Assembly (NCBI RefSeq): GCF_000307105.1 | Contig: NC_018645.1 | Span: 880,578 to 944,577, forward strand | DNA from: Desulfobacula toluolica Tol2 | GTDB lineage: Bacteria > Desulfobacterota > Desulfobacteria > Desulfobacterales > Desulfobacteraceae | Direction of reading: 5' to 3' | DNA: 64,000 nt | Part shown: piece after piece, positions 1 to 64,000 of the stretch | How positions within the stretch are numbered: the first letter of the stretch is position 1 | How the letters are laid out: every line of letters begins with the position of its first letter | Notes under the pieces: model-generated | The model's database searches: none | What the model was told of the DNA's origin: nothing | The model's input: the letters and a program-made list of their open reading frames with translations, nothing else | Program-made: the position numbers and the translations under genes

Positions 1-623
1 AAATGCTGGGGGGATCGTGCCGCCACCATGGCATTGATGGCGGAATCAAGGCTGCCGTCCGTGCTGTTTTTGAATCCTACCGGCATGGACAGGCCGCTTG
101 CCATTTCACGGTGGGTCTGGGATTCTGTTGTCCTGGCACCAATGGCAACCCAGGACAAAAGACCGGCAATGTACTGTGGGGTGATGGGATCAAGAATTTC
201 CGTGGTTGTGGGAAGTCCCATCCGGTTGATTTTAATCAACAGGGATCTGGCTTGTCTCAGCCCTTCATCCATGTCATAGGATTCATTCAGGAAGGGATCA
301 TTGATTAATCCTTTCCATCCAACCGTTGTTCTTGGTTTTTCAAAATATACCCGCATGATCAGATTGATTTTATCTTTGACTTCTTCTCTCAATTGATTCA
401 TTTTTTCGGCATATTCAAGAGCTGCGTCCGTGTCGTGAATGGAGCAGGGTCCGGCAATTACAAGGAGGCGTTTGTCTTTTTTCAGTAAGATGTTTTCAAC
501 GTCGCGGCGTCCGTCCAGAACGATTTTGGCAACATCTTCTTTGACGGGAAGTTCTTTTTTGATGGTATCGGGCGAAATAAGATGTTTGTATCCGGTTACA
601 TTTTTGTCATAGGTCTGTTTCAT
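1..623 (-). CDS. aroF: 3-deoxy-7-phosphoheptulonate (DAHP) synthase, 3' part beyond left edge
   Basis: First enzyme of the shikimate pathway, condensing phosphoenolpyruvate and erythrose-4-phosphate. The reverse-strand reading frame is open from an ATG at 623 to the window edge and is incomplete at its C-terminus. Visible family motifs include AGPCSIHD, an [11 protein letters not shown]-type segment, WKGLINDP, and [17 protein letters not shown], all typical of the AroF/G/H class I type. The start is supported by an AAAGGA ribosome site about 10 nt upstream. It sits downstream of a Phe/Tyr-rich leader peptide and an intrinsic terminator, so attenuation by Tyr/Phe supply is inferred. Which feedback isozyme (Tyr, Phe or Trp) it is cannot be told from the visible part. 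Confidence 0.93.
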
Positions 624-672
624 TGCTTTTTTCCTTTGCAGGTTTCATCCAAAAGCCAACAGCCTAAAAACC

Positions 673-709
673 AAAAAAGCCGCAGGCTTTTGCTGCCTGC
701 GGCTTTTTT
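673..709 (-). terminator. Attenuator terminator in the DAHP synthase leader
   Basis: A perfect 9-bp stem, GCCGCAGGC/GCCTGCGGC with a 7-nt loop, is flanked by six A and six T residues, so it can terminate in both directions. Read on the - strand it lies between the leader-peptide stop and the DAHP synthase start. An upstream segment GCTGCCTG (735-742, reverse strand, inside the leader ORF) is exactly complementary to CAGGCAGC in the 5' arm plus loop, giving an 8-bp competing antiterminator. Confidence 0.85.
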
Positions 710-717
710 GTTAAAAA

Positions 718-798
718 TTAACTATAGCGCACAACAGGCAGCTCAGTATAAAAATACCCAAAATAAAAATAAAGTCTGTCTGTTGTATAAAAATTCAT
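718..798 (-). CDS. Phe/Tyr-rich leader peptide of DAHP synthase attenuator (26 aa)
   Basis: A 26-codon ORF starts with ATG after an AAAGGAAAA ribosome site and ends at TAA 8 nt before the attenuator stem. It contains six Tyr and four Phe codons, with the control run YFYFGYFY at residues 10-17. Its length, codon run, position and the overlapping antiterminator are those of amino-acid biosynthetic leader peptides such as PheL. Inferred role: ribosome stalling at Tyr/Phe codons when charged tRNAs are scarce frees the antiterminator and lets transcription enter aroF. It is not expected to have a function as a protein. Confidence 0.85.
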   Translation of the reverse strand: MNFYTTDRLYFYFGYFYTELPVVRYS

Positions 799-975
799 TT
801 AATTTTCCTTTGTTAAAGTTCATATAGACCATGTATTTTTTTTAAAGTCAAGAACATTTATGAGAGCCGTCATTGACACACGAAATTTTTATATGAACGT
901 CTTGAAAAATCCAAACATTGACTTTAATCTTTGGTTGTGTGCATACCAAAGTTCAAATATAAGGATAAAGAGACA

Positions 976-1404
976 ATGAAAAAAATATTTTGTGCAATAT
1001 GTCTGATATTATTGCTGTCAATCAATGTTTGGGCTCAAGATGTAAATACCGTCAAAGTTGATTTGTTAGCCAAAACAAGCTCAAGTTGGGATGGACAACT
1101 TCTGCCGGACTATATGACAGGTAAACCGGAAATAACGATTCTCAAAATTACAATCCCTCCAAATGTAACGCTGCCAATGCATGAACATCCGGTTATAAAT
1201 GCGGGTGTATTACTAAAAGGAGAACTCACTGTTAAAACAGAAGACAAAAAGATACTACATTTGAAAGCGGGTGATTCAATCGTAGAAGTGGTCAACAAAT
1301 GGCATTACGGGAAAAATGAAGGGAATGAACCGGCAGAAATCATAGTCTTTTATGCCGGTATACAGGATAAGCCGATCACTATAAAACAAACCGTTGGGAA
1401 ATAA
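976..1404 (+). CDS. Exported small cupin-domain protein
   Basis: 142 aa. The N-terminus (residues 1-20) is a Sec signal peptide ending in VWA-Q. The rest is a single cupin barrel: motif 1 has MHEHPV with metal-ligand-type histidines followed by a GVLLKGELTV strand, and motif 2 is the LKAGDSIVEVVNKWHYG segment. I chose the ATG at 976, which follows AAGGATAAAGAG and restores the signal peptide; the frame is open further upstream. No substrate can be inferred. It stands alone, 28 bp ahead of a ParB-like gene, and co-transcription is possible. Confidence 0.8.
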   Translation: MKKIFCAICLILLLSINVWAQDVNTVKVDLLAKTSSSWDGQLLPDYMTGKPEITILKITIPPNVTLPMHEHPVINAGVLLKGELTVKTEDKKILHLKAGDSIVEVVNKWHYGKNEGNEPAEIIVFYAGIQDKPITIKQTVGK

Positions 1405-1432
1405 GGTAAATTAACCATAAAAATAAAAAAGT

Positions 1433-2185
1433 ATGAGAATTAACATGGAAAATAATTTTATAAATATTTCTGAACTCAATATCCAGGATCCTTTTGTTTC
1501 AATTTTTCCTGTCGGCAATGATACCCTTGAGTCGATCAGGCAGGATATGGATACAAACGGATTTGACCCTATTTTTCCCATCATTGTTTGGGAGGGAAAA
1601 AATGTTGTTGTGGACGGTCACACAAGGTTTGCTGCTGCCAAAGCACTTGGACTGGAAGAAGTTCCGGTTCTTTTTAAAGCTTTTGAAAATGAAGACGATG
1701 CTGTTCTTTACAGTTTTCATATCCAGCGAAACCGTAGGAATATGTCGGATGATGATATCTTAAGATGCCTTGAATTGCTTGATACGATCCATGCTGTCCC
1801 CAAAAAACAGAAAAATTTGGATTCTCCGAAACCGACCCGTAAAGAAACCAATGAAATTCGAGCAAAGGAGCTGGGCATAAGTCCTCATAAAGTTGACAAG
1901 GCCCGCAAGGTTCTGGAATATGGAACTGACGATATCAGGGAAAGTGTCAATTCAGGTGAAAAATCTATTAACAAGGCATTTCAGGAAGTCCAGGAAATTC
2001 GCCGTGAGAGTGGTGAGATAAAAGGAAAGCCTATCAACGGACTTGGAAGTGCAGCCAAATATACTCAGACCCTTGGGAAATTTTTAAAAGAATTAACAAG
2101 GATCAGAGAGGACGGTTGGCATGATGTATCGCAAGAAAAAGCCCTGGCTGATCTTGAGGCCATTATAGAACTGATCGAAAGCTGA
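1433..2185 (+). CDS. ParB/Srx-type nuclease-domain protein, orphan (no ParA)
   Basis: About 250 aa. Residues ~10-110 form a ParB N-terminal-like domain with the IIVWEGKNVVVDGHTR segment carrying the GHTR-type box, then an HIQRNRRNMSDDD stretch like the ParB/KorB box II region. A putative helix-turn-helix follows (ELGISPHKVDKARKVL). The C-terminal third has no family I recognise. There is no parA or parS-like cluster nearby, so this is more likely a regulator or DNA-binding protein of the orphan ParB class than a chromosome segregator. The start is uncertain: ATG 1433 lacks a good ribosome site, and ATG 1445 (MENNF) is equally plausible. Confidence 0.75.
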   Translation: MRINMENNFINISELNIQDPFVSIFPVGNDTLESIRQDMDTNGFDPIFPIIVWEGKNVVVDGHTRFAAAKALGLEEVPVLFKAFENEDDAVLYSFHIQRNRRNMSDDDILRCLELLDTIHAVPKKQKNLDSPKPTRKETNEIRAKELGISPHKVDKARKVLEYGTDDIRESVNSGEKSINKAFQEVQEIRRESGEIKGKPINGLGSAAKYTQTLGKFLKELTRIREDGWHDVSQEKALADLEAIIELIES

Positions 2186-2196
2186 TTTTTAACAAA

Positions 2197-2231
2197 AATC
2201 AAGGCTCCAAACTATGGTTGGAGCCTTGATT
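2197..2231. terminator. Hairpin terminator between convergent genes
   Basis: A 14-bp perfect stem AATCAAGGCTCCAA/TTGGAGCCTTGATT with a 7-nt loop lies 11 bp after the ParB-like stop codon. On the - strand it is followed by TTTTTGTT, a better uridine tract than on the + strand, so it may serve both converging transcripts. Confidence 0.7.
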
Positions 2232-2378
2232 GAAAAATTATCGTTTCATTTTTTGGGGGGGGATTTTAGGCAGATGGGGGCTTGCTTGTGCTTTTTGGAA
2301 GGATTGGGCACCGGGGAATTAAATCCCCCGGCTACCCGATCTGGTTTCTTCCTCAGAAGGTGACAATATCATGATTTT

Positions 2379-2819
2379 TTACGCTAATGTCCATGGTTTT
2401 GTAAAGTATGTCTCGCGTACTTTAGATGCCTTGGAGGCAGCCCATTTTTCCAGACCCATTTTATTGATTAAGCATAAATTGAATACCTTCATATTATGAG
2501 GCAGTTCACTGGATCTGTCGGCATAAGGGTGTAGGTTGTCACATGGGAAACTTTCACAATCTCCGCAAAAATTTAACTCATTTTTTTGGGAGCATTCATA
2601 GGCTGCACAACGATGTGATTCACCGAAAATATGCTTTTGTAATGGTATTTGCCCATTGTGGCTACGGCACCCATTGCATAGCATTATTTCAACAGGCACG
2701 TTGTATTCCTCAGACATTCTTTCAACTGTGCTTCTCGCTTCCTGATCTTCTTGGGCCAAATAGAAATGGCAATTGAAGCAGTCAAGACCGCAGGGAGCGG
2801 TCATTTGAAAATAATCCAT
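2379..2819 (-). CDS. DUF3795-type cysteine-rich protein
   Basis: 146 aa. The protein begins with the APCGLDCFNCHFYLA motif and carries further paired cysteines (LCNGCRS, CAAYECSQKNELNFCGDCESFPC). This spacing is characteristic of DUF3795, a small family common in anaerobes and thought to bind metal or a Fe-S cluster. The function is unknown. It is monocistronic, with about 300 bp of AT-rich sequence upstream (2820-3118) in which I see no gene. Confidence 0.8.
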   Translation of the reverse strand: MDYFQMTAPCGLDCFNCHFYLAQEDQEARSTVERMSEEYNVPVEIMLCNGCRSHNGQIPLQKHIFGESHRCAAYECSQKNELNFCGDCESFPCDNLHPYADRSSELPHNMKVFNLCLINKMGLEKWAASKASKVRETYFTKPWTLA

Positions 2820-3118
2820 AACTAATTCTCCTCATATAAAGGTTTTTAAATCCTAATCAATTGTTTGAGTAAAATACAATCTGAAAAAAAATACATCCCC
2901 CATATGGGTGATAGATAGTTTTTTTAAATTATCTTTATTAATTGCCCAAAACCGGAATGTTCAAAGACTTGAAGTTTCATGGATACAAAAACTATACTTT
3001 AGGATAAATTTGAGATGTATAAAAATTATTCTGGCGGAATTTTTAAAAATCAACTATATCTCCAAAAAAACTTACCGTATGGAACTAATGATTTTCATAC
3101 TATTCTATATAAGTTGAA

Positions 3119-3787
3119 ATGAAGATGATAGAAGAAAATCTTACAAAAATAATTTCCGATTTTATACCGGGGGGACTGGTTGAAACCACGATTCTCCCCC
3201 AATGTGATGAAATATCCCTCTGTCTATTGAATCCGGATTATTCCAAGTGCGAATTGAGCGTGGAACAGGGTTTGCGTTTGATGAAGGAACCACTGTTTTG
3301 GGTGTTTTGTTGGGCAAGCGGCCAGGCTATGGCACGATACATAATAGATAATCCGCGGTTAATAGAAGGTAAGCGTGTTCTGGACTTTGGCTGTGGCTCC
3401 GGGGTGGCGGCGATTGCCGCTGCAAAAACGGGTGCTGCAAAAGTTTGGGCTTCTGATATAGATCCATGTGCAGTTCATGCGACTGCGCTTAACTGTCAAT
3501 TGAATTCGGTTTCGGTTGAAGTCATTGAAGATTGGGAGACCTGTCCAGAAGCACCGGACATTATTTTAGCCTCAGATGTGTTGTATGACGAAAAAAATCT
3601 GCCTTTGCTCGATCAATTTATTGCATGTGCGCCTGAAGTTCTTGTTGCTGACTCCAGGGTTAAAAATTTTAACGTCCCTTTTTACCGAAAGATTGCAGAA
3701 CTCGATAGTTTTACCATACCTGATTTGGGCGAGCCTGCTGAATTTGGACATGTGAATATATATTATGCCGATTGTTCCTTAACTTAA
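3119..3787 (+). CDS. Class I SAM methyltransferase, ETFB-lysine-methyltransferase-like
   Basis: 222 aa. Glycine-rich SAM motif VLDFGCGSGVAAIAAAKTGA (around residues 85-104), then the acidic ASDIDPCAVHAT motif II and the LASDVLYDE post-motif. The upstream WVFCWASGQAMARYI segment is typical of the family 16 methyltransferases that include human ETFB-KMT/METTL20 and bacterial homologues, which methylate electron-transfer flavoprotein beta lysines. Assignment to that substrate is inference. The start codon could be ATG 3119 or ATG 3125; neither has a strong ribosome site. Confidence 0.8.
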   Translation: MKMIEENLTKIISDFIPGGLVETTILPQCDEISLCLLNPDYSKCELSVEQGLRLMKEPLFWVFCWASGQAMARYIIDNPRLIEGKRVLDFGCGSGVAAIAAAKTGAAKVWASDIDPCAVHATALNCQLNSVSVEVIEDWETCPEAPDIILASDVLYDEKNLPLLDQFIACAPEVLVADSRVKNFNVPFYRKIAELDSFTIPDLGEPAEFGHVNIYYADCSLT

Positions 3788-3958
3788 TGCCATAAAGACT
3801 CAGGAGTAAATTTAAAGCTTTGAGGGAAAGAATATAGAGGGGATTGAAAATGTTCAATCCCCAAGGTTTCATTGCCGATAAATATTTTTGATTCAATAAT
3901 AACTTTCTGATATCTTTTTAAAAAGTGAACATATCAAATCCCTAAGTGAGAGTTTTTT

Positions 3959-4567
3959 TTACTCTCGCCAATGTTCTGGTTGATTAAGTACATTAGAACA
4001 TTGCACTGCCCCTTTTATTCTTCCAATAACTCCGGGACATAATTCCTGCACCATCCAGGCACCTGCATATTCTTTAGGTATGTGATATGGAGCTTCATAG
4101 CCAATAACTCCTGCTGGCGTGAAGCCGACACGTGGATAATATCCAGGATGTCCTAAAACAAAGACCAATTCCACACCTGAATCTTTTAACAGATTCAATC
4201 CTTCTCTAATAAGTCGAACGCCAATTCCCTTGCTTTGAAAGTCCGGAAGAACGGCCAATGGTGCAAGTATTCGGGCTGAGACAGACTCTGTGGTTTGTGT
4301 AATTTTTACTTTTGTATAGAGGATGTGCCCTACCAATTTTTCATCCTCAACAGCTACAAGTGAAAGGATTGGAAGTGCTGTTTTATCATGAAATAGGCCC
4401 TTAACGAGTTCAGCGATTTCAGGCCCTTTTGTTTCTCCAAATGCTTTTGTATGAATGTTTTCGATTTCAAGCTTGTCTGATTCAATGGATTTTCTTATTT
4501 CCAATGCTTCTTTCTTTTTTATATCCTTTTCTTCTTCGGGGCGAATACTATTTTTATACATGATCAT
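3959..4567 (-). CDS. GNAT-family N-acetyltransferase (YhbS-like)
   Basis: 202 aa. GNAT core from about residue 25: LSLVAVEDEKLVGHILY (beta4), then ILAPLAVLPDFQSKGIGVRLI holding the Q-x-K-G-I-G acetyl-CoA pyrophosphate loop, and VLGHPGYYPRVGF as in YhbS-type predicted acetyltransferases. The substrate is unknown. Its start overlaps the 3' end of the rsgA-like gene by 14 bp, so the two are translationally linked. The first ~20 residues are charged and may be dispensable; a later start is possible. Confidence 0.82.
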   Translation of the reverse strand: MIMYKNSIRPEEEKDIKKKEALEIRKSIESDKLEIENIHTKAFGETKGPEIAELVKGLFHDKTALPILSLVAVEDEKLVGHILYTKVKITQTTESVSARILAPLAVLPDFQSKGIGVRLIREGLNLLKDSGVELVFVLGHPGYYPRVGFTPAGVIGYEAPYHIPKEYAGAWMVQELCPGVIGRIKGAVQCSNVLNQPEHWRE

Positions 4568-5678
4568 TTTTCCTGTTATTTATCGCTTTTATTTTCAAAG
4601 AAACCTCTTTCCACCTTTCCTTTTCCACTCGATCTGCACTTTTTGTTTGCCGGTTAGATAAATACGCCAATTCACGTTTCATTTTTTGGTAGCTATCCAA
4701 CCTTTCTTTTCTGATTGTGCCGATAGTTAAGCCATGAAGCACTTGACAACCAGGCTCATGCGTATGACTGCAATCGTGAAAACGACATGTATTCGCCAGT
4801 TCTTCTATCTCTGGGAAAGCAACATTCAAACCACCTCCATCATCCCAAAATCCTATTTCCCGAATACCGGGATTGTCAATCACCATACCGCCTTGAGGCA
4901 TCATGATAAGGCTACGACTGGTAGTAGTATGTTTCCCTTTTCCCACATGTTCACTTACTAAATTGGTGGCCTGTATGGTTTTTCCAGCAAGGCGATTCAC
5001 AAGTGTGGATTTGCCAGCTCCTGAAGATCCAACCATGGCAATTGTTTGGCCTTGTGAAAGATAAGGTTCTAATGAAGCCAATCCGGTTGAATCCTTTGCC
5101 GAGATAAAGTGAACCGGAACGTTAAAGGTCACAGTTCCTACTTCTCGAACATAATGCTCGGGATTTTGATGAAGATCTGCTTTGGTTAAAATAATAGAAG
5201 GCGTCAAACCACAATTATATACCAGAGTCAGATACCGTTCTAATCGTCGTATATTAAAATCCCTGTCAAGACCGCAAACGATAAATACAGTATCAAGATT
5301 TGCAGCGATTATCTGTTCTTTATTCGATTGAGAATCTTGCTTGCCATGTGTACCGGTTGCCCCTCTGGATAAGGTATTTTTCCTTGGCAATACTGCAGAT
5401 ATAACTTTGTCGTTCACGAGAACCCAATCTCCTGTAACTGGAAACGGGCTTTCTTTATGGTGACTTAACCTTCCTGCAACAGTAACGAGTCTTTCTGAAG
5501 TTCCCTGGCTAATGAGAAAACTATTTTTCCGTACTCCGACGACTCTGGCCGGGAAAAAGTTGTCGTTGCAAATGTTGTCCAAATGAACCTGGAAATGGGA
5601 ATCCCATCCCATTTTTAAAAGAGGTTGGAGGATATCGGTTGCGTCTATATTATTTGTATGCTTTTTTTTAATCATCAT
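4554..5678 (-). CDS. rsgA: Ribosome small subunit-dependent GTPase A (RsgA-like)
   Basis: 374 aa. Circularly permuted GTPase that assists late 30S maturation in known members. An N-terminal OB-like domain (~40-105) is followed by G4 (TKAD, 165-168), G1/P-loop (GSSGAGKST, 217-225), the GKHTTTS switch region and DNPGIRE (G3). The C-terminal zinc-binding knuckle is CRFHDCSHTHEPGC. AGGTGA precedes the start. It belongs to the longer RsgA class (about 350-370 aa) and may be a second paralogue rather than the housekeeping copy. It is followed by an overlapping GNAT gene. Confidence 0.9.
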   Translation of the reverse strand: MMIKKKHTNNIDATDILQPLLKMGWDSHFQVHLDNICNDNFFPARVVGVRKNSFLISQGTSERLVTVAGRLSHHKESPFPVTGDWVLVNDKVISAVLPRKNTLSRGATGTHGKQDSQSNKEQIIAANLDTVFIVCGLDRDFNIRRLERYLTLVYNCGLTPSIILTKADLHQNPEHYVREVGTVTFNVPVHFISAKDSTGLASLEPYLSQGQTIAMVGSSGAGKSTLVNRLAGKTIQATNLVSEHVGKGKHTTTSRSLIMMPQGGMVIDNPGIREIGFWDDGGGLNVAFPEIEELANTCRFHDCSHTHEPGCQVLHGLTIGTIRKERLDSYQKMKRELAYLSNRQTKSADRVEKERWKEVSLKIKAINNRKNDHV

Positions 5679-6249
5679 TAATCGTCACCTGTTTTTTTAT
5701 AGCTTCTTAGGTATTTTTTTATGTATTAAATACCAATTTATCTATGATTAGATTGATAGCTTATTAAAAAATTTATTTTTGTGTAGGGGGTGTTGCAGAC
5801 GAAAGGCGTAACAATAACTTCGGAATCTTAGAGAGACTCTATCCGGAAAGGATCAGAAAAAAATATAGTCTGTTTTTATCTAATTATTAATTTTGATCTG
5901 GACTAAATTAAAATCAACCTGCTACCGAATTAGTAGTACCTTTTGTCGGCAACGATTGACACAATATCTAATAATCTTTTGAACAAAAAAACTCCTTTTT
6001 AAAAAAAAATAAACGTTTGCTCCAATATCATATTTTTGTGTTTATTGTCAAATTTTTTATTTTTTCAGTAATAGCCATGGCAGATTGACCTGCCCCAAAA
6101 AAAAATGAAAGAGATCTGATTCCAGCAAGTTAGAAGTCTTTTAATATAAAATAGCTGGAGAATTCAATGGTAATGATCTGTATTCATAGTCTTGTTTTTC
6201 AGATGCCGAATTTCTATTGTTGAAAACATATTAAATTTGGGCTTTTGAG
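5679..6249. other. Long AT-rich intergenic region holding a dispersed repeat
   Basis: No convincing ORF or RNA gene is visible between rsgA and tRNA-Thr. The stretch at about 5790-5870 is less AT-rich than its surroundings but matches no riboswitch I can recognise. At 6077-6152 it contains a ~75-bp element whose reverse complement recurs at 21467-21542. Confidence 0.5.
6077..6152 (+). repeat. Dispersed 75-bp conserved element, copy 1
   Basis: It starts with ATGGCAGATTGACCTG, continues through an A-rich run to ATGAAAGAGATCTGATT, then TTAGAAGTC and an AATATAAAA end. The same blocks in the same order occur on the opposite strand at 21467-21542 with only a few substitutions. Both copies are intergenic. 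Confidence 0.7.
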
Positions 6250-6325
6250 TGGAGCCAATGTGCGGACTCGAACCGCAGGCCTGCTCATTACGAGTGAGCT
6301 GCTCTACCACCTGAGCTACATTGGC
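6250..6325 (-). tRNA. tRNA-Thr (anticodon CGU), CCA encoded
   Basis: 76 nt on the reverse strand. Acceptor stem GCCAATG/CATTGGC, D-arm with AGGTGGTAGA, anticodon stem GCTCA/TGAGC around the loop CTCGTAA (anticodon CGU, threonine ACG), T-arm TGCGG-TTCGAGT-CCGCA, discriminator U and a genomically encoded CCA. All four stems pair fully. Confidence 0.96.
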
Positions 6326-6413
6326 TTGCCGGTATCAATACTAGAGTTTGTGGAAAAATTCAAGCATCAACCTGCATGAAGATGAAAAAAATATTTAAAG
6401 CCGTGTTCCAGGT

Positions 6414-8276
6414 TTATGGGCTAGTCTGTCCGCCGTCAGGATTAAAGGGCATGACAACCCTGTAAACTCCCTCCTCCAATATGCTTTTAAGATGGGGGAA
6501 CGCTTTTTTAAACACCTTCATTATTTTGCGGTTGGAAAATAATACCTCGGCTGTAAACGCCTCAATTCCGCGCTCTTGTCCGATTTTTTTCAACAGGTTC
6601 ACCATATGGGTGGCAATGCCGAGGCTGTTATAGTGTTCATCAACAATGATGGCGACTTCAGCAGTTTTGCTGTGGCCTTCTTTTAAATACCTGGCCTCGG
6701 CAATTAAAATCCCATGTCCGATTTCCCCTGCCAGCCCCACGATAGACATGTTGTTTTTCCAGTCAATATTGACATATTCCTGCATTTTTGCATGGGGCAT
6801 TGTGGCAATGGAATGGAAGTACCTGTAATAAATGGATTCGTCGGAAAACCGGTAAAAAAGCCGTCGCATTTGTTCCTCATCCGAAGGCTTTATGGGCCGG
6901 AACCTGATCGTTACATCGTGTTTAAAAGTCTGCTGGTCACTGATTTCATGGGGATAAAGGCGGGAGCTGTCTTTTGAAAATATCTGGTCCGGGTAGAGAA
7001 TTTTTTTTTGTTTTGCCTGTAAAAACAGGTCCGGGCGGTCGTCCGGGTGGGCGATTTCTATGAGGGCCAGTGCCCGTTCCCGGATGGAAAGCCCGTTCAA
7101 CATGGCTGTGCCGTACTCTGTTACGATCATGTCAATGGACTCTTCAAATCCCAGCTGGTTATGATACCGTTCAATGGAGACCATTATATTGGAATGGTTT
7201 TGAAGATTCCTGGAAGGAAGGGCAAATATGATACGCCCGCCCTTGGAAATCTGGGCACCTAAAAAAGTGTCCATCAGTTCCATGGGGCCGGAGATCACAT
7301 TTCCTTTTCCATGGTGCAGGGCAATGCGGCCGGTCAAATCCGCCTTGCGTGCCGGGATAACGGCTATAAAACGTGAATTTTTTCCAATATTGACAGGATC
7401 AAACACGGTTTGTATTTCCTGAAATTCCACAAAATGGTTCCGGTCCAGCCAGGCCAGCAGTTCCGGAGTTCCAAACGCATAGGATGCAATGGATTTTCCC
7501 TGGAAAACGGTTTTATACAGATTGGTCACGGCACCGCTTTTGATCAGGTACATTAAGGCATCGGTAAACACCGGGGAATGAACTCCTAGATGGTGCTTGG
7601 CGGCAAGCTTGCGGCCAAGGGATTCAAACAGGGGGCCGATGGAAAAGGCAATACAGCTTTTATCCTGGATCAAAGAGGCAATGTTTTCGGCAATCCGGTC
7701 AAATGGCTGGCTGGTTTCCCATTGTTGAAAATAAACCGGGTCTTGGTTTGAATGGACCAGCAGATCAAACTCACACACATTTACAAATGTGTTGCCAAAA
7801 GTCCTGGGAATTTTAGGGTTTATTTCTCCTGCAACAAAAGATGCCTGTTTCATGGCGGACCGCGCCACATCCAGGGAAACGCCCAGGCTGGCATTCCCGG
7901 AGTTATCCGGCGGAGTTATCTGGATGAATGCTGCATCAACCAGGATTCGCCCTGAGTCAAAGAGGCGTTGCAGCCGGTTGAACCGTGTGGGTATCAGATC
8001 AATCAGCCCCTGGCTGATGGCCTTGTTCACCATGTTGCCGGAACTAAAGGTTTTAAAACGGTACTTGTGGTCATCAAGGGTTTTAAGGGAAATGGCATCA
8101 CTGAAATTCACCAGCTGGATCAATTCAAGGTCCGCCAGGTTGTGGTAATCTGAACGCATAAGCTGTTTTACAAGGGTTTGGGGTTCGGAAATGCCCGTTC
8201 CCAGAAAAATACGCATTCCCGGCTTGATTTTTTTCATTACAGCATCAGGATCAACAATCTTTTGTTTCCAATTCAT
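6414..8276 (-). CDS. Acetyl-CoA hydrolase/transferase fused to C-terminal GNAT domain
   Basis: 620 aa. Residues ~1-440 match the acetyl-CoA hydrolase/4-hydroxybutyrate CoA-transferase fold: MRIFLGTGISEPQTL near the N-terminus and the C-terminal-half signatures VTEYGTAMLNGLSIRERALALI-IAHPDDRPDL. Residues ~455-610 are a GNAT domain (IRFRPIKPSDEEQMRRLFY, then IVDEHYNSLGIATHMVNLL as the acetyl-CoA loop). The fusion suggests a CoA-transferase whose activity or partner proteins are controlled by lysine acylation; this is inference. It is monocistronic, 88 bp after tRNA-Thr in transcription order reversed. The usual single-domain enzyme is about 430-510 aa. Confidence 0.9.
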   Translation of the reverse strand: MNWKQKIVDPDAVMKKIKPGMRIFLGTGISEPQTLVKQLMRSDYHNLADLELIQLVNFSDAISLKTLDDHKYRFKTFSSGNMVNKAISQGLIDLIPTRFNRLQRLFDSGRILVDAAFIQITPPDNSGNASLGVSLDVARSAMKQASFVAGEINPKIPRTFGNTFVNVCEFDLLVHSNQDPVYFQQWETSQPFDRIAENIASLIQDKSCIAFSIGPLFESLGRKLAAKHHLGVHSPVFTDALMYLIKSGAVTNLYKTVFQGKSIASYAFGTPELLAWLDRNHFVEFQEIQTVFDPVNIGKNSRFIAVIPARKADLTGRIALHHGKGNVISGPMELMDTFLGAQISKGGRIIFALPSRNLQNHSNIMVSIERYHNQLGFEESIDMIVTEYGTAMLNGLSIRERALALIEIAHPDDRPDLFLQAKQKKILYPDQIFSKDSSRLYPHEISDQQTFKHDVTIRFRPIKPSDEEQMRRLFYRFSDESIYYRYFHSIATMPHAKMQEYVNIDWKNNMSIVGLAGEIGHGILIAEARYLKEGHSKTAEVAIIVDEHYNSLGIATHMVNLLKKIGQERGIEAFTAEVLFSNRKIMKVFKKAFPHLKSILEEGVYRVVMPFNPDGGQTSP

Positions 8277-8737
8277 AGGGGGGCCTTATAATTTTTCAAG
8301 ATGATCCAAACTATGCCGAAAGCCTTGGCTTTAAAGAATTTTCATAGTTAGGTGATTACCCATTCAACTGAAACAGTGCCGGAAGGGAAACCTTAATTTG
8401 AAATAATCACAACAATCGGTCAGAAAAGACAACGGGAAATGAAATTTGAATTATTTTTAAACTTTATTGCTAATTTTTTTATCTGTCAAGGAATTGATGT
8501 GGTCTATATGTTTGACTCATGGGATATTTTAAAAGGCTTTGATGTATTGATTCCGCAATCATGGCCTTTTTTGCTGCCCTTGCTTTCCTTGACAAAAAGC
8601 AACTTACTGTCTACATATTGCAGATTTGATATACGGTTTGTTTGGTTGGCAGTCGTAAATTATTTTTTTTTACGGCATTATTGCCATACAATTAATCGGC
8701 CATTGCCGGTAACGTTTACCCTTATCAGGAGTATACT
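8277..8737. other. Intergenic region, probable decayed 5' flank of a chemoreceptor gene
   Basis: Holds the repeat described at 8401-8498. A 100-codon + strand frame across 8439-8741 is AT-driven, starts inside the repeat and overlaps the next start, so I do not call it. Confidence 0.5.
8401..8498 (+). repeat. Conserved upstream element, copy 1 (shared with MCP promoter region)
   Basis: About 75% identical by eye to 13874-13973. Shared blocks include AAAAGACAAC, TTTATYGCTAA, ATCTGTCAAGG and ATTGATG. The second copy lies just upstream of the intact chemoreceptor gene; this copy lies upstream of an unrelated membrane-protein gene, about 2.3 kb from a chemoreceptor tail remnant. Confidence 0.75.
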
Positions 8738-9436
8738 ATGAAAATTAACCTGAAACTTCCATCTTCCATGAGAATTTTATCGGTATTGATGGCTATCATC
8801 CTGATCCTCATTGTTTTCAGTACCATCGGGCAGGTTTCCAAATATTATCTGGGGCATGGCCGCTTATTGGGTTTTATCTCTCTTTTTTACCTGGATTATG
8901 AATCCAATATCCCCACCTGGTTTTCATCATTTATGCTTTTAAACGCCTCGGTATTATTGTTTGTTATTGCAATTTCAAAAAATATGCAAAAAGATCTCTA
9001 TTGGTTTCAATGGGCATTTCTATCGGCAATATTTTTTTATCTTTCTATTGATGAGATTGCCATGCTGCACGAGCATCCCATTGAGCCGCTTCGGGATCTG
9101 TTCAATGCCGGCGGTTTTTTATATTACACATGGGTGGTTCCCGCTGTTATGGTACTGTTCGTTCTGGGTATCTATTTCTGGAAGTTCTTGCTCCATCTCC
9201 CTGCCCGGTCAAGAATGCTGTTTATCACTGCAGCGGCTTTTTATATAGGAGGGGCCATTGGCATTGAGATGATAAGCGGTTATCAGGCGGATCTGCATGG
9301 TGAGAAGAATATGGGTTATGTATTGATCATTACGGCTGAAGAAATGTGTGAAATGATAGGTGTCGCCGTATTCATATATGCACTTCGTCAATACTTGCCA
9401 AGCTCGGTGCAATCCGTTACCATCCATGTCAAATGA
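8738..9436 (+). CDS. Multi-pass membrane protein of unknown function
   Basis: 232 aa with about six hydrophobic segments (near residues 12-32, 65-82, 92-108, 130-150, 160-180, 200-218). Distinctive polar motifs sit at membrane edges: LSIDEIAMLHEHPIEPLRD and ITAEEMCEMIGV, which put acidic residues and histidines near helix ends. I do not recognise the family. The ribosome site ATCAGGAGTATACT supports the ATG. It is followed 57 bp later by a FemAB/GNAT-like gene, and both occupy the place where a chemoreceptor gene body would be expected. Confidence 0.75.
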   Translation: MKINLKLPSSMRILSVLMAIILILIVFSTIGQVSKYYLGHGRLLGFISLFYLDYESNIPTWFSSFMLLNASVLLFVIAISKNMQKDLYWFQWAFLSAIFFYLSIDEIAMLHEHPIEPLRDLFNAGGFLYYTWVVPAVMVLFVLGIYFWKFLLHLPARSRMLFITAAAFYIGGAIGIEMISGYQADLHGEKNMGYVLIITAEEMCEMIGVAVFIYALRQYLPSSVQSVTIHVK

Positions 9437-9492
9437 TATGGAAACTGATTTTATCCGTAAAGGTTTTTATATTGTAAATAAGGTCTGAAAAA

Positions 9493-10614
9493 TTGAAAAT
9501 AACCATACTCGACTCCATAGAAAAAATATTAGAATTCGAAGATGAATGGCGGGAATTATCCAGTAGAACAAAGACATCTTTATTCTTATCATTTGATTTT
9601 ATCCAATTGGTTTGGACTGTTTTTGATTCCCCCTCCCACACCCCACTGGTCATCGTGATCAGGGAAAATGGACAAACCGTTGGCATCGTGCCCTTCCGGC
9701 TATCGACTGAAAAGGAATACGGCATATCACTGCGAGTCATCCGATTCATATCAGAATGGCAAGGCGATAAGCCGGATATTATAACCACCATTGATCCAGA
9801 TCGTATCAGGCAGGAGGTTTATACTTATCTGCACACTGATTTTCGTCTATGGGATAAAATTGTTTTGGCCGAGCAGGACTCGGAAGCGTCGGTCATCTGG
9901 AACATGTTGTTTTCAAGACGTACATATTTAACAATCATCCTGGATGATATGCTCTCCTATTTTATTTCAATGGAAGGGACTTGGGATGATTACCTGAAGC
10001 AATTGAAACAAAAGGTTAGAAGCAATTATCGAAATCGTACAAAAAGACTGGAAAAGCTCCCAGGTGAACTCAAAGTATTGCATTTTGAAGACAGGCATAC
10101 TCTGGAAAAAGGGTTGGAGCGTTTCATAGCCATTGAAAATTCAGGATGGAAAAAAGATGCTAAAATAGGTATCGGGCAAAACAGAAAACATATTGCTTTT
10201 TATGCTGAATTATTGGGTCGGTTCAGCCTTCGAAATCAAGCCGGTATTTACCTGTTGAACAGCAACAGCACTGACATTGCCGGCCTTATCTTATTGAAAT
10301 ACAACGATGTTATTTATGAAAGTCAGATCACATTCAATCCTAACTATTCGAAATATTCACCTGCCATTGTTCTCAGGGCAGATGTCTTGAAAACATTATT
10401 TTCTTCATCCAATGGAAGTTACGATATGATGGGGATGTATCAACAACATCCAAAACATAAATCGGACTGGGCCACAAATACTAAACGAGTTGTCAGTATT
10501 CATATCTATAAAAAGACCAGGTTACTTCTGTTGCCCATAATTTTTGCAAAATATATCAAAACGACTCATCCGGCCCTTTGGGACTTGGTTAAACGACTGT
10601 TCTCCAGACGGTGA
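9493..10614 (+). CDS. GNAT/FemAB-like acetyltransferase (BioF2/CelD type)
   Basis: 373 aa. It has the two-lobed layout of the Acetyltransf_6/CelD-like family: N-terminal SLFLSFDFIQLVWTVF (~30-45), the long linker LKQKVRSNYRNRTKRLEKL (~175-195), and a C-terminal GNAT core with AGIYLLNSNSTDIAGLILLKYNDVIYESQITFNPNYSKYSPAIVL. Members act in polysaccharide or lipid modification; the substrate here is unknown. The start is a TTG preceded by AAGGTCTG. It probably forms an operon with the upstream membrane protein. Confidence 0.75.
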   Translation: MKITILDSIEKILEFEDEWRELSSRTKTSLFLSFDFIQLVWTVFDSPSHTPLVIVIRENGQTVGIVPFRLSTEKEYGISLRVIRFISEWQGDKPDIITTIDPDRIRQEVYTYLHTDFRLWDKIVLAEQDSEASVIWNMLFSRRTYLTIILDDMLSYFISMEGTWDDYLKQLKQKVRSNYRNRTKRLEKLPGELKVLHFEDRHTLEKGLERFIAIENSGWKKDAKIGIGQNRKHIAFYAELLGRFSLRNQAGIYLLNSNSTDIAGLILLKYNDVIYESQITFNPNYSKYSPAIVLRADVLKTLFSSSNGSYDMMGMYQQHPKHKSDWATNTKRVVSIHIYKKTRLLLLPIIFAKYIKTTHPALWDLVKRLFSRR

Positions 10615-10670
10615 AGTCGTCCCCATCTTGAAAATAAAGCAAAAGAGATTGTTTTTTTTTCCATTAACAG

Positions 10671-10817
10671 CTTGCCGGTTTGCTGAAAAATGATTGAAAA
10701 TTCAAAGTTCTGAAAAGTTCACCCGGAAAAGTTTTACCGAAGCAATTTATTGCTTTGGATGAAGATGATTTTGAGGATTTTTACAAAGGATTAAAAGCCC
10801 GCGCTTTAGCGCGCTAA
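10671..10817 (+). pseudogene. Chemoreceptor (MCP) C-terminal remnant
   Basis: Codon-by-codon match to the tail of the intact chemoreceptor at 15969-16073: LAGLLKND, then a TGA where the intact gene has CGA (Arg), then [19 protein letters not shown]. It continues 14 codons past the homologous stop (EDFYKGLKARALAR) to TAA. No start or signalling domain remains. It is clear evidence of a lost paralogue at this spot. Confidence 0.85.
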
Positions 10818-10918
10818 GTTCAGGTAAGTTCATCAGCACCTTGATTTATCGTGAATACATGTCCATGGATTATCGTGATCGCTCTCATTTGTTGTTGCAG
10901 AGTGATCTGCCATGGCCT

Positions 10919-11755
10919 TTAGTGCAGTGTAATATAACGGCTGTATATGATTCCGTTTACCAGGAGATAAACACCAAATCCCAGGGCTGCATACCCGAAA
11001 ATAAAATAAATTATTTTGTACCAGAGCGGCGGTGGTTTGGCTTTGATGGTTTCAAGTTGCCCTTCTTTTTTTAATTGCTCAAGCCATGCCGCTTTTTGAG
11101 TTTCCAACTCTTCTCTGGGAACGCTTCCGGTAAACATGGATTCATTCATGGGGAAGCTTGAAGGCTGCAGATGGCCGACGTAAAAATGGACAATGAAAAT
11201 ATAACACACAGCCAGGATGGCTTCCGCCCGGTGCAATAATACGGCAATATTCAATGTCCATCCGGGTACATAACGGCTTGCAACAATCGGATACATCAGC
11301 ATTATTCCGGTAACGGCCAGCAGGGGCATCCCCCAGTAAACCGCCCAGTAATCAAATTTTTCCCAATAGGCCCAGCGATTCAGCTTAGGACGTGACCCCA
11401 TCCCGAAAAACCATAGGATTCTTTGGCCCAGATGTTTTGCGTCGTGAACATTGGGTATCAGTGAATCAGGCCCGAAAAGGCTGGTCCATAAATCTTTCCG
11501 GTCGATTCTCGTCAACAAGTAGATCGTGTGAAAAATAAATCCCAGAATCATCAGTATTCCCACCCATTTGTGGATCAAAATCGAGGTGTCATATCCGCCG
11601 AAAACAGCATTCAGGTTTTTGCCCCAGACAGTTGGGTAAAACAGGCGGCTGAATCCGGTTGCCGTTTGAATCAAAAAGGTTAGAATCAGGAAAAAGTGAA
11701 ACATCCTGTCCAAAATATTAAATCGCTTAATGCGTTCTGTCTGCATCATCATCAC
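10919..11755 (-). CDS. Cytochrome b561/FdnI-type membrane subunit
   Basis: 278 aa. Di-haem cytochrome b/b6-type integral protein with helices near residues 17-38, 60-82, 130-155, 168-190 and 245-265. Candidate haem-ligand histidines are in RMFHFFLILT, ILIHKWVGIL, FHTIYLL and LLHRAEAILAVCYIFIVHFYVGH. A conserved cytoplasmic-type tail has LQPSSFPMNESMFTGSVP. It overlaps the triheme gene by 29 bp and is the last gene of a three-gene operon. Inferred role: quinone-side electron transfer between the menaquinone pool and the periplasmic haem proteins. Confidence 0.85.
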   Translation of the reverse strand: MMMMQTERIKRFNILDRMFHFFLILTFLIQTATGFSRLFYPTVWGKNLNAVFGGYDTSILIHKWVGILMILGFIFHTIYLLTRIDRKDLWTSLFGPDSLIPNVHDAKHLGQRILWFFGMGSRPKLNRWAYWEKFDYWAVYWGMPLLAVTGIMLMYPIVASRYVPGWTLNIAVLLHRAEAILAVCYIFIVHFYVGHLQPSSFPMNESMFTGSVPREELETQKAAWLEQLKKEGQLETIKAKPPPLWYKIIYFIFGYAALGFGVYLLVNGIIYSRYITLH

Positions 11756-12458
11756 CTATCTTTTTTTTGCCGAACATTTCTCTTAGCCCCATCAATATGG
11801 CGTGGGGAATGAAAAAAGCCAGGGTGCCTGCCAGTAGTATCAGCATAAACCAGTATGAATAATACAGTGCCGGAAAACCTGTCCGTGCATCGGCAGATCC
11901 CGGGGCTGGTTCATGGACGACATATGTGGCAAAGGAGGCACTTGCACCTTCGTGGCATTTTGCACAGATATAGGCGTGTTTTCTGATGGGGTTCATGGGA
12001 GAATAGTAATGATTGAGGCTTGCTATGGGTTCCGGACCATGGCACTGCCTGCAGGTAAGATTTGCGCGGGTCGTATGGATATCTCGGGTTTCATCCAGAT
12101 GACACTCTTCACACCGCCTGTTGTCATAAAATTTAATGCCACGATGCGAGTCAGCCAGAAGATTTCGATTGCGGATGGAAGCAGAAGTGGAACTGTAGGC
12201 AAAAGGTTCCTGATCAACACTTCGGAATTTTCTTACCAGCGGGCTTTCATGGCGTGGCCGCATTTCATATTCTTCATAATAGCCTGTGCTGACTTCATAT
12301 TGCTTGTAGCGGTTGATATATGATGTCACCTCGTCTCCCTGTCCCAATGACCGGTCAGGGAAAAAAAGCTGGACAAGCAGCAGGGAAAACAGCAGGTAAA
12401 GCAGGGAGAAAGCGTTCATCCGGCCGGGTGTTCTATTGATATGAATCATATTTTGCAT
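11727..12458 (-). CDS. Membrane-anchored triheme c-type cytochrome
   Basis: 243 aa. An N-terminal signal or anchor segment (~13-35) is followed by three CxxCH sites (CEECH, CRQCH, CAKCH) and a C-terminal transmembrane helix (YWFMLILLAGTLAFFIPHAIL, ~205-225) with a short charged tail. The topology places the haems in the periplasm beside the cytochrome b subunit, whose start it overlaps. It probably relays electrons between the octaheme lipoprotein and cytochrome b. Confidence 0.85.
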   Translation of the reverse strand: MQNMIHINRTPGRMNAFSLLYLLFSLLLVQLFFPDRSLGQGDEVTSYINRYKQYEVSTGYYEEYEMRPRHESPLVRKFRSVDQEPFAYSSTSASIRNRNLLADSHRGIKFYDNRRCEECHLDETRDIHTTRANLTCRQCHGPEPIASLNHYYSPMNPIRKHAYICAKCHEGASASFATYVVHEPAPGSADARTGFPALYYSYWFMLILLAGTLAFFIPHAILMGLREMFGKKKIGDDDADRTH

Positions 12459-12475
12459 AACCTGCTCTCCGGATT

Positions 12476-13750
12476 TTAATTGGCTGTTTTATAGGGAATT
12501 GATTCAATTGTTTTGCCCACGGGTTTGGGTAATCTTACAAGAGCTTCCCAATCGGCTTGAAGTTCCTTAAGGTCTTCATTTCTATGCTTATGACAGGTCT
12601 GGCAGGAATTTGGAATTTTCGGGTTTCGCAAGGTGTCTTCCGGCAGCAATGTTACAAACACATGACTGTGGATATCGCCGGATTCCGCACTCTTTGCAAT
12701 TCTGGGCATATGACAGCCCACACAGTTTGCAAAAGAATGAATGGAATGACCCAGGTTGTTGCTGATCATTTCATGGCAGCTCAGGCATTGTTTTGAACCT
12801 GCAAAAGAGGTCTGTGAACGTGTCGGCGGTATGCCGAGCTGATGCACATAATGACAGGATGTGCATGTGACCCCTTCCATTGAATGCTTGGATTGTTGCC
12901 AGTCGATAAATTGCTGATGATGTCCTTTGGAGAATTCATTGGCATATACATGTTTTACATCACCTGCTTCAAAAGAAGTGGATTTATAATATGCTTCAAG
13001 GGCCTTTCCCGGCTCGTAACCTACGGGCCATCCGCCGCCTTTTTTCATGGTTGCGTGGCCCCGGTTATGACAGGAGCCGCAAATTTGTGCTGCCACTCCC
13101 ATGGTCAGCTTTGCCGGATTTATGATGGTGTTTCGTTTTTCAAACACCGCTGTTTTAGGGAGCGCTGCATGCCATGATCCCTTGCCGTGGCAGGCTTCGC
13201 ATCCCACACCCGGTTCTTTGAAAGTGTTTTTTTCAAGATCTGCACCGGTTGCATGACATCCGCCGCATTTTAACAGCCAGGGTCTTTTGTCCCAGTCCTG
13301 CTCATGGTAATTGACCCACCGGTGGGTATCTGCATTGTACTGAATGGGAGAGATATAAAGCATATCGTCCTTTTTAACCAGGTAGCGTTGTTTCCACTGG
13401 CTTCCTATGGTGTAAAGGATCTCTTCTTTTTGGGGCACATAGATTTTGTCGGACGGGACTTTTAAGCTTTCTTCCAGCTTTGCCAAGTCTTCACGTATGG
13501 CCTTTTCATCGATTGGAACAATAATGGCATCTTCGTTGGCTTTTGCATCCTGGAGCATGCGGCTGTGCAGGGTCATTTTCCATGAATCGTAATGTTCCAG
13601 GTGACACATTTTGCAGGTGTCGGAACCAACAAAGTCTTTGGGCTGGGCGGTTACGGCAGCGATATCAACAACGGGCTCGGTGCTGCACGCCCACAACCCC
13701 AATGAAAAAATGATTAAAATTAGAATCTTTGCGAATGCTTTTGCCTTCAT
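12476..13750 (-). CDS. Octaheme c-type cytochrome lipoprotein
   Basis: 424 aa. The lipobox-like LWAC at residues 19-22 predicts a lipid-anchored periplasmic protein. Eight CxxCH motifs are present in order: CKMCH, CGGCH, CEACH, CGSCH, CTSCH, CLSCH, CVGCH, CQTCH, with additional histidines as distal ligands. There is no recognisable hydroxylamine- or nitrite-reductase catalytic motif (no CxxCK), so an electron carrier or extracytoplasmic reductase subunit is more likely. A strong GAAGGAGG ribosome site precedes the start. It is first gene of the operon; the set recalls the multihaem quinone-linked complexes of sulfate reducers but lacks their ferredoxin-like subunit. Confidence 0.87.
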   Translation of the reverse strand: MKAKAFAKILILIIFSLGLWACSTEPVVDIAAVTAQPKDFVGSDTCKMCHLEHYDSWKMTLHSRMLQDAKANEDAIIVPIDEKAIREDLAKLEESLKVPSDKIYVPQKEEILYTIGSQWKQRYLVKKDDMLYISPIQYNADTHRWVNYHEQDWDKRPWLLKCGGCHATGADLEKNTFKEPGVGCEACHGKGSWHAALPKTAVFEKRNTIINPAKLTMGVAAQICGSCHNRGHATMKKGGGWPVGYEPGKALEAYYKSTSFEAGDVKHVYANEFSKGHHQQFIDWQQSKHSMEGVTCTSCHYVHQLGIPPTRSQTSFAGSKQCLSCHEMISNNLGHSIHSFANCVGCHMPRIAKSAESGDIHSHVFVTLLPEDTLRNPKIPNSCQTCHKHRNEDLKELQADWEALVRLPKPVGKTIESIPYKTAN

Positions 13751-13873
13751 GGGTCCCTCCTTGAAGTTGTAATGCAGATAATACGATTTAATTTTTAACC
13801 GAATTAAATTGATTTAATACAAATCAAACAAAATAGATGGGTATGACTGCATTGAAAAAAGAATCACGAATTT

Positions 13874-13973
13874 CAAAAAATCACAATAATTAGTTGGAAA
13901 AGACAACTGGAGAAGAAATTCAAATAATATCTGAAGTTTATCGCTAAATTTTTAATCTGTCAAGGCATTGATG
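13874..13973 (+). repeat. Conserved upstream element, copy 2 (MCP 5' region)
   Basis: Partner of 8401-8498. It lies in the intergenic region between the divergent octaheme and chemoreceptor genes, about 210 bp before the chemoreceptor start. It may be a shared promoter or regulatory region. The rest of 13751-14183 shows nothing I recognise. Confidence 0.7.
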
Positions 13974-14183
13974 GAACCATAAAAAAAGCTTTGTTTTTTT
14001 TAATATCGCACGCTTGGATTAGTCTCGGTCATAATTTTGATTATCGTACGAATAGATGTTTTGATTGTTAAATTTTATAGAAAACAATTGCTTTGTCTTA
14101 TAAGAGCATGCTAACCAGTTAAAGCTTTGTTGGAGATTCTTGATTATTTTATGAAAACTGCAAGAACTGAGGGAATTTATGAC

Positions 14184-16073
14184 ATGAAAATGCAATTGAC
14201 ATTGGGGAAAAAGATCGCTGTTGTAATTGGATTGATGTTGTTCTTGATGCTTATTGTTGGATCAAGCGGTTATTTGGGTTTATCGTCTGTATCAAAAGTT
14301 ATGTGTTTTTATCAGGAAATCATTGAGTTACAGGAAATTACCTTTTCTGTTAAAGCGACTACGGATCAATATTTCCTGTCTGTTTACAGTGGTGATAAAG
14401 AGGTTCAAGATTCGTCTGTTGAAAAAGCCTTTGGCCTTCTTGATTCGGGAGTAAACAAAGTCGAAGAGCTTCTTGGCACAAGCATGATTGAGGAAAAAGA
14501 AAAAAAAGATATCCAAGAGCTGAATGCACCCCTCAATGATTACAGATCAGCTTTAAATCAATATGTCGGTATTGAGCAAGAAAAGGGCAGGCTTGCAACC
14601 TTAATATTAAAAAAATTTGGTGATTCAAATGTTCAGATCCAAAAAGGCATCATGTGGACTGAGCCGTTAGTTGTAAACAGTCGTATTGTCATAAGTCATT
14701 TCAACAGTTATGTTTTTCAGTCATCAAAAGGTAACTGGAAGACGTATGAAAACGGATTAGATGACTACAAATCAGTTCTTGATGAATGGTGCGCCAAGAT
14801 CGAATTAAGCGATAGTCTCAGGCCTGTCGGTGAACAGCTCCATGTTCTGTACAATTCCTTGGAAAAGGTTTCCATTGATTATCATTCCCGCAATCTTCTA
14901 CAAGAGGACTTGAAGATGAAAATGAATGACAGTAAAGACCAAATCAATAAAATTATTGGAGAATTGGCCGGATTTAGTAATCGGAAACTGGAGGATCAGA
15001 TCAGGACATCGACGCTGCTGATATTCGGGTGCATCCTTGCTGCTCTTATGATCGGAATCATTGCGGCAATTTTGACTATAAAATCTACAGTCAATAAAAT
15101 TAGAATTGTAATAGGCGGTGTGACTCAGGGCTCGGAACAGGTTTCTGAAGGTGCTAAACAGGTATCAAATGCCAGTCAGGTTTTGGCAGAAGGTGCTTCA
15201 AGACAGGCTGCATCCATCGAGGAAACTTCATCATCCCTGGAGGAGTTGTCATCCATGACACAACTCAATGCTGCCAATGCAAGCCAAGCAAAAACCATGA
15301 TGGTCGATGTTCAGGATATAGTAAAGAAAGTCGATGGTCATATGATGGAGATGACCCGTGCAATTGGCGATGTCAATAAATCCAGTGAAGAGACCGGTAA
15401 GATTATCAAGACCATTGATGAAATTGCATTTCAGACCAATTTGCTGGCCCTGAATGCTGCGGTTGAGGCAGCCCGGGCAGGAGAGGCAGGTGCAGGTTTT
15501 GCAGTTGTTGCTGATGAAGTGAGAAATCTTGCCATGCGTTCGGCAGAAGCGGCCAGGGAGACGGCAGGCTTAATCGAAAAAACCATTTTGACCGTAAAAA
15601 AAGGTAATGATATAACAATACTGACACAGGATGCCTTTAAGGAAAATATGGACATATCCGGCAAAGTGGCTGAACTTGTGACTGAAATAGCATCTGCATC
15701 AAGTGATCAGGCTGAAGGGATCGAGCAGCTGAATATGGCGGTGCAGGAGATGGATAAAGTGGTTCAACAAAATGCGGCAACTTCGGAAGAGTCCGCCGGC
15801 ACAGCAGAGCAGATGAACTCTCAGACCTTTCGGATGAAGGCTCATATCGGTAATCTGATAGCTATCGTGGGAAGGTCAGGCAAAAAGAAAAAGGGCATTG
15901 TCCGGGAGATCCGCCCCGATTATGGAGATAATGGAACACAGGTCGATTTTCAGACAAATCATCAAAGGCTTGCCGGTTTGCTGAAAAATGATCGAAAATC
16001 CAGAGCTCTGAAAAGTTCACCCGGAAAAGTGTTGCCGAAAAAGTTTATTGCTTTGGATGACGATGATTTTTAA
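14184..16073 (+). CDS. Methyl-accepting chemotaxis protein
   Basis: 629 aa. TM1 at ~9-30, a helical periplasmic sensor of ~250 residues, then TM2 around 280-302 ([20 protein letters not shown]). A very short HAMP-like linker leads into a signalling domain whose hairpin tip contains [20 protein letters not shown] and [20 protein letters not shown]. The C-terminus ends in a linker and FIALDDDDF; no NWETF-type CheR tether is seen. I chose the ATG at 14184 for its TGAGGG ribosome site; the frame opens upstream. A related tail fragment at 10671-10817 shows a lost sister gene. Confidence 0.92.
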
Positions 16074-16100
16074 AACGGGCTTTACATTTCTGCCTTAAGA

Positions 16101-17321
16101 TTAAGGTCTTAAGTGGAAAATTTTTTCAAAATACAGGCGGCGGCAGTTATTTTCAACTTCCAGCAGAGTGGCAAAGGCATCGGAAAAATTTTCTTTTCCC
16201 GTGGTAAACAAACCATGGCCATATACAATAGCACTGTTTGACTGTTCAAGAGCCGGGGGCAGGGTGTTGCAAAGGCCGGTGGGGCCGGTGCCGACTTCCC
16301 CGGGTACAATTGGGGTGGTGCCGACATATCTTTTTTTCGGGCATTTGATGTGGCATTGGTCTGAAAAACAACAGGCAGCTTTTTCAGCAGGATCGCAATC
16401 CATGGATAAAATGACACAAAATTTGGGGTGGCCGTGCAGGATAGCTCTGTATTTGGTGCGGGCAATGATCTCCAGATGGGCGGACAGTTCACTTGAGGCG
16501 GTGAGTCCTGCGCTGGTGGAACCGTCTAAGGGGACCGGGTCAATGCACCCGGAAAGTGTATCCAGGGAACTTCCGGTCTGGCTGATGTAAAGGGTTTTGT
16601 GCCGGCAATAGGAGACATTTCCGAAATAAGAGTCCACAAGTCCGTATTCAACGGTTTTTTTGCCTGCTTCGATAATGGCGGAATAAACGGTTTCTTCATC
16701 CGGGAAAGGAGCGCGAATAAAATCGGGCAAAGGCTGTTGTTCCTGCTTTATATAAGGTAATACAGCGTCAAACAGATCGTGGGCATCGTCTGTGGCAGTC
16801 CCTGCTTGAAGTTTTTCCAAGTAATCTGTATAAAACTTAACAAAGCTTGCAAAACAAACGGAACTGACCGTAACAAAGCCCTGTTCAGGGCTGACCGTGC
16901 CGTGGGCTACAATGGCAGGGCCTTTGAAATCGTCATCGGGAGATTGTGGTGCAATGATCACGCTTTTTCTTTTTTTCAAAACCCGGATGATTTGGTCTGC
17001 ACAAAAGTCTTTGATCACGGGCAGATCATGGAGAAATGTTCTTGTTTCACAATCTTTGGGTTGGATCAATCCATTGGATTTAAGAGCGTTTTTTGCCAGA
17101 AATCCCAGTAGACTGCCGTAGGGTTCGGCTGGTCTTAAAAATACCAGGGAATTGATATTGAGTTCTTTGAAAACATCTTCCAGAACCTTTGTCTCATCTG
17201 CTTTGCGGTTCCAGACCAGCGTATCATCCAACCCGCCTATCAAGGGCCTGCAAGGGCCTGCGTCACTACCCAGCTTTGCTTTGACAAGTTTGGCTGCATA
17301 TGTATTTACAAGGTTTTCCAT
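16101..17321 (-). CDS. Class II aldolase/adducin-family protein with extra N-terminal domain
   Basis: 406 aa; typical class II aldolases are about 200-230 aa. The C-terminal half holds the family zinc site (ILHGHPKFCVIL and IVYGHGLFTTGKE) plus GNVSYCRHKTLYISQTGSSLD. The first ~190 residues form an additional domain with LVWNRKADE and VIIAPQSPDDDFKGPAIVAHG, which I cannot assign. It overlaps the aldehyde:ferredoxin oxidoreductase gene by 16 bp, so the aldehyde released by an aldol cleavage could be oxidised by the neighbouring enzyme. That link is inference. Confidence 0.8.
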   Translation of the reverse strand: MENLVNTYAAKLVKAKLGSDAGPCRPLIGGLDDTLVWNRKADETKVLEDVFKELNINSLVFLRPAEPYGSLLGFLAKNALKSNGLIQPKDCETRTFLHDLPVIKDFCADQIIRVLKKRKSVIIAPQSPDDDFKGPAIVAHGTVSPEQGFVTVSSVCFASFVKFYTDYLEKLQAGTATDDAHDLFDAVLPYIKQEQQPLPDFIRAPFPDEETVYSAIIEAGKKTVEYGLVDSYFGNVSYCRHKTLYISQTGSSLDTLSGCIDPVPLDGSTSAGLTASSELSAHLEIIARTKYRAILHGHPKFCVILSMDCDPAEKAACCFSDQCHIKCPKKRYVGTTPIVPGEVGTGPTGLCNTLPPALEQSNSAIVYGHGLFTTGKENFSDAFATLLEVENNCRRLYFEKIFHLRP

Positions 17322-19099
17322 AAAAGTCCAAGTGTTTGTGCTTTTTCTTGTGTTGGAAGGCCTTTTGGGGTAAGCCCTCGAATATCATAATATTTTTTTC
17401 TGGCTTCCAGAAACGCATCCTTGCTGATGGGAGGGATAGGCATATTGTTTGAGCTTGATCCATGTTGTGTGAAAAATCGATCAGGAAGGTCATCTTCTCC
17501 GGCGTCAAATCCGTTCAAAGAATTGATGATCCTTTCGTTATAATAGATGCATTCCCCTTTTTTCAGAAGATCATGGGCAGTTGTTTCAATTCCTGTAACA
17601 GCTTCATAGGCAGTTGCGTATTCTTCCAGTCCGGCTGCAAAAAAAGTGAATTTGCAGGCGGTAAGTGAGTCCACCACGGCATTAAGGTCTTCAGCAATTT
17701 TTATGATCCTGGCTTTGCCGCTGAAGCTGAAGCGATCCGTGGCCACGGGTTTTCTGAAAATTTCATGACTGATGGGATAGGCCCTCAAATGGCATCCGCC
17801 CCTGGTGGACAGGGCATATCCCAATGCCATGCCGTAAGCACCCCTGGGATCATATGCAGGAAGTTCCATTCCCTTGACAGTCATGGCGGTTTGGGGTGAT
17901 CCCATATGTTTTGCATATTTTTTTGCACCCATGGCCAGCTCTTTTCCTTCTCCTCTGCCAAAGGCAATATCATCCAAAAGAGACAACAGGGTTGCCGGCG
18001 TATAATCAAGGCCGGTTATTTCACGCCTGCAGGCCAGGGTTGACGCCGTTGATATGGTATCCATTCCATAGTCATTGCAACGTTTGTTTGCATTTACGAC
18101 AAGATCGATATCCCGGCAGCCGATCAGTGCCGTAAAATGGGACATGGTTTCAAACTCCGGCATGCTGAGTTGTTGACCGTTTTTTGTGCCTGGCTTTGTC
18201 CCTGGTTTTGTACCTGTTTTTTTACAAAGAATATGGCAGCCCAGGCATCCGGTTTTTCGGGGAGCATAGGTTTTTGCGTACATGGCTGCATTAAGCTGGG
18301 ACGCAGGCTCAAAACGGGTGCGGCAAAAATTATCCGTCGGCATCATCCGTCGGTTATCCATAAGATCATATACCGCCCCCGTACCCAGGCAGGTGAAACC
18401 GAACTGACCCATAAGGGCAGGGGAGGCGGCTGTGAGCCTCAGGATGTCTTCCCTGACCTGTTTTAATTGTTTAGTATCTTTTACCTTGCAATGGCCTGTG
18501 CCGTTCACAAGGATGTATTTGATTTTTTTTTGTGCAAAACAAAGTCCAAGTCCGCTCCTGCCTGCGGCAAAATGGCGATCCACAATTATGGAGGCATATT
18601 GCACACCATTTTCAGCCGCAGGTCCTATGCAGGCAAGTGAAGCCTTTTTCGGCATGATCCTGTTGTGAAGGATGGAGGTATCAACGCCCCATAATCCTGT
18701 AGCATCTTTAAATTCAATGCTGCAATTTTTAATTTCAATTCCAACCGGGGCCTGGCTTGTGCCTTTGATGACAATGCCGTCCCAGCCCGCCTGCTTGAGC
18801 CGGGTAGCCAGTTTTCCGCCAACGGATGAATCTCCCACAAGTCCTGTGAGCGGTGATTTTGAAATGATATGTCCTCGTCCTGATGTGGGGGCGATGGTTC
18901 CTGTCAGGGGGCCTGAAAAAATGCAGATTACCGTGTCAGGATGATTCCAGGGAAGGGTTGCGCACTCTCGCAGGTATTTGCCGCCCAATCCTTTGCCGCC
19001 TACATAGCGGTTATAAGTTTCAAGAATGGGTGTCTCAACTTCAATGCTTTTTTTTGTCAGGTCAATATGCAGTATGTTCCCGGTCCATCCGTATATCAT
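17306..19099 (-). CDS. Aldehyde:ferredoxin oxidoreductase (tungsten-type AOR family)
   Basis: 597 aa. N-terminal MIYGWTGNILHIDLTKKSIEVE and YVGGKGLGGKYL are family hallmarks of the tungstopterin-binding domain. GPLTGTIAPTSGRGHIISKSPLTGLVGDSSVGG follows, then CLGCHILC in the middle and a later Cys (SLTACKF), giving the [4Fe-4S] ligand set. It catalyses ferredoxin-linked oxidation of aldehydes to acids or the reverse reduction. It lies 2 bp after arsC and overlaps the class II aldolase gene. No tungstate transporter is visible nearby. Confidence 0.92.
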   Translation of the reverse strand: MIYGWTGNILHIDLTKKSIEVETPILETYNRYVGGKGLGGKYLRECATLPWNHPDTVICIFSGPLTGTIAPTSGRGHIISKSPLTGLVGDSSVGGKLATRLKQAGWDGIVIKGTSQAPVGIEIKNCSIEFKDATGLWGVDTSILHNRIMPKKASLACIGPAAENGVQYASIIVDRHFAAGRSGLGLCFAQKKIKYILVNGTGHCKVKDTKQLKQVREDILRLTAASPALMGQFGFTCLGTGAVYDLMDNRRMMPTDNFCRTRFEPASQLNAAMYAKTYAPRKTGCLGCHILCKKTGTKPGTKPGTKNGQQLSMPEFETMSHFTALIGCRDIDLVVNANKRCNDYGMDTISTASTLACRREITGLDYTPATLLSLLDDIAFGRGEGKELAMGAKKYAKHMGSPQTAMTVKGMELPAYDPRGAYGMALGYALSTRGGCHLRAYPISHEIFRKPVATDRFSFSGKARIIKIAEDLNAVVDSLTACKFTFFAAGLEEYATAYEAVTGIETTAHDLLKKGECIYYNERIINSLNGFDAGEDDLPDRFFTQHGSSSNNMPIPPISKDAFLEARKKYYDIRGLTPKGLPTQEKAQTLGLLWKTL

Positions 19100-19101
19100 T
19101 A

Positions 19102-19548
19102 TTATAATCCAAAAGAGTGTGTCAAACTGTCAGGCAGCGTAAGAATGTAATCCTTGATTTCATCCCTTACTTTTCTATAGCAGTCAAGTTTTTTTTCCGG
19201 ATCATCATGGTTTTTGGCCATTTTGGGCGGATCATCAAACCCAGCATGAATGACTCGGCTGCCGCCGGGGAACCAGGGGCAAGTTTCATGGGCATGACCA
19301 CACACCGTGATCACATAGTCAAAACGTGAATGTTTGAATTCATCCAGATGCCTGGATCGGTGGTGAGAAATATCGACCCCGGCTTCGGCCATGACGGTTA
19401 CGGCATGTGGGTTCAACCCATGGGTCTCAATCCCGGCCGAACAAACATCAATAAGGTTTGCTTTAAGATGTCTTGCCCATCCTTCTGCCATTTGGCTTCG
19501 ACATGAATTGCCGGTACAAAGAAACAGGATCTTTAATTTTTCACTCAT
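19102..19548 (-). CDS. arsC: Arsenate reductase, LMW-phosphatase fold (thioredoxin-linked type)
   Basis: 148 aa. P-loop CTGNSCRS with the nucleophile C11 and R17, and the redox pair C83/C90 in VCGHAHETCP that distinguishes thioredoxin-dependent ArsC from plain low-molecular-weight tyrosine phosphatases. FDDPPK and the C-terminal YRKVRDEIKDYI helix also fit. It is first gene of the arsC-AOR-aldolase transcript. No arsR, arsB or acr3 is adjacent, so the arsenate role is family knowledge, not context. Confidence 0.9.
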   Translation of the reverse strand: MSEKLKILFLCTGNSCRSQMAEGWARHLKANLIDVCSAGIETHGLNPHAVTVMAEAGVDISHHRSRHLDEFKHSRFDYVITVCGHAHETCPWFPGGSRVIHAGFDDPPKMAKNHDDPEKKLDCYRKVRDEIKDYILTLPDSLTHSFGL

Positions 19549-19702
19549 TTTTAATCTTTTATAGTGTGGAAGTTATTCAGTTATGTAATTCAGGATGTCT
19601 GGATTGTAAAGTTTAATTTAATATTTTTTTAAACATAAATTTTCCATGACATCCTTTGATGATTATGGTATGGTACATATTTTAAAAAATAAGAGGATAA
19701 CT

Positions 19703-19795
19703 ATGATCAACGATTTGAACTCCAGCATCTTTATCGCGTATTGTGCGGCGGCAGCGGCGGCGGCCGAATGGCCTGCGGTTCTGGAGGGGATTTAA
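19703..19795 (+). CDS. Alanine-rich leader peptide of aminotransferase attenuator (30 aa)
   Basis: 30 codons behind an AGAGGA ribosome site (5-nt spacing). It contains nine alanines, seven of them consecutive (residues 15-21, codons GCG GCG GCA GCG GCG GCG GCC). It ends about 30 nt before two intrinsic terminators that precede an AlaA-like aminotransferase. The segment GCCTGCGG (19771-19778), just after the Ala run, is complementary (8 bp, one G-U) to CTGCAGGC (19827-19834) in the first terminator, forming a candidate antiterminator. A small GGCC-GAAT-GGCC hairpin overlaps the last Ala codon. Inferred role: sensing of charged tRNA-Ala. Confidence 0.8.
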   Translation: MINDLNSSIFIAYCAAAAAAAEWPAVLEGI

Positions 19796-19823
19796 TGATT
19801 TGATTTCCTTATAAAAATTTCCA

Positions 19824-19855
19824 GGGCTGCAGGCAAGCAATTGCAGCTTTTTTTA
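19824..19855 (+). terminator. First terminator of the alanine attenuator
   Basis: Stem GCTGCA/TGCAGC (19826-19831 with 19842-19847) is followed by seven T residues. GGGCTGCA at 19824-19831 is also a perfect 8-bp complement of TGCAGCCC at 19876-19883 in the second hairpin, so the two structures are mutually exclusive. Confidence 0.75.
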
Positions 19856-19861
19856 TTTAAA

Positions 19862-19890
19862 GGGTTGCAGCCTGTTGCAGCCCTTTTTTT
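19862..19890 (+). terminator. Second terminator of the alanine attenuator
   Basis: Stem GGGTTGCA/TGCAGCCC (one G-U pair) with a 6-nt loop and a run of seven T residues, ending 31 nt before the aminotransferase start. Tandem arrangement with the first terminator suggests tight or two-step control. Confidence 0.78.
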
Positions 19891-19921
19891 ATTTTAACAC
19901 CTGAACAAAGGATCTTCTCCA

Positions 19922-21232
19922 ATGAGAACAAGAATTGTACATATCGGCGCACAAGAGTTAACCTACGAGATCAGAAATATCATCCGGGTGGCTGACAAGC
20001 TCAAGGAGATGGGAGTAGAGGTCTATCTGGAAAATATCGGAGATCCAGTGGCAAAAGGAGAAAAGGTCCCGATATGGATGAAGCAGATTGTTTCCAAACT
20101 TGTCATGGAGGACGAATGCTACGGTTACTGCCCATCCCAGGGCCTGCTTGAAACACGGCAATTTCTGGTTGACATGAACAACAGCAACGGCCATTGCCGA
20201 ATCACCCCGGATGATATTATCTTTTTCAACGGCCTGGGAGATGCCATAACCAAAGTTTATGGTTTTTTGCGCCGGACAGCCCGGGTGATCACCCCGTCAC
20301 CCACCTACACTACCCACTCTTCATCTGAAGCTGCCCACGCCGGTCTCCCCCCGGTGTGTTATCCTCTTGACCCCAACAACAACTGGTTCCCGGATATTGA
20401 TGAACTCAGACGCAGGGTCAAGTATAATCCTGCCGTAGCAGGCATCCTTCTGATCAACCCGGACAATCCCACAGGAACGGTTTTTCCGGAGAGCATACTC
20501 AAAGCTATTGTAGCCATTGCTGAAGAGTTCAACCTTTTTATTATTGCTGATGAAATTTATCAGAACCTTATTTATAATGGTAAAAAGTCCAAGCCCCTGG
20601 CTGCCGTTATCGGTGATGTCCCGGCTATCTCCATGAAGGGAATTTCAAAGGAACTGCCCTGGCCGGGTTCCAGATGCGGCTGGATCGAAGTGTATAATGC
20701 CCGTAACAAACCTGAGTTCAGCACCTATATTCAAACCATAGTCGGTGCAAAAATGGTGGAGGTCTGCTCAACCACCTTGCCCCAGAAAGCTTTTCCCCAC
20801 ATTGTTCAGCACCCAAAGTTTCAGGCTCACTTGGGAGAAAGACGGTTGCGCTATGAGAGATTTTCCGGAATTGCCTATGAAAGATTAAAGAAGATTCCCG
20901 GTATTTTAGTCAACCGAACTGACGGTGCTTTTTATATGAGCATCGTGTTTAAGGACGGCAAAGTGAATGGCAGGCAATCTCTGCCCATTTCAAATCCTTC
21001 TGTCCGCAGCCTGATTGAAAATCTCATTGATGACCCGAAAATAAATCCTGACAAACGGTTTGTTTATTACCTGTTGGGCGCAACCGGCATTTGCCTGGTT
21101 CCTCTTTCCTCTTTTAATACGGATCTGCAAGGGTTCAGGATGACTCTTCTGGAGCCGGATGAGAAGCGTTTCTGTGACATGATTGACACTCTTGGCAAGG
21201 GGATTGAAGACTATATCAATTCAGCAGAATAA
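19922..21232 (+). CDS. PLP-dependent aminotransferase, fold type I (AlaA-like)
   Basis: 436 aa. Class I/II aminotransferase: YGYCPSQGLLETRQFL (substrate-side), NPDNPTGTVFPE, the LFIIADEIYQNLIY aspartate motif, and GISKELPWPGSRCGW in which the lysine after Ser is the probable PLP Schiff-base residue. The C-terminal FRMTLLEPDEKRF arginine would bind the substrate carboxylate. AAAGGA precedes the ATG. The upstream alanine-codon leader peptide points to an alanine-forming transaminase (glutamate-pyruvate type); that substrate call is inference from the regulator rather than from the active site. Confidence 0.85.
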   Translation: MRTRIVHIGAQELTYEIRNIIRVADKLKEMGVEVYLENIGDPVAKGEKVPIWMKQIVSKLVMEDECYGYCPSQGLLETRQFLVDMNNSNGHCRITPDDIIFFNGLGDAITKVYGFLRRTARVITPSPTYTTHSSSEAAHAGLPPVCYPLDPNNNWFPDIDELRRRVKYNPAVAGILLINPDNPTGTVFPESILKAIVAIAEEFNLFIIADEIYQNLIYNGKKSKPLAAVIGDVPAISMKGISKELPWPGSRCGWIEVYNARNKPEFSTYIQTIVGAKMVEVCSTTLPQKAFPHIVQHPKFQAHLGERRLRYERFSGIAYERLKKIPGILVNRTDGAFYMSIVFKDGKVNGRQSLPISNPSVRSLIENLIDDPKINPDKRFVYYLLGATGICLVPLSSFNTDLQGFRMTLLEPDEKRFCDMIDTLGKGIEDYINSAE

Positions 21233-21259
21233 CGGTCGTACGCACAAATCAAATGCACA

Positions 21260-21315
21260 CGACGGGTGTTTAAAACTATCAATATTAAAACTATCAATAT
21301 CAACAGCACCCGTCG
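21260..21315 (+). terminator. Long hairpin with tandem repeat in its loop
   Basis: A perfect 9-bp stem CGACGGGTG/CACCCGTCG encloses a 38-nt loop. The loop contains a perfect 15-bp tandem duplication (TAAAACTATCAATAT twice, 21271-21300). It lies 28 bp after the aminotransferase stop but has no T-run, so a terminator role is doubtful. A second hairpin (TAACTATTG/CAATAGTTA) is at 21391-21421. Confidence 0.4.
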
Positions 21316-21466
21316 CTACAGGATTAAGCCGATACATTCTTCGTCATTGAGTATCAGTGTTGACACATCATCTTTACGCTGTGTGGGAAATAACTATTGA
21401 CATATGGAATGCCAATAGTTAGATAAATGCCGATAATTAGATGTGTTGTATCGGTGTTTCAGAAGT

Positions 21467-21542
21467 TTTTTATATGAAAGAACTTCTAAACTGTTGAAAT
21501 CAGATTTCTTTCATTTTTTGTTGTGCCAGGTCAATCTGCCAT
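21467..21542 (-). repeat. Dispersed 75-bp conserved element, copy 2
   Basis: Reverse-strand counterpart of 6077-6152 with the same block order (ATGGCAGATTGACCTG, ATGAAAGAAATCTGATT, TTAGAAGT, ATATAAAA). It lies about 100 bp upstream of the HD-GYP gene. No ORF is shared between the copies. Confidence 0.7.
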
Positions 21543-21640
21543 AGGCGTTAGTGCTATCCACTATCATTTGAGGCATTCCGGCTTTTGATGCAGTCCAGAG
21601 AGCTTTCAGTTATTTTGATATTTTTGGGAGTAATTAAAAT

Positions 21641-22867
21641 TTGGATTTACAAATTGAGTATTTCAACGATGGAACAGCATTTCATGAAATTGACCCTTTA
21701 TCCATAAATCCGGAAAATCTGATTGATTTTTCAATTTATGAAAAACAATCCTGCGGGACTCAAGGGTTTAGATTCCGATGTCTTCTGGTAGATTCACACT
21801 CTATTCCAAGACAAAGGCTCATGGAATTATTAAGATTCTGGAAAAAAGTCTATATTCATAAAAAACAATTGAAAATTTATAATGAATACCTGAACAACAA
21901 CCTGGCATACTTTCTAAAACATGATGAAATTGATATTGTAAAAAAGACAGAAACATTGATTGATTTATCAACTGATGTTGTCAAAGAATGCTTTAAAACC
22001 AATTTTAGCATTACCAAAGATTTTAAAAAGTCGATCGATAATGTTCAGCGACTTCTTGCACAGGCCATAGAGTTTATATCTGATATTAATTCATTAAACG
22101 GAATTGCAGATTTAATCGGACACGACTATGAAACCCACCTGCATTCCATAAAGGTGGGTTGGCTGATGGCAACCTTTATCAATGCCAACAGGGAATTGTT
22201 TGGTGTGCAAAGGGGGCCTGAATTAAAGGGATTGCTGTTGCAGGCAGCTGTTGCAGGCTTTCTTCATGATATCGGGAAAATAAAAATTCCTCAAAATATA
22301 CTTGGTAAAAAAGGGAAGCTCGATAACCTTGAATATATCATTATTCAGTGCCATACCGCATATTCTGCAAGTATTCTGTTTGATACGGGGCTTTCAAAGT
22401 TTTCCATGCAGGCGATTTTGTATCATCATGAGAATGAAGACGGCAGTGGCTATCCAAGCGGGTTAGGCTGCGAGCAGATTCCTTTGATCGCAAAAGTCTG
22501 CCACATTGTAGATGTGTTTGACGCTTTGACTTCAAAGCGGCATTATAAGGAATCCAAAACCCCTTTTGAAGCATTAAAAATTATGATCGGGGAAAATCCC
22601 TACCTTGATACCCTTAAAAAATTTGAACAAGAGGCGGTTGAAAATAAAAAAACACCTTTAACCGCAATTGTCAGGGATGATTATGATATAAAGCTCAGGC
22701 GGTTGAGAGAAAAAGAAATAATTGAAGAAGAAGCAAAAAAACGAGTGGAAGTCCGCATGAAACTAAGAGATAAGGGCATGTCACATTGTTTTAACAAAGA
22801 GCTGTTAAAACGATTTATTCATACCATTAACCAGTCTGAAAGCTTTGAGTTGTCAGGGGTGTTGTGA
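21641..22867 (+). CDS. HD-GYP domain protein (probable cyclic-di-GMP phosphodiesterase)
   Basis: 408 aa. The catalytic domain spans ~155-330: HDYETHLHSIKVG, the metal HD pair in FLHDIGKIKIP (209-210), HHENEDGSGYP (262-272) carrying the GYP signature, and VDVFDALTSKRHYK. The N-terminal ~150 residues are a PilZ-free, mostly helical region I cannot assign. The C-terminal ~60 residues are a charged helix. The start is a TTG after TGGGAG. Expected to hydrolyse cyclic-di-GMP in the cytoplasm and so influence the surface-polysaccharide or motility genes nearby. Confidence 0.87.
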   Translation: MDLQIEYFNDGTAFHEIDPLSINPENLIDFSIYEKQSCGTQGFRFRCLLVDSHSIPRQRLMELLRFWKKVYIHKKQLKIYNEYLNNNLAYFLKHDEIDIVKKTETLIDLSTDVVKECFKTNFSITKDFKKSIDNVQRLLAQAIEFISDINSLNGIADLIGHDYETHLHSIKVGWLMATFINANRELFGVQRGPELKGLLLQAAVAGFLHDIGKIKIPQNILGKKGKLDNLEYIIIQCHTAYSASILFDTGLSKFSMQAILYHHENEDGSGYPSGLGCEQIPLIAKVCHIVDVFDALTSKRHYKESKTPFEALKIMIGENPYLDTLKKFEQEAVENKKTPLTAIVRDDYDIKLRRLREKEIIEEEAKKRVEVRMKLRDKGMSHCFNKELLKRFIHTINQSESFELSGVL

Positions 22868-22938
22868 AAAAAAGATCATCAATCTGCTGACAGTAAGTTA
22901 TCGGCAGCAATGGCTCAAAAGGAGAATATTGCCTGAAA

Positions 22939-23466
22939 ATGAAAGGTCATGCCACTATCCCCTGGTCCTCAAATGATGAATGGAGCCAGGTTTTTATATT
23001 CATAAAAAAAATTGACAAATTATATGGGGGCAAACTTGAGATTGTCTCTGATATGGCCATCAAAATTCAGCAGAAATTTGAGAAAATATCAGAATCCATA
23101 GACATGGTTTGCTCACAAACTTGTGTGCAGTGTAAGGATATCTGCTGTTTAAGAGCGACCATATGGTATGATTTGAAGGATCTGCTTTATATTTATTTTG
23201 CCCGGAAGACATTTCCTGAGTCACAGATTTCAAAAAAAATGCAAAAGAATAAAAGAAAATCCTGCTGCTGGTTTTCCGAAAAAGGATGCACCCTTTCAAG
23301 GCTTGACCGTCCTTTTGTCTGTACCTGGTATTTTTGTCCTGTCCAGAAAAAATACCTGGCGCGTTATCATCATGAATTGAAACAAACCTTTGACCAGGCC
23401 TTGATGGAAATCAAAATTCTTCGAAATAAAATAGAAGAGGACTTTATCCGCCTCAGCATTTCCTGA
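22939..23466 (+). CDS. YkgJ-like cysteine-cluster protein
   Basis: 175 aa. The pattern CSQTCVQCKDICC, then CCWFSEKGCTLSRLDRPFVCTWYFCP, matches the CxxCxxxCC...C...RPxxC zinc/iron-chelating family. Function is unknown; members probably bind a metal in the cytoplasm. It begins 72 bp after the HD-GYP gene and is co-oriented with yhbY and the YchF-like GTPase, so an operon is likely. Confidence 0.75.
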   Translation: MKGHATIPWSSNDEWSQVFIFIKKIDKLYGGKLEIVSDMAIKIQQKFEKISESIDMVCSQTCVQCKDICCLRATIWYDLKDLLYIYFARKTFPESQISKKMQKNKRKSCCWFSEKGCTLSRLDRPFVCTWYFCPVQKKYLARYHHELKQTFDQALMEIKILRNKIEEDFIRLSIS

Positions 23467-23518
23467 GCTATAAATCTTTTTTTTTCTATGGTATGATAAC
23501 TGTTTACAAAACAAACAT

Positions 23519-23839
23519 ATGAAGGATATGAATTTGGAAGAATTAAAAGGATCACAGAAAAAATATTTACGGGGGCTTGCTCACAATCTGAACCCATCTG
23601 CATTTATCGGTCAAAAAGGCATTACCCAAACACTTATCGCAGAGATTGATAAGGCACTTGAAGCAACAGAACTTATCAAAGTGAAATTTAATGATTTCAA
23701 AGAAAAGGATCAGAAAAATTCTTTGATAAATGAGATTTCAAAAGCCACTCAATCCCATATTGCAGGTATGATAGGTCATGTGGCCATTTTATACCGGCAG
23801 AATAAAGATGTGGAAAAACAGCAGATCAGGCTGCCGTAA
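23519..23839 (+). CDS. yhbY: YhbY-family CRM-domain RNA-binding protein
   Basis: 106 aa. LKGSQKKYLRGLAHNLNPSAFIGQKGIT at the N-terminus, with the GxxG RNA-binding loop of the CRM domain, then IKVKFNDFKEKDQKNSLINEI and VGHVAILYR-type ending (IGHVAILYRQNKD). In E. coli the homologue associates with pre-50S particles. The second ATG (23528, MNLEEL) fits the family N-terminus better but has its AAGG only 3-4 nt upstream. Confidence 0.9.
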   Translation: MKDMNLEELKGSQKKYLRGLAHNLNPSAFIGQKGITQTLIAEIDKALEATELIKVKFNDFKEKDQKNSLINEISKATQSHIAGMIGHVAILYRQNKDVEKQQIRLP

Positions 23840-23895
23840 ACTGCCCTATGAATGTGAAGTAAAATTTAAATTTAAAAAAGGATACCGCTTAACCC

Positions 23896-24966
23896 ATGAA
23901 GGTTGGAATTATCGGCCTGCCCCAGACAGGCAAAAAAACACTGTTTCATATTTTAACGGGAAATGAGATTAAAGAACCGTCAAAGGCATTTAAACCAGTG
24001 CCCGGTGCTGCAGATATTCTTGATTCAAGATTCAATCACCTGGTGGATATGTACGATCCTAAGAAAAATGTCAGGGCCAGGATTGATCTTGTGCTGCTTC
24101 CAAAAATGGAAGCTGAAACCATCTCAAAGGGAGAAATTTTCAGGGATATCGCTGACATGGATGCCATCTGCCATGTGGTACGTGCCTTTGAAGATGATGC
24201 TATCTACCATGCCCAAGGCTCTGTGGATGCTGTAAGAGATTTTGAAACGGTCAATTCCGAGCTTATCATGCATGACCAGATATTTGTTGAAAAACGAATT
24301 GAACGCCTTGAGGCAATGGTTAAAAAGATAAAGGATGAAGATCAGCAAAAAGAACTTGTACTCATGAACAAGTTAAAGGATTTTCTTGAAGAGGAAAAAC
24401 CGTTAAGGCTGATTGAATTAACGGAAGATGAAGAAAAGATGATCAGAAGTTATCCGTTTATCACACGCAAAAAACTGGTTATTGCCGTTAATGTATCTGA
24501 AGATGATCTTGAAAACGAGCAGCTGTTGTCTGCTTTTGCTCCAAGCTGTGAAGCCAAGCAGATAGAAGTAATGCTGGTCTCTGCAAAGGTCGAGGCTGAG
24601 ATTGCCGGTCTGGATACTCAGGAAGAAAAAGATGAGTTTCTTCAAGATCTTGGTATCAAAGTGACCGCACTTGAAAGTCTTACAAAACTCTGTCTTAAAT
24701 CTTTGAACCTGATTTCCTTTTTTACCGTTGGAAAGGATGAAGTCCGGCAGTGGCTGGTCAGGAACGGCTCAAGAGCCCCCAGAGCTGCAGGGGTTATCCA
24801 TTCCGATCTTGAACGTGGTTTTATCCGTGCCGAAGTATTTAAATACAATGATCTTATGGATGCCAGCAGTGAAGCGGAACTCAAGAAAGGTGGCAAAATT
24901 TATGTTGAAGGCAAAGACTATGTTGTTGAAGATGGTGATATTTTAAATATCAGGTTTTCTGTCTGA
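23896..24966 (+). CDS. YchF-like GTPase/ATPase with degenerate P-loop
   Basis: 356 aa, the YchF length. The P-loop reads GLPQTGKKTL, where YchF has GLPNVGKST: the Mg-binding Ser/Thr is Lys. The expected DxxG (G3) is replaced by DLVLLPK, while the G4-like region is AVNVSEDD, near the YchF NxxE. A coiled-coil insertion (~125-165) and a C-terminal TGS-like DUF933 domain (ISFFTVGKDEVRQWLVRNGSRAPRAAGVIHSDLERGFIRAEVFKYND) are intact. It is probably a divergent paralogue with altered or lost nucleotide hydrolysis. Confidence 0.85.
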   Translation: MKVGIIGLPQTGKKTLFHILTGNEIKEPSKAFKPVPGAADILDSRFNHLVDMYDPKKNVRARIDLVLLPKMEAETISKGEIFRDIADMDAICHVVRAFEDDAIYHAQGSVDAVRDFETVNSELIMHDQIFVEKRIERLEAMVKKIKDEDQQKELVLMNKLKDFLEEEKPLRLIELTEDEEKMIRSYPFITRKKLVIAVNVSEDDLENEQLLSAFAPSCEAKQIEVMLVSAKVEAEIAGLDTQEEKDEFLQDLGIKVTALESLTKLCLKSLNLISFFTVGKDEVRQWLVRNGSRAPRAAGVIHSDLERGFIRAEVFKYNDLMDASSEAELKKGGKIYVEGKDYVVEDGDILNIRFSV

Positions 24967-24997
24967 CTTTTTTTACTGATTAGAAAATCAGGTTGTT

Positions 24998-25918
24998 TTA
25001 CCAGACACCAAAGGGGCGTATTATTGATTTTATTCCCAGCTTTTTTTTTAATGAAACCTTGGCCTTTTTAGCTTCATTTTGATTGTGATATCTGCCTGAT
25101 CTTACCAGATACCAGGTTCTGTTCCTGGCGTCTTTCAGTACCAGTATTCGTGAATCAAATTTGTTATTTTGCAATCTTGTTTTCATTTTATCTGCATTGA
25201 TCTGGTTGAGAAAAGCGCCTGCCTGAAGGGCATATTCCGGGTCAAGAGTTTTATTGCCCTCAGATTTGTCATTTTTTTGATCAAGATTTTCCTGTTCATT
25301 GATTTTTTGTCTGATCTGAGTTAAATTTTCTGTTGCATACCTGTTTTCCGGGTCTTGCCGGATAGCTTCTTCATAGGTTTCAATCGCCCTGATATTATCT
25401 CCTGCTTGAGCAAGCAGGTCTGCTTTGCAGCAGATGGCCCAGTAATAATCAGGCTTGAGATTGAGTGTTTTTGACAGATCATCAAGGGCTTCCCCATTTC
25501 TGTTAAGTTCAGCAAGGCACAAGGCCCGGTTAAAATAAGCCACATGATTTTCAGGTGCCGTTTTGATTTCAATATCATAGTTTTCAATGGCTTTTTCATA
25601 CTCTTTTTTATAATACCAGGCCACTCCAAGATTACTGTAAAGGCCCTTCAGTTCAGGGGCTAATTTTTTTGCTGTTTCAAAATCCTTAATGGCAAGATCA
25701 AATTTTTCCTGTTTCATGTAAGACACCCCGCGGTTCTTATATGCATCTGCATTGTTCGGAGCCAGGTCAATCAGTTTTGAAAATTCATCAACTGCCTGTA
25801 GATACTGATCTTGTTTGAAAAAAAAAATACCGTTATTTAAGATTTCTTTTTCAGTTTCCGCACAAATTAATGTGTGGAAAGATAAGGCCAGTAAAATAAG
25901 AAAAACCTCTTTTTTCAA
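24998..25918 (-). CDS. Exported TPR protein with C-terminal SPOR domain
   Basis: 306 aa. A signal peptide (1-20, ending ICAET) is followed by about five TPR units from ~25 to 205 (for example NADAYKNRGVSYMKQEKFDLAI) and an acidic linker. The C-terminal SPOR domain (~228-305) has YALQAGAFLNQINADKMKTRL and WYLVRSGRYHNQNEAKKAKVSL. SPOR domains bind denuded peptidoglycan glycan, so an envelope scaffold in the periplasm is likely. It is transcribed divergently from the FecR-domain gene. Confidence 0.85.
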   Translation of the reverse strand: MKKEVFLILLALSFHTLICAETEKEILNNGIFFFKQDQYLQAVDEFSKLIDLAPNNADAYKNRGVSYMKQEKFDLAIKDFETAKKLAPELKGLYSNLGVAWYYKKEYEKAIENYDIEIKTAPENHVAYFNRALCLAELNRNGEALDDLSKTLNLKPDYYWAICCKADLLAQAGDNIRAIETYEEAIRQDPENRYATENLTQIRQKINEQENLDQKNDKSEGNKTLDPEYALQAGAFLNQINADKMKTRLQNNKFDSRILVLKDARNRTWYLVRSGRYHNQNEAKKAKVSLKKKLGIKSIIRPFGVW

Positions 25919-26058
25919 AAATATACTCCTTTTTTATTTTTATTTCGTGATTTTTATATTATATGAATCAACGTTCTATATTCAATAAAAAAAATCAAAA
26001 GGGGTTTTGTTGGATAGTTAGACTGCTATTCAATTGTATTAAATACTTAGGAGGAAAG

Positions 26059-28014
26059 ATGAATATTTTACAAAAAAAATGGACAAGCTTTATTTTTGTC
26101 TGTTTCTTTTTTTTTGCCTTGTGGGGAGATGCATTTGCTGCTCTCCAGGAGATTGCAAGACTTAAAGAATTTTCCGGGGAAGTCATGATTAAAAATGCAG
26201 GGACGTGGAGCCAGCCGGAAAAAGACCTGCAGCTTTATTCTGGTGCCAAAATAGTTACTAAACAAGGCACAGCCATGGTGCTGTTTAATGATGGTGCCAC
26301 CATGCATGTGGATGTTTTTTCAAGCATCCGCGCTATGGACCAGATGAAAAAATTCACTTCTGTGTCCGACGAACCTGTCAGACTTCGCAGCATCCGTATC
26401 ATGATGGGCAGAACCAAATATGAAGAGCAGCCGGCCAAAGGGCGTAAAACCCAGATCGAACTGCCTACGGCTGTTGCGGCCCTTCGTGGAACCGGGGGCT
26501 GGTTTGGCACGGATGAAACAGGTGAATCTCTGGGTAAACTCTATGAAGGTGCTATGGATACATTTGGCGAGTTTAAAGAAATTGTTCCCAAAATCATGAA
26601 TCTTGCCCGGGCAGTAAATTCCCCAACATGGCAGGCATCCATGACGTCTTCCCGTGCATCAGACAATGAGGCCTTAAATATCCAGGAAATTCAGGTTGAA
26701 TTAAATACGTTTATAGCTAATACCGATCCTGCCATAAAAGCGTCTGTTCAACAAACCCTTTCCCAGATTGCAGCTGTTTTGACCGGTCTTGAAACCAAAC
26801 AGGAAAAACTGCAACAGGCACAACAAGTCAAACAGAACTCGGAAAATCAGATTAAAAATGCAACGGATGATACACCCCAAGAGGTCATAGAAGCCAATAC
26901 GCTGTCAGCTCAGGCAGTCGATACTTATGCCGCTGCCACCAAAGAATCTATTAATGCCGATATTGTTTTGATTTTAGAAACCCTGAAAGGGGATACAGAT
27001 GGTATGGCCACGGCCAGGCAGGCAAAGGCACAAAATGACAGGGCCTTGGTTGTTGCGGGAAAAGCCACTCAAACTGCCGGTAAGGCGGCTGATCTGGCCA
27101 GTACGGCAACAAATGAAATCCAGAGAAGTACAGCTCTTGCTGTTGCCAAATCAGCTGCCAATACACTTGAGGCTGCTGCGAGTACGATAAAAACCTCGAA
27201 TGCAAGTGTCTGGCTTATGGCAAGGGATGATGAAGCCGGTAAAGATAAAACTGAAAATTTGAGCAGTATGGATAGTCAAAGCTTTGCAACAGCAGAAAAA
27301 ACAGTTCTGATGGCTGACAAGGCAATTGAGGCGGCAAAAACAGCTTCAACCGAACAGGATGCAGTCCTGGCACAAACCTTGGCTACCTCAGTTGAGCAAT
27401 CATCAAAAGCCACTCAGAATGCTCTTCAAGTCAGTACCCTGGCTGCTCAGGCCGTCACAGAGCAAAATTCGGAAAAAGCAACCAGCTTAACCCAAATAGC
27501 AGAATCGGCAGCCCAATCTGTTGAAGCCGTTTCTGCTGCTGTGGATGCTATTGACCAAGCCTTTGAAAATAAAGATATCGACAGTGTGAAAGCGTCTGGT
27601 GATATTTTGAATAAAGCTGTTCAAAATACACAGGAAAAGACTCAGGCTACTATTGATTCAGAGACAGCGGACGAAGAAGCCGAAGATGAAGAAGCCGAAG
27701 ATGAAGAGGCTGTAGATGAAGAGGCCGTAGATGAAGAGGCCGTAGATGAAGAAGCTGTAGATGAAGAAGCTGTAGATAATACGCCCACGGATAGTACGAC
27801 TGCCGAACCAGAGTCGATTGAATCAGAAGATTCAGTTAGTCAGACGGAAGCTGATAATATCAGCCCTGTAGAGACACAGGTTTCCAATCAAACCGAGTCA
27901 ACTTTGCCGGAGCCGGAAACTAATCCTGAAACGTTTGTTCCTGAAACAGTTGTTCCTGAAATTTTTATTCCGGAAACGTTTGTTGATGATGCCGAACCGG
28001 CAAGTCCTATATAA
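26059..28014 (+). CDS. Exported FecR-domain protein with Ala-rich helical region and acidic repeats
   Basis: 651 aa. Signal peptide (1-27), then a FecR-type domain (~30-150: FSGEVMIKNAGTW, LYSGAKIVTKQGTAMVLFNDGATMHV, GRKTQIELPTAVAALRGTGGWF). Residues ~200-520 are Ala/Gln/Thr-rich and predicted helical. They are followed by about seven DEEAE/DEEAV pentapeptides (encoded ~27670-27778) and a tail of PET.V/PE.F repeats. The ATG at 26059 is chosen for its perfect AGGAGG site. Stand-alone FecR proteins of this kind commonly sit next to CHASE2 cyclases, as here. Confidence 0.82.
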   Translation: MNILQKKWTSFIFVCFFFFALWGDAFAALQEIARLKEFSGEVMIKNAGTWSQPEKDLQLYSGAKIVTKQGTAMVLFNDGATMHVDVFSSIRAMDQMKKFTSVSDEPVRLRSIRIMMGRTKYEEQPAKGRKTQIELPTAVAALRGTGGWFGTDETGESLGKLYEGAMDTFGEFKEIVPKIMNLARAVNSPTWQASMTSSRASDNEALNIQEIQVELNTFIANTDPAIKASVQQTLSQIAAVLTGLETKQEKLQQAQQVKQNSENQIKNATDDTPQEVIEANTLSAQAVDTYAAATKESINADIVLILETLKGDTDGMATARQAKAQNDRALVVAGKATQTAGKAADLASTATNEIQRSTALAVAKSAANTLEAAASTIKTSNASVWLMARDDEAGKDKTENLSSMDSQSFATAEKTVLMADKAIEAAKTASTEQDAVLAQTLATSVEQSSKATQNALQVSTLAAQAVTEQNSEKATSLTQIAESAAQSVEAVSAAVDAIDQAFENKDIDSVKASGDILNKAVQNTQEKTQATIDSETADEEAEDEEAEDEEAVDEEAVDEEAVDEEAVDEEAVDNTPTDSTTAEPESIESEDSVSQTEADNISPVETQVSNQTESTLPEPETNPETFVPETVVPEIFIPETFVDDAEPASPI

Positions 28015-28028
28015 TCAAGATGATCAGT

Positions 28029-28070
28029 ATAGTACCCCGATGGTGTAATAATATTGGGGTGCTATTTTTG
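28029..28070. terminator. Bidirectional terminator between FecR-domain gene and cyclase
   Basis: A 10-bp stem (ATAGTACCCC with GGGGTGCTAT, one G-U) is followed by ATTTTTG on the + strand. It overlaps the cyclase stop codon at 28062. Confidence 0.65.
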
Positions 28071-30284
28071 ACTGAAGTTCCAGGTGCCGTCCCAATCTGC
28101 GGGCAATGTTTTTTTTTCAAGGGTGATGCATCGCTGTATAAACATTTGGGACGGCTTATCTTCCGGCTTGATGGCAAGGGTGTCCTCAAAACAGCGGATG
28201 GCTTTTCGAAAGGATCTGTCCCGGTAACAGGCGATTCCTTGTTCAAAGGAATCCACAAAGGCATAGGCCCCGTTTGTAAAATAATCCTTTCCCAGGAGTT
28301 CATAGATCCGGACCGGTTCTTCCTTGCCTTTGACACGGACAATATCCAGTTCCCGGCAGGTAAACTCAGAATCAAGATGGTTCCGGGTATATTCTGAAAT
28401 AAGCATTTTAACCCCATATACCTTGCTGAGCCCTTCCAGTCGGGAGGCCAGATTGACATGATCCCCGATAACCGAATAATCAAACCGCCGGACAGACCCG
28501 AGGTTGCCGACAACCATTGGTCCTGTGTTAATCCCGATGCCGATCCAGAGGGACGGCAGGCCTTTGTGTACCCATTCCTTTCGTTTGTCATGAAGACGTT
28601 CAAACATCAGGATAGCGGTTCGGCAGGCATCTGAAGCATTGCCGGCATTATAAACAGGTGCCCCGAAAAATGCCATGATGGCATCCCCCATATATTTGTC
28701 CAGGGTGCCTCCCTGGTCCAGAATTACATCGGTCAATTCTCCCAGGTAAAGATTGAGCAGGTGAGTCAGGTCTGTGGGAGAAAGGCTTTCGGAAAGAGAT
28801 GTAAAGTTACGAATGTCTGCCAGCATCACCGTGAGTTCTTTTTCCTCCCCTCCAAGTTTGAGTTGCCCGGGGTCCCTGACCAGAATATCAATGACATCCG
28901 GACTCAGATACTGGGAAAAAGATTTTTTAATCCACCGGTGCTGTCTGTTTTCGATTATAAAATTATAGACAAGGAGTACCAGTGTGGAAAAAAATCCGGC
29001 TCCAATTGGTAAGACAGCCGGCCATATCAATTGATGAACATTAAAAATGTATTGGGTAACCGCAGCATAGCCTGTAAGAAAAAAAATCCCAACCAGTACA
29101 TAAACCAGGGGAGAAAACAAGACCATCAATCCCAATGGCAGTAACGCCATGCCAAAGATAGTAAAAAAAATAATTGGAATTTTATTTTTCGGCATCTTCA
29201 ACACCCGGTTTTGAAGGATATTATCCAGAAAAGTGGCCTGAATTAATACGCCTGGAATTTCGCTGGATAAAGGGGTGGGCCAGATATCTCCCAGGCCTGT
29301 GGCCATACCGCCGATAATCACTATTTTATCTTTCAATTCAGCAGACGGAATTCTTCCCTCAATAATATCTGCAATTGAAAACCGGGCAAAGGAATTTTCA
29401 AGCCCGTAAAAATCCAGATGTACGGCTCCGGAAGCGTCAAACTCAATTTTATGATCTGCAATTTTTAAACTCCCGTTGGCATCCCAAATGGGATCTGCAT
29501 CCAGAAAATGACCGGCAGCAGTCACTGCCAATGGCATATAGGGGGCATCCTGCTTTAAAATGGTTGATGTTACGTTGCGGATAACACCGTCCAGGTCCGG
29601 AAAAATATTGACATATCCTATGGCTGCAGCGCTGTTTGTAAGGGTCTTGATGGGCAACAGCATCTGTTCAGTCCGAAAAGAACGTATCCCATTTCGGTTC
29701 TTGTTTTCCAGATCAACCGGATCAAATTGATACAAGGCCTTTGCTGTGCCGGCAGATAAATTTTTTTTGCCTTTCCCTGGTTCAAAGGCCATTCCCAAAA
29801 TTACATTGCCGCTCCAGGTCACCGCTTGAGCCATCAGGCTGTCATTATTGGATTCTTCCATGATCTGGGTCATTTCATCTAAAAAAATCCGGGTGCGAAA
29901 ATCATCATTCAGCAGGTTAAGTTCTGTAAATGATTTTGCAAGGGATTCAATTGCCGGTGCAACCCGGTTTTCTTCAGGTTCAGGAAAAAGAAGATCAAAA
30001 ACAATGGTTTTCGTCCCACACTCCTTGAGGCGTGCCAGCAGATGTGCAAATACAGACCGGGGCCAGGGCCATCTACCATAGGTTTGGATTCCCTTTGATT
30101 CAATTCCTGCAATAACAACATTTCCAGATGGTTTTCGTCCCCCACGGATTTTAAATCGCATATCCACACTTTTCAGTTGCAACTCTTCAAGAATCGGCAT
30201 GGGAATATCAAATACAGCCGGAATAAAAAAAATAACTGCAATGAAAACGCATAATACAATATGAATGAAGGTAATTTGTTTCAT
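28062..30284 (-). CDS. CHASE2-domain class III adenylate/guanylate cyclase
   Basis: 740 aa from the ATG at 30284, which follows AGGAAG. TM1 (~5-25), a periplasmic CHASE2 sensor (~30-330, with VVIAGIESKGIQTYGRWPWPRSVFAHLL and KIVIIGGMATGLGDIWPTPL), three closely spaced TMs (~340-425), then the catalytic domain (~470-650: LTVMLADIRNFTSLSE with metal Asp residues, DKYMGDAIMAFFGAP, IGINTGPMVVGNLGS). The C-terminal region resembles a TPR (FEDTLAIKPEDKPSQ). It makes cAMP or cGMP in response to an envelope signal, possibly linked to the FecR protein encoded convergently. Confidence 0.9.
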   Translation of the reverse strand: MKQITFIHIVLCVFIAVIFFIPAVFDIPMPILEELQLKSVDMRFKIRGGRKPSGNVVIAGIESKGIQTYGRWPWPRSVFAHLLARLKECGTKTIVFDLLFPEPEENRVAPAIESLAKSFTELNLLNDDFRTRIFLDEMTQIMEESNNDSLMAQAVTWSGNVILGMAFEPGKGKKNLSAGTAKALYQFDPVDLENKNRNGIRSFRTEQMLLPIKTLTNSAAAIGYVNIFPDLDGVIRNVTSTILKQDAPYMPLAVTAAGHFLDADPIWDANGSLKIADHKIEFDASGAVHLDFYGLENSFARFSIADIIEGRIPSAELKDKIVIIGGMATGLGDIWPTPLSSEIPGVLIQATFLDNILQNRVLKMPKNKIPIIFFTIFGMALLPLGLMVLFSPLVYVLVGIFFLTGYAAVTQYIFNVHQLIWPAVLPIGAGFFSTLVLLVYNFIIENRQHRWIKKSFSQYLSPDVIDILVRDPGQLKLGGEEKELTVMLADIRNFTSLSESLSPTDLTHLLNLYLGELTDVILDQGGTLDKYMGDAIMAFFGAPVYNAGNASDACRTAILMFERLHDKRKEWVHKGLPSLWIGIGINTGPMVVGNLGSVRRFDYSVIGDHVNLASRLEGLSKVYGVKMLISEYTRNHLDSEFTCRELDIVRVKGKEEPVRIYELLGKDYFTNGAYAFVDSFEQGIACYRDRSFRKAIRCFEDTLAIKPEDKPSQMFIQRCITLEKKTLPADWDGTWNFSQK

Positions 30285-30490
30285 TTTTCTTCCTATATTA
30301 TAATTTTTTTTCGATTCATATAAAAAAATATCCACAAACGTCATAAAAAGTAAAATAGATTTGTGCCGTTTAAATTTTAAAAAAACGATTTAATGATTTG
30401 TGAGAAAAAAATAACTAGATAAAATGATTGATTTTTATCAAAAGATATGATCTAAGAGTTAAAATATATATCAAGATCAGGTGAAATTAA

Positions 30491-31222
30491 ATGATTGATA
30501 CCCATTCACATATCCTTGCCGCCATCGACGATGGAGCAAGGGATTTGACAGAATCTATTTTGTTTATAAAGCAAGCGGTTGATCAGGGTGTGGAAATAAT
30601 TTTTGCCACTCCCCACAGTTTTGATGGTGTGTTTAACTGTACTATAGAAATGATTTTACAGGCTTGTTCAGACTTGATGGAATTGCTTGAAAAAAAAGGA
30701 ATTTCAATTCAAGTGCTGCCTGGATCAGAAGTCCGGGTTAATCATAATCTTGTCATGGAATATGATAAAGGAAATCTTTTAACCCTTGGTGATGGGGGCA
30801 AGTATCTTTTGATTGAGTTGCCGACCCTGTTTATTACCAAGGCGGTTTCGTTGATGATCCGGCAGTTAAAGGACAGAGGAATTGTTCCCATTATTGCCCA
30901 CGCGGAAAGAAACCCCATGATTATGGAAAAGCCTGAAATCACAGCAGAGCTTGTCTATAGTGGTGCTGCCATACAGATTACCGCAGGCAGCCTGAAAGGG
31001 GAGTTCGGAAAACCAGCCATGAGGACGGCCAAGGTATTGTTATCCATGGATCAGGTTTTCTGTATGGGTTCGGATATTCATCCGGGTCGAAAATACCGTA
31101 TGGCAGATGCAAAAAAATCTTTGATCAAGCTGGTGGGTAGTACCAATGCTGAATTGATTACAAGAGAAAATCCATTTGCCATTCTGGAAAGTGTAGGGTC
31201 TTTATCAAAAGTTTGTATATAA
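30491..31222 (+). CDS. PHP-type tyrosine-protein phosphatase (CpsB/YwqE family)
   Basis: 243 aa. MIDTHSHILAAIDDGA at the N-terminus gives the metal-binding HxH and DDG motifs; ATPHSFDG, LPGSEVRVN, PIIAHAERNP and MGSDIHP supply the rest of the tri-metal site. Family members dephosphorylate the tyrosine-rich tail of BY-kinases that control polysaccharide export. It is first gene of the + strand exopolysaccharide operon, whose sixth gene is such a kinase. Confidence 0.9.
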   Translation: MIDTHSHILAAIDDGARDLTESILFIKQAVDQGVEIIFATPHSFDGVFNCTIEMILQACSDLMELLEKKGISIQVLPGSEVRVNHNLVMEYDKGNLLTLGDGGKYLLIELPTLFITKAVSLMIRQLKDRGIVPIIAHAERNPMIMEKPEITAELVYSGAAIQITAGSLKGEFGKPAMRTAKVLLSMDQVFCMGSDIHPGRKYRMADAKKSLIKLVGSTNAELITRENPFAILESVGSLSKVCI

Positions 31223-31263
31223 AAAGCAGATTGGGTTTTTATTTATTCTTAAAAGGAGAAAAA

Positions 31264-32223
31264 ATGAAAAAGATGAAAAATTTTCAATTGGTTGCTTTGC
31301 TGTTAATGGTAATGGCATTGTCCTGCATATTCACGGGCCAGGCTACCGCATTGACATCAGAACAGCAGGCGGAGATAGAAGCTGCAGTAGCAACCGGGGA
31401 TGAGGAAATCATCAAGGCAGTAATAAAAGCTGTTATTCATGCTGCTGTAACCGCAGATGAGGATCCAGGCGATGCAGTAAGGCAGGCAACAGCAACAGCA
31501 GTCTCAGCGGCAGTGGCCGGGGGTAAGGATGTAGCAGCAGTTACCAAGGCGGCCAGCAGTGGCGCAATCTCAGGTGCTGTAGAAGCGGCAGTGGCTGCTG
31601 GGGGTCAGAATGTAGAAGCGGTTGCCCAGGCGGCCAGCAATGGCGCAAGCTCAGGTGCTGTAGAAGCGGCAGTGGCTGCTGGGGGTCAGAATGTAGAAGC
31701 GGTTGCCCAGGCGGCCAGCAATGGCGCAAGCTCAGGTGCTGTAGAAGCGGCAGTGGCTGCTGGGGGTCAGAATGTAGAAGCGGTTGCCCAGGCGGCCAGC
31801 AATGGCGCAAGCTCAGGTGCTGTAGAAGCGGCAGTGGCTGCTGGGGGTCAGAATGTAGAAGCGGTTGCCCAGGCGGCCAGCAATGGCGCAAGCTCAGGTG
31901 CTGTAGAAGCGGCAGTGGCTGCTGGGGGTCAGAATGTAGAAGCGGTTGCCCAGGCGGCCAGCAATGGTTCCCGCTCAGGTGCTGTAGAAGCAGCAGTGGC
32001 TGCTGGGGGTCAGAATGTAGAAGCTATTGACCAAGCAGCCCAAACCGGATCAAACCAGGGCTCAACTCAGGCCCAGCAGCAGGAAGGAAACCAGGAACCT
32101 ACACCGGAGCCTACACCGGAGCCTACACCGGAGCCTACACCGGAGCCTACACCGGAGCCTACACCGGAGCCTACACCGGAGCCGCCACCTACTCAGGATA
32201 ATCAACCAGGCAGTCCTGTTTAA
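31264..32223 (+). CDS. Exported alanine-rich tandem-repeat protein with Pro-Glu tail
   Basis: 319 aa. Signal peptide (1-29). A unique region follows, then six 27-residue repeats (GAVEAAVAAGGQNVEAVAQA plus ASNGASS), and a (PTPE)7 tail. I do not recognise the family. Heptad-like small residues suggest stacked helices in a rod- or fibre-like exported protein, with the Pro-rich tail spanning wall or polymer. The AAAAGGAG site sets the start. Its place between the phosphatase and the outer-membrane barrel points to a matrix or export accessory role (inference). Confidence 0.7.
   Translation: MKKMKNFQLVALLLMVMALSCIFTGQATALTSEQQAEIEAAVATGDEEIIKAVIKAVIHAAVTADEDPGDAVRQATATAVSAAVAGGKDVAAVTKAASSGAISGAVEAAVAAGGQNVEAVAQAASNGASSGAVEAAVAAGGQNVEAVAQAASNGASSGAVEAAVAAGGQNVEAVAQAASNGASSGAVEAAVAAGGQNVEAVAQAASNGASSGAVEAAVAAGGQNVEAVAQAASNGSRSGAVEAAVAAGGQNVEAIDQAAQTGSNQGSTQAQQQEGNQEPTPEPTPEPTPEPTPEPTPEPTPEPTPEPPPTQDNQPGSPV
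31573..32184 (+). repeat. 81-bp and 12-bp tandem repeats inside the Ala-rich gene
   Basis: The 81-bp units begin at 31573, 31654, 31735, 31816, 31897 and 31978. The first five are nearly identical at the DNA level and the sixth is diverged and truncated. A second array of seven 12-bp units (ACACCGGAGCCT) covers 32101-32184. Near-identity of synonymous positions implies recent expansion, so copy number probably varies between strains. Confidence 0.92.
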
Positions 32224-32267
32224 TGATAGAATCTAAATTATTTATCAATTGATCTGGAGAATTTGAA

Positions 32268-33503
32268 ATGATATTTAAGTACCGCATGTCTATACTGTTA
32301 AGAGTTACCCTTTTGTCGTTCCTGGTTTCTCTGTTTTTCGCTACAAGTTCCTTTGCCGATGGGCGAATACTGATTAAACCCCATATTGAAACCGGATGGC
32401 AAAGAGATACAAACTTTCACAAGTCCGACACCAATACCAAAACAGTTGATACCTATAATGTAAAACCAGGTATCGAATTGGGATACACTACGGGAAAAAG
32501 CCTGGTTTCCCTGGACTATTGGTTTAATGTGCTGGAATATGATGATCAGGATAATGTCTCTGCCGATCCGTTTAAAGCAGGTGATTTTGATTATATTGAA
32601 CATATGGCTGATTTTACCGCCCAGACCCAGTTCACAGACCATCTGCTCATTGGGCTTGACAATTTTTTTCAGAAAACAAGTGATCCTGCTAATGCACAAG
32701 CAAATTCCAATGCCACTGATCGGTTTAAATACATCATGAACCGTTTTACACCGCGTTTGCTCTATAATTTCGGCAATAAATTCGGACTGGGCCTGAAATA
32801 CACCAACCTGATCACGGACTACTCTGATGACGACGTGAATGAGGGTGAGGATTCCGTTGAAAACAGGGGGACTTTTACGTTTTATTACTATTTAAACCAG
32901 AAAACCTCCTTTGATCTGGATTACCAGTACTGGAACCGGGATTATGACAACAATGCGTCGTTCAGAACGTCTGATTATGACTCCAACCAGGTCATGCTCA
33001 ACCTGACCCATCAGTTCAACTATCTCAGCTTTACTGCCGGTGCAGGTTATCATGCCAGGGAGTTTGACACACCACCTCTTAAGTCAGGTGATATTGAACA
33101 ATTTGTCTGGAAACTGTCTGTTTCAGGACAGAATCCGCCTGATGCCGAGGGAATTCCCAAAAGCAGCATATATCTGTCCCTGGGCAGTAACCTTAATGAT
33201 TCTGGCTCTGGAGAGACCTATTATAATTCGACCCGTTTTGATGCCCAGGTTACCCATCTGTTCATGGAAAAAATCAACTGCACCCTGGCCGGCTGGTTTC
33301 AGAATTCAGATTATGAAACTGAAGATAGGGAAGATGACCGCTGGTTCATGTCTGCAGCAGCAGATTACCTGATCAATGATTTTTTCAGCCTCGGTCTTGA
33401 AGGGGGATTTGAAGAAAGGGATTCCAATAAGCCAGGCAAAGATTTTGACAACAAATATATCCAGTTTAATGTCAAGTTTAATTACAACATGGGGGATAAA
33501 TAA
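32268..33503 (+). CDS. Outer-membrane beta-barrel protein of exopolysaccharide locus
   Basis: 411 aa. Signal peptide (to ~FADG, residue 32), then alternating amphipathic strands with many aromatic girdle residues, such as LDYWFNVLEYDD, FTFYYYLNQKTSFDLDYQYWNRDYD and FSLGLEGGFEERDS, ending in a YIQFNVKFNYNM strand. It resembles the BBP2-like barrels found beside Wza/Wzz genes, which may help polymer cross or attach to the outer membrane. The gap to the next gene contains a terminator. Confidence 0.8.
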   Translation: MIFKYRMSILLRVTLLSFLVSLFFATSSFADGRILIKPHIETGWQRDTNFHKSDTNTKTVDTYNVKPGIELGYTTGKSLVSLDYWFNVLEYDDQDNVSADPFKAGDFDYIEHMADFTAQTQFTDHLLIGLDNFFQKTSDPANAQANSNATDRFKYIMNRFTPRLLYNFGNKFGLGLKYTNLITDYSDDDVNEGEDSVENRGTFTFYYYLNQKTSFDLDYQYWNRDYDNNASFRTSDYDSNQVMLNLTHQFNYLSFTAGAGYHAREFDTPPLKSGDIEQFVWKLSVSGQNPPDAEGIPKSSIYLSLGSNLNDSGSGETYYNSTRFDAQVTHLFMEKINCTLAGWFQNSDYETEDREDDRWFMSAAADYLINDFFSLGLEGGFEERDSNKPGKDFDNKYIQFNVKFNYNMGDK

Positions 33504-33537
33504 CCGTCATAAATTGACATTGTAGATTTTCAAAAAT

Positions 33538-33572
33538 AATGGTACAAATTCATTTTTGTACCATTGTTTTTG
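33538..33572 (+). terminator. Hairpin terminator between barrel gene and wza
   Basis: A perfect 11-bp stem AATGGTACAAA/TTTGTACCATT with a 6-nt loop is followed by GTTTTTGG. It would split the operon or reduce downstream expression. Confidence 0.75.
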
Positions 33573-33600
33573 GTAAAACCCCTTATTCGTTGGAAAAAAT

Positions 33601-34515
33601 ATGTCACGATGTTTAAAAAAATATTTACTGTTATTGTTGTTTCTCCCATTTTTTGTGGTAACCACCTGGTTCAGGCCGGGGTTTTGTGAAATTGCCACAA
33701 AAGATGCGGCGTACAGGATAGGAATTGAGGATGTGGTGACGATCTCCATTCGTGCCGGCGGTGAAGAACAGGTGGAAACCCAGATGGTTGTTGGCGGGGA
33801 CGGTAATGTGAATATCCCGTTTGTCGGCAAAATAAAAGCGGTGGGCCTGACCCTTGAAGAACTTGAAGGTGCCGTTATCCTTCCTCTGGAACGAGATTTT
33901 TTTGTCGATCCCCAGGTTCACCTGCAAATGGCGGAATACCACAGCCTTCAGTTTTTTATTTCTGGAGCGGTTAAAAACCCTGGCAAATACGAGCTTGATT
34001 TTATTCCCACAGTCATGGATCTTGTGGCCAATGCCGGGGGCGTGCTGCCTGAAAGGGGAAATATTGCCTATATTCTCCGGGGGGGGGGCACAAATGAAAT
34101 AATAGTGTCTGATATGGAGGAAACTCTTGCCAAAACCGAACCTATCAAGGTGGACCTGATAAAGCTTTTGGACGAAGGTGACATGTCAAAGAATATCCAG
34201 CTCGAATCAGGTGATACCATTTATATCCCTTTAGGCACCAAACTGGACCAGGCCGCTACCAAGGTTTATGTCCAGGGCAAGGTTAAAAAACCGGGCGTGT
34301 TTGATTATCAGCCGGGCCTGACAGCCCTGGCTGCCTGCATCATGGCTGGTGGGTTTGATAAGTTTTCCGCCCCCAACCGGGCCAAGGTTATCCGAAAAAC
34401 ACCAGATGGTCAGGAAACCATAAAGCTGGATCTTGAAAAAGTCATAGCAGGCGATCTGGCAGACCTGCCTCTTAAACCCGGTGACCGCATACACGTCCCT
34501 GAATCTTGGTTATAA
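33601..34515 (+). CDS. Polysaccharide export protein, Wza-like with SLBB domains
   Basis: 304 aa. Signal peptide (~1-30) without a clear lipobox. Poly_export domain (YRIGIEDVVTISIR...VNIPFVGKIKAVGLTLEELE), then two SLBB-type units (FFISGAVKNPGKYEL and VYVQGKVKKPGVFDY) ending with LKPGDRIHVPESWL. It forms the outer-membrane polysaccharide channel in known systems. The missing lipidation cysteine and short length suggest that the neighbouring beta-barrel supplies the outer-membrane part (inference). Confidence 0.88.
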   Translation: MSRCLKKYLLLLLFLPFFVVTTWFRPGFCEIATKDAAYRIGIEDVVTISIRAGGEEQVETQMVVGGDGNVNIPFVGKIKAVGLTLEELEGAVILPLERDFFVDPQVHLQMAEYHSLQFFISGAVKNPGKYELDFIPTVMDLVANAGGVLPERGNIAYILRGGGTNEIIVSDMEETLAKTEPIKVDLIKLLDEGDMSKNIQLESGDTIYIPLGTKLDQAATKVYVQGKVKKPGVFDYQPGLTALAACIMAGGFDKFSAPNRAKVIRKTPDGQETIKLDLEKVIAGDLADLPLKPGDRIHVPESWL

Positions 34516-34532
34516 AGCATTAAGGAGAAACA

Positions 34533-36029
34533 ATGGAAGAAGCGATTGAAGGGATTCAGGAAAAAGAGATCCATATATCCGATTACATCATGGTGTTACT
34601 CAAGCGCAAAGTGCTGATCATTGCGTTTTTTATTATTGTGGTTTTTATCACTATGCTGTTTACCTTTATGGCCACTCCGGTGTACCAGTCAACGGCCAAA
34701 CTCCTTATTGACAAGGAGACGTCATCCTCCCCCATCACGGGTGAACGGGTTGATTATGAAAGCTATATGTCCCAGTCCATGACATTTAACACCCATTTCA
34801 AGCTGATAAAATCCCTGTCTGTCATTAATAAACTCATTGATAGCTTGAAGCTGGATGCGAAAAATGAGACCCTTGAGATCAATCCCATCAAAGAAATTAT
34901 AAGTCGGTTCAAAGCCAATATAAAAATACTTTTGAAAATGGAAGAATCGGAATTGTCTCTCCATGAGAAGCGCATGGGATTGATCACCACGGTTCAGGAT
35001 AAAATTGCAATTAACCAGGTCAGGGATACCCGGTTGTTAACCATTGATGTAAAAGATAAAGATCCGGTTCTGGCCGCAAAAATGTCCAATACCCTGGCGG
35101 AAAAATATATTGAATTCAACCTGGCCAACAAAATGGAGTCCTCTACCCAGACTCTGGAGTGGCTTAACAATGAACTCTATGCCTTGAGAAAAAAACTGGA
35201 AGATGCTGAAAAAGCCTTTTTTGAATACAAACAAAACAACAAAGTCTTTTCTATTACCGGCAAGCAGAAAATGGTTGAACAGAAAATGGCGGAATTCAAC
35301 AACAAGTATCTGGAAGCCAGGAATAAACGTCTGGAACTGGACGCCAAACTCAATGAACTGAGTACTCATATACAGGGTGCCAGGGGAGTTGCCAATGTCA
35401 GATCTTTGGTGGACAATCCCATGATTGACACCATTTACCGGAAAATTGTTGATCTGGAATTGGAATTGACCCGGCTGACCAAAACTTTCAAGGTTAAACA
35501 CCCCAAAATTGTGCAATTAAAAAGTGAACTTGAAAAAAGCCGCAACCGGCTTTCTGAAGAAATCAAAAAAGAACTGGCCAATCTTAAGTCAGAACGTAAA
35601 GTCCTGATTTCCAGGGAAAAAACTCTGGAAAAAACCATCTCCGAGTTTGAGTCCGATGCCTTGGATACCTCCAGCAAGGAACTCAAATACACGATTCTCC
35701 AGCGCAGCGTCAACACCAGCCAGAATCTTTACGATCTGATGGTTTCCCGGGTCAAGGAATCCAATATACTCCAGTCCAGTGATGCCTCCAATATCCGGCT
35801 GGTGGAAAAAGCAATGGTTCCGCTGGCTCCGGTATCCCCCAATAAAAAAAGAAACCTTCTGCTGAGTATTGTTTTGGGACTTTTCGGCGGTGTGGGGCTG
35901 GCCTTTTTTCTTGAGTACCTGGACCAGACCGTCCGGACCGAAGAAGATATTCATACACATTTTAACCTTTCGGTTCTTTCAGTGATTCCTGAAGCCGATA
36001 AATCAGAAAATCAGGGAGCCGGAAAGTGA
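34533..36029 (+). CDS. Wzz/GumC-type polysaccharide co-polymerase
   Basis: 498 aa. TM1 (~25-47, VLIIAFFIIVVFITMLFTF), a Wzz domain (TPVYQSTAKLLIDKE), a long periplasmic coiled coil (~180-400) and a GNVR-like region ending in PVSPNKKRNLLLSIVLGLFGGVGLAFFLEYLDQTVRTEEDI, which contains TM2. It controls chain length and recruits the kinase encoded next. A TAAGGAGA site precedes the ATG, and the stop overlaps the kinase start. Confidence 0.9.
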   Translation: MEEAIEGIQEKEIHISDYIMVLLKRKVLIIAFFIIVVFITMLFTFMATPVYQSTAKLLIDKETSSSPITGERVDYESYMSQSMTFNTHFKLIKSLSVINKLIDSLKLDAKNETLEINPIKEIISRFKANIKILLKMEESELSLHEKRMGLITTVQDKIAINQVRDTRLLTIDVKDKDPVLAAKMSNTLAEKYIEFNLANKMESSTQTLEWLNNELYALRKKLEDAEKAFFEYKQNNKVFSITGKQKMVEQKMAEFNNKYLEARNKRLELDAKLNELSTHIQGARGVANVRSLVDNPMIDTIYRKIVDLELELTRLTKTFKVKHPKIVQLKSELEKSRNRLSEEIKKELANLKSERKVLISREKTLEKTISEFESDALDTSSKELKYTILQRSVNTSQNLYDLMVSRVKESNILQSSDASNIRLVEKAMVPLAPVSPNKKRNLLLSIVLGLFGGVGLAFFLEYLDQTVRTEEDIHTHFNLSVLSVIPEADKSENQGAGK

Positions 36030-37252
36030 TGTTTTCAAAAAGCAAAAAAACTAAAAATCAGACGGACCGGGAAAACCTGCTGGATCATTTTCCTTCAAGT
36101 TCCACATTTGCCGAATCATACAGGACACTTCGTACCAATCTTTTTTTTACGGTCATGGAAAAAGACCTTAAATCAGTAGTTGTCACAAGTTCTGTTGAAG
36201 GGGAGGGTAAAACAACCACTTCGGTAAATCTGGCTCATGCCATCACCCAGACTAATCAAAAAGTCTTACTCGTGGATTTGGATTTGCGGCGTCCACATTT
36301 GAGCAGCCTTTTTTCCATGAAAAAGAAAACCGGCGTAACAGATCTTGTGGCAAATACCTTTGGAATTCATCTGGGCCAGGGCAGCCTGGAAGAGTTTTCT
36401 GTTGATGATCTTATCCAGTTGACAAAGCTTCAGAAAAGAACCTGCCGTCTGAGCCTGGAAAATGATGAAAACCAGGTGGGCATCTTTTTTGAAAAAGGTC
36501 TGATTGTTGATATTTACTGGAAAAATCGCCCTAAATCGAAAAACCTTGCCAATACCCTGATACGAAACAAACTTTTGACGGAAAAAGAGGCATACCTGGC
36601 CCTTGGGCACCAGAAAAAATCGGTCCAGCGCCTGGGAACCATTCTGTATACCATGGGGTTTGTTTCCAAAAAAGATATTTTCAAGACCCTTTCCGTGCAA
36701 ACCATAGAAGCCATAAGGGTGTTGTCTTCCATGGAAACCGGCCAATTTGAATTTTCCGGCGTATCATCCGAGGCGATCAAACAATCAATCAGCCAGAATA
36801 TTGATTTTGAAAAGCTCTATACTGAATTTAAAATTAATGATAACCAGGGTCCCTATTTGAAAAAGGCCATTGAATCGGTCATCCAGCCAACTAATACGCC
36901 TAATCTTTTTATCCTGCCATCGGGGCCTGTTTCGCCAAATCCCTCAGAGCTGGTGGGGTCGGAAAGAGTAACTTTTTTAATTGATCACCTGAAAAAGCAG
37001 TTTGATTTTATTATCATCGATACTCCCCCGGTTATGCCGGCAACAGATGCCCTCATTATAGCCGACAGGGTTGACGGTACAATCCTGGTGATCCGATCCG
37101 GTAATACAGACCGAAAAATCATCAAGGAAGTCATAGGTCAGTATGAAACTGCCAGACAACCCATCATAGGTACGGTTCTCAACCGGGTGAATATGAAAAA
37201 AGAAGGGTATTACAGGTACTATAAGAAATATTATTCTTCTTATTATAATTAA
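36029..37252 (+). CDS. BY-kinase (CpsD/CapB type) with inserted DUF4388-like domain
   Basis: 407 aa; usual kinases of this family are about 230-300 aa. Walker A SVEGEGKTT (55-63) and Walker A' LLVDLDLRRP (80-89) are separated from the rest of the fold (LPSGPVSPNPSEL at ~296-308, FIIIDTPPV at ~328) by an insertion of about 150 residues (~116-268). The insertion has LEEFSVDDLIQLTKLQKRT, GIFFEKGLIVDIYW and RLGTILYTMGFVSKKDIFKTL and resembles DUF4388/PATAN-like regulatory domains. The tail is a tyrosine cluster (YYRYYKKYYSSYYN). ATG 36029 overlaps the Wzz stop. Confidence 0.88.
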   Translation: MFSKSKKTKNQTDRENLLDHFPSSSTFAESYRTLRTNLFFTVMEKDLKSVVVTSSVEGEGKTTTSVNLAHAITQTNQKVLLVDLDLRRPHLSSLFSMKKKTGVTDLVANTFGIHLGQGSLEEFSVDDLIQLTKLQKRTCRLSLENDENQVGIFFEKGLIVDIYWKNRPKSKNLANTLIRNKLLTEKEAYLALGHQKKSVQRLGTILYTMGFVSKKDIFKTLSVQTIEAIRVLSSMETGQFEFSGVSSEAIKQSISQNIDFEKLYTEFKINDNQGPYLKKAIESVIQPTNTPNLFILPSGPVSPNPSELVGSERVTFLIDHLKKQFDFIIIDTPPVMPATDALIIADRVDGTILVIRSGNTDRKIIKEVIGQYETARQPIIGTVLNRVNMKKEGYYRYYKKYYSSYYN

Positions 37253-38313
37253 TGAATTATACTAATTTATCCAAACATCTTTTATTTGCAATATTTCTTT
37301 TTTTAGTCTCTGCTGCCATCAGTTGGTTGTTGATCAAGCGTGTAAAGGTTATGGATATTCCCAACGGGCGTTCTTCACACAAAACGTCAACACCTACAAT
37401 CGGGGGCGTGGCCATTGTTTTTACCTTTTTTTTCAGCATGCTGCTCATCTATTTTGTTGAAGATAAACCCATGATTACGGAACGATATTTTCTTGGGTTT
37501 ACATTTTCAAGCCTGCTTATTGCCGGTATGTCTCTTTATGATGACCTTAAACAGAAAGCATTTTATATAAGGCTGCTCACACACGTTGTGGCGGTAATTA
37601 TTGTGATGTCTTTTGGTATTATCATTCATGAAGTCAACTTCGGCTATAATCTTTTGTTTGTCAACAACAACTCACTGGGTATGATAGGTTATTTTATTAC
37701 CTTTTGGTGGATTATGGGTATGATCAATGCTTATAATTTCATGGACGGTCTGAACGGTATGGCCGGAGGGAACGCCATTATTGCAACAGTTTTTTTCTGC
37801 ATCATATCGTTTAGCCAGGGCAGTAATTTTACCTATATTGTTTCCTATACCCTTGGTGCCGGAGTTCTTGGCTTTTTAGTGTTTAACTTTCCAAAGGGAA
37901 AGCTGTTCATGGGCGATGTGGGCAGCACCTTTCTCGGATTCACTTTTGCCGTCCTTTCCATCATTGCTTCCCTGTATGACAGTGCCCACACATCCCTGCT
38001 GGTGATTCCGCTGCTGTTTTTTCATTTTATTTATGACACTTTTTTTACTTTTCTGCGACGTCTGTTCAAAGGAGAAAATGTTTTTCAGGCTCATCGAACC
38101 CATTTGTACCAGCTGTTTAACCGCATGGGGTACAAACATGTTACCGTGACCGGTTTTTATTGTGCAGTAGCCTTCATTCAAGGTATAGGTGCAATAGGTA
38201 TGGTTACCATTCCAGGTCTTGCAAGACTGCTTGTATTTATTCCCTACTTGATTTTTCAGATTATTTACTCCATAATTGTTATTTTATATGCGAGAAAAAA
38301 AGGTCTATTATGA
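37252..38313 (+). CDS. MraY/WecA-family undecaprenyl-phosphate glycosyl-1-phosphate transferase
   Basis: 353 aa, about ten TMs. Signature loops: KVMDIPNGRSSHKTSTPTIGG, LYDDLKQKAFYIRL, NAYNFMDGLNGMAGG (catalytic Asp), FPKGKLFMGDVGSTFLGF and FKGENVFQAHRTHLYQ. It starts lipid-linked oligosaccharide synthesis by moving a sugar phosphate onto undecaprenyl phosphate. TAATG overlap with the kinase stop shows tight coupling. The locus also has a PglC/WcaJ-type initiator at 59.1-59.7 kb, so two initiating enzymes coexist. Confidence 0.92.
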   Translation: MNYTNLSKHLLFAIFLFLVSAAISWLLIKRVKVMDIPNGRSSHKTSTPTIGGVAIVFTFFFSMLLIYFVEDKPMITERYFLGFTFSSLLIAGMSLYDDLKQKAFYIRLLTHVVAVIIVMSFGIIIHEVNFGYNLLFVNNNSLGMIGYFITFWWIMGMINAYNFMDGLNGMAGGNAIIATVFFCIISFSQGSNFTYIVSYTLGAGVLGFLVFNFPKGKLFMGDVGSTFLGFTFAVLSIIASLYDSAHTSLLVIPLLFFHFIYDTFFTFLRRLFKGENVFQAHRTHLYQLFNRMGYKHVTVTGFYCAVAFIQGIGAIGMVTIPGLARLLVFIPYLIFQIIYSIIVILYARKKGLL

Positions 38314-38651
38314 ACAATTCATCCCCTAATATTATTTTTGGACTCGCAGAGCATCCAAGACCTCGAAATTCAGGTTATTTTTATTACAAACCCTCGACTA
38401 TGTTCGCTGACTTTCAGATAAAAACTCTGGCAATTCTGGATCTGTTTATTACTGATGAAAAATATTTAACCGATATTATCAAAAAAGGCATTAACCGTTT
38501 GCTGGAAGAAAAAAAGTATAAAGATAACATGGAATACTATTTGACAAACTATGAAACGGAAAATATGAAACCCTTTGTTATTGATATACTCCGGCAGGTG
38601 ATTGACAGCAGACTTAAAAATATCAATAAGTCAAGCCTGCCCCCAATATGA
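38310..38651 (+). CDS. Small protein of unknown function, coupled to WecA-like gene
   Basis: 113 aa, starting at an ATG that overlaps the previous stop as ATGA. No signal peptide or TM. The N-terminus has IIFGLAEHPRPRNSGYFYYKPSTMFADFQIKT and the rest is helical and charged. I do not recognise a family. Translational coupling argues that it is real and acts with the exopolysaccharide operon. Its stop is 14 bp from the convergent hipT stop. Confidence 0.6.
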   Translation: MNNSSPNIIFGLAEHPRPRNSGYFYYKPSTMFADFQIKTLAILDLFITDEKYLTDIIKKGINRLLEEKKYKDNMEYYLTNYETENMKPFVIDILRQVIDSRLKNINKSSLPPI

Positions 38652-38665
38652 TGACCCAAATATAT

Positions 38666-39649
38666 TTAAAACCCAAGTGTCTTTATCCTTTCCGAGACCA
38701 TTAAACCGGCTTTTTTCTTCATATCAGCGGGCATAAGGCTGCAATGGATTAAATCAATCAACAGGGGTTCTTTTTTTCTTATATTATTGATCAATGTTGT
38801 GACAGGCTTTTCTCGCAGCCCCAGTCTATCCCCTAACACTTTGAAATCATGCCCGGTATAAAATCCATATTTTTCATAAGCTTTGGAAAAAATACCGTGT
38901 TTCTCATCTTCAAGCAGATCCAGAGCCAGGAAATCAGACCCGGAAACAGTGTTAAAGGCATTGGTGAAAAGACAGTCATAATTGGGTGTCATACCGTCAT
39001 AATACAGCCCGGTATTTTCAGGCAATTTCTGTAAACTTATATTTTTTAAGTGCATGTCGTCATTGCCGATAATGTAGGCATGAACGACACGACTCAAAAA
39101 ATCAAAGACAACCGATGCTTTGCCATTTGTCATGGCATTGATGAGTTTGCCGGATTTTTCATAACTGTATGCATATTTGTCCTCACTTCTCATTTCAAAG
39201 CCTTGAACAAGGTCTTCCTGATGGATTTTATTCTCACCTTTGAGGTCAAATCGTTTCGTTATATAGGCAAGTTCTCCGTCAGAAAAAGAGACCAAACCAC
39301 AATCTGCGGTTTTAATTCCAAGTATCCGGCTTGTCAACATGGCGCAATGCTCGTTTTCAGAAGCGTGCGGAAAGGTTTCAGGGCTGGGTTTGAGAATATA
39401 CTCTCCTTCGGTGGACGTTATTTCAAATTCATTATCTGAGCTGATTTTAAGAGAAAGTTTTTGTTGTACACCAGATATGGACATGCCTTTGGATTTGATC
39501 GGACTTTGCCTGAAAAAGTCTTTTCGTGTAAATGAAAGAACAGGATTAACCTTAAGGCTTTGAAATAATTTTCTGAATTCATAATCTAAATAATGGGGAT
39601 ATTTTGAATGTGTTTTGATCGGTTTAAGACTGATTCTGCAATGATTCAT
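38666..39649 (-). CDS. hipT: HipT-like Ser/Thr kinase toxin (tripartite HipBST)
   Basis: 327 aa, lacking the N-terminal subdomain-1 of HipA, which is encoded separately upstream. Gly-rich loop KGMSISGVQQKLS has the two-serine autophosphorylation motif S57-I-S59, as in described HipT proteins. Other kinase motifs are GEYILKPSPE, the catalytic IGNDDMHLKN (~194-202) and TPNYD (metal Asp, ~224). Described HipT phosphorylates TrpS. Order hipB-hipS-hipT on the - strand with overlapping ends matches the tripartite system. Confidence 0.87.
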   Translation of the reverse strand: MNHCRISLKPIKTHSKYPHYLDYEFRKLFQSLKVNPVLSFTRKDFFRQSPIKSKGMSISGVQQKLSLKISSDNEFEITSTEGEYILKPSPETFPHASENEHCAMLTSRILGIKTADCGLVSFSDGELAYITKRFDLKGENKIHQEDLVQGFEMRSEDKYAYSYEKSGKLINAMTNGKASVVFDFLSRVVHAYIIGNDDMHLKNISLQKLPENTGLYYDGMTPNYDCLFTNAFNTVSGSDFLALDLLEDEKHGIFSKAYEKYGFYTGHDFKVLGDRLGLREKPVTTLINNIRKKEPLLIDLIHCSLMPADMKKKAGLMVSERIKTLGF

Positions 39650-39969
39650 TATCGCTTCTCACTCTTTAATATGGTAACAGCTCCCGCCATATCTTTTCCA
39701 TTCTCCAGAATCAACCCGAATTTATCGTTCTCGTCAATTTTTTGAGTTTTGCTTTGTATATTTTTCAACCATCCTTCGGACGTCAGATTGTCAAAAAATG
39801 GAAACAACCGATTACTCCTGAAAGGTTTCTCCTGCAATGGAAGATTAAAACTCAAGGGAGTTCCGGTGGCAAGATATGACAGATCATAGGCAAAACTGTA
39901 TCCGGTTTCAGTCTGTTTCAAAATTCCCGCAAACTTTTTGTTAAAATAAACCTTGCCTATCCTATCCAT
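39649..39969 (-). CDS. hipS: HipS-like protein (HipA N-terminal subdomain, antitoxin role)
   Basis: 106 aa corresponding to the HipA N-subdomain 1: GKVYFNKKFAGILKQTETGYSFAYDLSYL, PLSFNLPLQEKPF and LFPFFDNLTSEGWL. In HipBST systems this small protein, not HipB, neutralises HipT. It overlaps the HTH gene by 13 bp and shares a boundary base with hipT, so all three are one transcript. Confidence 0.85.
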   Translation of the reverse strand: MDRIGKVYFNKKFAGILKQTETGYSFAYDLSYLATGTPLSFNLPLQEKPFRSNRLFPFFDNLTSEGWLKNIQSKTQKIDENDKFGLILENGKDMAGAVTILKSEKR

Positions 39970-40241
39970 AGATTCAGTCCCAAAGTGTTTACAATCTTTA
40001 TCACAATATCCAGACGGACAGAGACACTACCTGTTTCAATTTTATTTAATGTGCTGTATGACACCCCGCTTAAATCGCATAGCGCCTGTCTGCTCAACCC
40101 TTGAGTTTTTCTCGCCGCCCTGACAATATCCCCTATTTTATCAATGCCGACGGCATCCTTTAATTTTTCGGATTTATGAAGTCTGCCGACAAGGCTGTTG
40201 TACTGTTCACGAATGATTTCCAGGTACTCATCAATACTCAT
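39957..40241 (-). CDS. hipB: HipB-like XRE-family repressor
   Basis: 94 aa. HTH_3 domain in the second half: IGDIVRAARKTQGLSRQALCDLSGVSYSTLNKIETG. The N-terminal ~35 residues are helical and precede the HTH, which is unusual for short HipB proteins. It should bind its own promoter; a large perfect inverted repeat lies 44 bp upstream of the start. Confidence 0.85.
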   Translation of the reverse strand: MSIDEYLEIIREQYNSLVGRLHKSEKLKDAVGIDKIGDIVRAARKTQGLSRQALCDLSGVSYSTLNKIETGSVSVRLDIVIKIVNTLGLNLWIG

Positions 40242-40284
40242 AAAAATATTGCCGTTTAAATGTCATATGTTTTATCACAACTAA

Positions 40285-40326
40285 TTATATGTAATAATTT
40301 AATAAAAATTAAATTATTACATATAA
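40285..40326. promoter_or_regulatory. Perfect 19-bp inverted repeat upstream of hipBST
   Basis: Arms TTATATGTAATAATTTAAT and its exact complement are separated by AAAA. Position upstream of the HTH gene and the length of the dyad make it a likely HipB operator. It is very AT-rich, so a cruciform or a terminator-like structure are alternatives. Confidence 0.7.
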
Positions 40327-40461
40327 AATATCATATTTATATGCAATTGCACAACATTGATTCTTTTTTATATCAAATTGTTTGTGAAAAATATATTTAT
40401 AATCGATAATTGAATCCGTCACAATCCGGTTGATCAGATCAAGTCTCTTCCGTCAACATTA

Positions 40462-40489
40462 AATAAGCCAACAAGCCAAGCCTGACCCC
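40462..40489 (+). repeat. Boundary repeat copy R1
   Basis: 28 bp: AATAAGCC, AACAAGCC, AAGCCTGACCCC. Its 3' flank CCATGACCCCGCC is shared with R4. It ends 33 bp after the RelE stop codon in - strand sense. Confidence 0.85.
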
Positions 40490-40521
40490 GCCCATGACCC
40501 CGCCCAGGTCTGTTTCGTCTT

Positions 40522-40806
40522 TTAAAGTCGATCGGAGGCGGACCGATATATTTCCTTATCACGTCTTGGCCCTACTGCCAAAACAAACACAATCACTTTT
40601 TTTTGAAACACCTGATAAACAAGCCTGAAATCACCAATTCTCAGTTTTTGAAAATCTTTGAGATTATGTGACAGTGGTACTCCGAATTTTTCCGGTTCAC
40701 AGGTAAGCTTTTTATTGATTGTATGAATAATCCTTTTTGCAGCGGAAGGCCCCACACTTTTGAGGTCATCGTCCACATCTTTATGGTAAATGATTTCCCA
40801 CTTCAT
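40522..40806 (-). CDS. RelE/ParE-superfamily mRNA interferase toxin
   Basis: 94 aa. Typical fold sequence MKWEIIYHKDVDDDLKSVGPSAAKRIIHTI, LKDFQKLRIGDFRLVYQV and the terminal VIVFVLAVGPRRDKEIY. Arg and Tyr/His-type residues at the C-terminal strand would form the catalytic site. ATGA-type overlap with the antitoxin upstream. Cleaves mRNA, probably on the ribosome, in known relatives. Confidence 0.85.
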   Translation of the reverse strand: MKWEIIYHKDVDDDLKSVGPSAAKRIIHTINKKLTCEPEKFGVPLSHNLKDFQKLRIGDFRLVYQVFQKKVIVFVLAVGPRRDKEIYRSASDRL

Positions 40807-41072
40807 TTTGCATACTTATTCATCATTTCTTCATGGGAGATGCTCTCCCCGGGATCAAAATTTTGAATCCGTGACAGTGCAAGGGCTGTCAGCCGAAGAT
40901 CTTCTATCTCTTCTTCCATTGCCTCATAACATTCAACTGACATAAGGATTGCCTTAGGAGCATTATTTTTAAGGATAATCAACTTATCCATATCCCCGGT
41001 TTCAATAGAATTAAGGGTGGCAGCCGTATTTTTTGCAAGCTTTGTTGAAGACAGATAATTTTTTATTCGCAT
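40803..41072 (-). CDS. Phd/YefM-type antitoxin
   Basis: 89 aa. N-terminal Phd fold (STKLAKNTAATLNSIETGDMDKLIILKNNAPKAILMSVECYEAMEEEIEDL) and a disordered C-terminus that would wrap the toxin. It is first gene of the module. An AT-rich palindrome (TAATTATAATTA) lies about 10 bp upstream of the start as a possible operator. Confidence 0.83.
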   Translation of the reverse strand: MRIKNYLSSTKLAKNTAATLNSIETGDMDKLIILKNNAPKAILMSVECYEAMEEEIEDLRLTALALSRIQNFDPGESISHEEMMNKYAK

Positions 41073-41211
41073 AATAACACCTTTTTTGTAATTATAATTA
41101 TGCTGATAATAACACTCAACAATACATTCGTCAACCTGGGGTTGCCCGACACCTGCGACCAGTTCAGATTAAACTCGAACCGGAAGACCTGCGATCAGGT
41201 ATCGGCCAATA

Positions 41212-41227
41212 AATAAGCCAAGCCTGA
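41212..41227 (+). repeat. Boundary repeat copy R2 (short)
   Basis: AATAAGCCAAGCCTGA, lacking the CCCC end. It separates the RelE/Phd module from an Rpn fragment. Confidence 0.7.
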
Positions 41228-41329
41228 TAATCATATAAAAGGCAACATCCTTTTTATTTTACCAAAATGAGAGTAGATCCCCCCTGCGACTTATTGTTAA
41301 ATCAGACTATGCCATAGAAATTCCGGATT

Positions 41330-41665
41330 TCAATTCAGCAATGCCATAATCTCTGAATCATCCCTTGCGGTTTTGATGGCATCTTTGATTTTTACAAGTA
41401 GACTGATGTCATTAATATCCATAATTCGAGACATGACCGAATACATTTTGTCTGGAAATTTAAGAGTCATACCCAATTCTATTGCCTGCCTCAAACCTTC
41501 AATTTCACCTTTAATTTCCCCTTCCATCCGAAGTTTATCTGCAAGTGTCATGATATATTCTCCTTCTCTTCTGGAAAGTGCCTGTTCGACAATTTCCTTC
41601 AATGCTTCCGTGGACACCTCATTAACTGCACTGGATAGATACAAAAATATGGTTTCCAGATACTG
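41330..41665 (-). pseudogene. Rpn-type nuclease (subfamily A), 3' fragment
   Basis: Encodes the last ~112 residues of the 340-aa protein at 46942-47964 (from QYLETIFLYLSSAVNEVS to the end), nearly identical in DNA. The catalytic PD-(D/E)XK part is absent. Homology stops abruptly at 41665; the open frame continues to 41785 through unrelated sequence that includes the 53-bp repeat. It has only one EIEG unit where the intact gene has four KIEG units. Confidence 0.85.
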
Positions 41666-41685
41666 CTTGACAAAAAAACAAACTT

Positions 41686-41738
41686 TTTTGTAATGGCGGG
41701 GTTTATTCTCTTGACAAGGACCTTTTAATGGGTGACCC
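41686..41738 (+). repeat. 53-bp direct repeat, copy 1
   Basis: Identical to 55097-55149 over 53 bp (TTTTGTAATGGCGGGG to AATGGGTGACCC). It lies directly at the edge of an Rpn fragment here and just upstream of an intact Rpn gene in the second copy. Its GTGACCC(C) end resembles the end of the boundary repeat. Confidence 0.88.
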
Positions 41739-41744
41739 CAATTA

Positions 41745-42062
41745 TTAAGCAACCCTGATTCCGGTTTTGAGAATTCTCTCCACAAATGGATTGTCAGTAT
41801 TAAAATCTACAGGGTTATATGGTATTGGCTCAAGATCACAACTGACACTTAACTTAATACGCCTGATCTTGTCCCTGTCGCTAAAACGTTCACCTGCAAA
41901 GGCTGTTGACACTATCGCCAAATCAATATCGCTCCAGTCGTTAAAAGTTCCCTGAGCGTAACTACCAAACAAAATTGCCCGTTCCACCTTAATATCATTA
42001 TCAGCCAGTTCAGTTATAAACCGGCTGATAATTCTTTTTATTCTATCTGGGATTTCAGCCAT
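41745..42062 (-). CDS. MNT-type minimal nucleotidyltransferase (antitoxin)
   Basis: 105 aa. Signature GSYAQGTFNDWSDIDLAIV (GS-x-DxD) of NTP-transferase-2 proteins. In HEPN-MNT modules this enzyme AMPylates or otherwise neutralises the HEPN toxin. Its 5' end overlaps the HEPN frame by 25 bp. The HEPN partner is truncated, so the antitoxin now lacks a full toxin. Confidence 0.85.
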   Translation of the reverse strand: MAEIPDRIKRIISRFITELADNDIKVERAILFGSYAQGTFNDWSDIDLAIVSTAFAGERFSDRDKIRRIKLSVSCDLEPIPYNPVDFNTDNPFVERILKTGIRVA

Positions 42063-42264
42063 ATCATCATCTCGTTAATTTTTTGATAATAGTTTGCACT
42101 AAATTTTTTAGTACACTTTTTATAAAACTCATTTTTGTACTGAGGATATCTTACTTCCAGATTGAAATCATTAACTTCATCCAGCAAAATTTCTTGTTCC
42201 TCAGTAAGATTAAGGTTACTGTGGCGTGCCAATTTTATAAGATTATGGGTTTTTGGTGGAACAT
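42038..42264 (-). pseudogene. HEPN-domain toxin, N-terminally truncated
   Basis: About 75 residues of a HEPN domain remain (THNLIKLARHSNLNLTEEQEILLDEVNDFNLEVRYPQYKNEFY...). The reading frame stays open further (to 42412), but that part is antisense to an Rpn gene. So the HEPN N-terminus, with half its helical bundle, has been replaced at a junction near 42264. Confidence 0.75.
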
Positions 42265-42976
42265 AAAAGTTATGTTCCGACACGTCCGGCATTTCAGTTG
42301 TTGCGGTATATGGTTGAACAATGGTATGAGCTTGAAAAATAGGGAACATTGGGCAAAAAATTATCCCCGATATTGCCCATCCTGATTTACCATGGAGAAA
42401 AAGGCTGGACACCGGGGTTGCATTTTCAGGATATTGTCAATATACCCCATGATGATATGAAGCCGTATATACCGGATTTTCAATATTTTTTAAGTGATGC
42501 CGCTGCTGAAGATGAAGACAGGTATAACACGTCTGTGGTTATCAAATGCTGGTTTATTGTGGTTAAATATTTAAAAGCTCCTGCAATGCGGGAGAAACTG
42601 TTTGAGGTGATAAAACTGCTCCACGCCAATTTTATCAAACAGGTCTGGAGCAGGAGACAGCTGTTGAATATGTTGAAATTTTCATAAAATATCTGGCAAA
42701 CACAGATAATAAAATCACAAAGGCAGACGCTTCCAGAGCAATTGAAACAATTTTTCCGGAGAGAGGTGCTGATATGGTTAAAGGATGGGCAAAAGAATAT
42801 GTTGAAGAAGGCATGCTTGCCGATGCAAGGGAAATGGTTTTAAAAGCCCTTGATACAAAGTTCAGCAATAATGTCCCTGAAGACATACAAAAAAAAATAA
42901 CAGCCTTGAATAACAGGATATTGCTGAAAGATCTGCTTGGTTATGTCATAAAAAGCAAAGATATAGATGGATTCAG
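42262..42976 (+). pseudogene. Rpn-type nuclease (subfamily B), 5'-truncated and frameshifted
   Basis: Matches residues ~90-330 of the intact 346-aa protein at 55197-56237. The 5' third is missing at the HEPN junction. The 24-bp segment after the LLH codons is replaced by a 38-bp variant, shifting frame. The homologous coupling ATG of the 53.5-kb copy is ATA here. The last ~14 residues are lost at 42976, where tnpB sequence begins. Confidence 0.87.
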
Positions 42977-43276
42977 ATTTAAGCCGGGACATCCTTAAAA
43001 TAAGGTCCTTCCGAAAGTCGGAAAGGTAAAAATTGCTCATCCTGCTTGCTTGAGAAAATCTGAAAAAAAACTTGTCAAACTTCAACGCAAACTTTCCAAA
43101 AAGAAAAAGGGAAGTGTAAACCGTGGAAAAATGAGGTTGAAGGTTGCCCGGCTGCATGAAAAGATTGCCAACCAGAGAAAAGACTTCCTCGATAAACTGA
43201 GCTACAGATTGACCACAAACCACGGTGACATTGGCTTGAGAACCTCAACGTCAAAGGCATGGTCAAGAATCACTGA
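42977..43276 (+). pseudogene. IS605-type tnpB (OrfB) fragment
   Basis: Encodes LPKVGKVKIAHPACLRKSEKKLVKLQRKLSKKKKGSVNRGKMRLKVARLHEKIANQRKDFLDKLS, the central TnpB region. After a frameshift near 43225 comes ENLNVKGMVKNH, which holds the catalytic glutamate motif. Both ends are missing and there is no tnpA. Relic of an IS200/IS605 element. Confidence 0.8.
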
Positions 43277-43323
43277 TGGCAGATCCCTGTTAAAATAGTG
43301 TGTAATTTCATCTGCCAATTCTC

Positions 43324-43686
43324 CTATTCTGTCTCAAGATTCATTAATTCTTTAAGATTTTTTTTTACAATCTCTTGATCTTTGGCGGCAAGACCACCAA
43401 TCTTTTTTACAATAAGGCGACTATCCAGTGTAAATAACTTCATGCGAACCTTAGAGGGTGCAGGAAGGCCGGCTTTTTTGATACTGCCTATCTTCACGTC
43501 AAGCGGCCAATCAGGATTTTTAGCACTGGTTACCATGGCCATAACGCAATTTTGAGTTTCATCATTAAATCGAGCATGGTCTGACAACACTAAAGCCGGC
43601 CGCCTCTTATCCGTATCTTGGTCAGTAAATGGAAAAGGAACCACCACAACGTCAAAAATTTTATAAGCCACGATATGCCTCTTCAT
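43324..43686 (-). CDS. MazF/PemK-type endoribonuclease toxin
   Basis: 120 aa from the ATG at 43686; the frame extends upstream but the family N-terminus is here (YKIFDVVVVPFPFTDQDTDKRRPALVLSD). MVTSAKNPDWPLDV and SKVRMKLFTLDSRLIVKKIGGL complete the fold. It overlaps the AbrB-like antitoxin by 26 bp. Confidence 0.85.
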   Translation of the reverse strand: MKRHIVAYKIFDVVVVPFPFTDQDTDKRRPALVLSDHARFNDETQNCVMAMVTSAKNPDWPLDVKIGSIKKAGLPAPSKVRMKLFTLDSRLIVKKIGGLAAKDQEIVKKNLKELMNLETE

Positions 43687-43900
43687 CGTTTTTAGAAGAC
43701 CACTCAGAAAGTGTACCCTCAAGAGCTTTCGCAAATTCAAAATCAATTGGTGTTGCTTTGCGTATAATAACCTTTTTGTTTTCATTGACTTCAAATGCCA
43801 CAGAATCGCCGGGGTGCAGCCCCAATAATTTTCTGATCTGTCTCGGTATAGTGGCTTGACTCTTAGTTGTCAGTTTGCTTGTATTGATTGCGAGTTCCAT
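43661..43900 (-). CDS. AbrB/MazE-type antitoxin
   Basis: 79 aa. SpoVT/AbrB swapped-hairpin domain: SKLTTKSQATIPRQIRKLLGLHPGDSVAFEVNENKKVIIRKA. The acidic C-terminus should neutralise the overlapping MazF-like toxin. An inverted repeat (ATTACAGTGTTACTGTAAT) about 40 bp upstream is a candidate operator. Confidence 0.85.
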   Translation of the reverse strand: MELAINTSKLTTKSQATIPRQIRKLLGLHPGDSVAFEVNENKKVIIRKATPIDFEFAKALEGTLSEWSSKNDEEAYRGL

Positions 43901-44000
43901 TTTGTTACCTTTCTTAATTAATATTATGGATGTATTGTATTACAGTGTTACTGTAATATCAAGCAAGGATATCATATTCTTTAACTAAAAAAAGAATACG

Positions 44001-44225
44001 ATGTCCCTTGGCCTCATTTTTGAGCTACGTCGGAAAATGATCAAGTTAAGGATGGAGAAAGGTAATAACCCAAGAGCAACTTGGCAAAATTATGGGAACC
44101 AAAAAGAGCAATATATCAAGATTAGAATGTGGTGAAAATATATATCCTATCCCACATTTAAAACAATTTCAAAATATGCGTCTGCTTTGGGCTACAGGGT
44201 CGATATCGAATTCAAGCCGATTTAA
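44001..44225 (+). pseudogene. XRE-family antitoxin remnant with frameshifts
   Basis: Reads MSLGLIFELRRKMIKLRMEKG, then ITQEQLGKIMGTKKSNISRLECGENIYP in the next frame, then PTFKTISKYASALGYRVDIEFKPI after a second shift. Together they make a complete HigA-like HTH protein of about 74 aa. No toxin remains beside it. Confidence 0.78.
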
Positions 44226-44259
44226 CATAGAGTAGGGATGGTGTCAGCACCTAATATCC

Positions 44260-44279
44260 AATAAGCCAAGCCTGAACCC
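44260..44279 (+). repeat. Boundary repeat copy R3
   Basis: AATAAGCCAAGCCTGAACCC (one A inserted before CCC). It ends 14 bp past the Txe stop on the - strand. Confidence 0.8.
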
Positions 44280-44292
44280 ATTTACATTTATG

Positions 44293-44556
44293 TCAGTCAT
44301 AATGTGTCCACATCCTAAGCACATGAACTATTCGTGCTTTTTTGTCTACATCATAGATCAGTCTATGTTTAATATTGATCCGCCTGGAATAAAACCCGTT
44401 CAGGTTTCCAACCAGTTTTTCATAATCAGGTGGAATATGGAAAAGATTTGTGGATAATAAATGAAGTAGTTTTTCGGTTTGAGATTTTAATCCGGCAGAA
44501 TTGAGTTTTTTTGAATCTTTTACAGCTTTTTTTGATAGGATAACTTTCCAGCTCAC
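44293..44556 (-). CDS. Txe/YoeB-family ribosome-dependent mRNA interferase
   Basis: 87 aa. WKVILSKKAVKDSKKLNSAGLKSQTEKLL, NLNGFYSRRINIKHRLIYDVD and the C-terminal VHVLRMWTHYD are classical YoeB/Txe signatures (catalytic Arg, His, Tyr). Overlaps the antitoxin stop by 4 bp. Confidence 0.9.
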   Translation of the reverse strand: MSWKVILSKKAVKDSKKLNSAGLKSQTEKLLHLLSTNLFHIPPDYEKLVGNLNGFYSRRINIKHRLIYDVDKKARIVHVLRMWTHYD

Positions 44557-44804
44557 CAGTCAAGATCCTCAAGACACGTGCCCTCATCTAAAGGTTCTTT
44601 TGCCGCATCCTTGATACTTTCAACCAGACCTGGAAATTGATTAAGATACAATGTTTCTTCAATAGCTTTCCAATCCTTTTCCCCAATCACTACAAAATTT
44701 TCACCATTGCGGCGTTTTATTTTCAAAATATCATGATTTAAAATCGACATATCTACATAGTGTTTGAGTCTTTTTCGAAATTCGTTTGCGGTTGTTTCAG
44801 TCAT
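44553..44804 (-). CDS. YefM/Phd-family antitoxin
   Basis: 83 aa. MTETTANEFRKRLKHYVDM, KRRNGENFVVIGEKDWKAIEETLYL: the Phd/YefM DNA-binding N-domain followed by an acidic tail (EPLDEGTCLEDLDW). Partner of the overlapping Txe toxin. Confidence 0.88.
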   Translation of the reverse strand: MTETTANEFRKRLKHYVDMSILNHDILKIKRRNGENFVVIGEKDWKAIEETLYLNQFPGLVESIKDAAKEPLDEGTCLEDLDW

Positions 44805-44885
44805 GGTCTTTCTTTCATTAGTTTATATTTTTATGATATAAACAGTACGGTATATAGGTACCGTTGTCAATGATAAATTTCTATC

Positions 44886-44913
44886 AATAAACCAACAAGC
44901 CAAGCCTGACCCC
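44886..44913 (+). repeat. Boundary repeat copy R4
   Basis: 28 bp like R1 (one G to A change in the first unit) and with the same CATGACCCC 3' flank. It ends 18 bp past the HicB stop. Confidence 0.85.
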
Positions 44914-44931
44914 ATTCATGACCCCACCGAC

Positions 44932-45141
44932 CTATGCAAACAATAACCGCCCTTTTGCGCGCGGGATTTCACGGCCCAATTCTTTTGCAATTTCAATCCA
45001 TTCATTGATAATGATTTCAGCATTTGAAACAGCTTCCTGGTATGTTTTACCATCAGCCATGCATCCAGGTAATTCCGGGATTTCAGCAATAAAAGAATTG
45101 TCTTCATCGCTCCAATAAATAATTATCTCATATTTATTCAT
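44932..45141 (-). CDS. hicB: HicB-family antitoxin
   Basis: 69 aa. MNKYEIIIYWSDEDNSFIAEIPELPGCMADGKTYQEAV followed by an amphipathic helix EIIINEWIEIAKELGREIP: the partial RNase H fold of short HicB proteins. It lacks a C-terminal DNA-binding domain. Overlaps hicA by 8 bp. Confidence 0.88.
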   Translation of the reverse strand: MNKYEIIIYWSDEDNSFIAEIPELPGCMADGKTYQEAVSNAEIIINEWIEIAKELGREIPRAKGRLLFA

Positions 45142-45397
45142 TGTCTACTCCCAAATCTAATTTGTATTTTAATATTATTTTTCGAATTTGTTTCACCTGA
45201 TAGGGTTTGGATTTCGAACCTATCGGTTGTAAATTCAGTATTTCCTCAACATCATTTTTTGTAAAAATATGATGATCCCCCCGTATTCATTCATCAAATC
45301 CAAATAATTTCAATAAATTACACAATCCATAAAATTGAATGTCAGCATCTGAAGTACCAAGAAGGATTTTAATCAAAAGTTTATCATATTTTCCCAT
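45134..45397 (-). pseudogene. hicA: HicA toxin gene with in-frame TGA at codon 37
   Basis: From an ATG after AGGGAGAG the frame reads a full 87-residue HicA-type protein (MGKYDKLLIKILLG..., LCNLLKLFGFDE, stop, IRGDHHIFTKNDVEEILNLQPIG..., ending QIRKIILKY). TGA at 45287-45289 replaces what is usually Arg (DERIRG). The catalytic His (HH) and the 5' and 3' ends are intact. A recent nonsense mutation is the simplest reading. Confidence 0.83.
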
Positions 45398-45580
45398 AAT
45401 ACTCTCCCTGCCTTCAGCAAATGTTATGGATATATGATAGCCCTGATATTGCGCTTTATCAAGTCAATTGAAATGATGAAATAAAAAACCTGACCCTATC
45501 ATTTTGTTAATGTGAGCCTAATTGCGAAGTTGACAATATATGACAACTTGTGATAAGTATGATCCATAAAAAATCTTCAG

Positions 45581-45838
45581 GTGCCGAGATTTAAAAAGTA
45601 CGTTAAAAAGCTTCCAAGACACCTCCAGCAGGTCATATTAGATGCGGTAGAAGAGATTCTCTCAGATACAGAAATCGGTGAACTTAAGAAAGGTGATTTG
45701 AATGGCTTCAGGGTACACAAATTTACCATGGGGCATCAATTGATTTTGTTGGCTTATAAGCTTGAGGGCAAATCCATTATATTTTACCAGGCAGGGCCAC
45801 ATGAGAATTTTTATAAAAATTTAAAAAAATATCTATAA
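45581..45838 (+). CDS. RelE/ParE-like toxin, toxin-first module
   Basis: 85 aa, GTG start without a clear ribosome site. PRFKKYVKKLPRHLQQVILDAVEEI, LKKGDLNGFRVHKFTMGHQLILLAYKLEGKSIIFYQAGPHENFYKNLKKYL fits the RelE-like family with a conserved GPHENFY C-terminus. The first residues may be lost. The HTH gene follows after 15 bp, as in HigBA-type order. Confidence 0.78.
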   Translation: MPRFKKYVKKLPRHLQQVILDAVEEILSDTEIGELKKGDLNGFRVHKFTMGHQLILLAYKLEGKSIIFYQAGPHENFYKNLKKYL

Positions 45839-45853
45839 GAAACAGGGGGGAAA

Positions 45854-46216
45854 ATGTTAACAGCAGAGCAAATCATAAAAGAAATATACCTTCTTCCAAT
45901 GGAAGAAAGAAAAAAAATCGCACATCATATCATAGAATTCGGAATAAAAATATCTCATAGCGATCTTCCTGAGATTCTGGACGTAAAGGAGTGGCAGAAC
46001 GAAATAGCAAGCAAACCGTTTAATCTGAAACAAGCATCGGAATATCTTGGAATATCATCTGTAACACTAAGAAGATGGATCAAAACAGGTCGAATATCAG
46101 CCTATAAGGTAGGGAGAGCTTATTCATTGGAGGTGTTGGATCTTAAAAAATTCAAAGAAAAAAATCGAACCGCCAAGCAAATCTCCAAATCCGACTTCTC
46201 AATAAGCCAAGCCTGA
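45854..46216 (+). CDS. Excisionase-type HTH antitoxin
   Basis: 120 aa. An N-terminal helical region (AEQIIKEIYLLPMEERKKIAHHIIEFG) is followed by a MerR/excisionase winged helix (KPFNLKQASEYLGISSVTLRRWIKTGRISAYKVGRAYSLEVLDLKKF). The ribosome site is AACAGGGGGG. Its last codons (ISQA and TGA) are encoded by boundary repeat R5, so the repeat supplies the stop codon. Confidence 0.8.
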   Translation: MLTAEQIIKEIYLLPMEERKKIAHHIIEFGIKISHSDLPEILDVKEWQNEIASKPFNLKQASEYLGISSVTLRRWIKTGRISAYKVGRAYSLEVLDLKKFKEKNRTAKQISKSDFSISQA

Positions 46217-46220
46217 CCCC
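46201..46220 (+). repeat. Boundary repeat copy R5
   Basis: Exact core AATAAGCCAAGCCTGACCCC. It overlaps the stop of the HTH gene on its left and lies 2 bp from the TumE-like stop on its right, so both modules abut it. Confidence 0.9.
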
Positions 46221-46222
46221 AA

Positions 46223-46558
46223 TTACAATTTTTTACAGATACTATTCAATACATCTCCCAAAGATATTTTTGTCGATTCAAAGACTTCATTCCCAATGTG
46301 TTTATGGTGCGGAAAAGTCGAAATGTCCGGCCAATGATTTGCGTTATCCCAACGACAAATCAAATTCTCAAAGGAATCTATCCAATGATAGGCATACTTT
46401 CTCTCTTTATTTTTAAAAACGTATTCTTTTATGAAGAGCTTTGAGTCGTTCGTGAACGTTAATTCCACCTTAAACCGAAGCATCTCTCCTTCCTGCTCAT
46501 AAAGAGAAACATGAAAAGATTTAATAAAACGTTCGTGCCTGGCGATCAGATCAAGCAT
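46223..46558 (-). CDS. TumE-like (DUF6516) toxin
   Basis: 111 aa from ATG 46558. FKVELTFTNDSKLFIKEYVFKNKERKYAYHWID, LICRWDNANHWPDISTFPHHKHIG, and ISLGDVLNSICKKL match the family of small proteins with a conserved RWDN.pHH region that pair with a helical antitoxin. The TumE name is from memory of the family; the mechanism is not known to me. Overlaps its partner by 8 bp. Confidence 0.75.
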   Translation of the reverse strand: MLDLIARHERFIKSFHVSLYEQEGEMLRFKVELTFTNDSKLFIKEYVFKNKERKYAYHWIDSFENLICRWDNANHWPDISTFPHHKHIGNEVFESTKISLGDVLNSICKKL

Positions 46559-46865
46559 ATTCCAATTCCTGCTTTTGCTTCTTAAGTCTATCAATCGCCT
46601 CTTTTGCAAAACGCCAGTCTAAGTAATCGTCCTCTTTCGTAAAGACCTCTTCATTTTGTAATCCTTCAATTTTTGTCTGAAATGTCTTAAAGTCCATATG
46701 ATATTTAGCTTCAAAATGCTTATTTTCCACCTCATATTTTTCAATTCTGGCCATAAGCATGAATAAAGCCTGATTTTTCACAAAAGCTTTTAAATTTTTA
46801 AAACCTAACTGAGTAACAATGGCTCCTGATTTTTCTGTAAATTTTAGATCTAAAGAGGTATCCAT
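46551..46865 (-). CDS. TumA-like antitoxin partner of DUF6516 toxin
   Basis: 104 aa from ATG 46865 with a GGGAGG ribosome site. Almost wholly helical and charged (EKYEVENKHFEAKYHMDFKTFQTKIEGLQNEEVFTKEDDYLDWRFAKEAIDRLKKQ). The DDYLDWRFAKEAI motif is common in antitoxins of this pairing. The role is inferred from context. Confidence 0.72.
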   Translation of the reverse strand: MDTSLDLKFTEKSGAIVTQLGFKNLKAFVKNQALFMLMARIEKYEVENKHFEAKYHMDFKTFQTKIEGLQNEEVFTKEDDYLDWRFAKEAIDRLKKQKQELEYA

Positions 46866-46941
46866 TTTATTGCCTCCCATTGTTTTTGTCTGTATGTCGG
46901 CTCGAAATTTGTTAATCGTTTGATGTTTGACAAATCAGATT

Positions 46942-47964
46942 TCAATTCAGCAATGCCATAATCTCTGAATCATCCCTTGCAGTTTTGATGGCATCTTTGA
47001 TTTTTACAAGTAAGCTGATGTCATTAATATCCATAATTCGAGACATGACCGAATACATCTTGTCTGGAAATTTAAGAGTCATACCCAATTCTATTGCCTG
47101 CCTCAAACCTTCGATTTTACCTTCGATTTTACCTTCGATTTTACCTTCGATTTTACCTTTAATTTCCCCTTCCATCCGAAGTTTATCTGCAAGTGTCATG
47201 ATATATTCTCCTTCTCTTCTGGAAAGTGCCTGTTCGACAATTTCCTTCAATGTTTCCGTGGAAACCTCATTAACTGCACTGGATAGATACAAAAATATGG
47301 TTTCCAGATACTGCAGCCCGGTATCTTTTTTCATTAACTCCCGCATCAATGACAGGATGCCCGGCAGTTTTTTCAGCAGGTCCGGATCAAAAATGTGCTT
47401 GAACAAGAGCTGCATCACCCTTGCCATGACCGTTCCCTTGATCTCGTCATCGGAAAAACGGGTCAGATCATACAGCCTGAAGCTAAAATCAGGAATGTAC
47501 TCCGATAGCTCTTCCAGCGGATCGGAAAGCAGAGAAGAAAACCGGATACGTTTTGTCGGCCACGACTGCTCACCGTGGTAGATCAGCATCGGCAGCACAA
47601 TTGGCAAGGGCGGCTTTTTCTTTTTCCCGTCCTGATGTTTCAAAAAAAGCCGCCATATTTTTACCATATATTCCAGCAGCTGGAGATGGACATACTTGTC
47701 ATAGTAACTTTTGTGCTCAAACAGAACATAGACATAGGCGGGGTTCCCGGATAGATTCACTTTATACAGCATGTCTGAAAAATAGTCCCGAAGATCCGTT
47801 TCAATAAAAGAATCCTTGCATATTTCAAGGCTCTCCAGATCCATCAATGCCAGTATATTGCCCGGCAAAGAGTTTTGCAGAAAACTGCGAGCATTGTCAG
47901 GATTGCTCGAGACCTCCCGAAATAACTTGTCATGGGGATTGGTTATTTTGGTTTCTTCACTCAT
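46942..47964 (-). CDS. Rpn-family PD-(D/E)XK nuclease/putative transposase, subfamily A
   Basis: 340 aa. Catalytic N-domain: NPHDKLFREV, DLRDYFSDMLYKV (Asp), YVYVLFEHKSYYDKY (E-x-K). LPIVLPMLIYHGEQSW and YIPDFSFRLYDL follow. After a C-terminal helical region a 12-bp tandem repeat encodes KIEG four times, then GLRQAIELGMTLKFPDKMYSVM. Rpn proteins promote RecA-independent recombination in E. coli. This copy appears intact. Confidence 0.87.
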   Translation of the reverse strand: MSEETKITNPHDKLFREVSSNPDNARSFLQNSLPGNILALMDLESLEICKDSFIETDLRDYFSDMLYKVNLSGNPAYVYVLFEHKSYYDKYVHLQLLEYMVKIWRLFLKHQDGKKKKPPLPIVLPMLIYHGEQSWPTKRIRFSSLLSDPLEELSEYIPDFSFRLYDLTRFSDDEIKGTVMARVMQLLFKHIFDPDLLKKLPGILSLMRELMKKDTGLQYLETIFLYLSSAVNEVSTETLKEIVEQALSRREGEYIMTLADKLRMEGEIKGKIEGKIEGKIEGKIEGLRQAIELGMTLKFPDKMYSVMSRIMDINDISLLVKIKDAIKTARDDSEIMALLN

Positions 47965-48023
47965 GGCTATACTTTAAAATCATTCCGAGGTTTGGTCAAG
48001 GAGTATGAACAAAAAAGGGGAGT

Positions 48024-48040
48024 GACCGCCTGACCCCAAC
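48024..48040 (+). repeat. Decayed boundary repeat
   Basis: ACCGCCTGACCCCAACT keeps the 3' half of the repeat (GCCTGACCCCAA). It abuts the stop of the capD pseudogene, as R5 abuts its modules. A second decayed copy (AATAAAAAACCTGACCCT) is near 45480 between hicA and the RelE/HTH pair. Confidence 0.55.
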
Positions 48041-49640
48041 TAGAGGACGCAGGTGCTGTTTTGTACCTCGTATTCGGGGACTATTTGTTTCATTTTCTGG
48101 CGGATGCCCTGGACATCATGGAGGAGGGCTGTGGTGTAGAGGTCGTTTAGCTGGGTCAGCAGTTGGTTTCTGAAGGCTTGCTGTGTGCCCAGGCCGTTCC
48201 AGTCTCCATTGGCTTTGAGTACCATGATTTTTTCATGATGGGTGGGCACGATTCCTTCTCCTTCGGTGATCAGTTCCTCGTACAGCTTTTCTCCCTGGCG
48301 AAGTCCTGTGAACTGCACTTCAATATCCGTGTCAGGCTCTTTGCCGGACAGTCGGATCAGGTCCCTGGCCATTTCTGCGATCTTGATAGGCGTGCCCATC
48401 TCCAGGATAAAAGTTTCCCCGCCTTTGCCCTGAGTACCGGCCTGGAGGATCAATTGGGATGCCTCGGGAATGGTCATGAAATACCGGGTCACCTCGGGAT
48501 GGGTCACGGTGACCGGTCCGCCCCGTTCAATCTGTTCCCTGAACAGGGGAATGACAGACCCGGATGATCCCACCACATTGCCGAATCGCACCGCCATCAT
48601 GCGGGTGCCGTTGCCCATGTAGCTTTGCACCAGCAGTTCACACACCCGCTTGGACGCGCCCATGATGTTGGTGGGCCGCACCGCCTTGTCCGTGGACACC
48701 AGCACAAAATAGCCCACCCCATACTCCAGGGCCTTTTCCAGCATCACCTGATTGCCCCGGATATTGTTGGACACGGCCTGCCAGGGGTTGCGTTCCAGCA
48801 TGGGCACATGTTTGTATGCGGCGGCATGGAAAATCACCTGGGGCTTATAGCGCTGCATCACCCCGTCAATGAGGTCTTCATCCTGAATCTGGCCCAGGAC
48901 CGTGGCGTACCGCTGATACCCGGCCCGGTGCTTCAGCTCCATCTGGATGCTGTATAGATTCGGCTCGGACACGTCCAGAAGCACCAGCTGCCGGGGCTGA
49001 AATTTGATAATCTGGCGGCACAGCTCACTGCCGATGCTGCCCCCGGCCCCGGTGACCAGGACGATCTTGTCATGGATATACCCGGAGATTTTGTCGGTGT
49101 CCAGTTCCACGGGTTTTCTGCAATCTTCCGGAACAGTTTTTCACTGGCACTGCCGGCACCGTAAATCAGAATCCGCTTATGGTCACGTCTCCTTTTAAAA
49201 AAATGAAAGGTGGTGCCCCCGTCCCGATGCAGGGCCAGCTCGGTAAACATGAACCGGATCAGAAGCCGAAGCCCGCCGGTAAAAAGCAGGGCCAGAACCC
49301 CATCAATGAGAAATACCGATCGGGAGTAGCCGACAAATCCATGGATCACTGCAATGCCCGACACCAGCACCATTGAAGAGAGCCCCACGGCCCTGCACAA
49401 CCGCCACCCATCCTTCAGTCCGCTATACCGGAACATCCCCCTGTAAAGCTACATGGCAAAAAAGGCCGAAGACTTGATCAGCAGCGCAATGGGAAGCAGC
49501 TGCCAAAACTGCTGCAGCCACACATCCGGAAGACTGAATTCAAATCGAATGAAATAAGCAAAAAACAATGCCAGGGAAAACAGAAGCAGATCCAGAAAGA
49601 AGATAATATAAAAATTATAATTTTTCAGTTGAAAAAACAT
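48040..49640 (-). pseudogene. Degenerate copy of WbpM/CapD-type NDP-sugar dehydratase
   Basis: Close relative of the intact gene at 56461-58371. It is broken by a TAG in the N-terminal membrane region (near 49449, after FFAM) and by a deletion of ~110 codons at ~49112. There the end of the EKLFRKIAEN region joins KPVELD through a shared AAACCC. The downstream 356-codon catalytic part (TGAGGSIGSELC, STDKAVRPTNIMGASKR) is still open and could be translated as a soluble domain. Confidence 0.9.
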
Positions 49641-49734
49641 ATTCGCTTTTTATCCGCAAACAGGCTTCAATGCAACCCATAAATGGATCAGTTGCCGGCA
49701 TGCGCCTGAGTCCATACTGACATCGCTATTATTC

Positions 49735-49762
49735 AATAAGCCAATAAGCCAAGCCTGACCCC
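49735..49762 (+). repeat. Boundary repeat copy R6
   Basis: 28 bp with two AATAAGCC units followed by AAGCCTGACCCC. It separates the capD pseudogene from the AbiE module. Confidence 0.88.
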
Positions 49763-49847
49763 ATTTGTTCTACCTTGACAGTGCAGTCTTTTTTTTGATA
49801 TACAGAAAGTATAATTTTTTATAGATTTTGTGTCCACCTGGAGAGTT

Positions 49848-50387
49848 ATGAAAAAAACTGAGGCTTTTACTGTTCTTCGTTGCTGGGATAAAAAAGGACG
49901 ATACGTGTTTACTAAACGGGATTTGTCCAAGCTGTTTTTTAAAGATAATTCCAAAACCTTTACTGAGGGTATCAATCGTCTGGTCCATGAAGGGTGGCTT
50001 ATCCGTGCCTGTCGTGGAATTTATGTCAACCCCCACGCACATTCCTTTGACGGTTATGTGATCGAGAGAATAGCTGTTGCCTTGCGTCGTGGTGAGTATA
50101 ATTATGTCAGCCTTGAATCAATGCTGTCGGAATATGGGATAATTTCACAGATTCCCATTGACAGGTTGACAGTTATGACAACCGGGCGTAAGGGGACATT
50201 TAACACGCACTATGGTGTTATCGAATTTACACATACAAAACAATCTGTATCTGATATTCTTTCATTTATACAAAGGATTAAAGGTAGACCTTTGCCTGTA
50301 GCTACCAGGGAGACTGCCTGGAGGGATCTCAAGAGGGTGGGCAGAAATATTCAAATGATAAATAAGGCTGCGTTATATGTTTCATGA
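49848..50387 (+). CDS. abiEi: AbiEi-family antitoxin/transcriptional repressor
   Basis: 179 aa from ATG 49848 (GGAGAG ribosome site). Winged-helix N-domain (RDLSKLFFKDNSKTFTEGINRLVHEGWLIRACRGIYVNP) and a C-domain with YNYVSLESMLSEYGIISQIP and GVIEFTHTK, as in AbiEi type IV antitoxins that repress their own operon. Overlaps abiEii by 11 bp. Confidence 0.87.
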   Translation: MKKTEAFTVLRCWDKKGRYVFTKRDLSKLFFKDNSKTFTEGINRLVHEGWLIRACRGIYVNPHAHSFDGYVIERIAVALRRGEYNYVSLESMLSEYGIISQIPIDRLTVMTTGRKGTFNTHYGVIEFTHTKQSVSDILSFIQRIKGRPLPVATRETAWRDLKRVGRNIQMINKAALYVS

Positions 50388-51306
50388 AAAAAAGATCCTG
50401 ACAAAACTCGTTGAGCAGGCTATGAAAATGGACGGGCAGACACATATGCGTCCTGTCATTGAAAAAGAGTTACTGCACTATGATATCCTGTTTGTTTTGG
50501 ACAAGGAAAAATTGCTTGATAAACTGACCTTTCAGGGTGGGACATCACTTCGATTGTGCTATGGGGCTGTCAGGTTCAGTGAAGATTTGGATTTTGTTGG
50601 AGGACGTAGTTTTGCTACAGGTCATCTAACAGAAATGAAATCCTGTATTGAACATTATATTGGATTAAAATACGGGTTGGACGTTATGGTTAAAGAGCCC
50701 AAAGAAATGGCTCAGGAACCGCAATGCAGGGATATCCAGGTTGACAAATGGCAGATTATAGTTATCACTGAACCTGATCGCCGTCATTTACCCAGACAAA
50801 AGATAAAAATTGAGGTGGCTAATATTCCTGCATATTCAAAGGTCCCCCGTTCTTTGCAGCAAAATTATGAGTTCTTACCGGATGGATATGCAGATACCCT
50901 TGTCATGGTGGAGTCTCTGGAGGAAATCATGGCAGACAAATTGATTTCGTTGGTAAACTGCCAGACTTATATCCGTCACCGTGATATTTGGGATTTGAGA
51001 TGGCTCAGACAGCAAGGTGTGAAGATTAACGTTGAATTTATCAAAGCCAAGCTTTTGGATTACAAGGTTGTTGATTACTTTAAAAAGCTTGAGGAAATGC
51101 GGTTAGGATTGCCTGAGATCGTTCATGGAAAAGCTTTTCGGGATCAAATGTCCAGGTTTATTCCTTTGGATGTCCAAGAACGTACATTATTCAAGGAGAA
51201 ATTCTATATTTTTTTGATAAATGAAACAGCTCTATTGTTTCAAGAGCTTGCCCAGCTTTTAAACAAAAAAGATAAAAAAGAATGTGGTGATGATTTTTTG
51301 ATCTGA
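50377..51306 (+). CDS. abiEii: AbiEii-family nucleotidyltransferase toxin
   Basis: 309 aa. DNA-polymerase-beta-type motif LTFQGGTSLRLCYGAVRFSEDLDFVGG, IKIEVANIPAYSK, and the ESLEEIMADKLISLVNC...RHRDIWDLRWL segment found in AbiEii toxins. It probably transfers nucleotides to tRNA or another target and acts in abortive phage defence in characterised relatives. Complete length. Confidence 0.9.
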   Translation: MFHEKKILTKLVEQAMKMDGQTHMRPVIEKELLHYDILFVLDKEKLLDKLTFQGGTSLRLCYGAVRFSEDLDFVGGRSFATGHLTEMKSCIEHYIGLKYGLDVMVKEPKEMAQEPQCRDIQVDKWQIIVITEPDRRHLPRQKIKIEVANIPAYSKVPRSLQQNYEFLPDGYADTLVMVESLEEIMADKLISLVNCQTYIRHRDIWDLRWLRQQGVKINVEFIKAKLLDYKVVDYFKKLEEMRLGLPEIVHGKAFRDQMSRFIPLDVQERTLFKEKFYIFLINETALLFQELAQLLNKKDKKECGDDFLI

Positions 51307-51328
51307 ATTCTATGAGTCGAGCTTTTGT

Positions 51329-51356
51329 AATAAGCCAACAAGCCAAGCCTGACCCC
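51329..51356 (+). repeat. Boundary repeat copy R7
   Basis: AATAAGCC, AACAAGCC, AAGCCTGACCCC; identical to R1 over 28 bp. It follows the abiEii stop by 22 bp. Confidence 0.88.
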
Positions 51357-51471
51357 AATATAAGGTACGTTGACAAAACCATGCTTGCAGGTACTGCCAG
51401 TTAAATAATACTCTATTTTTAGGCCGTCAAAAAGGTGCGGTTAACAGATCGCTTACAGAGTTATATTCCTG

Positions 51472-51558
51472 TACGCCCGGCATTTCAGTTATTGCGGTAT
51501 ATGGTTGAACAATGGTATGAGCTTGAAAAACAGGGGGCATTGGGCAAAAAATTACCGA
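51472..51558 (+). pseudogene. Rpn (subfamily B) internal fragment
   Basis: About 85 bp encoding PAFQLLRYMVEQWYELEKQG.LGKKLP, colinear with the intact gene at 55490-55570. Both flanks are unrelated. It is bounded on the right by the start of the sequence leading to the unknown frameshifted gene. The rest of 51357-51678 shows no gene. Confidence 0.85.
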
Positions 51559-51678
51559 ACTAAAGTTCGAAAACTGCCAAACCATCCGTAAAAATTTTCA
51601 TCCATAAAAAATTGATTGTTCACGAGTAATCTTTTATAAAAGTAAGCACCACACGAACTTTATATTTAGGAGTTACCC

Positions 51679-53296
51679 GTGAACAATAATTCATTTATAA
51701 ATCAGTTTTCAGAAAATATCAAATTCCATTACACCTGTTTTGACCGGGTCATTATCCGTGGATACATCCGGAATTTTTTTTCCATGGCCTGTGTGGTTCT
51801 TTTTCTCAAAGCCATGGGGTTTTCAAAAAAGACCAATGGTGTCATAAGAATCTTCACGGATCAACTCAATTCACACATTTCCAAACAGGCTGAAAGATTT
51901 GGTGTTCAGATCCATTGGTGGCCTTCGATAGGTGGTGGTGTCAATGGTGCCAAACAGAAATTTTTTGAAAATATTTATGCCTGTAAATTCGAAGGTCAAG
52001 GCAATCATGTTTTTTGCATCCTCACAGATAAAGAAAATGTTAGAACCGTTGCATCAAAGGAATTCATTACCAAAAAGGGGAAAAAACATCATGTACTGTA
52101 TAAATGCAGAAAACCGGTCAAACAATATTACATATATTTTCATGATTCAGTACTGGGCGGCCCCTGTTATCTGAAAATATCATCTTATCTTCCATTTCCC
52201 TGTGAATTCTACTTCAACGGCCACAACTACATCAAGCTGCAGCTGGATAAAAAAGGCGTGTCATATAAAATGAAGGAGAACGCTTTTACCCATGTTTCCG
52301 AGCCTGATGTTCTCAACCAGGCAGCAAAACAAATCAATGGTCAATTGGTCCAGCAAAGAATTGATTATTTGGATGAACCTTTTTTTCAAGTTTGATAAAG
52401 GCAAATACGCCACCTGGTCCAAACATTTGAAACACGAGTGGTACCTGACCCAAACCGAAGTCTGCTCCAATGTGATTTTTAAATCAGCCCGCTTCTGTAC
52501 AAGTCTCTTTGAAAGGCTTTTGGATAAGTTTTCACGTGTCGGATTGCCCGACACCATTGCCAGAATTTTTAGCCGACGGCCAGCCCGTTCAAATTCAAAG
52601 TCCTATTGGAGACTGTACGATAACAATGCCTGTGTCAAACACTGGTTCAGGGGAAACGCCATCAAGCAATACAATAAAACCGGATACCTGATCCGAACTG
52701 AAACCACCATCAACAACCCCAAATCGCTGGGGCTTAAGAAACCTGTCCTTTTTTTACAGGCCTGCCTGTGGTCCGGAGTCGGATGCAATGATCGGTTGTT
52801 GAATTGCTGTGCTGATGTGGATACTGCCACCATTTATGATGGAGAGGCAGACCCTTTTGATCAGCCAGTCCTGGATCACAAAGATCGAAAAATCACCCCG
52901 CCAGATTTGAGAAAAGAACGGCAACTGGCCCTGTGTGAGGAGTTGCTTAAACCCCGATATTCCGTCCATGGTTTCAAAACAGTGGAGTTAAAACAGATCT
53001 TGGATGAATTTTTTGGAAATTCTGCTCAAATTCGGTATGAAATGAAAAAATTGATAGTACGTGGCGCTGTTGAAAAGCAGAAAAACAAATCATTCTATGG
53101 GGTTACACAAACCGGCTGGAAATGGCTATGGACGTCAATTACCTCAAAGTGCTATTTCAGAAATCCTGTAATTTCAGCCACTTTTAAAACTGATATCCAA
53201 AACTCTTCGACACAACCATACATTTTGGAAGAGGGCCTTGCTCTTATCAATCAGGGCTTAAGCCAGATTACACAAGGCTTGGCGGTTAATGTGTGA
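51679..53296 (+). pseudogene. Frameshifted gene of unknown family, probably mobile or multicopy
   Basis: Two overlapping frames, 51679-52395 and 52292-53296, form one protein of about 535 aa if a +1 shift occurs near 52370 (VQQRIDY | WMNLFFKFDKGKY). Conserved-looking blocks: HYTCFDRVIIRGYIRNFFS, PIHWWPS-like IHWWPSIGGG, YIYFHDSVLGGPCYLKISSY, YDNNACVKHWFRGNAIKQYNKTGYLIR, ETTINNPKSLG, and a C-terminal winged helix. I recall similar unannotated proteins in many deltaproteobacteria but know no function. GGAGTTACCC precedes the start. A sequencing error, decay or programmed shift are all possible. Confidence 0.7.
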
Positions 53297-53436
53297 AATC
53301 CAAAAACATAAATTTTTCTCACGTTTTTTTAAAACAAAGCCTATAGATGGATTGCCTCATTTTTTTGGGAATATCATCCATGCCGGGTAAAGTAGGAGCA
53401 GATCCAGATGATCATACTCTGAACTCACTATTGTTC

Positions 53437-53464
53437 AATAAGCCAATAAGCCAAGCCTGACCTC
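53437..53464 (+). repeat. Boundary repeat copy R8
   Basis: Two AATAAGCC units then AAGCCTGACCTC (one change). It separates the unknown gene from the Rpn pair. Confidence 0.85.
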
Positions 53465-53509
53465 AATATAAATCTTGCAAAATAAAACAAACATGATTAA
53501 ATTGAAAAC

Positions 53510-54205
53510 ATGAATAAGCAGAATGAGGACAATCAGGAAGTAAGCAGAATCCAGGATAAATTTTTCTGGGATATCTACGGCAGACCCGTGAATACAGCTG
53601 GTTTTTTAAAGGATTTTCTGCCTTCCAATATCCTGGAGGCGCTTGATCTTAATCATATAGAGGTTAATAAAAAAAGTTATCTCAGTGAAGAATACAAAGA
53701 ACACTATACCGACCTGGTGGTAGAAACCAGGTTTACTGATAACGCTGAAGAGCCTGTATTTGTATATTTTTTGCTGGAACATAAAAGTTATGTTCCGACA
53801 CGTCCGGCATTTCAGTTGTTGCGGTATATGGTTGAACAATGGTATGAGCTTGAAAAACAGGGAACATTGGGCAAAAAATTACCCCCGATATTGCCCATCC
53901 TGATTTACCATGGAGAAAAAGGCTGGACACCAGGGGTTCATTTTCATGATATTGTCAATATACCCCATGATGATATGAAGGCGTATATACCGGACTTTCA
54001 ATATTTTTTAAGTGATGCCGCTGCTGAAGATGAAGACAGGTATAACACGTCTGTGGTTATCAAATGCTGGTTTATTGTTGTTAAATATTTAAAAGCTCCT
54101 GCAATGCGGGAGAAACTGTTTGTGGTGATAAAACTGCTCCACGCCAATTTTACCAAACAGGTCTGGAGCAGGAGACGGCTGTTGAGTATGTTGAAATTTT
54201 CATGA
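53510..54205 (+). CDS. Rpn-type nuclease (subfamily B), N-terminal part of split gene
   Basis: 231 aa. QDKFFWDIYGRPVNTAGFLKDFLP, HYTDLVVETRF (Asp), PVFVYFLLEHKSYVPTRP (E-x-K) and PPILPILIYHGEKGWTPG are intact, so the catalytic core is complete. A 14-bp net insertion relative to the 55.2-kb copy moves the frame to a new stop after LLSMLKFS. That TGA overlaps the ATG of the next frame. It may give an active, shortened nuclease. Confidence 0.8.
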   Translation: MNKQNEDNQEVSRIQDKFFWDIYGRPVNTAGFLKDFLPSNILEALDLNHIEVNKKSYLSEEYKEHYTDLVVETRFTDNAEEPVFVYFLLEHKSYVPTRPAFQLLRYMVEQWYELEKQGTLGKKLPPILPILIYHGEKGWTPGVHFHDIVNIPHDDMKAYIPDFQYFLSDAAAEDEDRYNTSVVIKCWFIVVKYLKAPAMREKLFVVIKLLHANFTKQVWSRRRLLSMLKFS

Positions 54206-54564
54206 AATATCTGGCAAATACAGACAACAAAGTCACAAAGACAGATGCCGTAAAAGCAATTGAAACAATTTTTCCGGAGAGAGGTGCTGATATGGTTAAA
54301 GGATGGGCAAAAGAATATGTAGAAGAAGGCATGGAAAAAGGCATGGAAAAAGGCATGCTTGCCGATGCAAGGGAAATGGTTTTAAAAGCCCTTGATATAA
54401 AGTTCAGCAATAATGTGCCTGAAGACATACAAAAAAAAATAACTGCCTTGAATAACAGAATATTGCTGAAAGATCTGCTTGGTCATGTCATACAGAGCAA
54501 AGACATAGATGGATTCAGAAAAATACTCCAGGCGATACCCCCTGAACAAATGCAGGAACAATAA
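54202..54564 (+). CDS. Rpn-type nuclease (subfamily B), C-terminal part of split gene
   Basis: 120 aa, from an ATG that overlaps the previous stop as ATGA. Identical in layout to the C-terminal third of the intact protein: VTKTDAVKAIETIFPERGADMVKGWAKEYVEEG, two GMEK repeats, then FSNNVPEDIQKKITALNNRILLKDLL. Separate translation by termination-reinitiation is plausible but unproven. Confidence 0.65.
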   Translation: MKYLANTDNKVTKTDAVKAIETIFPERGADMVKGWAKEYVEEGMEKGMEKGMLADAREMVLKALDIKFSNNVPEDIQKKITALNNRILLKDLLGHVIQSKDIDGFRKILQAIPPEQMQEQ

Positions 54565-54753
54565 CTTGGCTGGCAGGGTGTCAGGCTTTTATAAAAAGCC
54601 AATAATCCAAACCTGACACCCACAACACACTACCCTTATTGCTTAAAACCCCCTTTTTGGTATCAAAAACTACGTTCTAAGCCCTTTTTCGTTCATATTA
54701 TAGATAACATTACGCATAAAAACAACAGTTACCAGGGTCAGACCCGCTATAAT
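54565..54753 (+). repeat. 189-bp duplicated segment, copy 1 (downstream of Rpn)
   Basis: Aligns without gaps to 56238-56426. Contains a decayed boundary repeat (AAGCCAATAATCCAAACCTGACACC, split here by its imperfect match) and a hairpin GTGTCAGG...CCTGACAC. Together with Rpn and capD it shows a tandem duplication of an Rpn-spacer-capD block. Confidence 0.88.
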
Positions 54754-54754
54754 C

Positions 54755-55006
54755 CTGCCGATGCTGCCCCCGGCCCCGGTCACCAGGACGATTTTGTCAT
54801 GAAGATACCCGGAGATTTTATCCGTGTCCAGTTCCACGGGTTTCCTGCGCAGCAGATCCTTATAGGCAACGTCCCGCAGGGTCTTGATGTCCACCTTGCA
54901 GTCAATGATGTTTCCCAGTCCGGGCAAAGTGCGAAAAGGTATATCACACGCCTTGCACGCCTCCACAATGGCCCGCATCTGGGCACCGGTGGAAGATGGC
55001 ACGGCT
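54755..55006 (-). pseudogene. Internal fragment of WbpM/CapD-type dehydratase
   Basis: Encodes PSSTGAQMRAIVEACKACDIPFRTLPGLG...YKDLLRRKPVELDTDKISGY.HDKIVLVTGAGGSIG, an internal ~84-residue part of the intact gene. It is preceded and followed by unrelated sequence. The left junction falls within GAGGSIG. Confidence 0.88.
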
Positions 55007-55096
55007 TCATCCGTTATATATTGAGGACAAATATTGTGTAATTTTATCATTTAAACACCTGTTTGTAACTTCTTAGAAATGATCATGGTGTCGGGC

Positions 55097-55149
55097 TTTT
55101 GTAATGGCGGGGTTTATTCTCTTGACAAGGACCTTTTAATGGGTGACCC
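55097..55149 (+). repeat. 53-bp direct repeat, copy 2
   Basis: Same sequence as 41686-41738. It ends about 48 bp before the intact Rpn start. Confidence 0.88.
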
Positions 55150-55196
55150 TAATATTAAATCTTGCAAAATAAAATAAACATGATTAAATTGAAAGC

Positions 55197-56237
55197 ATGC
55201 ATGAGCGGGATGAGGACAATCAGGAAGTAAGCAGAATACAGGATAAATTTTTCTGGGATATCTACGGAAGGTCCGTGAATACAGTTGGTTTTTTAAAGGA
55301 CTTTCTGCCTTCCAATATACTGGAGGAGCTTGATCTTAACCATATAGAGGTGAATAAAAAAAGTTATCTCAGTGAAGAATACAAAGAGCACTATACCGAC
55401 TTGGTGGTAGAAACCAGGTTTAAAGATAACGCTGAAGTGCCTGTATTTGTATATTTTTTGCTGGAACATAAAAGTTATGTTCCGACACGTCCGGCATTCC
55501 AGTTGTTGCGGTATATGGTTGAGCAATGGTATGAGCTTGAAAAACAGGGAACATTGGGTAAAAAATTACCGCCGATATTGCCCATCCTGATTTATCATGG
55601 AGACAAAGGCTGGACACCGGGGTTGCATTTTCAGGATATTGTCAATATTCCCCATGATGATATGAAGCCATATATACCGGAGTTTCAATATTTTTTAAGT
55701 GATGCAGCTGCTGAAGATGAGGACCGGTATAACACGTCTGTAGTTGTCAAATGCTGGTTTATCGTTGTTAAATATTTAAAAGCTCCTGCAATGCGGGAGA
55801 AACTGTTTGAGGTGATAAAACTGCTCCACGATTTTCTTGAGCAGGAGACAGCTGTTGAGTATGTTGAAATTTTCATGAAATATCTGGCAAATACAGACAA
55901 CAAAGTCACAAAGGCAGATGCCGTCAAAGCAATTGAAACAATTTTTCCAGATAGAGGTGATGATATGATTAATGGATGGGCAAAAGAATATGTAGAAAAA
56001 GGCATGGAAAAAGGCATGGAAAAAGGCATGCTTGCTGAGGCAAGGGAAATGGTTTTAAAAGCCCTTGATACAAAGTTCAGCAATAATGTGCCTGAAGATG
56101 TACAAAAAAAAATAACTGCCTTGAATAACAGGATATTGCTGAAAGATCTGCTTGGTCATGTCATACAGAGTAAAGACATAGATGGATTCAGGAAAATACT
56201 CCAGGCGATACCCCCTGAACAAATGCAGGAACAATAA
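55197..56237 (+). CDS. Rpn-family PD-(D/E)XK nuclease/putative transposase, subfamily B, intact
   Basis: 346 aa. Reference copy for the family in this window: QDKFFWDIYG, HYTDLVVETRF, VPVFVYFLLEHKSYV (E-x-K), LPILIYHGDKGW, YIPEFQYFLSDAAAEDEDRYNTSVV, a C-terminal VEKGMEKGMEKGMLAEAREMV repeat hinge, and PPEQMQEQ at the end. Related proteins cut DNA and promote recombination. Confidence 0.88.
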   Translation: MHERDEDNQEVSRIQDKFFWDIYGRSVNTVGFLKDFLPSNILEELDLNHIEVNKKSYLSEEYKEHYTDLVVETRFKDNAEVPVFVYFLLEHKSYVPTRPAFQLLRYMVEQWYELEKQGTLGKKLPPILPILIYHGDKGWTPGLHFQDIVNIPHDDMKPYIPEFQYFLSDAAAEDEDRYNTSVVVKCWFIVVKYLKAPAMREKLFEVIKLLHDFLEQETAVEYVEIFMKYLANTDNKVTKADAVKAIETIFPDRGDDMINGWAKEYVEKGMEKGMEKGMLAEAREMVLKALDTKFSNNVPEDVQKKITALNNRILLKDLLGHVIQSKDIDGFRKILQAIPPEQMQEQ

Positions 56238-56426
56238 CTTGGCTGGCAGGGTGTCAGGTTTTTATAAAAAGCCAATAATCCAAACCTGACACCTACAACA
56301 CACTACCCTTATTGCTTAAAAGCTCCTTTTTGGCATCAAAAAGTATGCTCTAAACCCTTTTTTGCTCATATTTCAGGTAACATTACACATAAAAACAACG
56401 GTTATCAGGGTCAGACCCGCTATAAT
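56238..56426 (+). repeat. 189-bp duplicated segment, copy 2
   Basis: Partner of 54565-54753. Contains a perfect 12-bp dyad GGTGTCAGGTTT/AAACCTGACACC around a decayed boundary-repeat core. It lies between the intact Rpn and the convergent intact capD. Confidence 0.88.
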
Positions 56427-56460
56427 AGCCTGACAGCACCCAATACCCAATACCCAGAAC

Positions 56461-58371
56461 CTACAAAACACAGGTGCTGTTCTGGACCTCGTATTCGGGG
56501 ACGATCTCTTTCATTTTTTGGCGGATGCCCTGGACATCATGGAGGAGGGCTGTGGTGTAGAGGTCGTTTAGCTGGGTCAGCAGTTGGTTTCTGAAGGCTT
56601 GCTGTGTGCCCAGGCCGTTCCAGTCTCCATTGGCTTTGAGTACCATGATTTTTTCATGGGGGGTGGGTACAATGCCTTCCCCTTCTGTGATCAGTTCCTC
56701 ATAAAGCTTTTCCCCCTGGCGAAGCCCGGTGAATTGTATCTCAATATCATCATCCGGCTCTTTGCCGGACAGCCGGATCAGATCCCGGGCCATGTCCGCG
56801 ATTTTGATGGGCGTGCCCATCTCCAGGATAAAGGTTTCCCCGCCTTGTCCCTGGGTACCGGCCTGGAGGATCAATTGTGACGCCTCGGGAATGGTCATGA
56901 AATACCGGGTCACTTCGGGATGGGTCACGGTGACAGGTCCCCCCCGTTCAATCTGTTCCCGGAACAGGGGGATGACAGACCCGGAAGATCCCACCACATT
57001 GCCGAACCGCACCGCCATCATGCGGGTGCCGTTGCCCATGTAACTTTGCACCAGCAGCTCACACACCCGCTTGGACGCACCCATGATATTGGTGGGCCGC
57101 ACAGCCTTGTCCGTGGACACCAGCACAAAATGACCGACCCCATACTCCAGAGCTTTTTCCAGCATTACCTGGTTGCCCCGGATATTGTTGGACACAGCCT
57201 GCCAGGGGTTGCGTTCGAGCATGGGCACATGCTTGTAGGCAGCGGCATGGAAAATTACCTGGGGCTGATAGCGCTGCATTACACCGTCAATGAGATCCTC
57301 GTCCTGGATCTGGCCCAGTACCGTGGCATACCGTTGATATCCGGCCCGGTGCTTCAGCTCCATCTGGATGCTGTATAGATTTGGCTCGGACACGTCCAGA
57401 AGAACCAGCTGCCGGGGCTGAAATTTGATGATCTGGCGGCACAGCTCACTGCCGATGCTGCCCCCGGCCCCGGTCACCAGGACGATCTTGTCATTGATAT
57501 ACCCGGAGATTTTATCGGTGTCCAGTTCCACGGGTTTCCTGCGCAACAGATCCTTGTAACTGACATCCCGCAAAACCTTGACGCTGACCTTTCCGTTGAT
57601 CAGTTCGCCCATGCCTGGCAACGTCTTAAAGGGCAGGGCGCATGCCTTGCACTCGTCCACAACCCGCCTCATCTGCTGCCCCGTGGAGGACGGCATGGCA
57701 ATCAAAACTTCCCGGATCTTGTGCTTCTCCTTGATGCCAGACAATTGCTCTACTCCGCCCAGCACTGGTACACCGTGGATGGCTCGTCCCTGTTTTTTTT
57801 TGTTATCGTCGCCAAAGCCCTTTATATCATAATTGAGCCTGGGGTTTTCAACGATTTCCCGGTAGAGCTTTTCACCGGAGTTACCAGCCCCGTAAATCAA
57901 AACAGGCATAACATCCTTGTTTTTTTTAAACATATTAAACCCGGACTTGTTTTCCTGCTTGCTCATGTATTCTTTGAAAAGAAACCGTATGGAGATCCGC
58001 AGGCCCCCGGTAAAAAGAAAAGTGAGAACCCCGTCAATGAGAAATACTGCCCTTGAATAGCCTTGAAACCGTTTCATAATGAGTATAATGGCTATGATGA
58101 TCAGGGAGGACAAGACTGTGCCCCTGAAAAGTTTCAGTGAATCTGAAATCCCCACATACCGGAACATGCCCTTGTAAAGCCCCATAAAAAAAAATGCCGC
58201 CGCCTTGACAATCAGTACAAGGGGCAGCATTTGAAGCATCTGGTTAAGCATTGACCGATCGAGGATAAACTCAAACCGGAAAAGATATGCAAAGAAAAAA
58301 GCAGTTGAAAATAAAATTAGATCAAGAAAAAAGATGATGTAAAAATTAGGATTTTTAAGTTGGATAAACAT
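56461..58371 (-). CDS. WbpM/CapD-type NDP-sugar 4,6-dehydratase, membrane-anchored
   Basis: 636 aa from ATG 58371. Four N-terminal TMs (~10-130), a CoA-binding-like domain with LIYGAGNSGEKLYREI, then the SDR domain: VLVTGAGGSIGSELC (NAD binding), FHAAAYKHVPMLERNP, VSTDKAVRPTNIMGASKR (catalytic region with Met in place of Tyr, as in WbpM/PglF) and FGNVVGSSGSVIPLF. It makes UDP-4-keto-6-deoxy-HexNAc, the precursor of bacillosamine- or FucNAc-type sugars. It is last gene of the - strand polysaccharide operon. Confidence 0.93.
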   Translation of the reverse strand: MFIQLKNPNFYIIFFLDLILFSTAFFFAYLFRFEFILDRSMLNQMLQMLPLVLIVKAAAFFFMGLYKGMFRYVGISDSLKLFRGTVLSSLIIIAIILIMKRFQGYSRAVFLIDGVLTFLFTGGLRISIRFLFKEYMSKQENKSGFNMFKKNKDVMPVLIYGAGNSGEKLYREIVENPRLNYDIKGFGDDNKKKQGRAIHGVPVLGGVEQLSGIKEKHKIREVLIAMPSSTGQQMRRVVDECKACALPFKTLPGMGELINGKVSVKVLRDVSYKDLLRRKPVELDTDKISGYINDKIVLVTGAGGSIGSELCRQIIKFQPRQLVLLDVSEPNLYSIQMELKHRAGYQRYATVLGQIQDEDLIDGVMQRYQPQVIFHAAAYKHVPMLERNPWQAVSNNIRGNQVMLEKALEYGVGHFVLVSTDKAVRPTNIMGASKRVCELLVQSYMGNGTRMMAVRFGNVVGSSGSVIPLFREQIERGGPVTVTHPEVTRYFMTIPEASQLILQAGTQGQGGETFILEMGTPIKIADMARDLIRLSGKEPDDDIEIQFTGLRQGEKLYEELITEGEGIVPTPHEKIMVLKANGDWNGLGTQQAFRNQLLTQLNDLYTTALLHDVQGIRQKMKEIVPEYEVQNSTCVL

Positions 58372-58399
58372 GGCCTGTGATCCTTTTTTTTGGGGGGGG

Positions 58400-58490
58400 G
58401 CATTAGGTTCTGGGCGTGGCATTTTCGTATGATATCAATTATTCGGTCAAGATCTTTGTTTGTCATGGCTGTCCCGGAAGGCAGACACAA
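58400..58490 (-). pseudogene. C-terminal remnant of a DegT-type aminotransferase
   Basis: About 30 codons read CLPSGTAMTNKDLDRIIDIIRKC, the usual end of DegT/DnrJ/EryC1 sugar aminotransferases (CLPSGS-type motif). No upstream part remains. Such an enzyme would use the CapD product, so a functional gene was probably here before. Confidence 0.6.
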
Positions 58491-58494
58491 CTAC

Positions 58495-59103
58495 CTATAT
58501 TATGCCATCGTTTTTTAATTCATTAATAAACTTTTCATGAGGTATTGTTACTTCATTTTTTCTTTCAGCCAAAGCAGCCAAATCTTCAATATCCTCTCCA
58601 TTTGCTAATTTCCTTATTCTATTCATTCCGGTTGTAGACGTTGCGGAATTTTTCATCATCTTTACAAGGTTTTCTGCTCTTTTACCAACCTGGTAATACC
58701 AGCGGGAATCTTTCATTTCCAGGGCAGCCCTGTGGAAATCGTGTTCTCTGACAGCTTTAATCATTTTTTTGAAACGCCGAAACCCATCATGCCCAAGGTT
58801 AAACCGCATATCCACCAGAACTATTTGTACGCCTTCCGGCAGTGAATCAAATTCATTCTTCTCATTTTCATTATTCTTCTGATCCGAAAAAATTTCTTTT
58901 AAATCTGAAATACAGTCCTGAATATCATTTTTAAGAAGCATGATGGCTTCTTTTTGAGTTATGCCTTTGTCCTCCAGATTTCTACCAATACCGATGGTGA
59001 GCTTGCCCGCAGGACAACGATAAGGCTTTAATCTTAAGTCTTCATGTTGAATCAGTTGATCTGCAATTTTCTTATGAATTGATTTTATAACAGTCATAGA
59101 CAT
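58495..59103 (-). CDS. T4-type lysozyme (GH24-like)
   Basis: 202 aa from ATG 59103, which has an AAGGAG ribosome site; the frame extends 10 codons upstream. IQHEDLRLKPYRCPAGKLTIGIGRNLEDKGIT holds the catalytic Glu and the TxGxG motif; VLVDMRFNLGHDGFRRFKKM and MKDSRWYYQVGKRAENLV are also typical. No signal peptide. It overlaps the sugar transferase gene by 32 bp. No phage genes surround it, so it may trim peptidoglycan for polymer export or be a captured endolysin. Confidence 0.87.
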   Translation of the reverse strand: MSMTVIKSIHKKIADQLIQHEDLRLKPYRCPAGKLTIGIGRNLEDKGITQKEAIMLLKNDIQDCISDLKEIFSDQKNNENEKNEFDSLPEGVQIVLVDMRFNLGHDGFRRFKKMIKAVREHDFHRAALEMKDSRWYYQVGKRAENLVKMMKNSATSTTGMNRIRKLANGEDIEDLAALAERKNEVTIPHEKFINELKNDGII

Positions 59104-59719
59104 CAACAACTCCTTGTTGGCTTTTTTTACCAAACCCGACCATTTTCAATAACGTCGCTAAAATAATTCTGATATCCAGCCAAAAACTCTGCTCTTTAAC
59201 ATATTGCTTATACATTTCAAGTTTATGTGGCATTACCTCATTGAGATATGCTTTTTCGGGATCATCCGCCTTTGCCAGAACTGCCTGCTCATCATTATAA
59301 TATAAAGTGGCATAGTCGGTAATACCAGGCTTTACGGAAAGAATAGTTTTTTTGCAGGCATCAGGCCATTTTGCAACATAATAAGGCACTTCGGGGCGAG
59401 GTCCAACCAGACTGATATCACCCATAAGCACATTGAATAACTGGGGCAGTTCGTCTATTTTTGTTTTTCTTAATAATTTGCCAATACGGGTAATTCTCAG
59501 ATCATATGAAGCTGTTACTTTGGCACCCAATTTGTCAGCATCAATGATCATGCTTCTGAATTTGTAAATATTGAATATTTTGCCATATTTTCCAACTCTT
59601 TGCTGCTGAAAAAAAACAGGGCCTTTATCCTTTTTTATTACCCATACAACAACAATAAAAACAGGTAATAAAAAGATGAGGCCCATCAAAGACGACATAA
59701 AATCAAAAAAACGTTTCAT
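59072..59719 (-). CDS. Polyprenyl-phosphate sugar-1-phosphate transferase (PglC/WcaJ type)
   Basis: 215 aa. Monotopic phosphoglycosyl transferase core: N-terminal re-entrant helix (MSSLMGLIFLLPVFIVVVWVIK), GPVFFQQQRVGKYGKIFNIYKFRSM, the catalytic DELPQLFNVLMGDISLVGPRPEVP, and SVKPGITDYAT. It starts glycan assembly on undecaprenyl phosphate, probably with the bacillosamine-type sugar made by the CapD/DegT pathway. The C-terminus overlaps the lysozyme gene. Confidence 0.92.
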   Translation of the reverse strand: MKRFFDFMSSLMGLIFLLPVFIVVVWVIKKDKGPVFFQQQRVGKYGKIFNIYKFRSMIIDADKLGAKVTASYDLRITRIGKLLRKTKIDELPQLFNVLMGDISLVGPRPEVPYYVAKWPDACKKTILSVKPGITDYATLYYNDEQAVLAKADDPEKAYLNEVMPHKLEMYKQYVKEQSFWLDIRIILATLLKMVGFGKKSQQGVVDVYDCYKINS

Positions 59720-59745
59720 TCATCACCATCAATAAAAATTTAGTT

Positions 59746-60957
59746 TCATAGCAAAATTTCTTTAATTGATTCAATCACATATTCAAGCTGATTTTCCTTC
59801 ATTGCCGAAAACATGGGTAAACTCACACATCTTTGGAATACCCATTCCGCATTGGGAAACATTTCCGGCTTTAATTTATACCGGTTTTTATAATAGGACA
59901 TGCGATGAAGGGGTTTGTAATGAACACTGGTTCCAATATTACGCTTGCTTAGTTCAGTGATCAGATCATCCCGGGTTAATCCATTTTTTGATGCTTCTGG
60001 ATTGATTAAAACCATAAACAAATACCAGGAATGAAATTCCTTTGGACATTTTAATCGGGGTAAAATCAATCCGGGAATATTTTTTAACTCATCAAAATAT
60101 ATTTGTGCTATTTTCTGGCGCTGGTCTCTGAATTGTTCAACTTTTTTCAACTGATGAATGCCTATGGCTGCGCTTATATCCGGCATGTTATATTTGTATC
60201 CCGGTGCTACAATGTCATATTCCCAGGAGGCACCGGTTTCAAATCTGTCCCAGACATCTCGGCTGATCCCATGAAGACGCATCACCTGAACTCTTTTTGC
60301 AATGTCATCATTGTCCGTGCAAAGCATACCCCCTTCACCAGTTGTCATTGTTTTGTTTGCATAAAAGCTGAAACAGGTAATATCACCAGTATTTCCAATC
60401 AGTTTGCCTTCAATTTGGTTAGATTCCTGTAAACTTTCAGCGGCTGCATATCGCGTTGGGATGGCATGGGCTGCATCCTCTATTATTTTCAAACCATATT
60501 TTTTAGCCAAGGCTACAATATCATTCATCTCGCAAGGGTGTCCTCCAAAATGAACTGGAATCATGATTTTGATTTTTTTTGCAGGGAGGTTGTTTGCTTT
60601 ATAATGGTCATAGGCCTGTTCGATTAAATCAGAGGAAATACAAAATGTATCTGGCTCGCAATCTACAAAAATTGGTTCCGCATCAAAATAACGCACAACT
60701 TCGGCCGTAGAGGTAAAGGTAAATGTGGGGACGAGGACAGCAGTATCTGGGTCTGCTCCCATGGATTCAACGCCTAAGTGCAGGGCTGCGGTAGCTGAAT
60801 TAACAGCCAGCGCATGCTTCGCACCAACATATTTTGCAAAATTTTCTTCAAACTGCTTACATCGGGAAGCAGTGGTCAGCCAACCGCTTTTGATAACGGA
60901 AATGACCTCCTGGATTTCCTGATTTCCTAAATCAGGTATTGCAAAAGGAACGTTCAT
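59746..60957 (-). CDS. DegT/DnrJ/EryC1/StrS-family sugar aminotransferase
   Basis: 403 aa. SGWLTTASRCKQFEENFAKYVGAKHALAVNSATAALHLG, FVDCEPDTFCIS, IIEDAAHAIP, and CFSFYANKTMTTGEGGML with the PLP lysine (ANK). It puts an amino group onto a 4-keto sugar nucleotide, fitting the WbpM/CapD product. Start supported by NVPFAIPDLG typical N-terminus and spacing of 25 bp from the next gene upstream. Confidence 0.92.
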   Translation of the reverse strand: MNVPFAIPDLGNQEIQEVISVIKSGWLTTASRCKQFEENFAKYVGAKHALAVNSATAALHLGVESMGADPDTAVLVPTFTFTSTAEVVRYFDAEPIFVDCEPDTFCISSDLIEQAYDHYKANNLPAKKIKIMIPVHFGGHPCEMNDIVALAKKYGLKIIEDAAHAIPTRYAAAESLQESNQIEGKLIGNTGDITCFSFYANKTMTTGEGGMLCTDNDDIAKRVQVMRLHGISRDVWDRFETGASWEYDIVAPGYKYNMPDISAAIGIHQLKKVEQFRDQRQKIAQIYFDELKNIPGLILPRLKCPKEFHSWYLFMVLINPEASKNGLTRDDLITELSKRNIGTSVHYKPLHRMSYYKNRYKLKPEMFPNAEWVFQRCVSLPMFSAMKENQLEYVIESIKEILL

Positions 60958-60982
60958 ATAAAAATCCTATATGTTCTAAACA

Positions 60983-61711
60983 TTAATTTTGACCTTTTTG
61001 TGCCATATAAATGAAATGGGACCGAAGCAACGGTATAAAACCCGTCAGTAGCTCACTGATAAGATAAGGTGCCGAAGCCAGCCGTCTAGCAATAGGCGGT
61101 GCAAGCAATAAAGTCTGGTAACGTTCATCAATTGCTGGCCAATAGCCTCGCAATTCCTGACGTGTTACTTTGCGTACCTTCCGATTGGATGGATTATTGT
61201 AACGAAAATCAAACACCATGATCCAACCACCTGGTTTGAGTACCCGCCACATATCTGTAGCCAGTTGAGTTCGTATTGCCTTATCCAAAATCGAAGAAAA
61301 AACTGTATTGGTCACCACCAAATCAAAGCGATCTGACTCAGCAAAATCCAATTCACCAATATGCCAATCTATCCCCGGTGCAGAACATTGCTGTGCTTTT
61401 TTCAATCGATCCGTCAATAATTCCGTGCCAACCAAATTTTCGGGATACGCTCCCCACTCCACCAAAGTACGCAAAAAAGTTCCTGATCCACAGCCCACAT
61501 CTAAAACTCTAACTTTAGAAATATCTCGACCTATGGTATTTGCCAATAATGTAGCAGCAATGCGCCTTCGCGCAGCGTCTTGTTGTATTATTTCAGGACG
61601 ATGCCATTCATAAAGAGCTTTTCTACCAGAGGCATCTCTTTCTGCATAAACTCTTTGAATCCTTTTTACTTCGTGGTTCATTCGGTTCTTATTCATCCTG
61701 ATTTTTTCCAT
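60983..61711 (-). CDS. Class I SAM-dependent methyltransferase
   Basis: 242 aa. VRVLDVGCGSGTFLRTLVEWGA (motif I), GTELLTDRLKKAQ, IDWHIGELDFAESDRFDLVVTNTVFSSI, WRVLKPGGWIMVFDFRYNNPSNRKVRKVT: Methyltransf_11 fold. An AGAGGTGAT site precedes the ATG. The C-terminus has SAPYLISELLTGFIPLLRSHFI. In this locus it probably methylates a sugar or lipid-linked glycan. The ETTINNP-type motifs of the island are absent. Confidence 0.85.
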   Translation of the reverse strand: MEKIRMNKNRMNHEVKRIQRVYAERDASGRKALYEWHRPEIIQQDAARRRIAATLLANTIGRDISKVRVLDVGCGSGTFLRTLVEWGAYPENLVGTELLTDRLKKAQQCSAPGIDWHIGELDFAESDRFDLVVTNTVFSSILDKAIRTQLATDMWRVLKPGGWIMVFDFRYNNPSNRKVRKVTRQELRGYWPAIDERYQTLLLAPPIARRLASAPYLISELLTGFIPLLRSHFIYMAQKGQN

Positions 61712-61736
61712 ATCACCTCTTGCTAACCGGTATTTA

Positions 61737-61910
61737 TCAATAAAGTTGTCGCTTAAACCATATTTTTTTACATGAAATAATCAGGTCAAATTCTGACAAT
61801 TCATACTGGATGAGCATATAGCAGGAGATCATCCCGCTGTTATATCCAATTTCCAGAGCTTTTTCATCTGAAGGGAGTATGGCTGCAACGCGATAAAGAA
61901 CACTTGACAC
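61737..61910 (-). pseudogene. Possible remnant of a coding sequence
   Basis: A 57-codon frame, lacking an ATG, reads SSVLYRVAAILPSDEKALEIGYNSGMISCYMLIQYELSEFDLIISCKK. It looks protein-like but I cannot place it. It fills the gap between the methyltransferase and the glycosyltransferase and may be the tail of a lost gene. Confidence 0.35.
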
Positions 61911-61956
61911 TGCTAGTGACTTCCACAGCCGACAGCTTCATTCAAGTATTGGTTCT

Positions 61957-63015
61957 TTATCTTATTTTTTCCTTTCTATTGCGTGTAATGCGTGTAAGTT
62001 TTGTGAATGTTTTAAGATCTTGTTTTTTTAAAATAGCAAAATTCAATATACCACGTAAAAAACCATAACCATACCCGAAGTGATAGGCTGCAAATACTAT
62101 CGGCATAACAGTAATATATTTCCAATTTGAAGATTCTTTGCAAGCCAGGAATGAAGCTACTGAATTTGTAAGTATATAACAAGCAAGGAGTATAACTAAT
62201 GTTTTCAGATAAAGCTGACTAAATGGAGAAAGCACAGTTATAATGGCAAGTAAACCTACAAAAGCACCTGGAACAATATGACGGATCGAAGCAGGCATTT
62301 TGTGTTTTTGAATCACCCTGACTTTCCAGTATCCATATTGTACATATTGCTTAAACAAAGTAACAATAGAATCACGTGGGTAATACCATGACTTTATTGC
62401 AGGTGATTGCCATATCTTGCCACCGGATCGAATTAACCGCAAGTTAAGTTCGTCATCTTGATTGCGAACGAGTTCCTCATCAAAAAGGCCTATTTTTTCT
62501 AAAGTTAATTTTTTCCAGCAACCATAAGTTATAGTATCAACATATCCTTCAAAATTCTTATCGTGAAATTTAGCCCCTCCAACCCCAAAGGGGCTTTTGT
62601 AGGCGATACTTATGGCTTTTTGAATATAGGTATATGCTTTAGTCCTAGCGGCCCCCCCTACATTATCTGCTCCTGTTTGCTTAAGAATCTGAAAACATTG
62701 GCTGATATAATCTGGTGCATATTCAGTATGAACGTCCATTCTAACGATTATCTCACCCCGAGCATTTTTTATACCAATATTCAAAGCAGTTGAAACAATT
62801 TTTTGTGGATTATGCAAAAGCCTTACAAACGCATGCTCTTTCATATACATTTTAAGAAGTTCCCTTGTTCTATCATCACTCATGCCATCAACAACTATCA
62901 CTTCTAATTTACTCTTTGGATAATCTTGAGAAATTATTGAATCAATGCATTTACGAATGAATTGTTCTTCATTACGGCAAGGAATGATGATGGAAATAAA
63001 AGGAATATTATTCAT
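61957..63015 (-). CDS. Family 2 glycosyltransferase with C-terminal membrane segments
   Basis: 352 aa. FISIIIPCRNEEQFIRKCIDSIISQDYPKSKLEVIVVDGMSDD, VRMDVHTEYAPDYI (DxD), and VRNQDDELNLRLIRSGGKIW are GT2 hallmarks. Three hydrophobic helices near 250-320 anchor it in the inner membrane. It is likely to be the succinoglycan ExoA-like type, adding a sugar to the lipid-linked repeat unit. Confidence 0.9.
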   Translation of the reverse strand: MNNIPFISIIIPCRNEEQFIRKCIDSIISQDYPKSKLEVIVVDGMSDDRTRELLKMYMKEHAFVRLLHNPQKIVSTALNIGIKNARGEIIVRMDVHTEYAPDYISQCFQILKQTGADNVGGAARTKAYTYIQKAISIAYKSPFGVGGAKFHDKNFEGYVDTITYGCWKKLTLEKIGLFDEELVRNQDDELNLRLIRSGGKIWQSPAIKSWYYPRDSIVTLFKQYVQYGYWKVRVIQKHKMPASIRHIVPGAFVGLLAIITVLSPFSQLYLKTLVILLACYILTNSVASFLACKESSNWKYITVMPIVFAAYHFGYGYGFLRGILNFAILKKQDLKTFTKLTRITRNRKEKIR

Positions 63016-63092
63016 AATATAGATACTACCTTTTTAAAAAATATTTAGAGAATTGAAGTTCTAAAAGTTAGTTGTTCTCTGTGAAAGTCAGT

Positions 63093-64000
63093 TTAAACAA
63101 TCCCCCACCACTTGTTACTGAGTTTAGTGTTGCCAAGTATTAATTTTAAAACTCGAAGAGAGGTGTTTTTAATTAAGTATTCCGCGGGGATATCGCTATA
63201 ATCATTATTATTTTCATGTTCATGAATTACTGTTCTTACTGCTCCTAAAACAATATTTTTTTCGAATCCAGTTAGGACAATAGTACCAGCATCTTGAGCT
63301 TCTGGTCTTTCCATACTCTGTCGAAGACTAATCGCTGGAAAAGATAGAATTGCAGACTCTTCACTGATTGTACCACTGTCAGACAGTGTGCATTTGGCAT
63401 GTATCTGTAAATGATTATAATCATGAAAACCAAAAGGTTTCATAAAAACAACCCGGTTATCAATATTTATATTTTTCAATTCTTCTAATCGCTTTTTCGT
63501 TCTTGGATGTGTCGATACTATAACACGAAAATCATATTCTTCTGCCAAACCATTTAAAATAGAAACTATCTTAACAAGATTGGCTGAATTATCTACATTT
63601 TCCTCACGATGTATTGAAGCCACAAAATATTTCTTTTTTGTGAGTTCCAAACTATCCATTATCTTTGAGTCATTAATTTTTTGCCCATAATAACTGAGTA
63701 CCTCATACATTGGCGATCCTGTTAGGTATATTCTTCTATGCTGAAGGCCTTCGCTGATTAAGTGTCTTCTTGCATGTTCTGTATAGACCAGATTAAAATC
63801 AGCTATATGATCGATGATTTTTCTGTTAATCTCTTCAGGAACATTGAAATCAAAACTACGATTCCCCGCTTCCATATGAAAAATAGGAATATGCAAACGT
63901 TTTGCCATATAGGCTGCAAGGCAAGAATTAGTATCTCCAAGCACTAAAACCGCATCAGGTTTTTCTTTTAAAAAGACATCTTCGGATTTACGGATAATAT
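63093..64000 (-). CDS. wecB: UDP-N-acetylglucosamine 2-epimerase (non-hydrolysing), 5' part beyond right edge
   Basis: The frame is open to the window end; about 302 C-terminal residues are visible, so the N-terminus is missing. VLGDTNSCLAAYMAKRLHIPIFHMEAGNRSFDFNVPEEINR is the family signature, with SIHREENVDNSANL and CTLSDSGTISEESAILSFPAISLR. The AGNRSFD variant is closer to FnlC/CapG-type epimerases that make FucNAc precursors than to WecB proper, which would fit the CapD-type dehydratase downstream. Confidence 0.88.
   Translation of the reverse strand, partial: IIRKSEDVFLKEKPDAVLVLGDTNSCLAAYMAKRLHIPIFHMEAGNRSFDFNVPEEINRKIIDHIADFNLVYTEHARRHLISEGLQHRRIYLTGSPMYEVLSYYGQKINDSKIMDSLELTKKKYFVASIHREENVDNSANLVKIVSILNGLAEEYDFRVIVSTHPRTKKRLEELKNINIDNRVVFMKPFGFHDYNHLQIHAKCTLSDSGTISEESAILSFPAISLRQSMERPEAQDAGTIVLTGFEKNIVLGAVRTVIHEHENNNDYSDIPAEYLIKNTSLRVLKLILGNTKLSNKWWGIV

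Follow-up and report, generated by a model that had tools for sequence, protein, structure and literature searches.

What purpose is served by an alanine-rich open reading frame and two tandem terminators in front of an aminotransferase gene is the question raised by this locus of Desulfobacula toluolica Tol2, which lies within the 64,000-nt stretch of DNA that was analyzed (the window). Our comparative data suggested, with a probability of roughly 0.85, that the aminotransferase gene has in its 5' region a ribosome-mediated transcription attenuator reading the supply of charged tRNA-Ala. The earlier note on this sequence had described a 30-codon leader with nine Ala codons, seven of them in a row, ahead of two tandem terminators and the aminotransferase gene, and all of these parts were recovered at the positions given in Table 1, the terminators by a scan. 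The leader peptide, MINDLNSSIFIAYCAAAAAAAEWPAVLEGI (ATG at 19703, TAA ending at 19795), carries Ala at codon positions 12, 15-21 and 25, and its reading frame ends 126 nt before the start of the aminotransferase. The gene upstream, encoding an arsenate-reductase-like protein (19102-19548), is divergent on the opposite strand, so both terminators belong to the 5' region of the aminotransferase transcript. A transcription start inside or downstream of the terminators had been named as an observation that would count against an attenuator; the promoter scan placed a promoter-like site upstream of the leader and zero plus-strand sites between the leader and the aminotransferase gene. At the level of sequence, comparison among relatives bears out the leader and the conservation of its peptide as alanine, as well as the terminators and the alternative, competing helices.

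Table 1. Positions of the leader, its RNA arms and the downstream gene in the window
Feature	Positions	Strand	Basis or remark
Promoter-like site ATGACA, 17 nt, TATGGT, with TG before the -10	19646..19674	+	Promoter scan
Shine-Dalgarno-like AAGAGGA, 5' of the leader ORF	19691..19697	+	Read from the sequence
Leader ORF, 30 codons plus TAA, nine Ala codons	19703..19795	+	Sequence; orthologous leaders
Seven consecutive Ala codons, GCG GCG GCA GCG GCG GCG GCC, proposed sensor	19745..19765	+	
Arm A, in the last third of the leader ORF	19771..19784	+	A:B pairing in 16 relatives
Arm B, partner of A (antiterminator 1) or C (terminator 1)	19821..19834	+	
Terminator 1, B:C hairpin (10 pairs) then U-rich TTTTATTTAA	19823..19850	+	Terminator scan
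Relay helix C:D, 19843-19851 with 19860-19868, proposed antiterminator 2	19843..19868	+	
Terminator 2, D:E hairpin (12 pairs) then TTTTATTTTA	19859..19886	+	Terminator scan
PLP-dependent aminotransferase, 436 aa, NF005334/PRK06855	19922..21232	+	Probable alanine aminotransferase

The leader looks like a translated ORF, with a start codon, a Shine-Dalgarno-like site and a stop codon between the promoter-like site and the aminotransferase gene. A TGACA-N14-17-TGnTA pattern preceded the leader in 13 of 16 relatives, the same sequences from which the pattern had been derived, and a Shine-Dalgarno match of at least 4 was found in 48 of 69 Ala leaders versus 21% of random positions, the start codon having been chosen partly by that match. 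The fold of the leader RNA beat 198 of 200 shuffles (z -3.1), and eight terminator-like sites were counted on both strands of a 2.5 kb region versus 2.5 in shuffles. Across the whole window, the only Rfam match at gathering score was a tRNA; at the leader, Rfam returned sub-threshold matches only, to unrelated families, and the T-box covariance model was absent among the Rfam matches for window and leader.

In this arrangement, arm A lies in the leader, arms B and C form terminator 1, and arms D and E form terminator 2. We infer that the ribosome stalls and that transcription terminates, as well as the direction in which the gene responds and the substrate of its enzyme. Transcription would begin 5' of the leader. 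With alanine plentiful, the ribosome would pass the Ala codons, reach the stop codon and cover arm A, allowing B:C and D:E to form and both terminators to stop RNA polymerase. With charged tRNA-Ala short, the ribosome would stall in the Ala run and leave arm A free to pair with B; A:B would release C, C would pair with D before E has been made, and once C:D has formed both terminators would be lost or delayed and the aminotransferase gene would be read.

Alternative pairings and the second terminator

The consensus fold of the 16 relatives was A:B plus C:D. The A:B helix, which was paired in 98.2% of cells and contained three pairs in which both sides had changed, confirmed the pairing between the segment after the Ala codons and terminator 1 that the earlier note had reported, and at 14 pairs it is longer than stated there. 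C:D was paired in 97.9% of cells, and the terminator stems B:C and D:E in 96.3% and 94.4%, respectively. Taken jointly, A:B and C:D had 98.1% of cells paired, versus 31-51% when the partners were slid by one to three columns, and B:C and D:E had 95.4%, versus 33-72% in slid controls. Covariation of the helices is modest, since shuffles equaled the number of doubly changed pairs (3 for A:B plus C:D, 4 for B:C plus D:E) in 35 and 31 of 500 cases; counts of pair types were equaled in 41/500 and 412/500. The alignment of orthologous leaders that had been recommended as a check came out in favor of the attenuator, the Ala run and the hairpins being kept in two clades, with this modest covariation. 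Every arm has two partners, and arm A is coding as well. Among Desulfuromonadales (36 loci, 29 once near-copies were removed), arm A paired with its own B at a mean of -19.53 kcal/mol versus -17.31 kcal/mol with the B arms of others, and 0 of 5000 permutations were as low; 23 of the 29 sequences beat their own median cross fit, and six A arms fitted the B of others equally well or better.

Folding with a ribosome mask suggested a switch at terminator 1 in most relatives. In this calculation, RNA was taken from 13 nt past the A-site codon, which is a simplification, and folding started at the Ala run rather than at the 5' end of the transcript. The probability of terminator 1 in the window sequence was 0.00 at both Ala codons tried and 0.93 at the stop codon, and the means over 16 relatives were 0.30 at the first Ala codon, 0.29 at the middle one and 0.90 at the stop. 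Terminator 1 was favored in all 16 relatives with the ribosome at the stop codon; the antiterminator won at the middle Ala codon in 11 of them and at one of the two Ala positions in 13, and terminator 1 was unswitched at either stall position in L018, L019 and L022. Folding from the Ala run on with no ribosome gave A:B a probability above 0.5 in 10/16, and no protector hairpin resembling 1:2 of trp was identified.

The relay to terminator 2 is the least certain step of the proposed mechanism. To the full reading, an attenuator of alanine supply for alanine synthesis with a two-terminator relay (A:B, then C:D) on a platform reused in Desulfobacterales with Trp, aromatic or alanine codons, we assign a little less than an even chance. 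Also short of even, and a serious competitor, is the proposal that the leader and terminator 1 make up the alanine attenuator without any relay, terminator 2 being only a fail-safe with partial read-through or being opened by B:E. At equilibrium, D:E was about equally likely with the ribosome stalled or at the stop codon (mean probability 0.75 and 0.59 stalled, 0.67 at stop), so that terminator 2 did not switch, as the fail-safe would have it. The pairing of the 5' arm of terminator 1 with the 3' arm of terminator 2, which the earlier note had put forward, is also real: B:E was paired in 93.1% of cells in the 16 relatives and reached -18.7 kcal/mol in the window sequence. In alanine elements B:E is as strong as C:D (means of -15.84 and -15.13 kcal/mol; C:D stronger in 6/16), and strength does not single out C:D over B:E there. 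One terminator suffices, moreover, in the Desulfuromonadales relatives and, judged by eye, in L154 and L155.

Against this stands the order of events during transcription. Before E exists, C:D formed in 15 of the 16 relatives with the ribosome stalled at the middle Ala codon, versus 2/16 with the ribosome at the stop. A relay is therefore plausible as a kinetic effect, because transcription is directional and C:D forms before there is an E to compete, and C:D is preferred over B:E for the same reason, B:E requiring E to have been made. C:D was also better kept than B:E (97.9% versus 93.1%), and it was stronger than B:E in 10 of 12 aromatic-codon elements of the order, which are described below. 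The energy comparison, which covered these 12 elements and 16 alanine elements, further indicated that C:D follows the element across different arm sequences: matched C:D had -14.4 kcal/mol, versus -10.1 with D from the other group and -5.6 with shuffled D (28 elements). In favor of the reading without a relay, part of the C:D complementarity would follow if terminator 2 arose as a copy of terminator 1. The second pairing of the earlier note, B:E, stands, but the conserved C:D, which that note had not mentioned, fits a co-transcriptional relay better.

Identity of the aminotransferase

The protein scored 708.5 bits against NF005334 (cut-off 443), an unspecified aminotransferase family with no stated substrate, and 186.3 bits against the alanine aminotransferase model NF006230, below its cut-off of 534. 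Its best matches among solved sequences were the alanine aminotransferase of Pyrococcus furiosus (1xi9) and E. coli AlaA (4cvq), at 144 and 141 bits, the next being a tyrosine aminotransferase at 94. The predicted structure, of moderate confidence (pLDDT 78.4), had 1xi9 as its closest fold (Z 36.1, rmsd 2.8, 378 aligned; next 34.8). Stretches reading NPDNPTG, ADEIY and GISK align with both E. coli AlaA and the P. furiosus enzyme. Residues N182, D210, K243 and R406, which we take to be the catalytic lysine and PLP residues of the aminotransferase, were invariant in 27 aligned sequences; this residue set is common to many class I aminotransferases. The earlier suggestion of a probable alanine transaminase is consistent with the best sequence and structure matches, but the protein falls below the cut-off of that family. 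A fold shared with alanine aminotransferase is no proof of substrate, and the leader is the better argument, since an enzyme induced by alanine shortage should be one that makes alanine. Most likely, the enzyme makes alanine from pyruvate.

It is unlikely, in our judgment, that the attenuator senses alanine and the enzyme does not form it but either yields a different amino acid, alanine serving as the donor, or works in a pathway whose activity follows alanine status. The NCBIfam family name, which says only 'aminotransferase', the score below the alanine aminotransferase cut-off and the identity of 24-29% to the P. furiosus and E. coli alanine aminotransferases leave room for such a role, as does the presence of an alanine dehydrogenase gene in the genome, in whose approximately 400 nt of upstream sequence no Ala run was seen by eye. 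On the other side, the best matches in both sequence and fold are alanine aminotransferases, well separated in bits from the next, and a cell short of alanine would work against itself by inducing an enzyme that consumes it.

Conservation of the leader across relatives

Three sources supplied orthologues: the order, where 57 of 389 genomes matched and 30 loci were used; named genome contigs, of which the best 80 of 515 relatives were kept; and the phylum, where matches came from 81 of 395 genomes and 70 upstream regions were examined, the 11 weaker matches being left out. One set comprised 94 distinct upstream regions, and a later set of 163 was reduced to 160, of which L013 (167 nt) was excluded from the count of Ala runs and from the leader criterion. 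The resulting 159 include L158, whose upstream region was cut wrongly and which was counted as a row without leader or Ala label, so that 158 are valid. The leader criterion was loose and was fixed before the tree was made but after leaders had been seen; 69 of 159 pass it, 58 of them in the tree. L079, L181, L199 and L210 pass yet look like false positives, L058 fails despite an Ala-rich leader and a terminator, and in L115 neither an Ala-rich leader nor a terminator was visible by eye.

On a tree of 118 genes, Ala-rich leaders fell mainly into two clades, that of the window (20 of 21 genes) and one of Desulfuromonadales (36 of 38). Elsewhere, such a leader was found in the long-branched L176 and in 1/39, 0/12 and 0/7 genes of other groups. 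Leader presence required six changes on this tree, versus 39.4 with shuffled labels. Orthologous leaders without Ala codons or hairpins, which the earlier note had held to be decisive against its proposal, were thus not the rule, both features being conserved in the two clades. Across the seven Ala codons of the 16 aligned relatives, the commonest base accounted for 95%, 93% and 55% at codon positions 1, 2 and 3, and the third position varied in 7/7 codons versus 3/7 for the first and second. These patterns indicate that the leader peptide is conserved as alanine rather than as DNA.

The arrangement is simpler in Desulfuromonadales, where 36 upstream regions have one terminator with an (A/G)GCCATGG core; all 36 satisfy the Ala-leader criterion. 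Within the window's own genus, the nearest relative, L007 (enzyme 89% identical), was seen by eye to have neither leader, arm A nor terminator 2 and to retain a stretch resembling a promoter together with the terminator 1 stem, whose U tract is interrupted. The parts of the attenuator seem to have been lost together in this relative.

An Arg-Ala pair stands four codons 5' of the Ala run in many leaders, with CGAGC in 45 of 69. The Arg codon of this RAxxA motif was CGA in 45/50 cases, versus 13/145 of the other Arg codons in the same leaders. The codon CGA is often slowly read, and CGA before the Ala run may set the pace of the ribosome; the occurrence of CAA in place of CGA in several relatives from the window's clade speaks for a nucleotide motif rather than for pacing. 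CGAGC as a hairpin or as a tRNA complement was weighed by eye only. The same codon is what would favor a signal other than tRNA-Ala charging, such as a general slowing of translation or nascent-peptide arrest, with CGA four codons before the run as the pausing site itself. We consider such a signal improbable, given that the peptides differ outside their Ala codons, that all four third bases are used in those codons, and that no residue besides Ala is comparably enriched.

Local composition offers one argument for chance: the Ala run sits where an otherwise A+T-rich intergenic region is rich in G+C. In the window leader, GCG makes up 7/9 Ala codons versus 9/155 in five genes of the window; this bias was given no weight, since all four Ala codons are in use when the leaders are pooled (GCA 214, GCG 211, GCC 170 and GCT 139). 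Seven consecutive GCN triplets occur at two places in the 5.2 Mb one-contig genome, one in the leader and the other in a repetitive tract that by eye resembles coding sequence, versus seven places for the control pattern read backwards. Short upstream ORFs with at least four consecutive Ala were present in 54 of the 159 orthologue upstream regions (500 nt), versus 0.98 expected in first-order random sequence and 7 of 434 upstream regions of other mechanical ORFs (at least 150 aa, named loci); the next most frequent residue run, of Arg, was found in 5/159. Given these counts, and given that the run is kept in two clades while its third positions vary freely, a chance origin of the run from GCG-rich sequence, with terminators that form no switch, is very hard to believe. 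Taken as a whole, the sequence comparisons supported the alanine-attenuator interpretation.

Known attenuators and a possible shared platform

Ribosome-mediated attenuation itself has long been known, and the excerpt of PMC1183508 lists it for trp, his, leu, thr, ilv and pheA. The window element shares with these enteric leaders a short ORF rich in the codons of one amino acid, an antiterminator overlapping a terminator, and a gene of amino acid metabolism 3' of them; it differs in having Ala codons, two serial terminators with C:D, and no protector hairpin identified. The earlier note knew of no attenuator for alanine, which holds for alanine synthesis, none being found among the open-access literature matches listed, but not for alanine leaders in general. 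The available portion of PMC8079986 describes alaL before alaS in Streptomyces lividans as a putative alanine leader, called a previously undescribed type, whose Ala codons (6 of 22 residues) were likewise proposed to serve an alanine-dependent attenuator. That leader precedes a tRNA synthetase gene, has three consecutive Ala at the peptide end, belongs to an actinobacterium, and is not compared across species in the same portion of PMC8079986. The Streptomyces AlaL peptide, too, shows Ala-Arg-Ala before its Ala codons, according to that portion. What appears to be new is control by alanine of the gene for a probable alanine aminotransferase, along with the proposed two-terminator relay.

A covariance model built from the alanine element (R1) was run on 291 genomes of the order; its 12 matches scoring above 130 bits all adjoin aminotransferase loci, several of which had supplied sequences for the model. 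Among the many weaker matches listed, 20 loci were examined, and all 20 carried runs of Trp, Phe or Tyr codons and none an Ala run (in L145 the run was judged by eye and the start was not located). By eye, the codon runs were followed by two U-tailed hairpins in these 20 loci. A strict stem rule, applied to 16 of them (L133, L136, L144 and L147 were left out), found both hairpins in 12, with fewer than two in L118, L132, L141 and L146. Six downstream proteins were tested and proved to be anthranilate synthase (two), DAHP synthase, prephenate dehydratase, tyrosyl-tRNA synthetase and ADTH synthase; the remaining gene names were assigned by eye. Elements of this kind also occur in the genome of the window itself, 5' of DAHP synthase and anthranilate synthase genes (L117 and L118). 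The leaders of trpE, DAHP synthase, pheA, tyrS and ADTH synthase in the same order resemble the alanine element in having cognate codons, two U-tailed hairpins and similar 5' arms, together with C:D complementarity in the 12 that have two hairpins by the strict stem rule; they differ in their Trp, Phe or Tyr codons and in arms that are mostly CCGUGG, not GCUGCAG.

A second model (R2) gave 23 matches in 24 genomes, 17 of them at the aminotransferase and one on the reverse strand of a counted match. In the five others (L237-L241), no Ala leader before a gene was seen; L239 is an ORF's Ala-rich end lying before a terminator, with no long ORF immediately 3'. The model missed the known leaders of G584 and G484.

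A chain of alternative stems also makes up the Salmonella his leader, in which only the last hairpin terminates. There, too, a chain of helices relays the position of the ribosome to a distant terminator, and the difference is that both hairpins of the window element end in a U tract. An extra hairpin of the his operon leader is noted in the excerpt of PMC1183508.

Alanine is abundant and made by several enzymes, and the list in the excerpt of PMC1183508 has no attenuator for its synthesis. A conserved alanine attenuator points to the enzyme on which these anaerobes may rely for alanine, and it suggests a function for an aminotransferase family that has no stated substrate. The relay would be a simple design for tightening an attenuator. 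No study of a shared attenuator platform in Desulfobacterales was found among the literature matches listed, and the layout common to trpE, DAHP synthase, pheA and tyrS suggests that such a regulatory platform is shared in this order.

Two-hairpin leaders and opposite-strand genes

Besides the Ala leader, the genome contains two further two-hairpin leaders, in which, by eye, a run of control codons is followed by two U-tailed hairpins; leaders of this architecture were also observed in relatives.

Two-hairpin leaders and genes on the strand opposite to the aminotransferase gene
Feature	Coordinates	Strand	Context
L118, own genome; peptide with WWW	G000:C1:2622628-2622748		upstream of anthranilate synthase
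L117, own genome; peptide with WRWWR	G000:C1:4576368-4576506	minus	upstream of DAHP synthase
L140, relative; FYFYYFF			upstream of prephenate dehydratase
L141, relative; YYYCGY			upstream of tyrosyl-tRNA synthetase
L145, relative; Phe/Tyr/Trp codon run (by eye)			upstream of ADTH synthase
Aldehyde ferredoxin oxidoreductase-like gene	window 17306-19099	minus	strand opposite to aminotransferase
Class II aldolase-domain gene	window 16101-17321	minus	strand opposite to aminotransferase

Codon choice within the Ala leaders

Among the 69 aminotransferase orthologue upstreams passing a loose Ala-leader criterion, 45 (e.g., L071, L105, and L193) kept an in-frame CGAGC a few codons 5′ of the Ala run. 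In the leader-peptide motif RAxxA, Arg was encoded by CGA in 45 of 50 cases, compared with 13 of 145 among the remaining leader Arg codons. GCG accounted for 7/9 Ala codons in the window leader (19703-19795), versus 9/155 in five window genes.

A natural variant in the same genus

At L007, a same-genus locus, the aminotransferase gene is preceded by a stretch resembling a promoter and by the stem of terminator 1, with no leader, arm A (the leader ORF segment proposed to pair with the 5′ arm of terminator 1), or terminator 2 found there. This upstream region is an apparent natural deletion.
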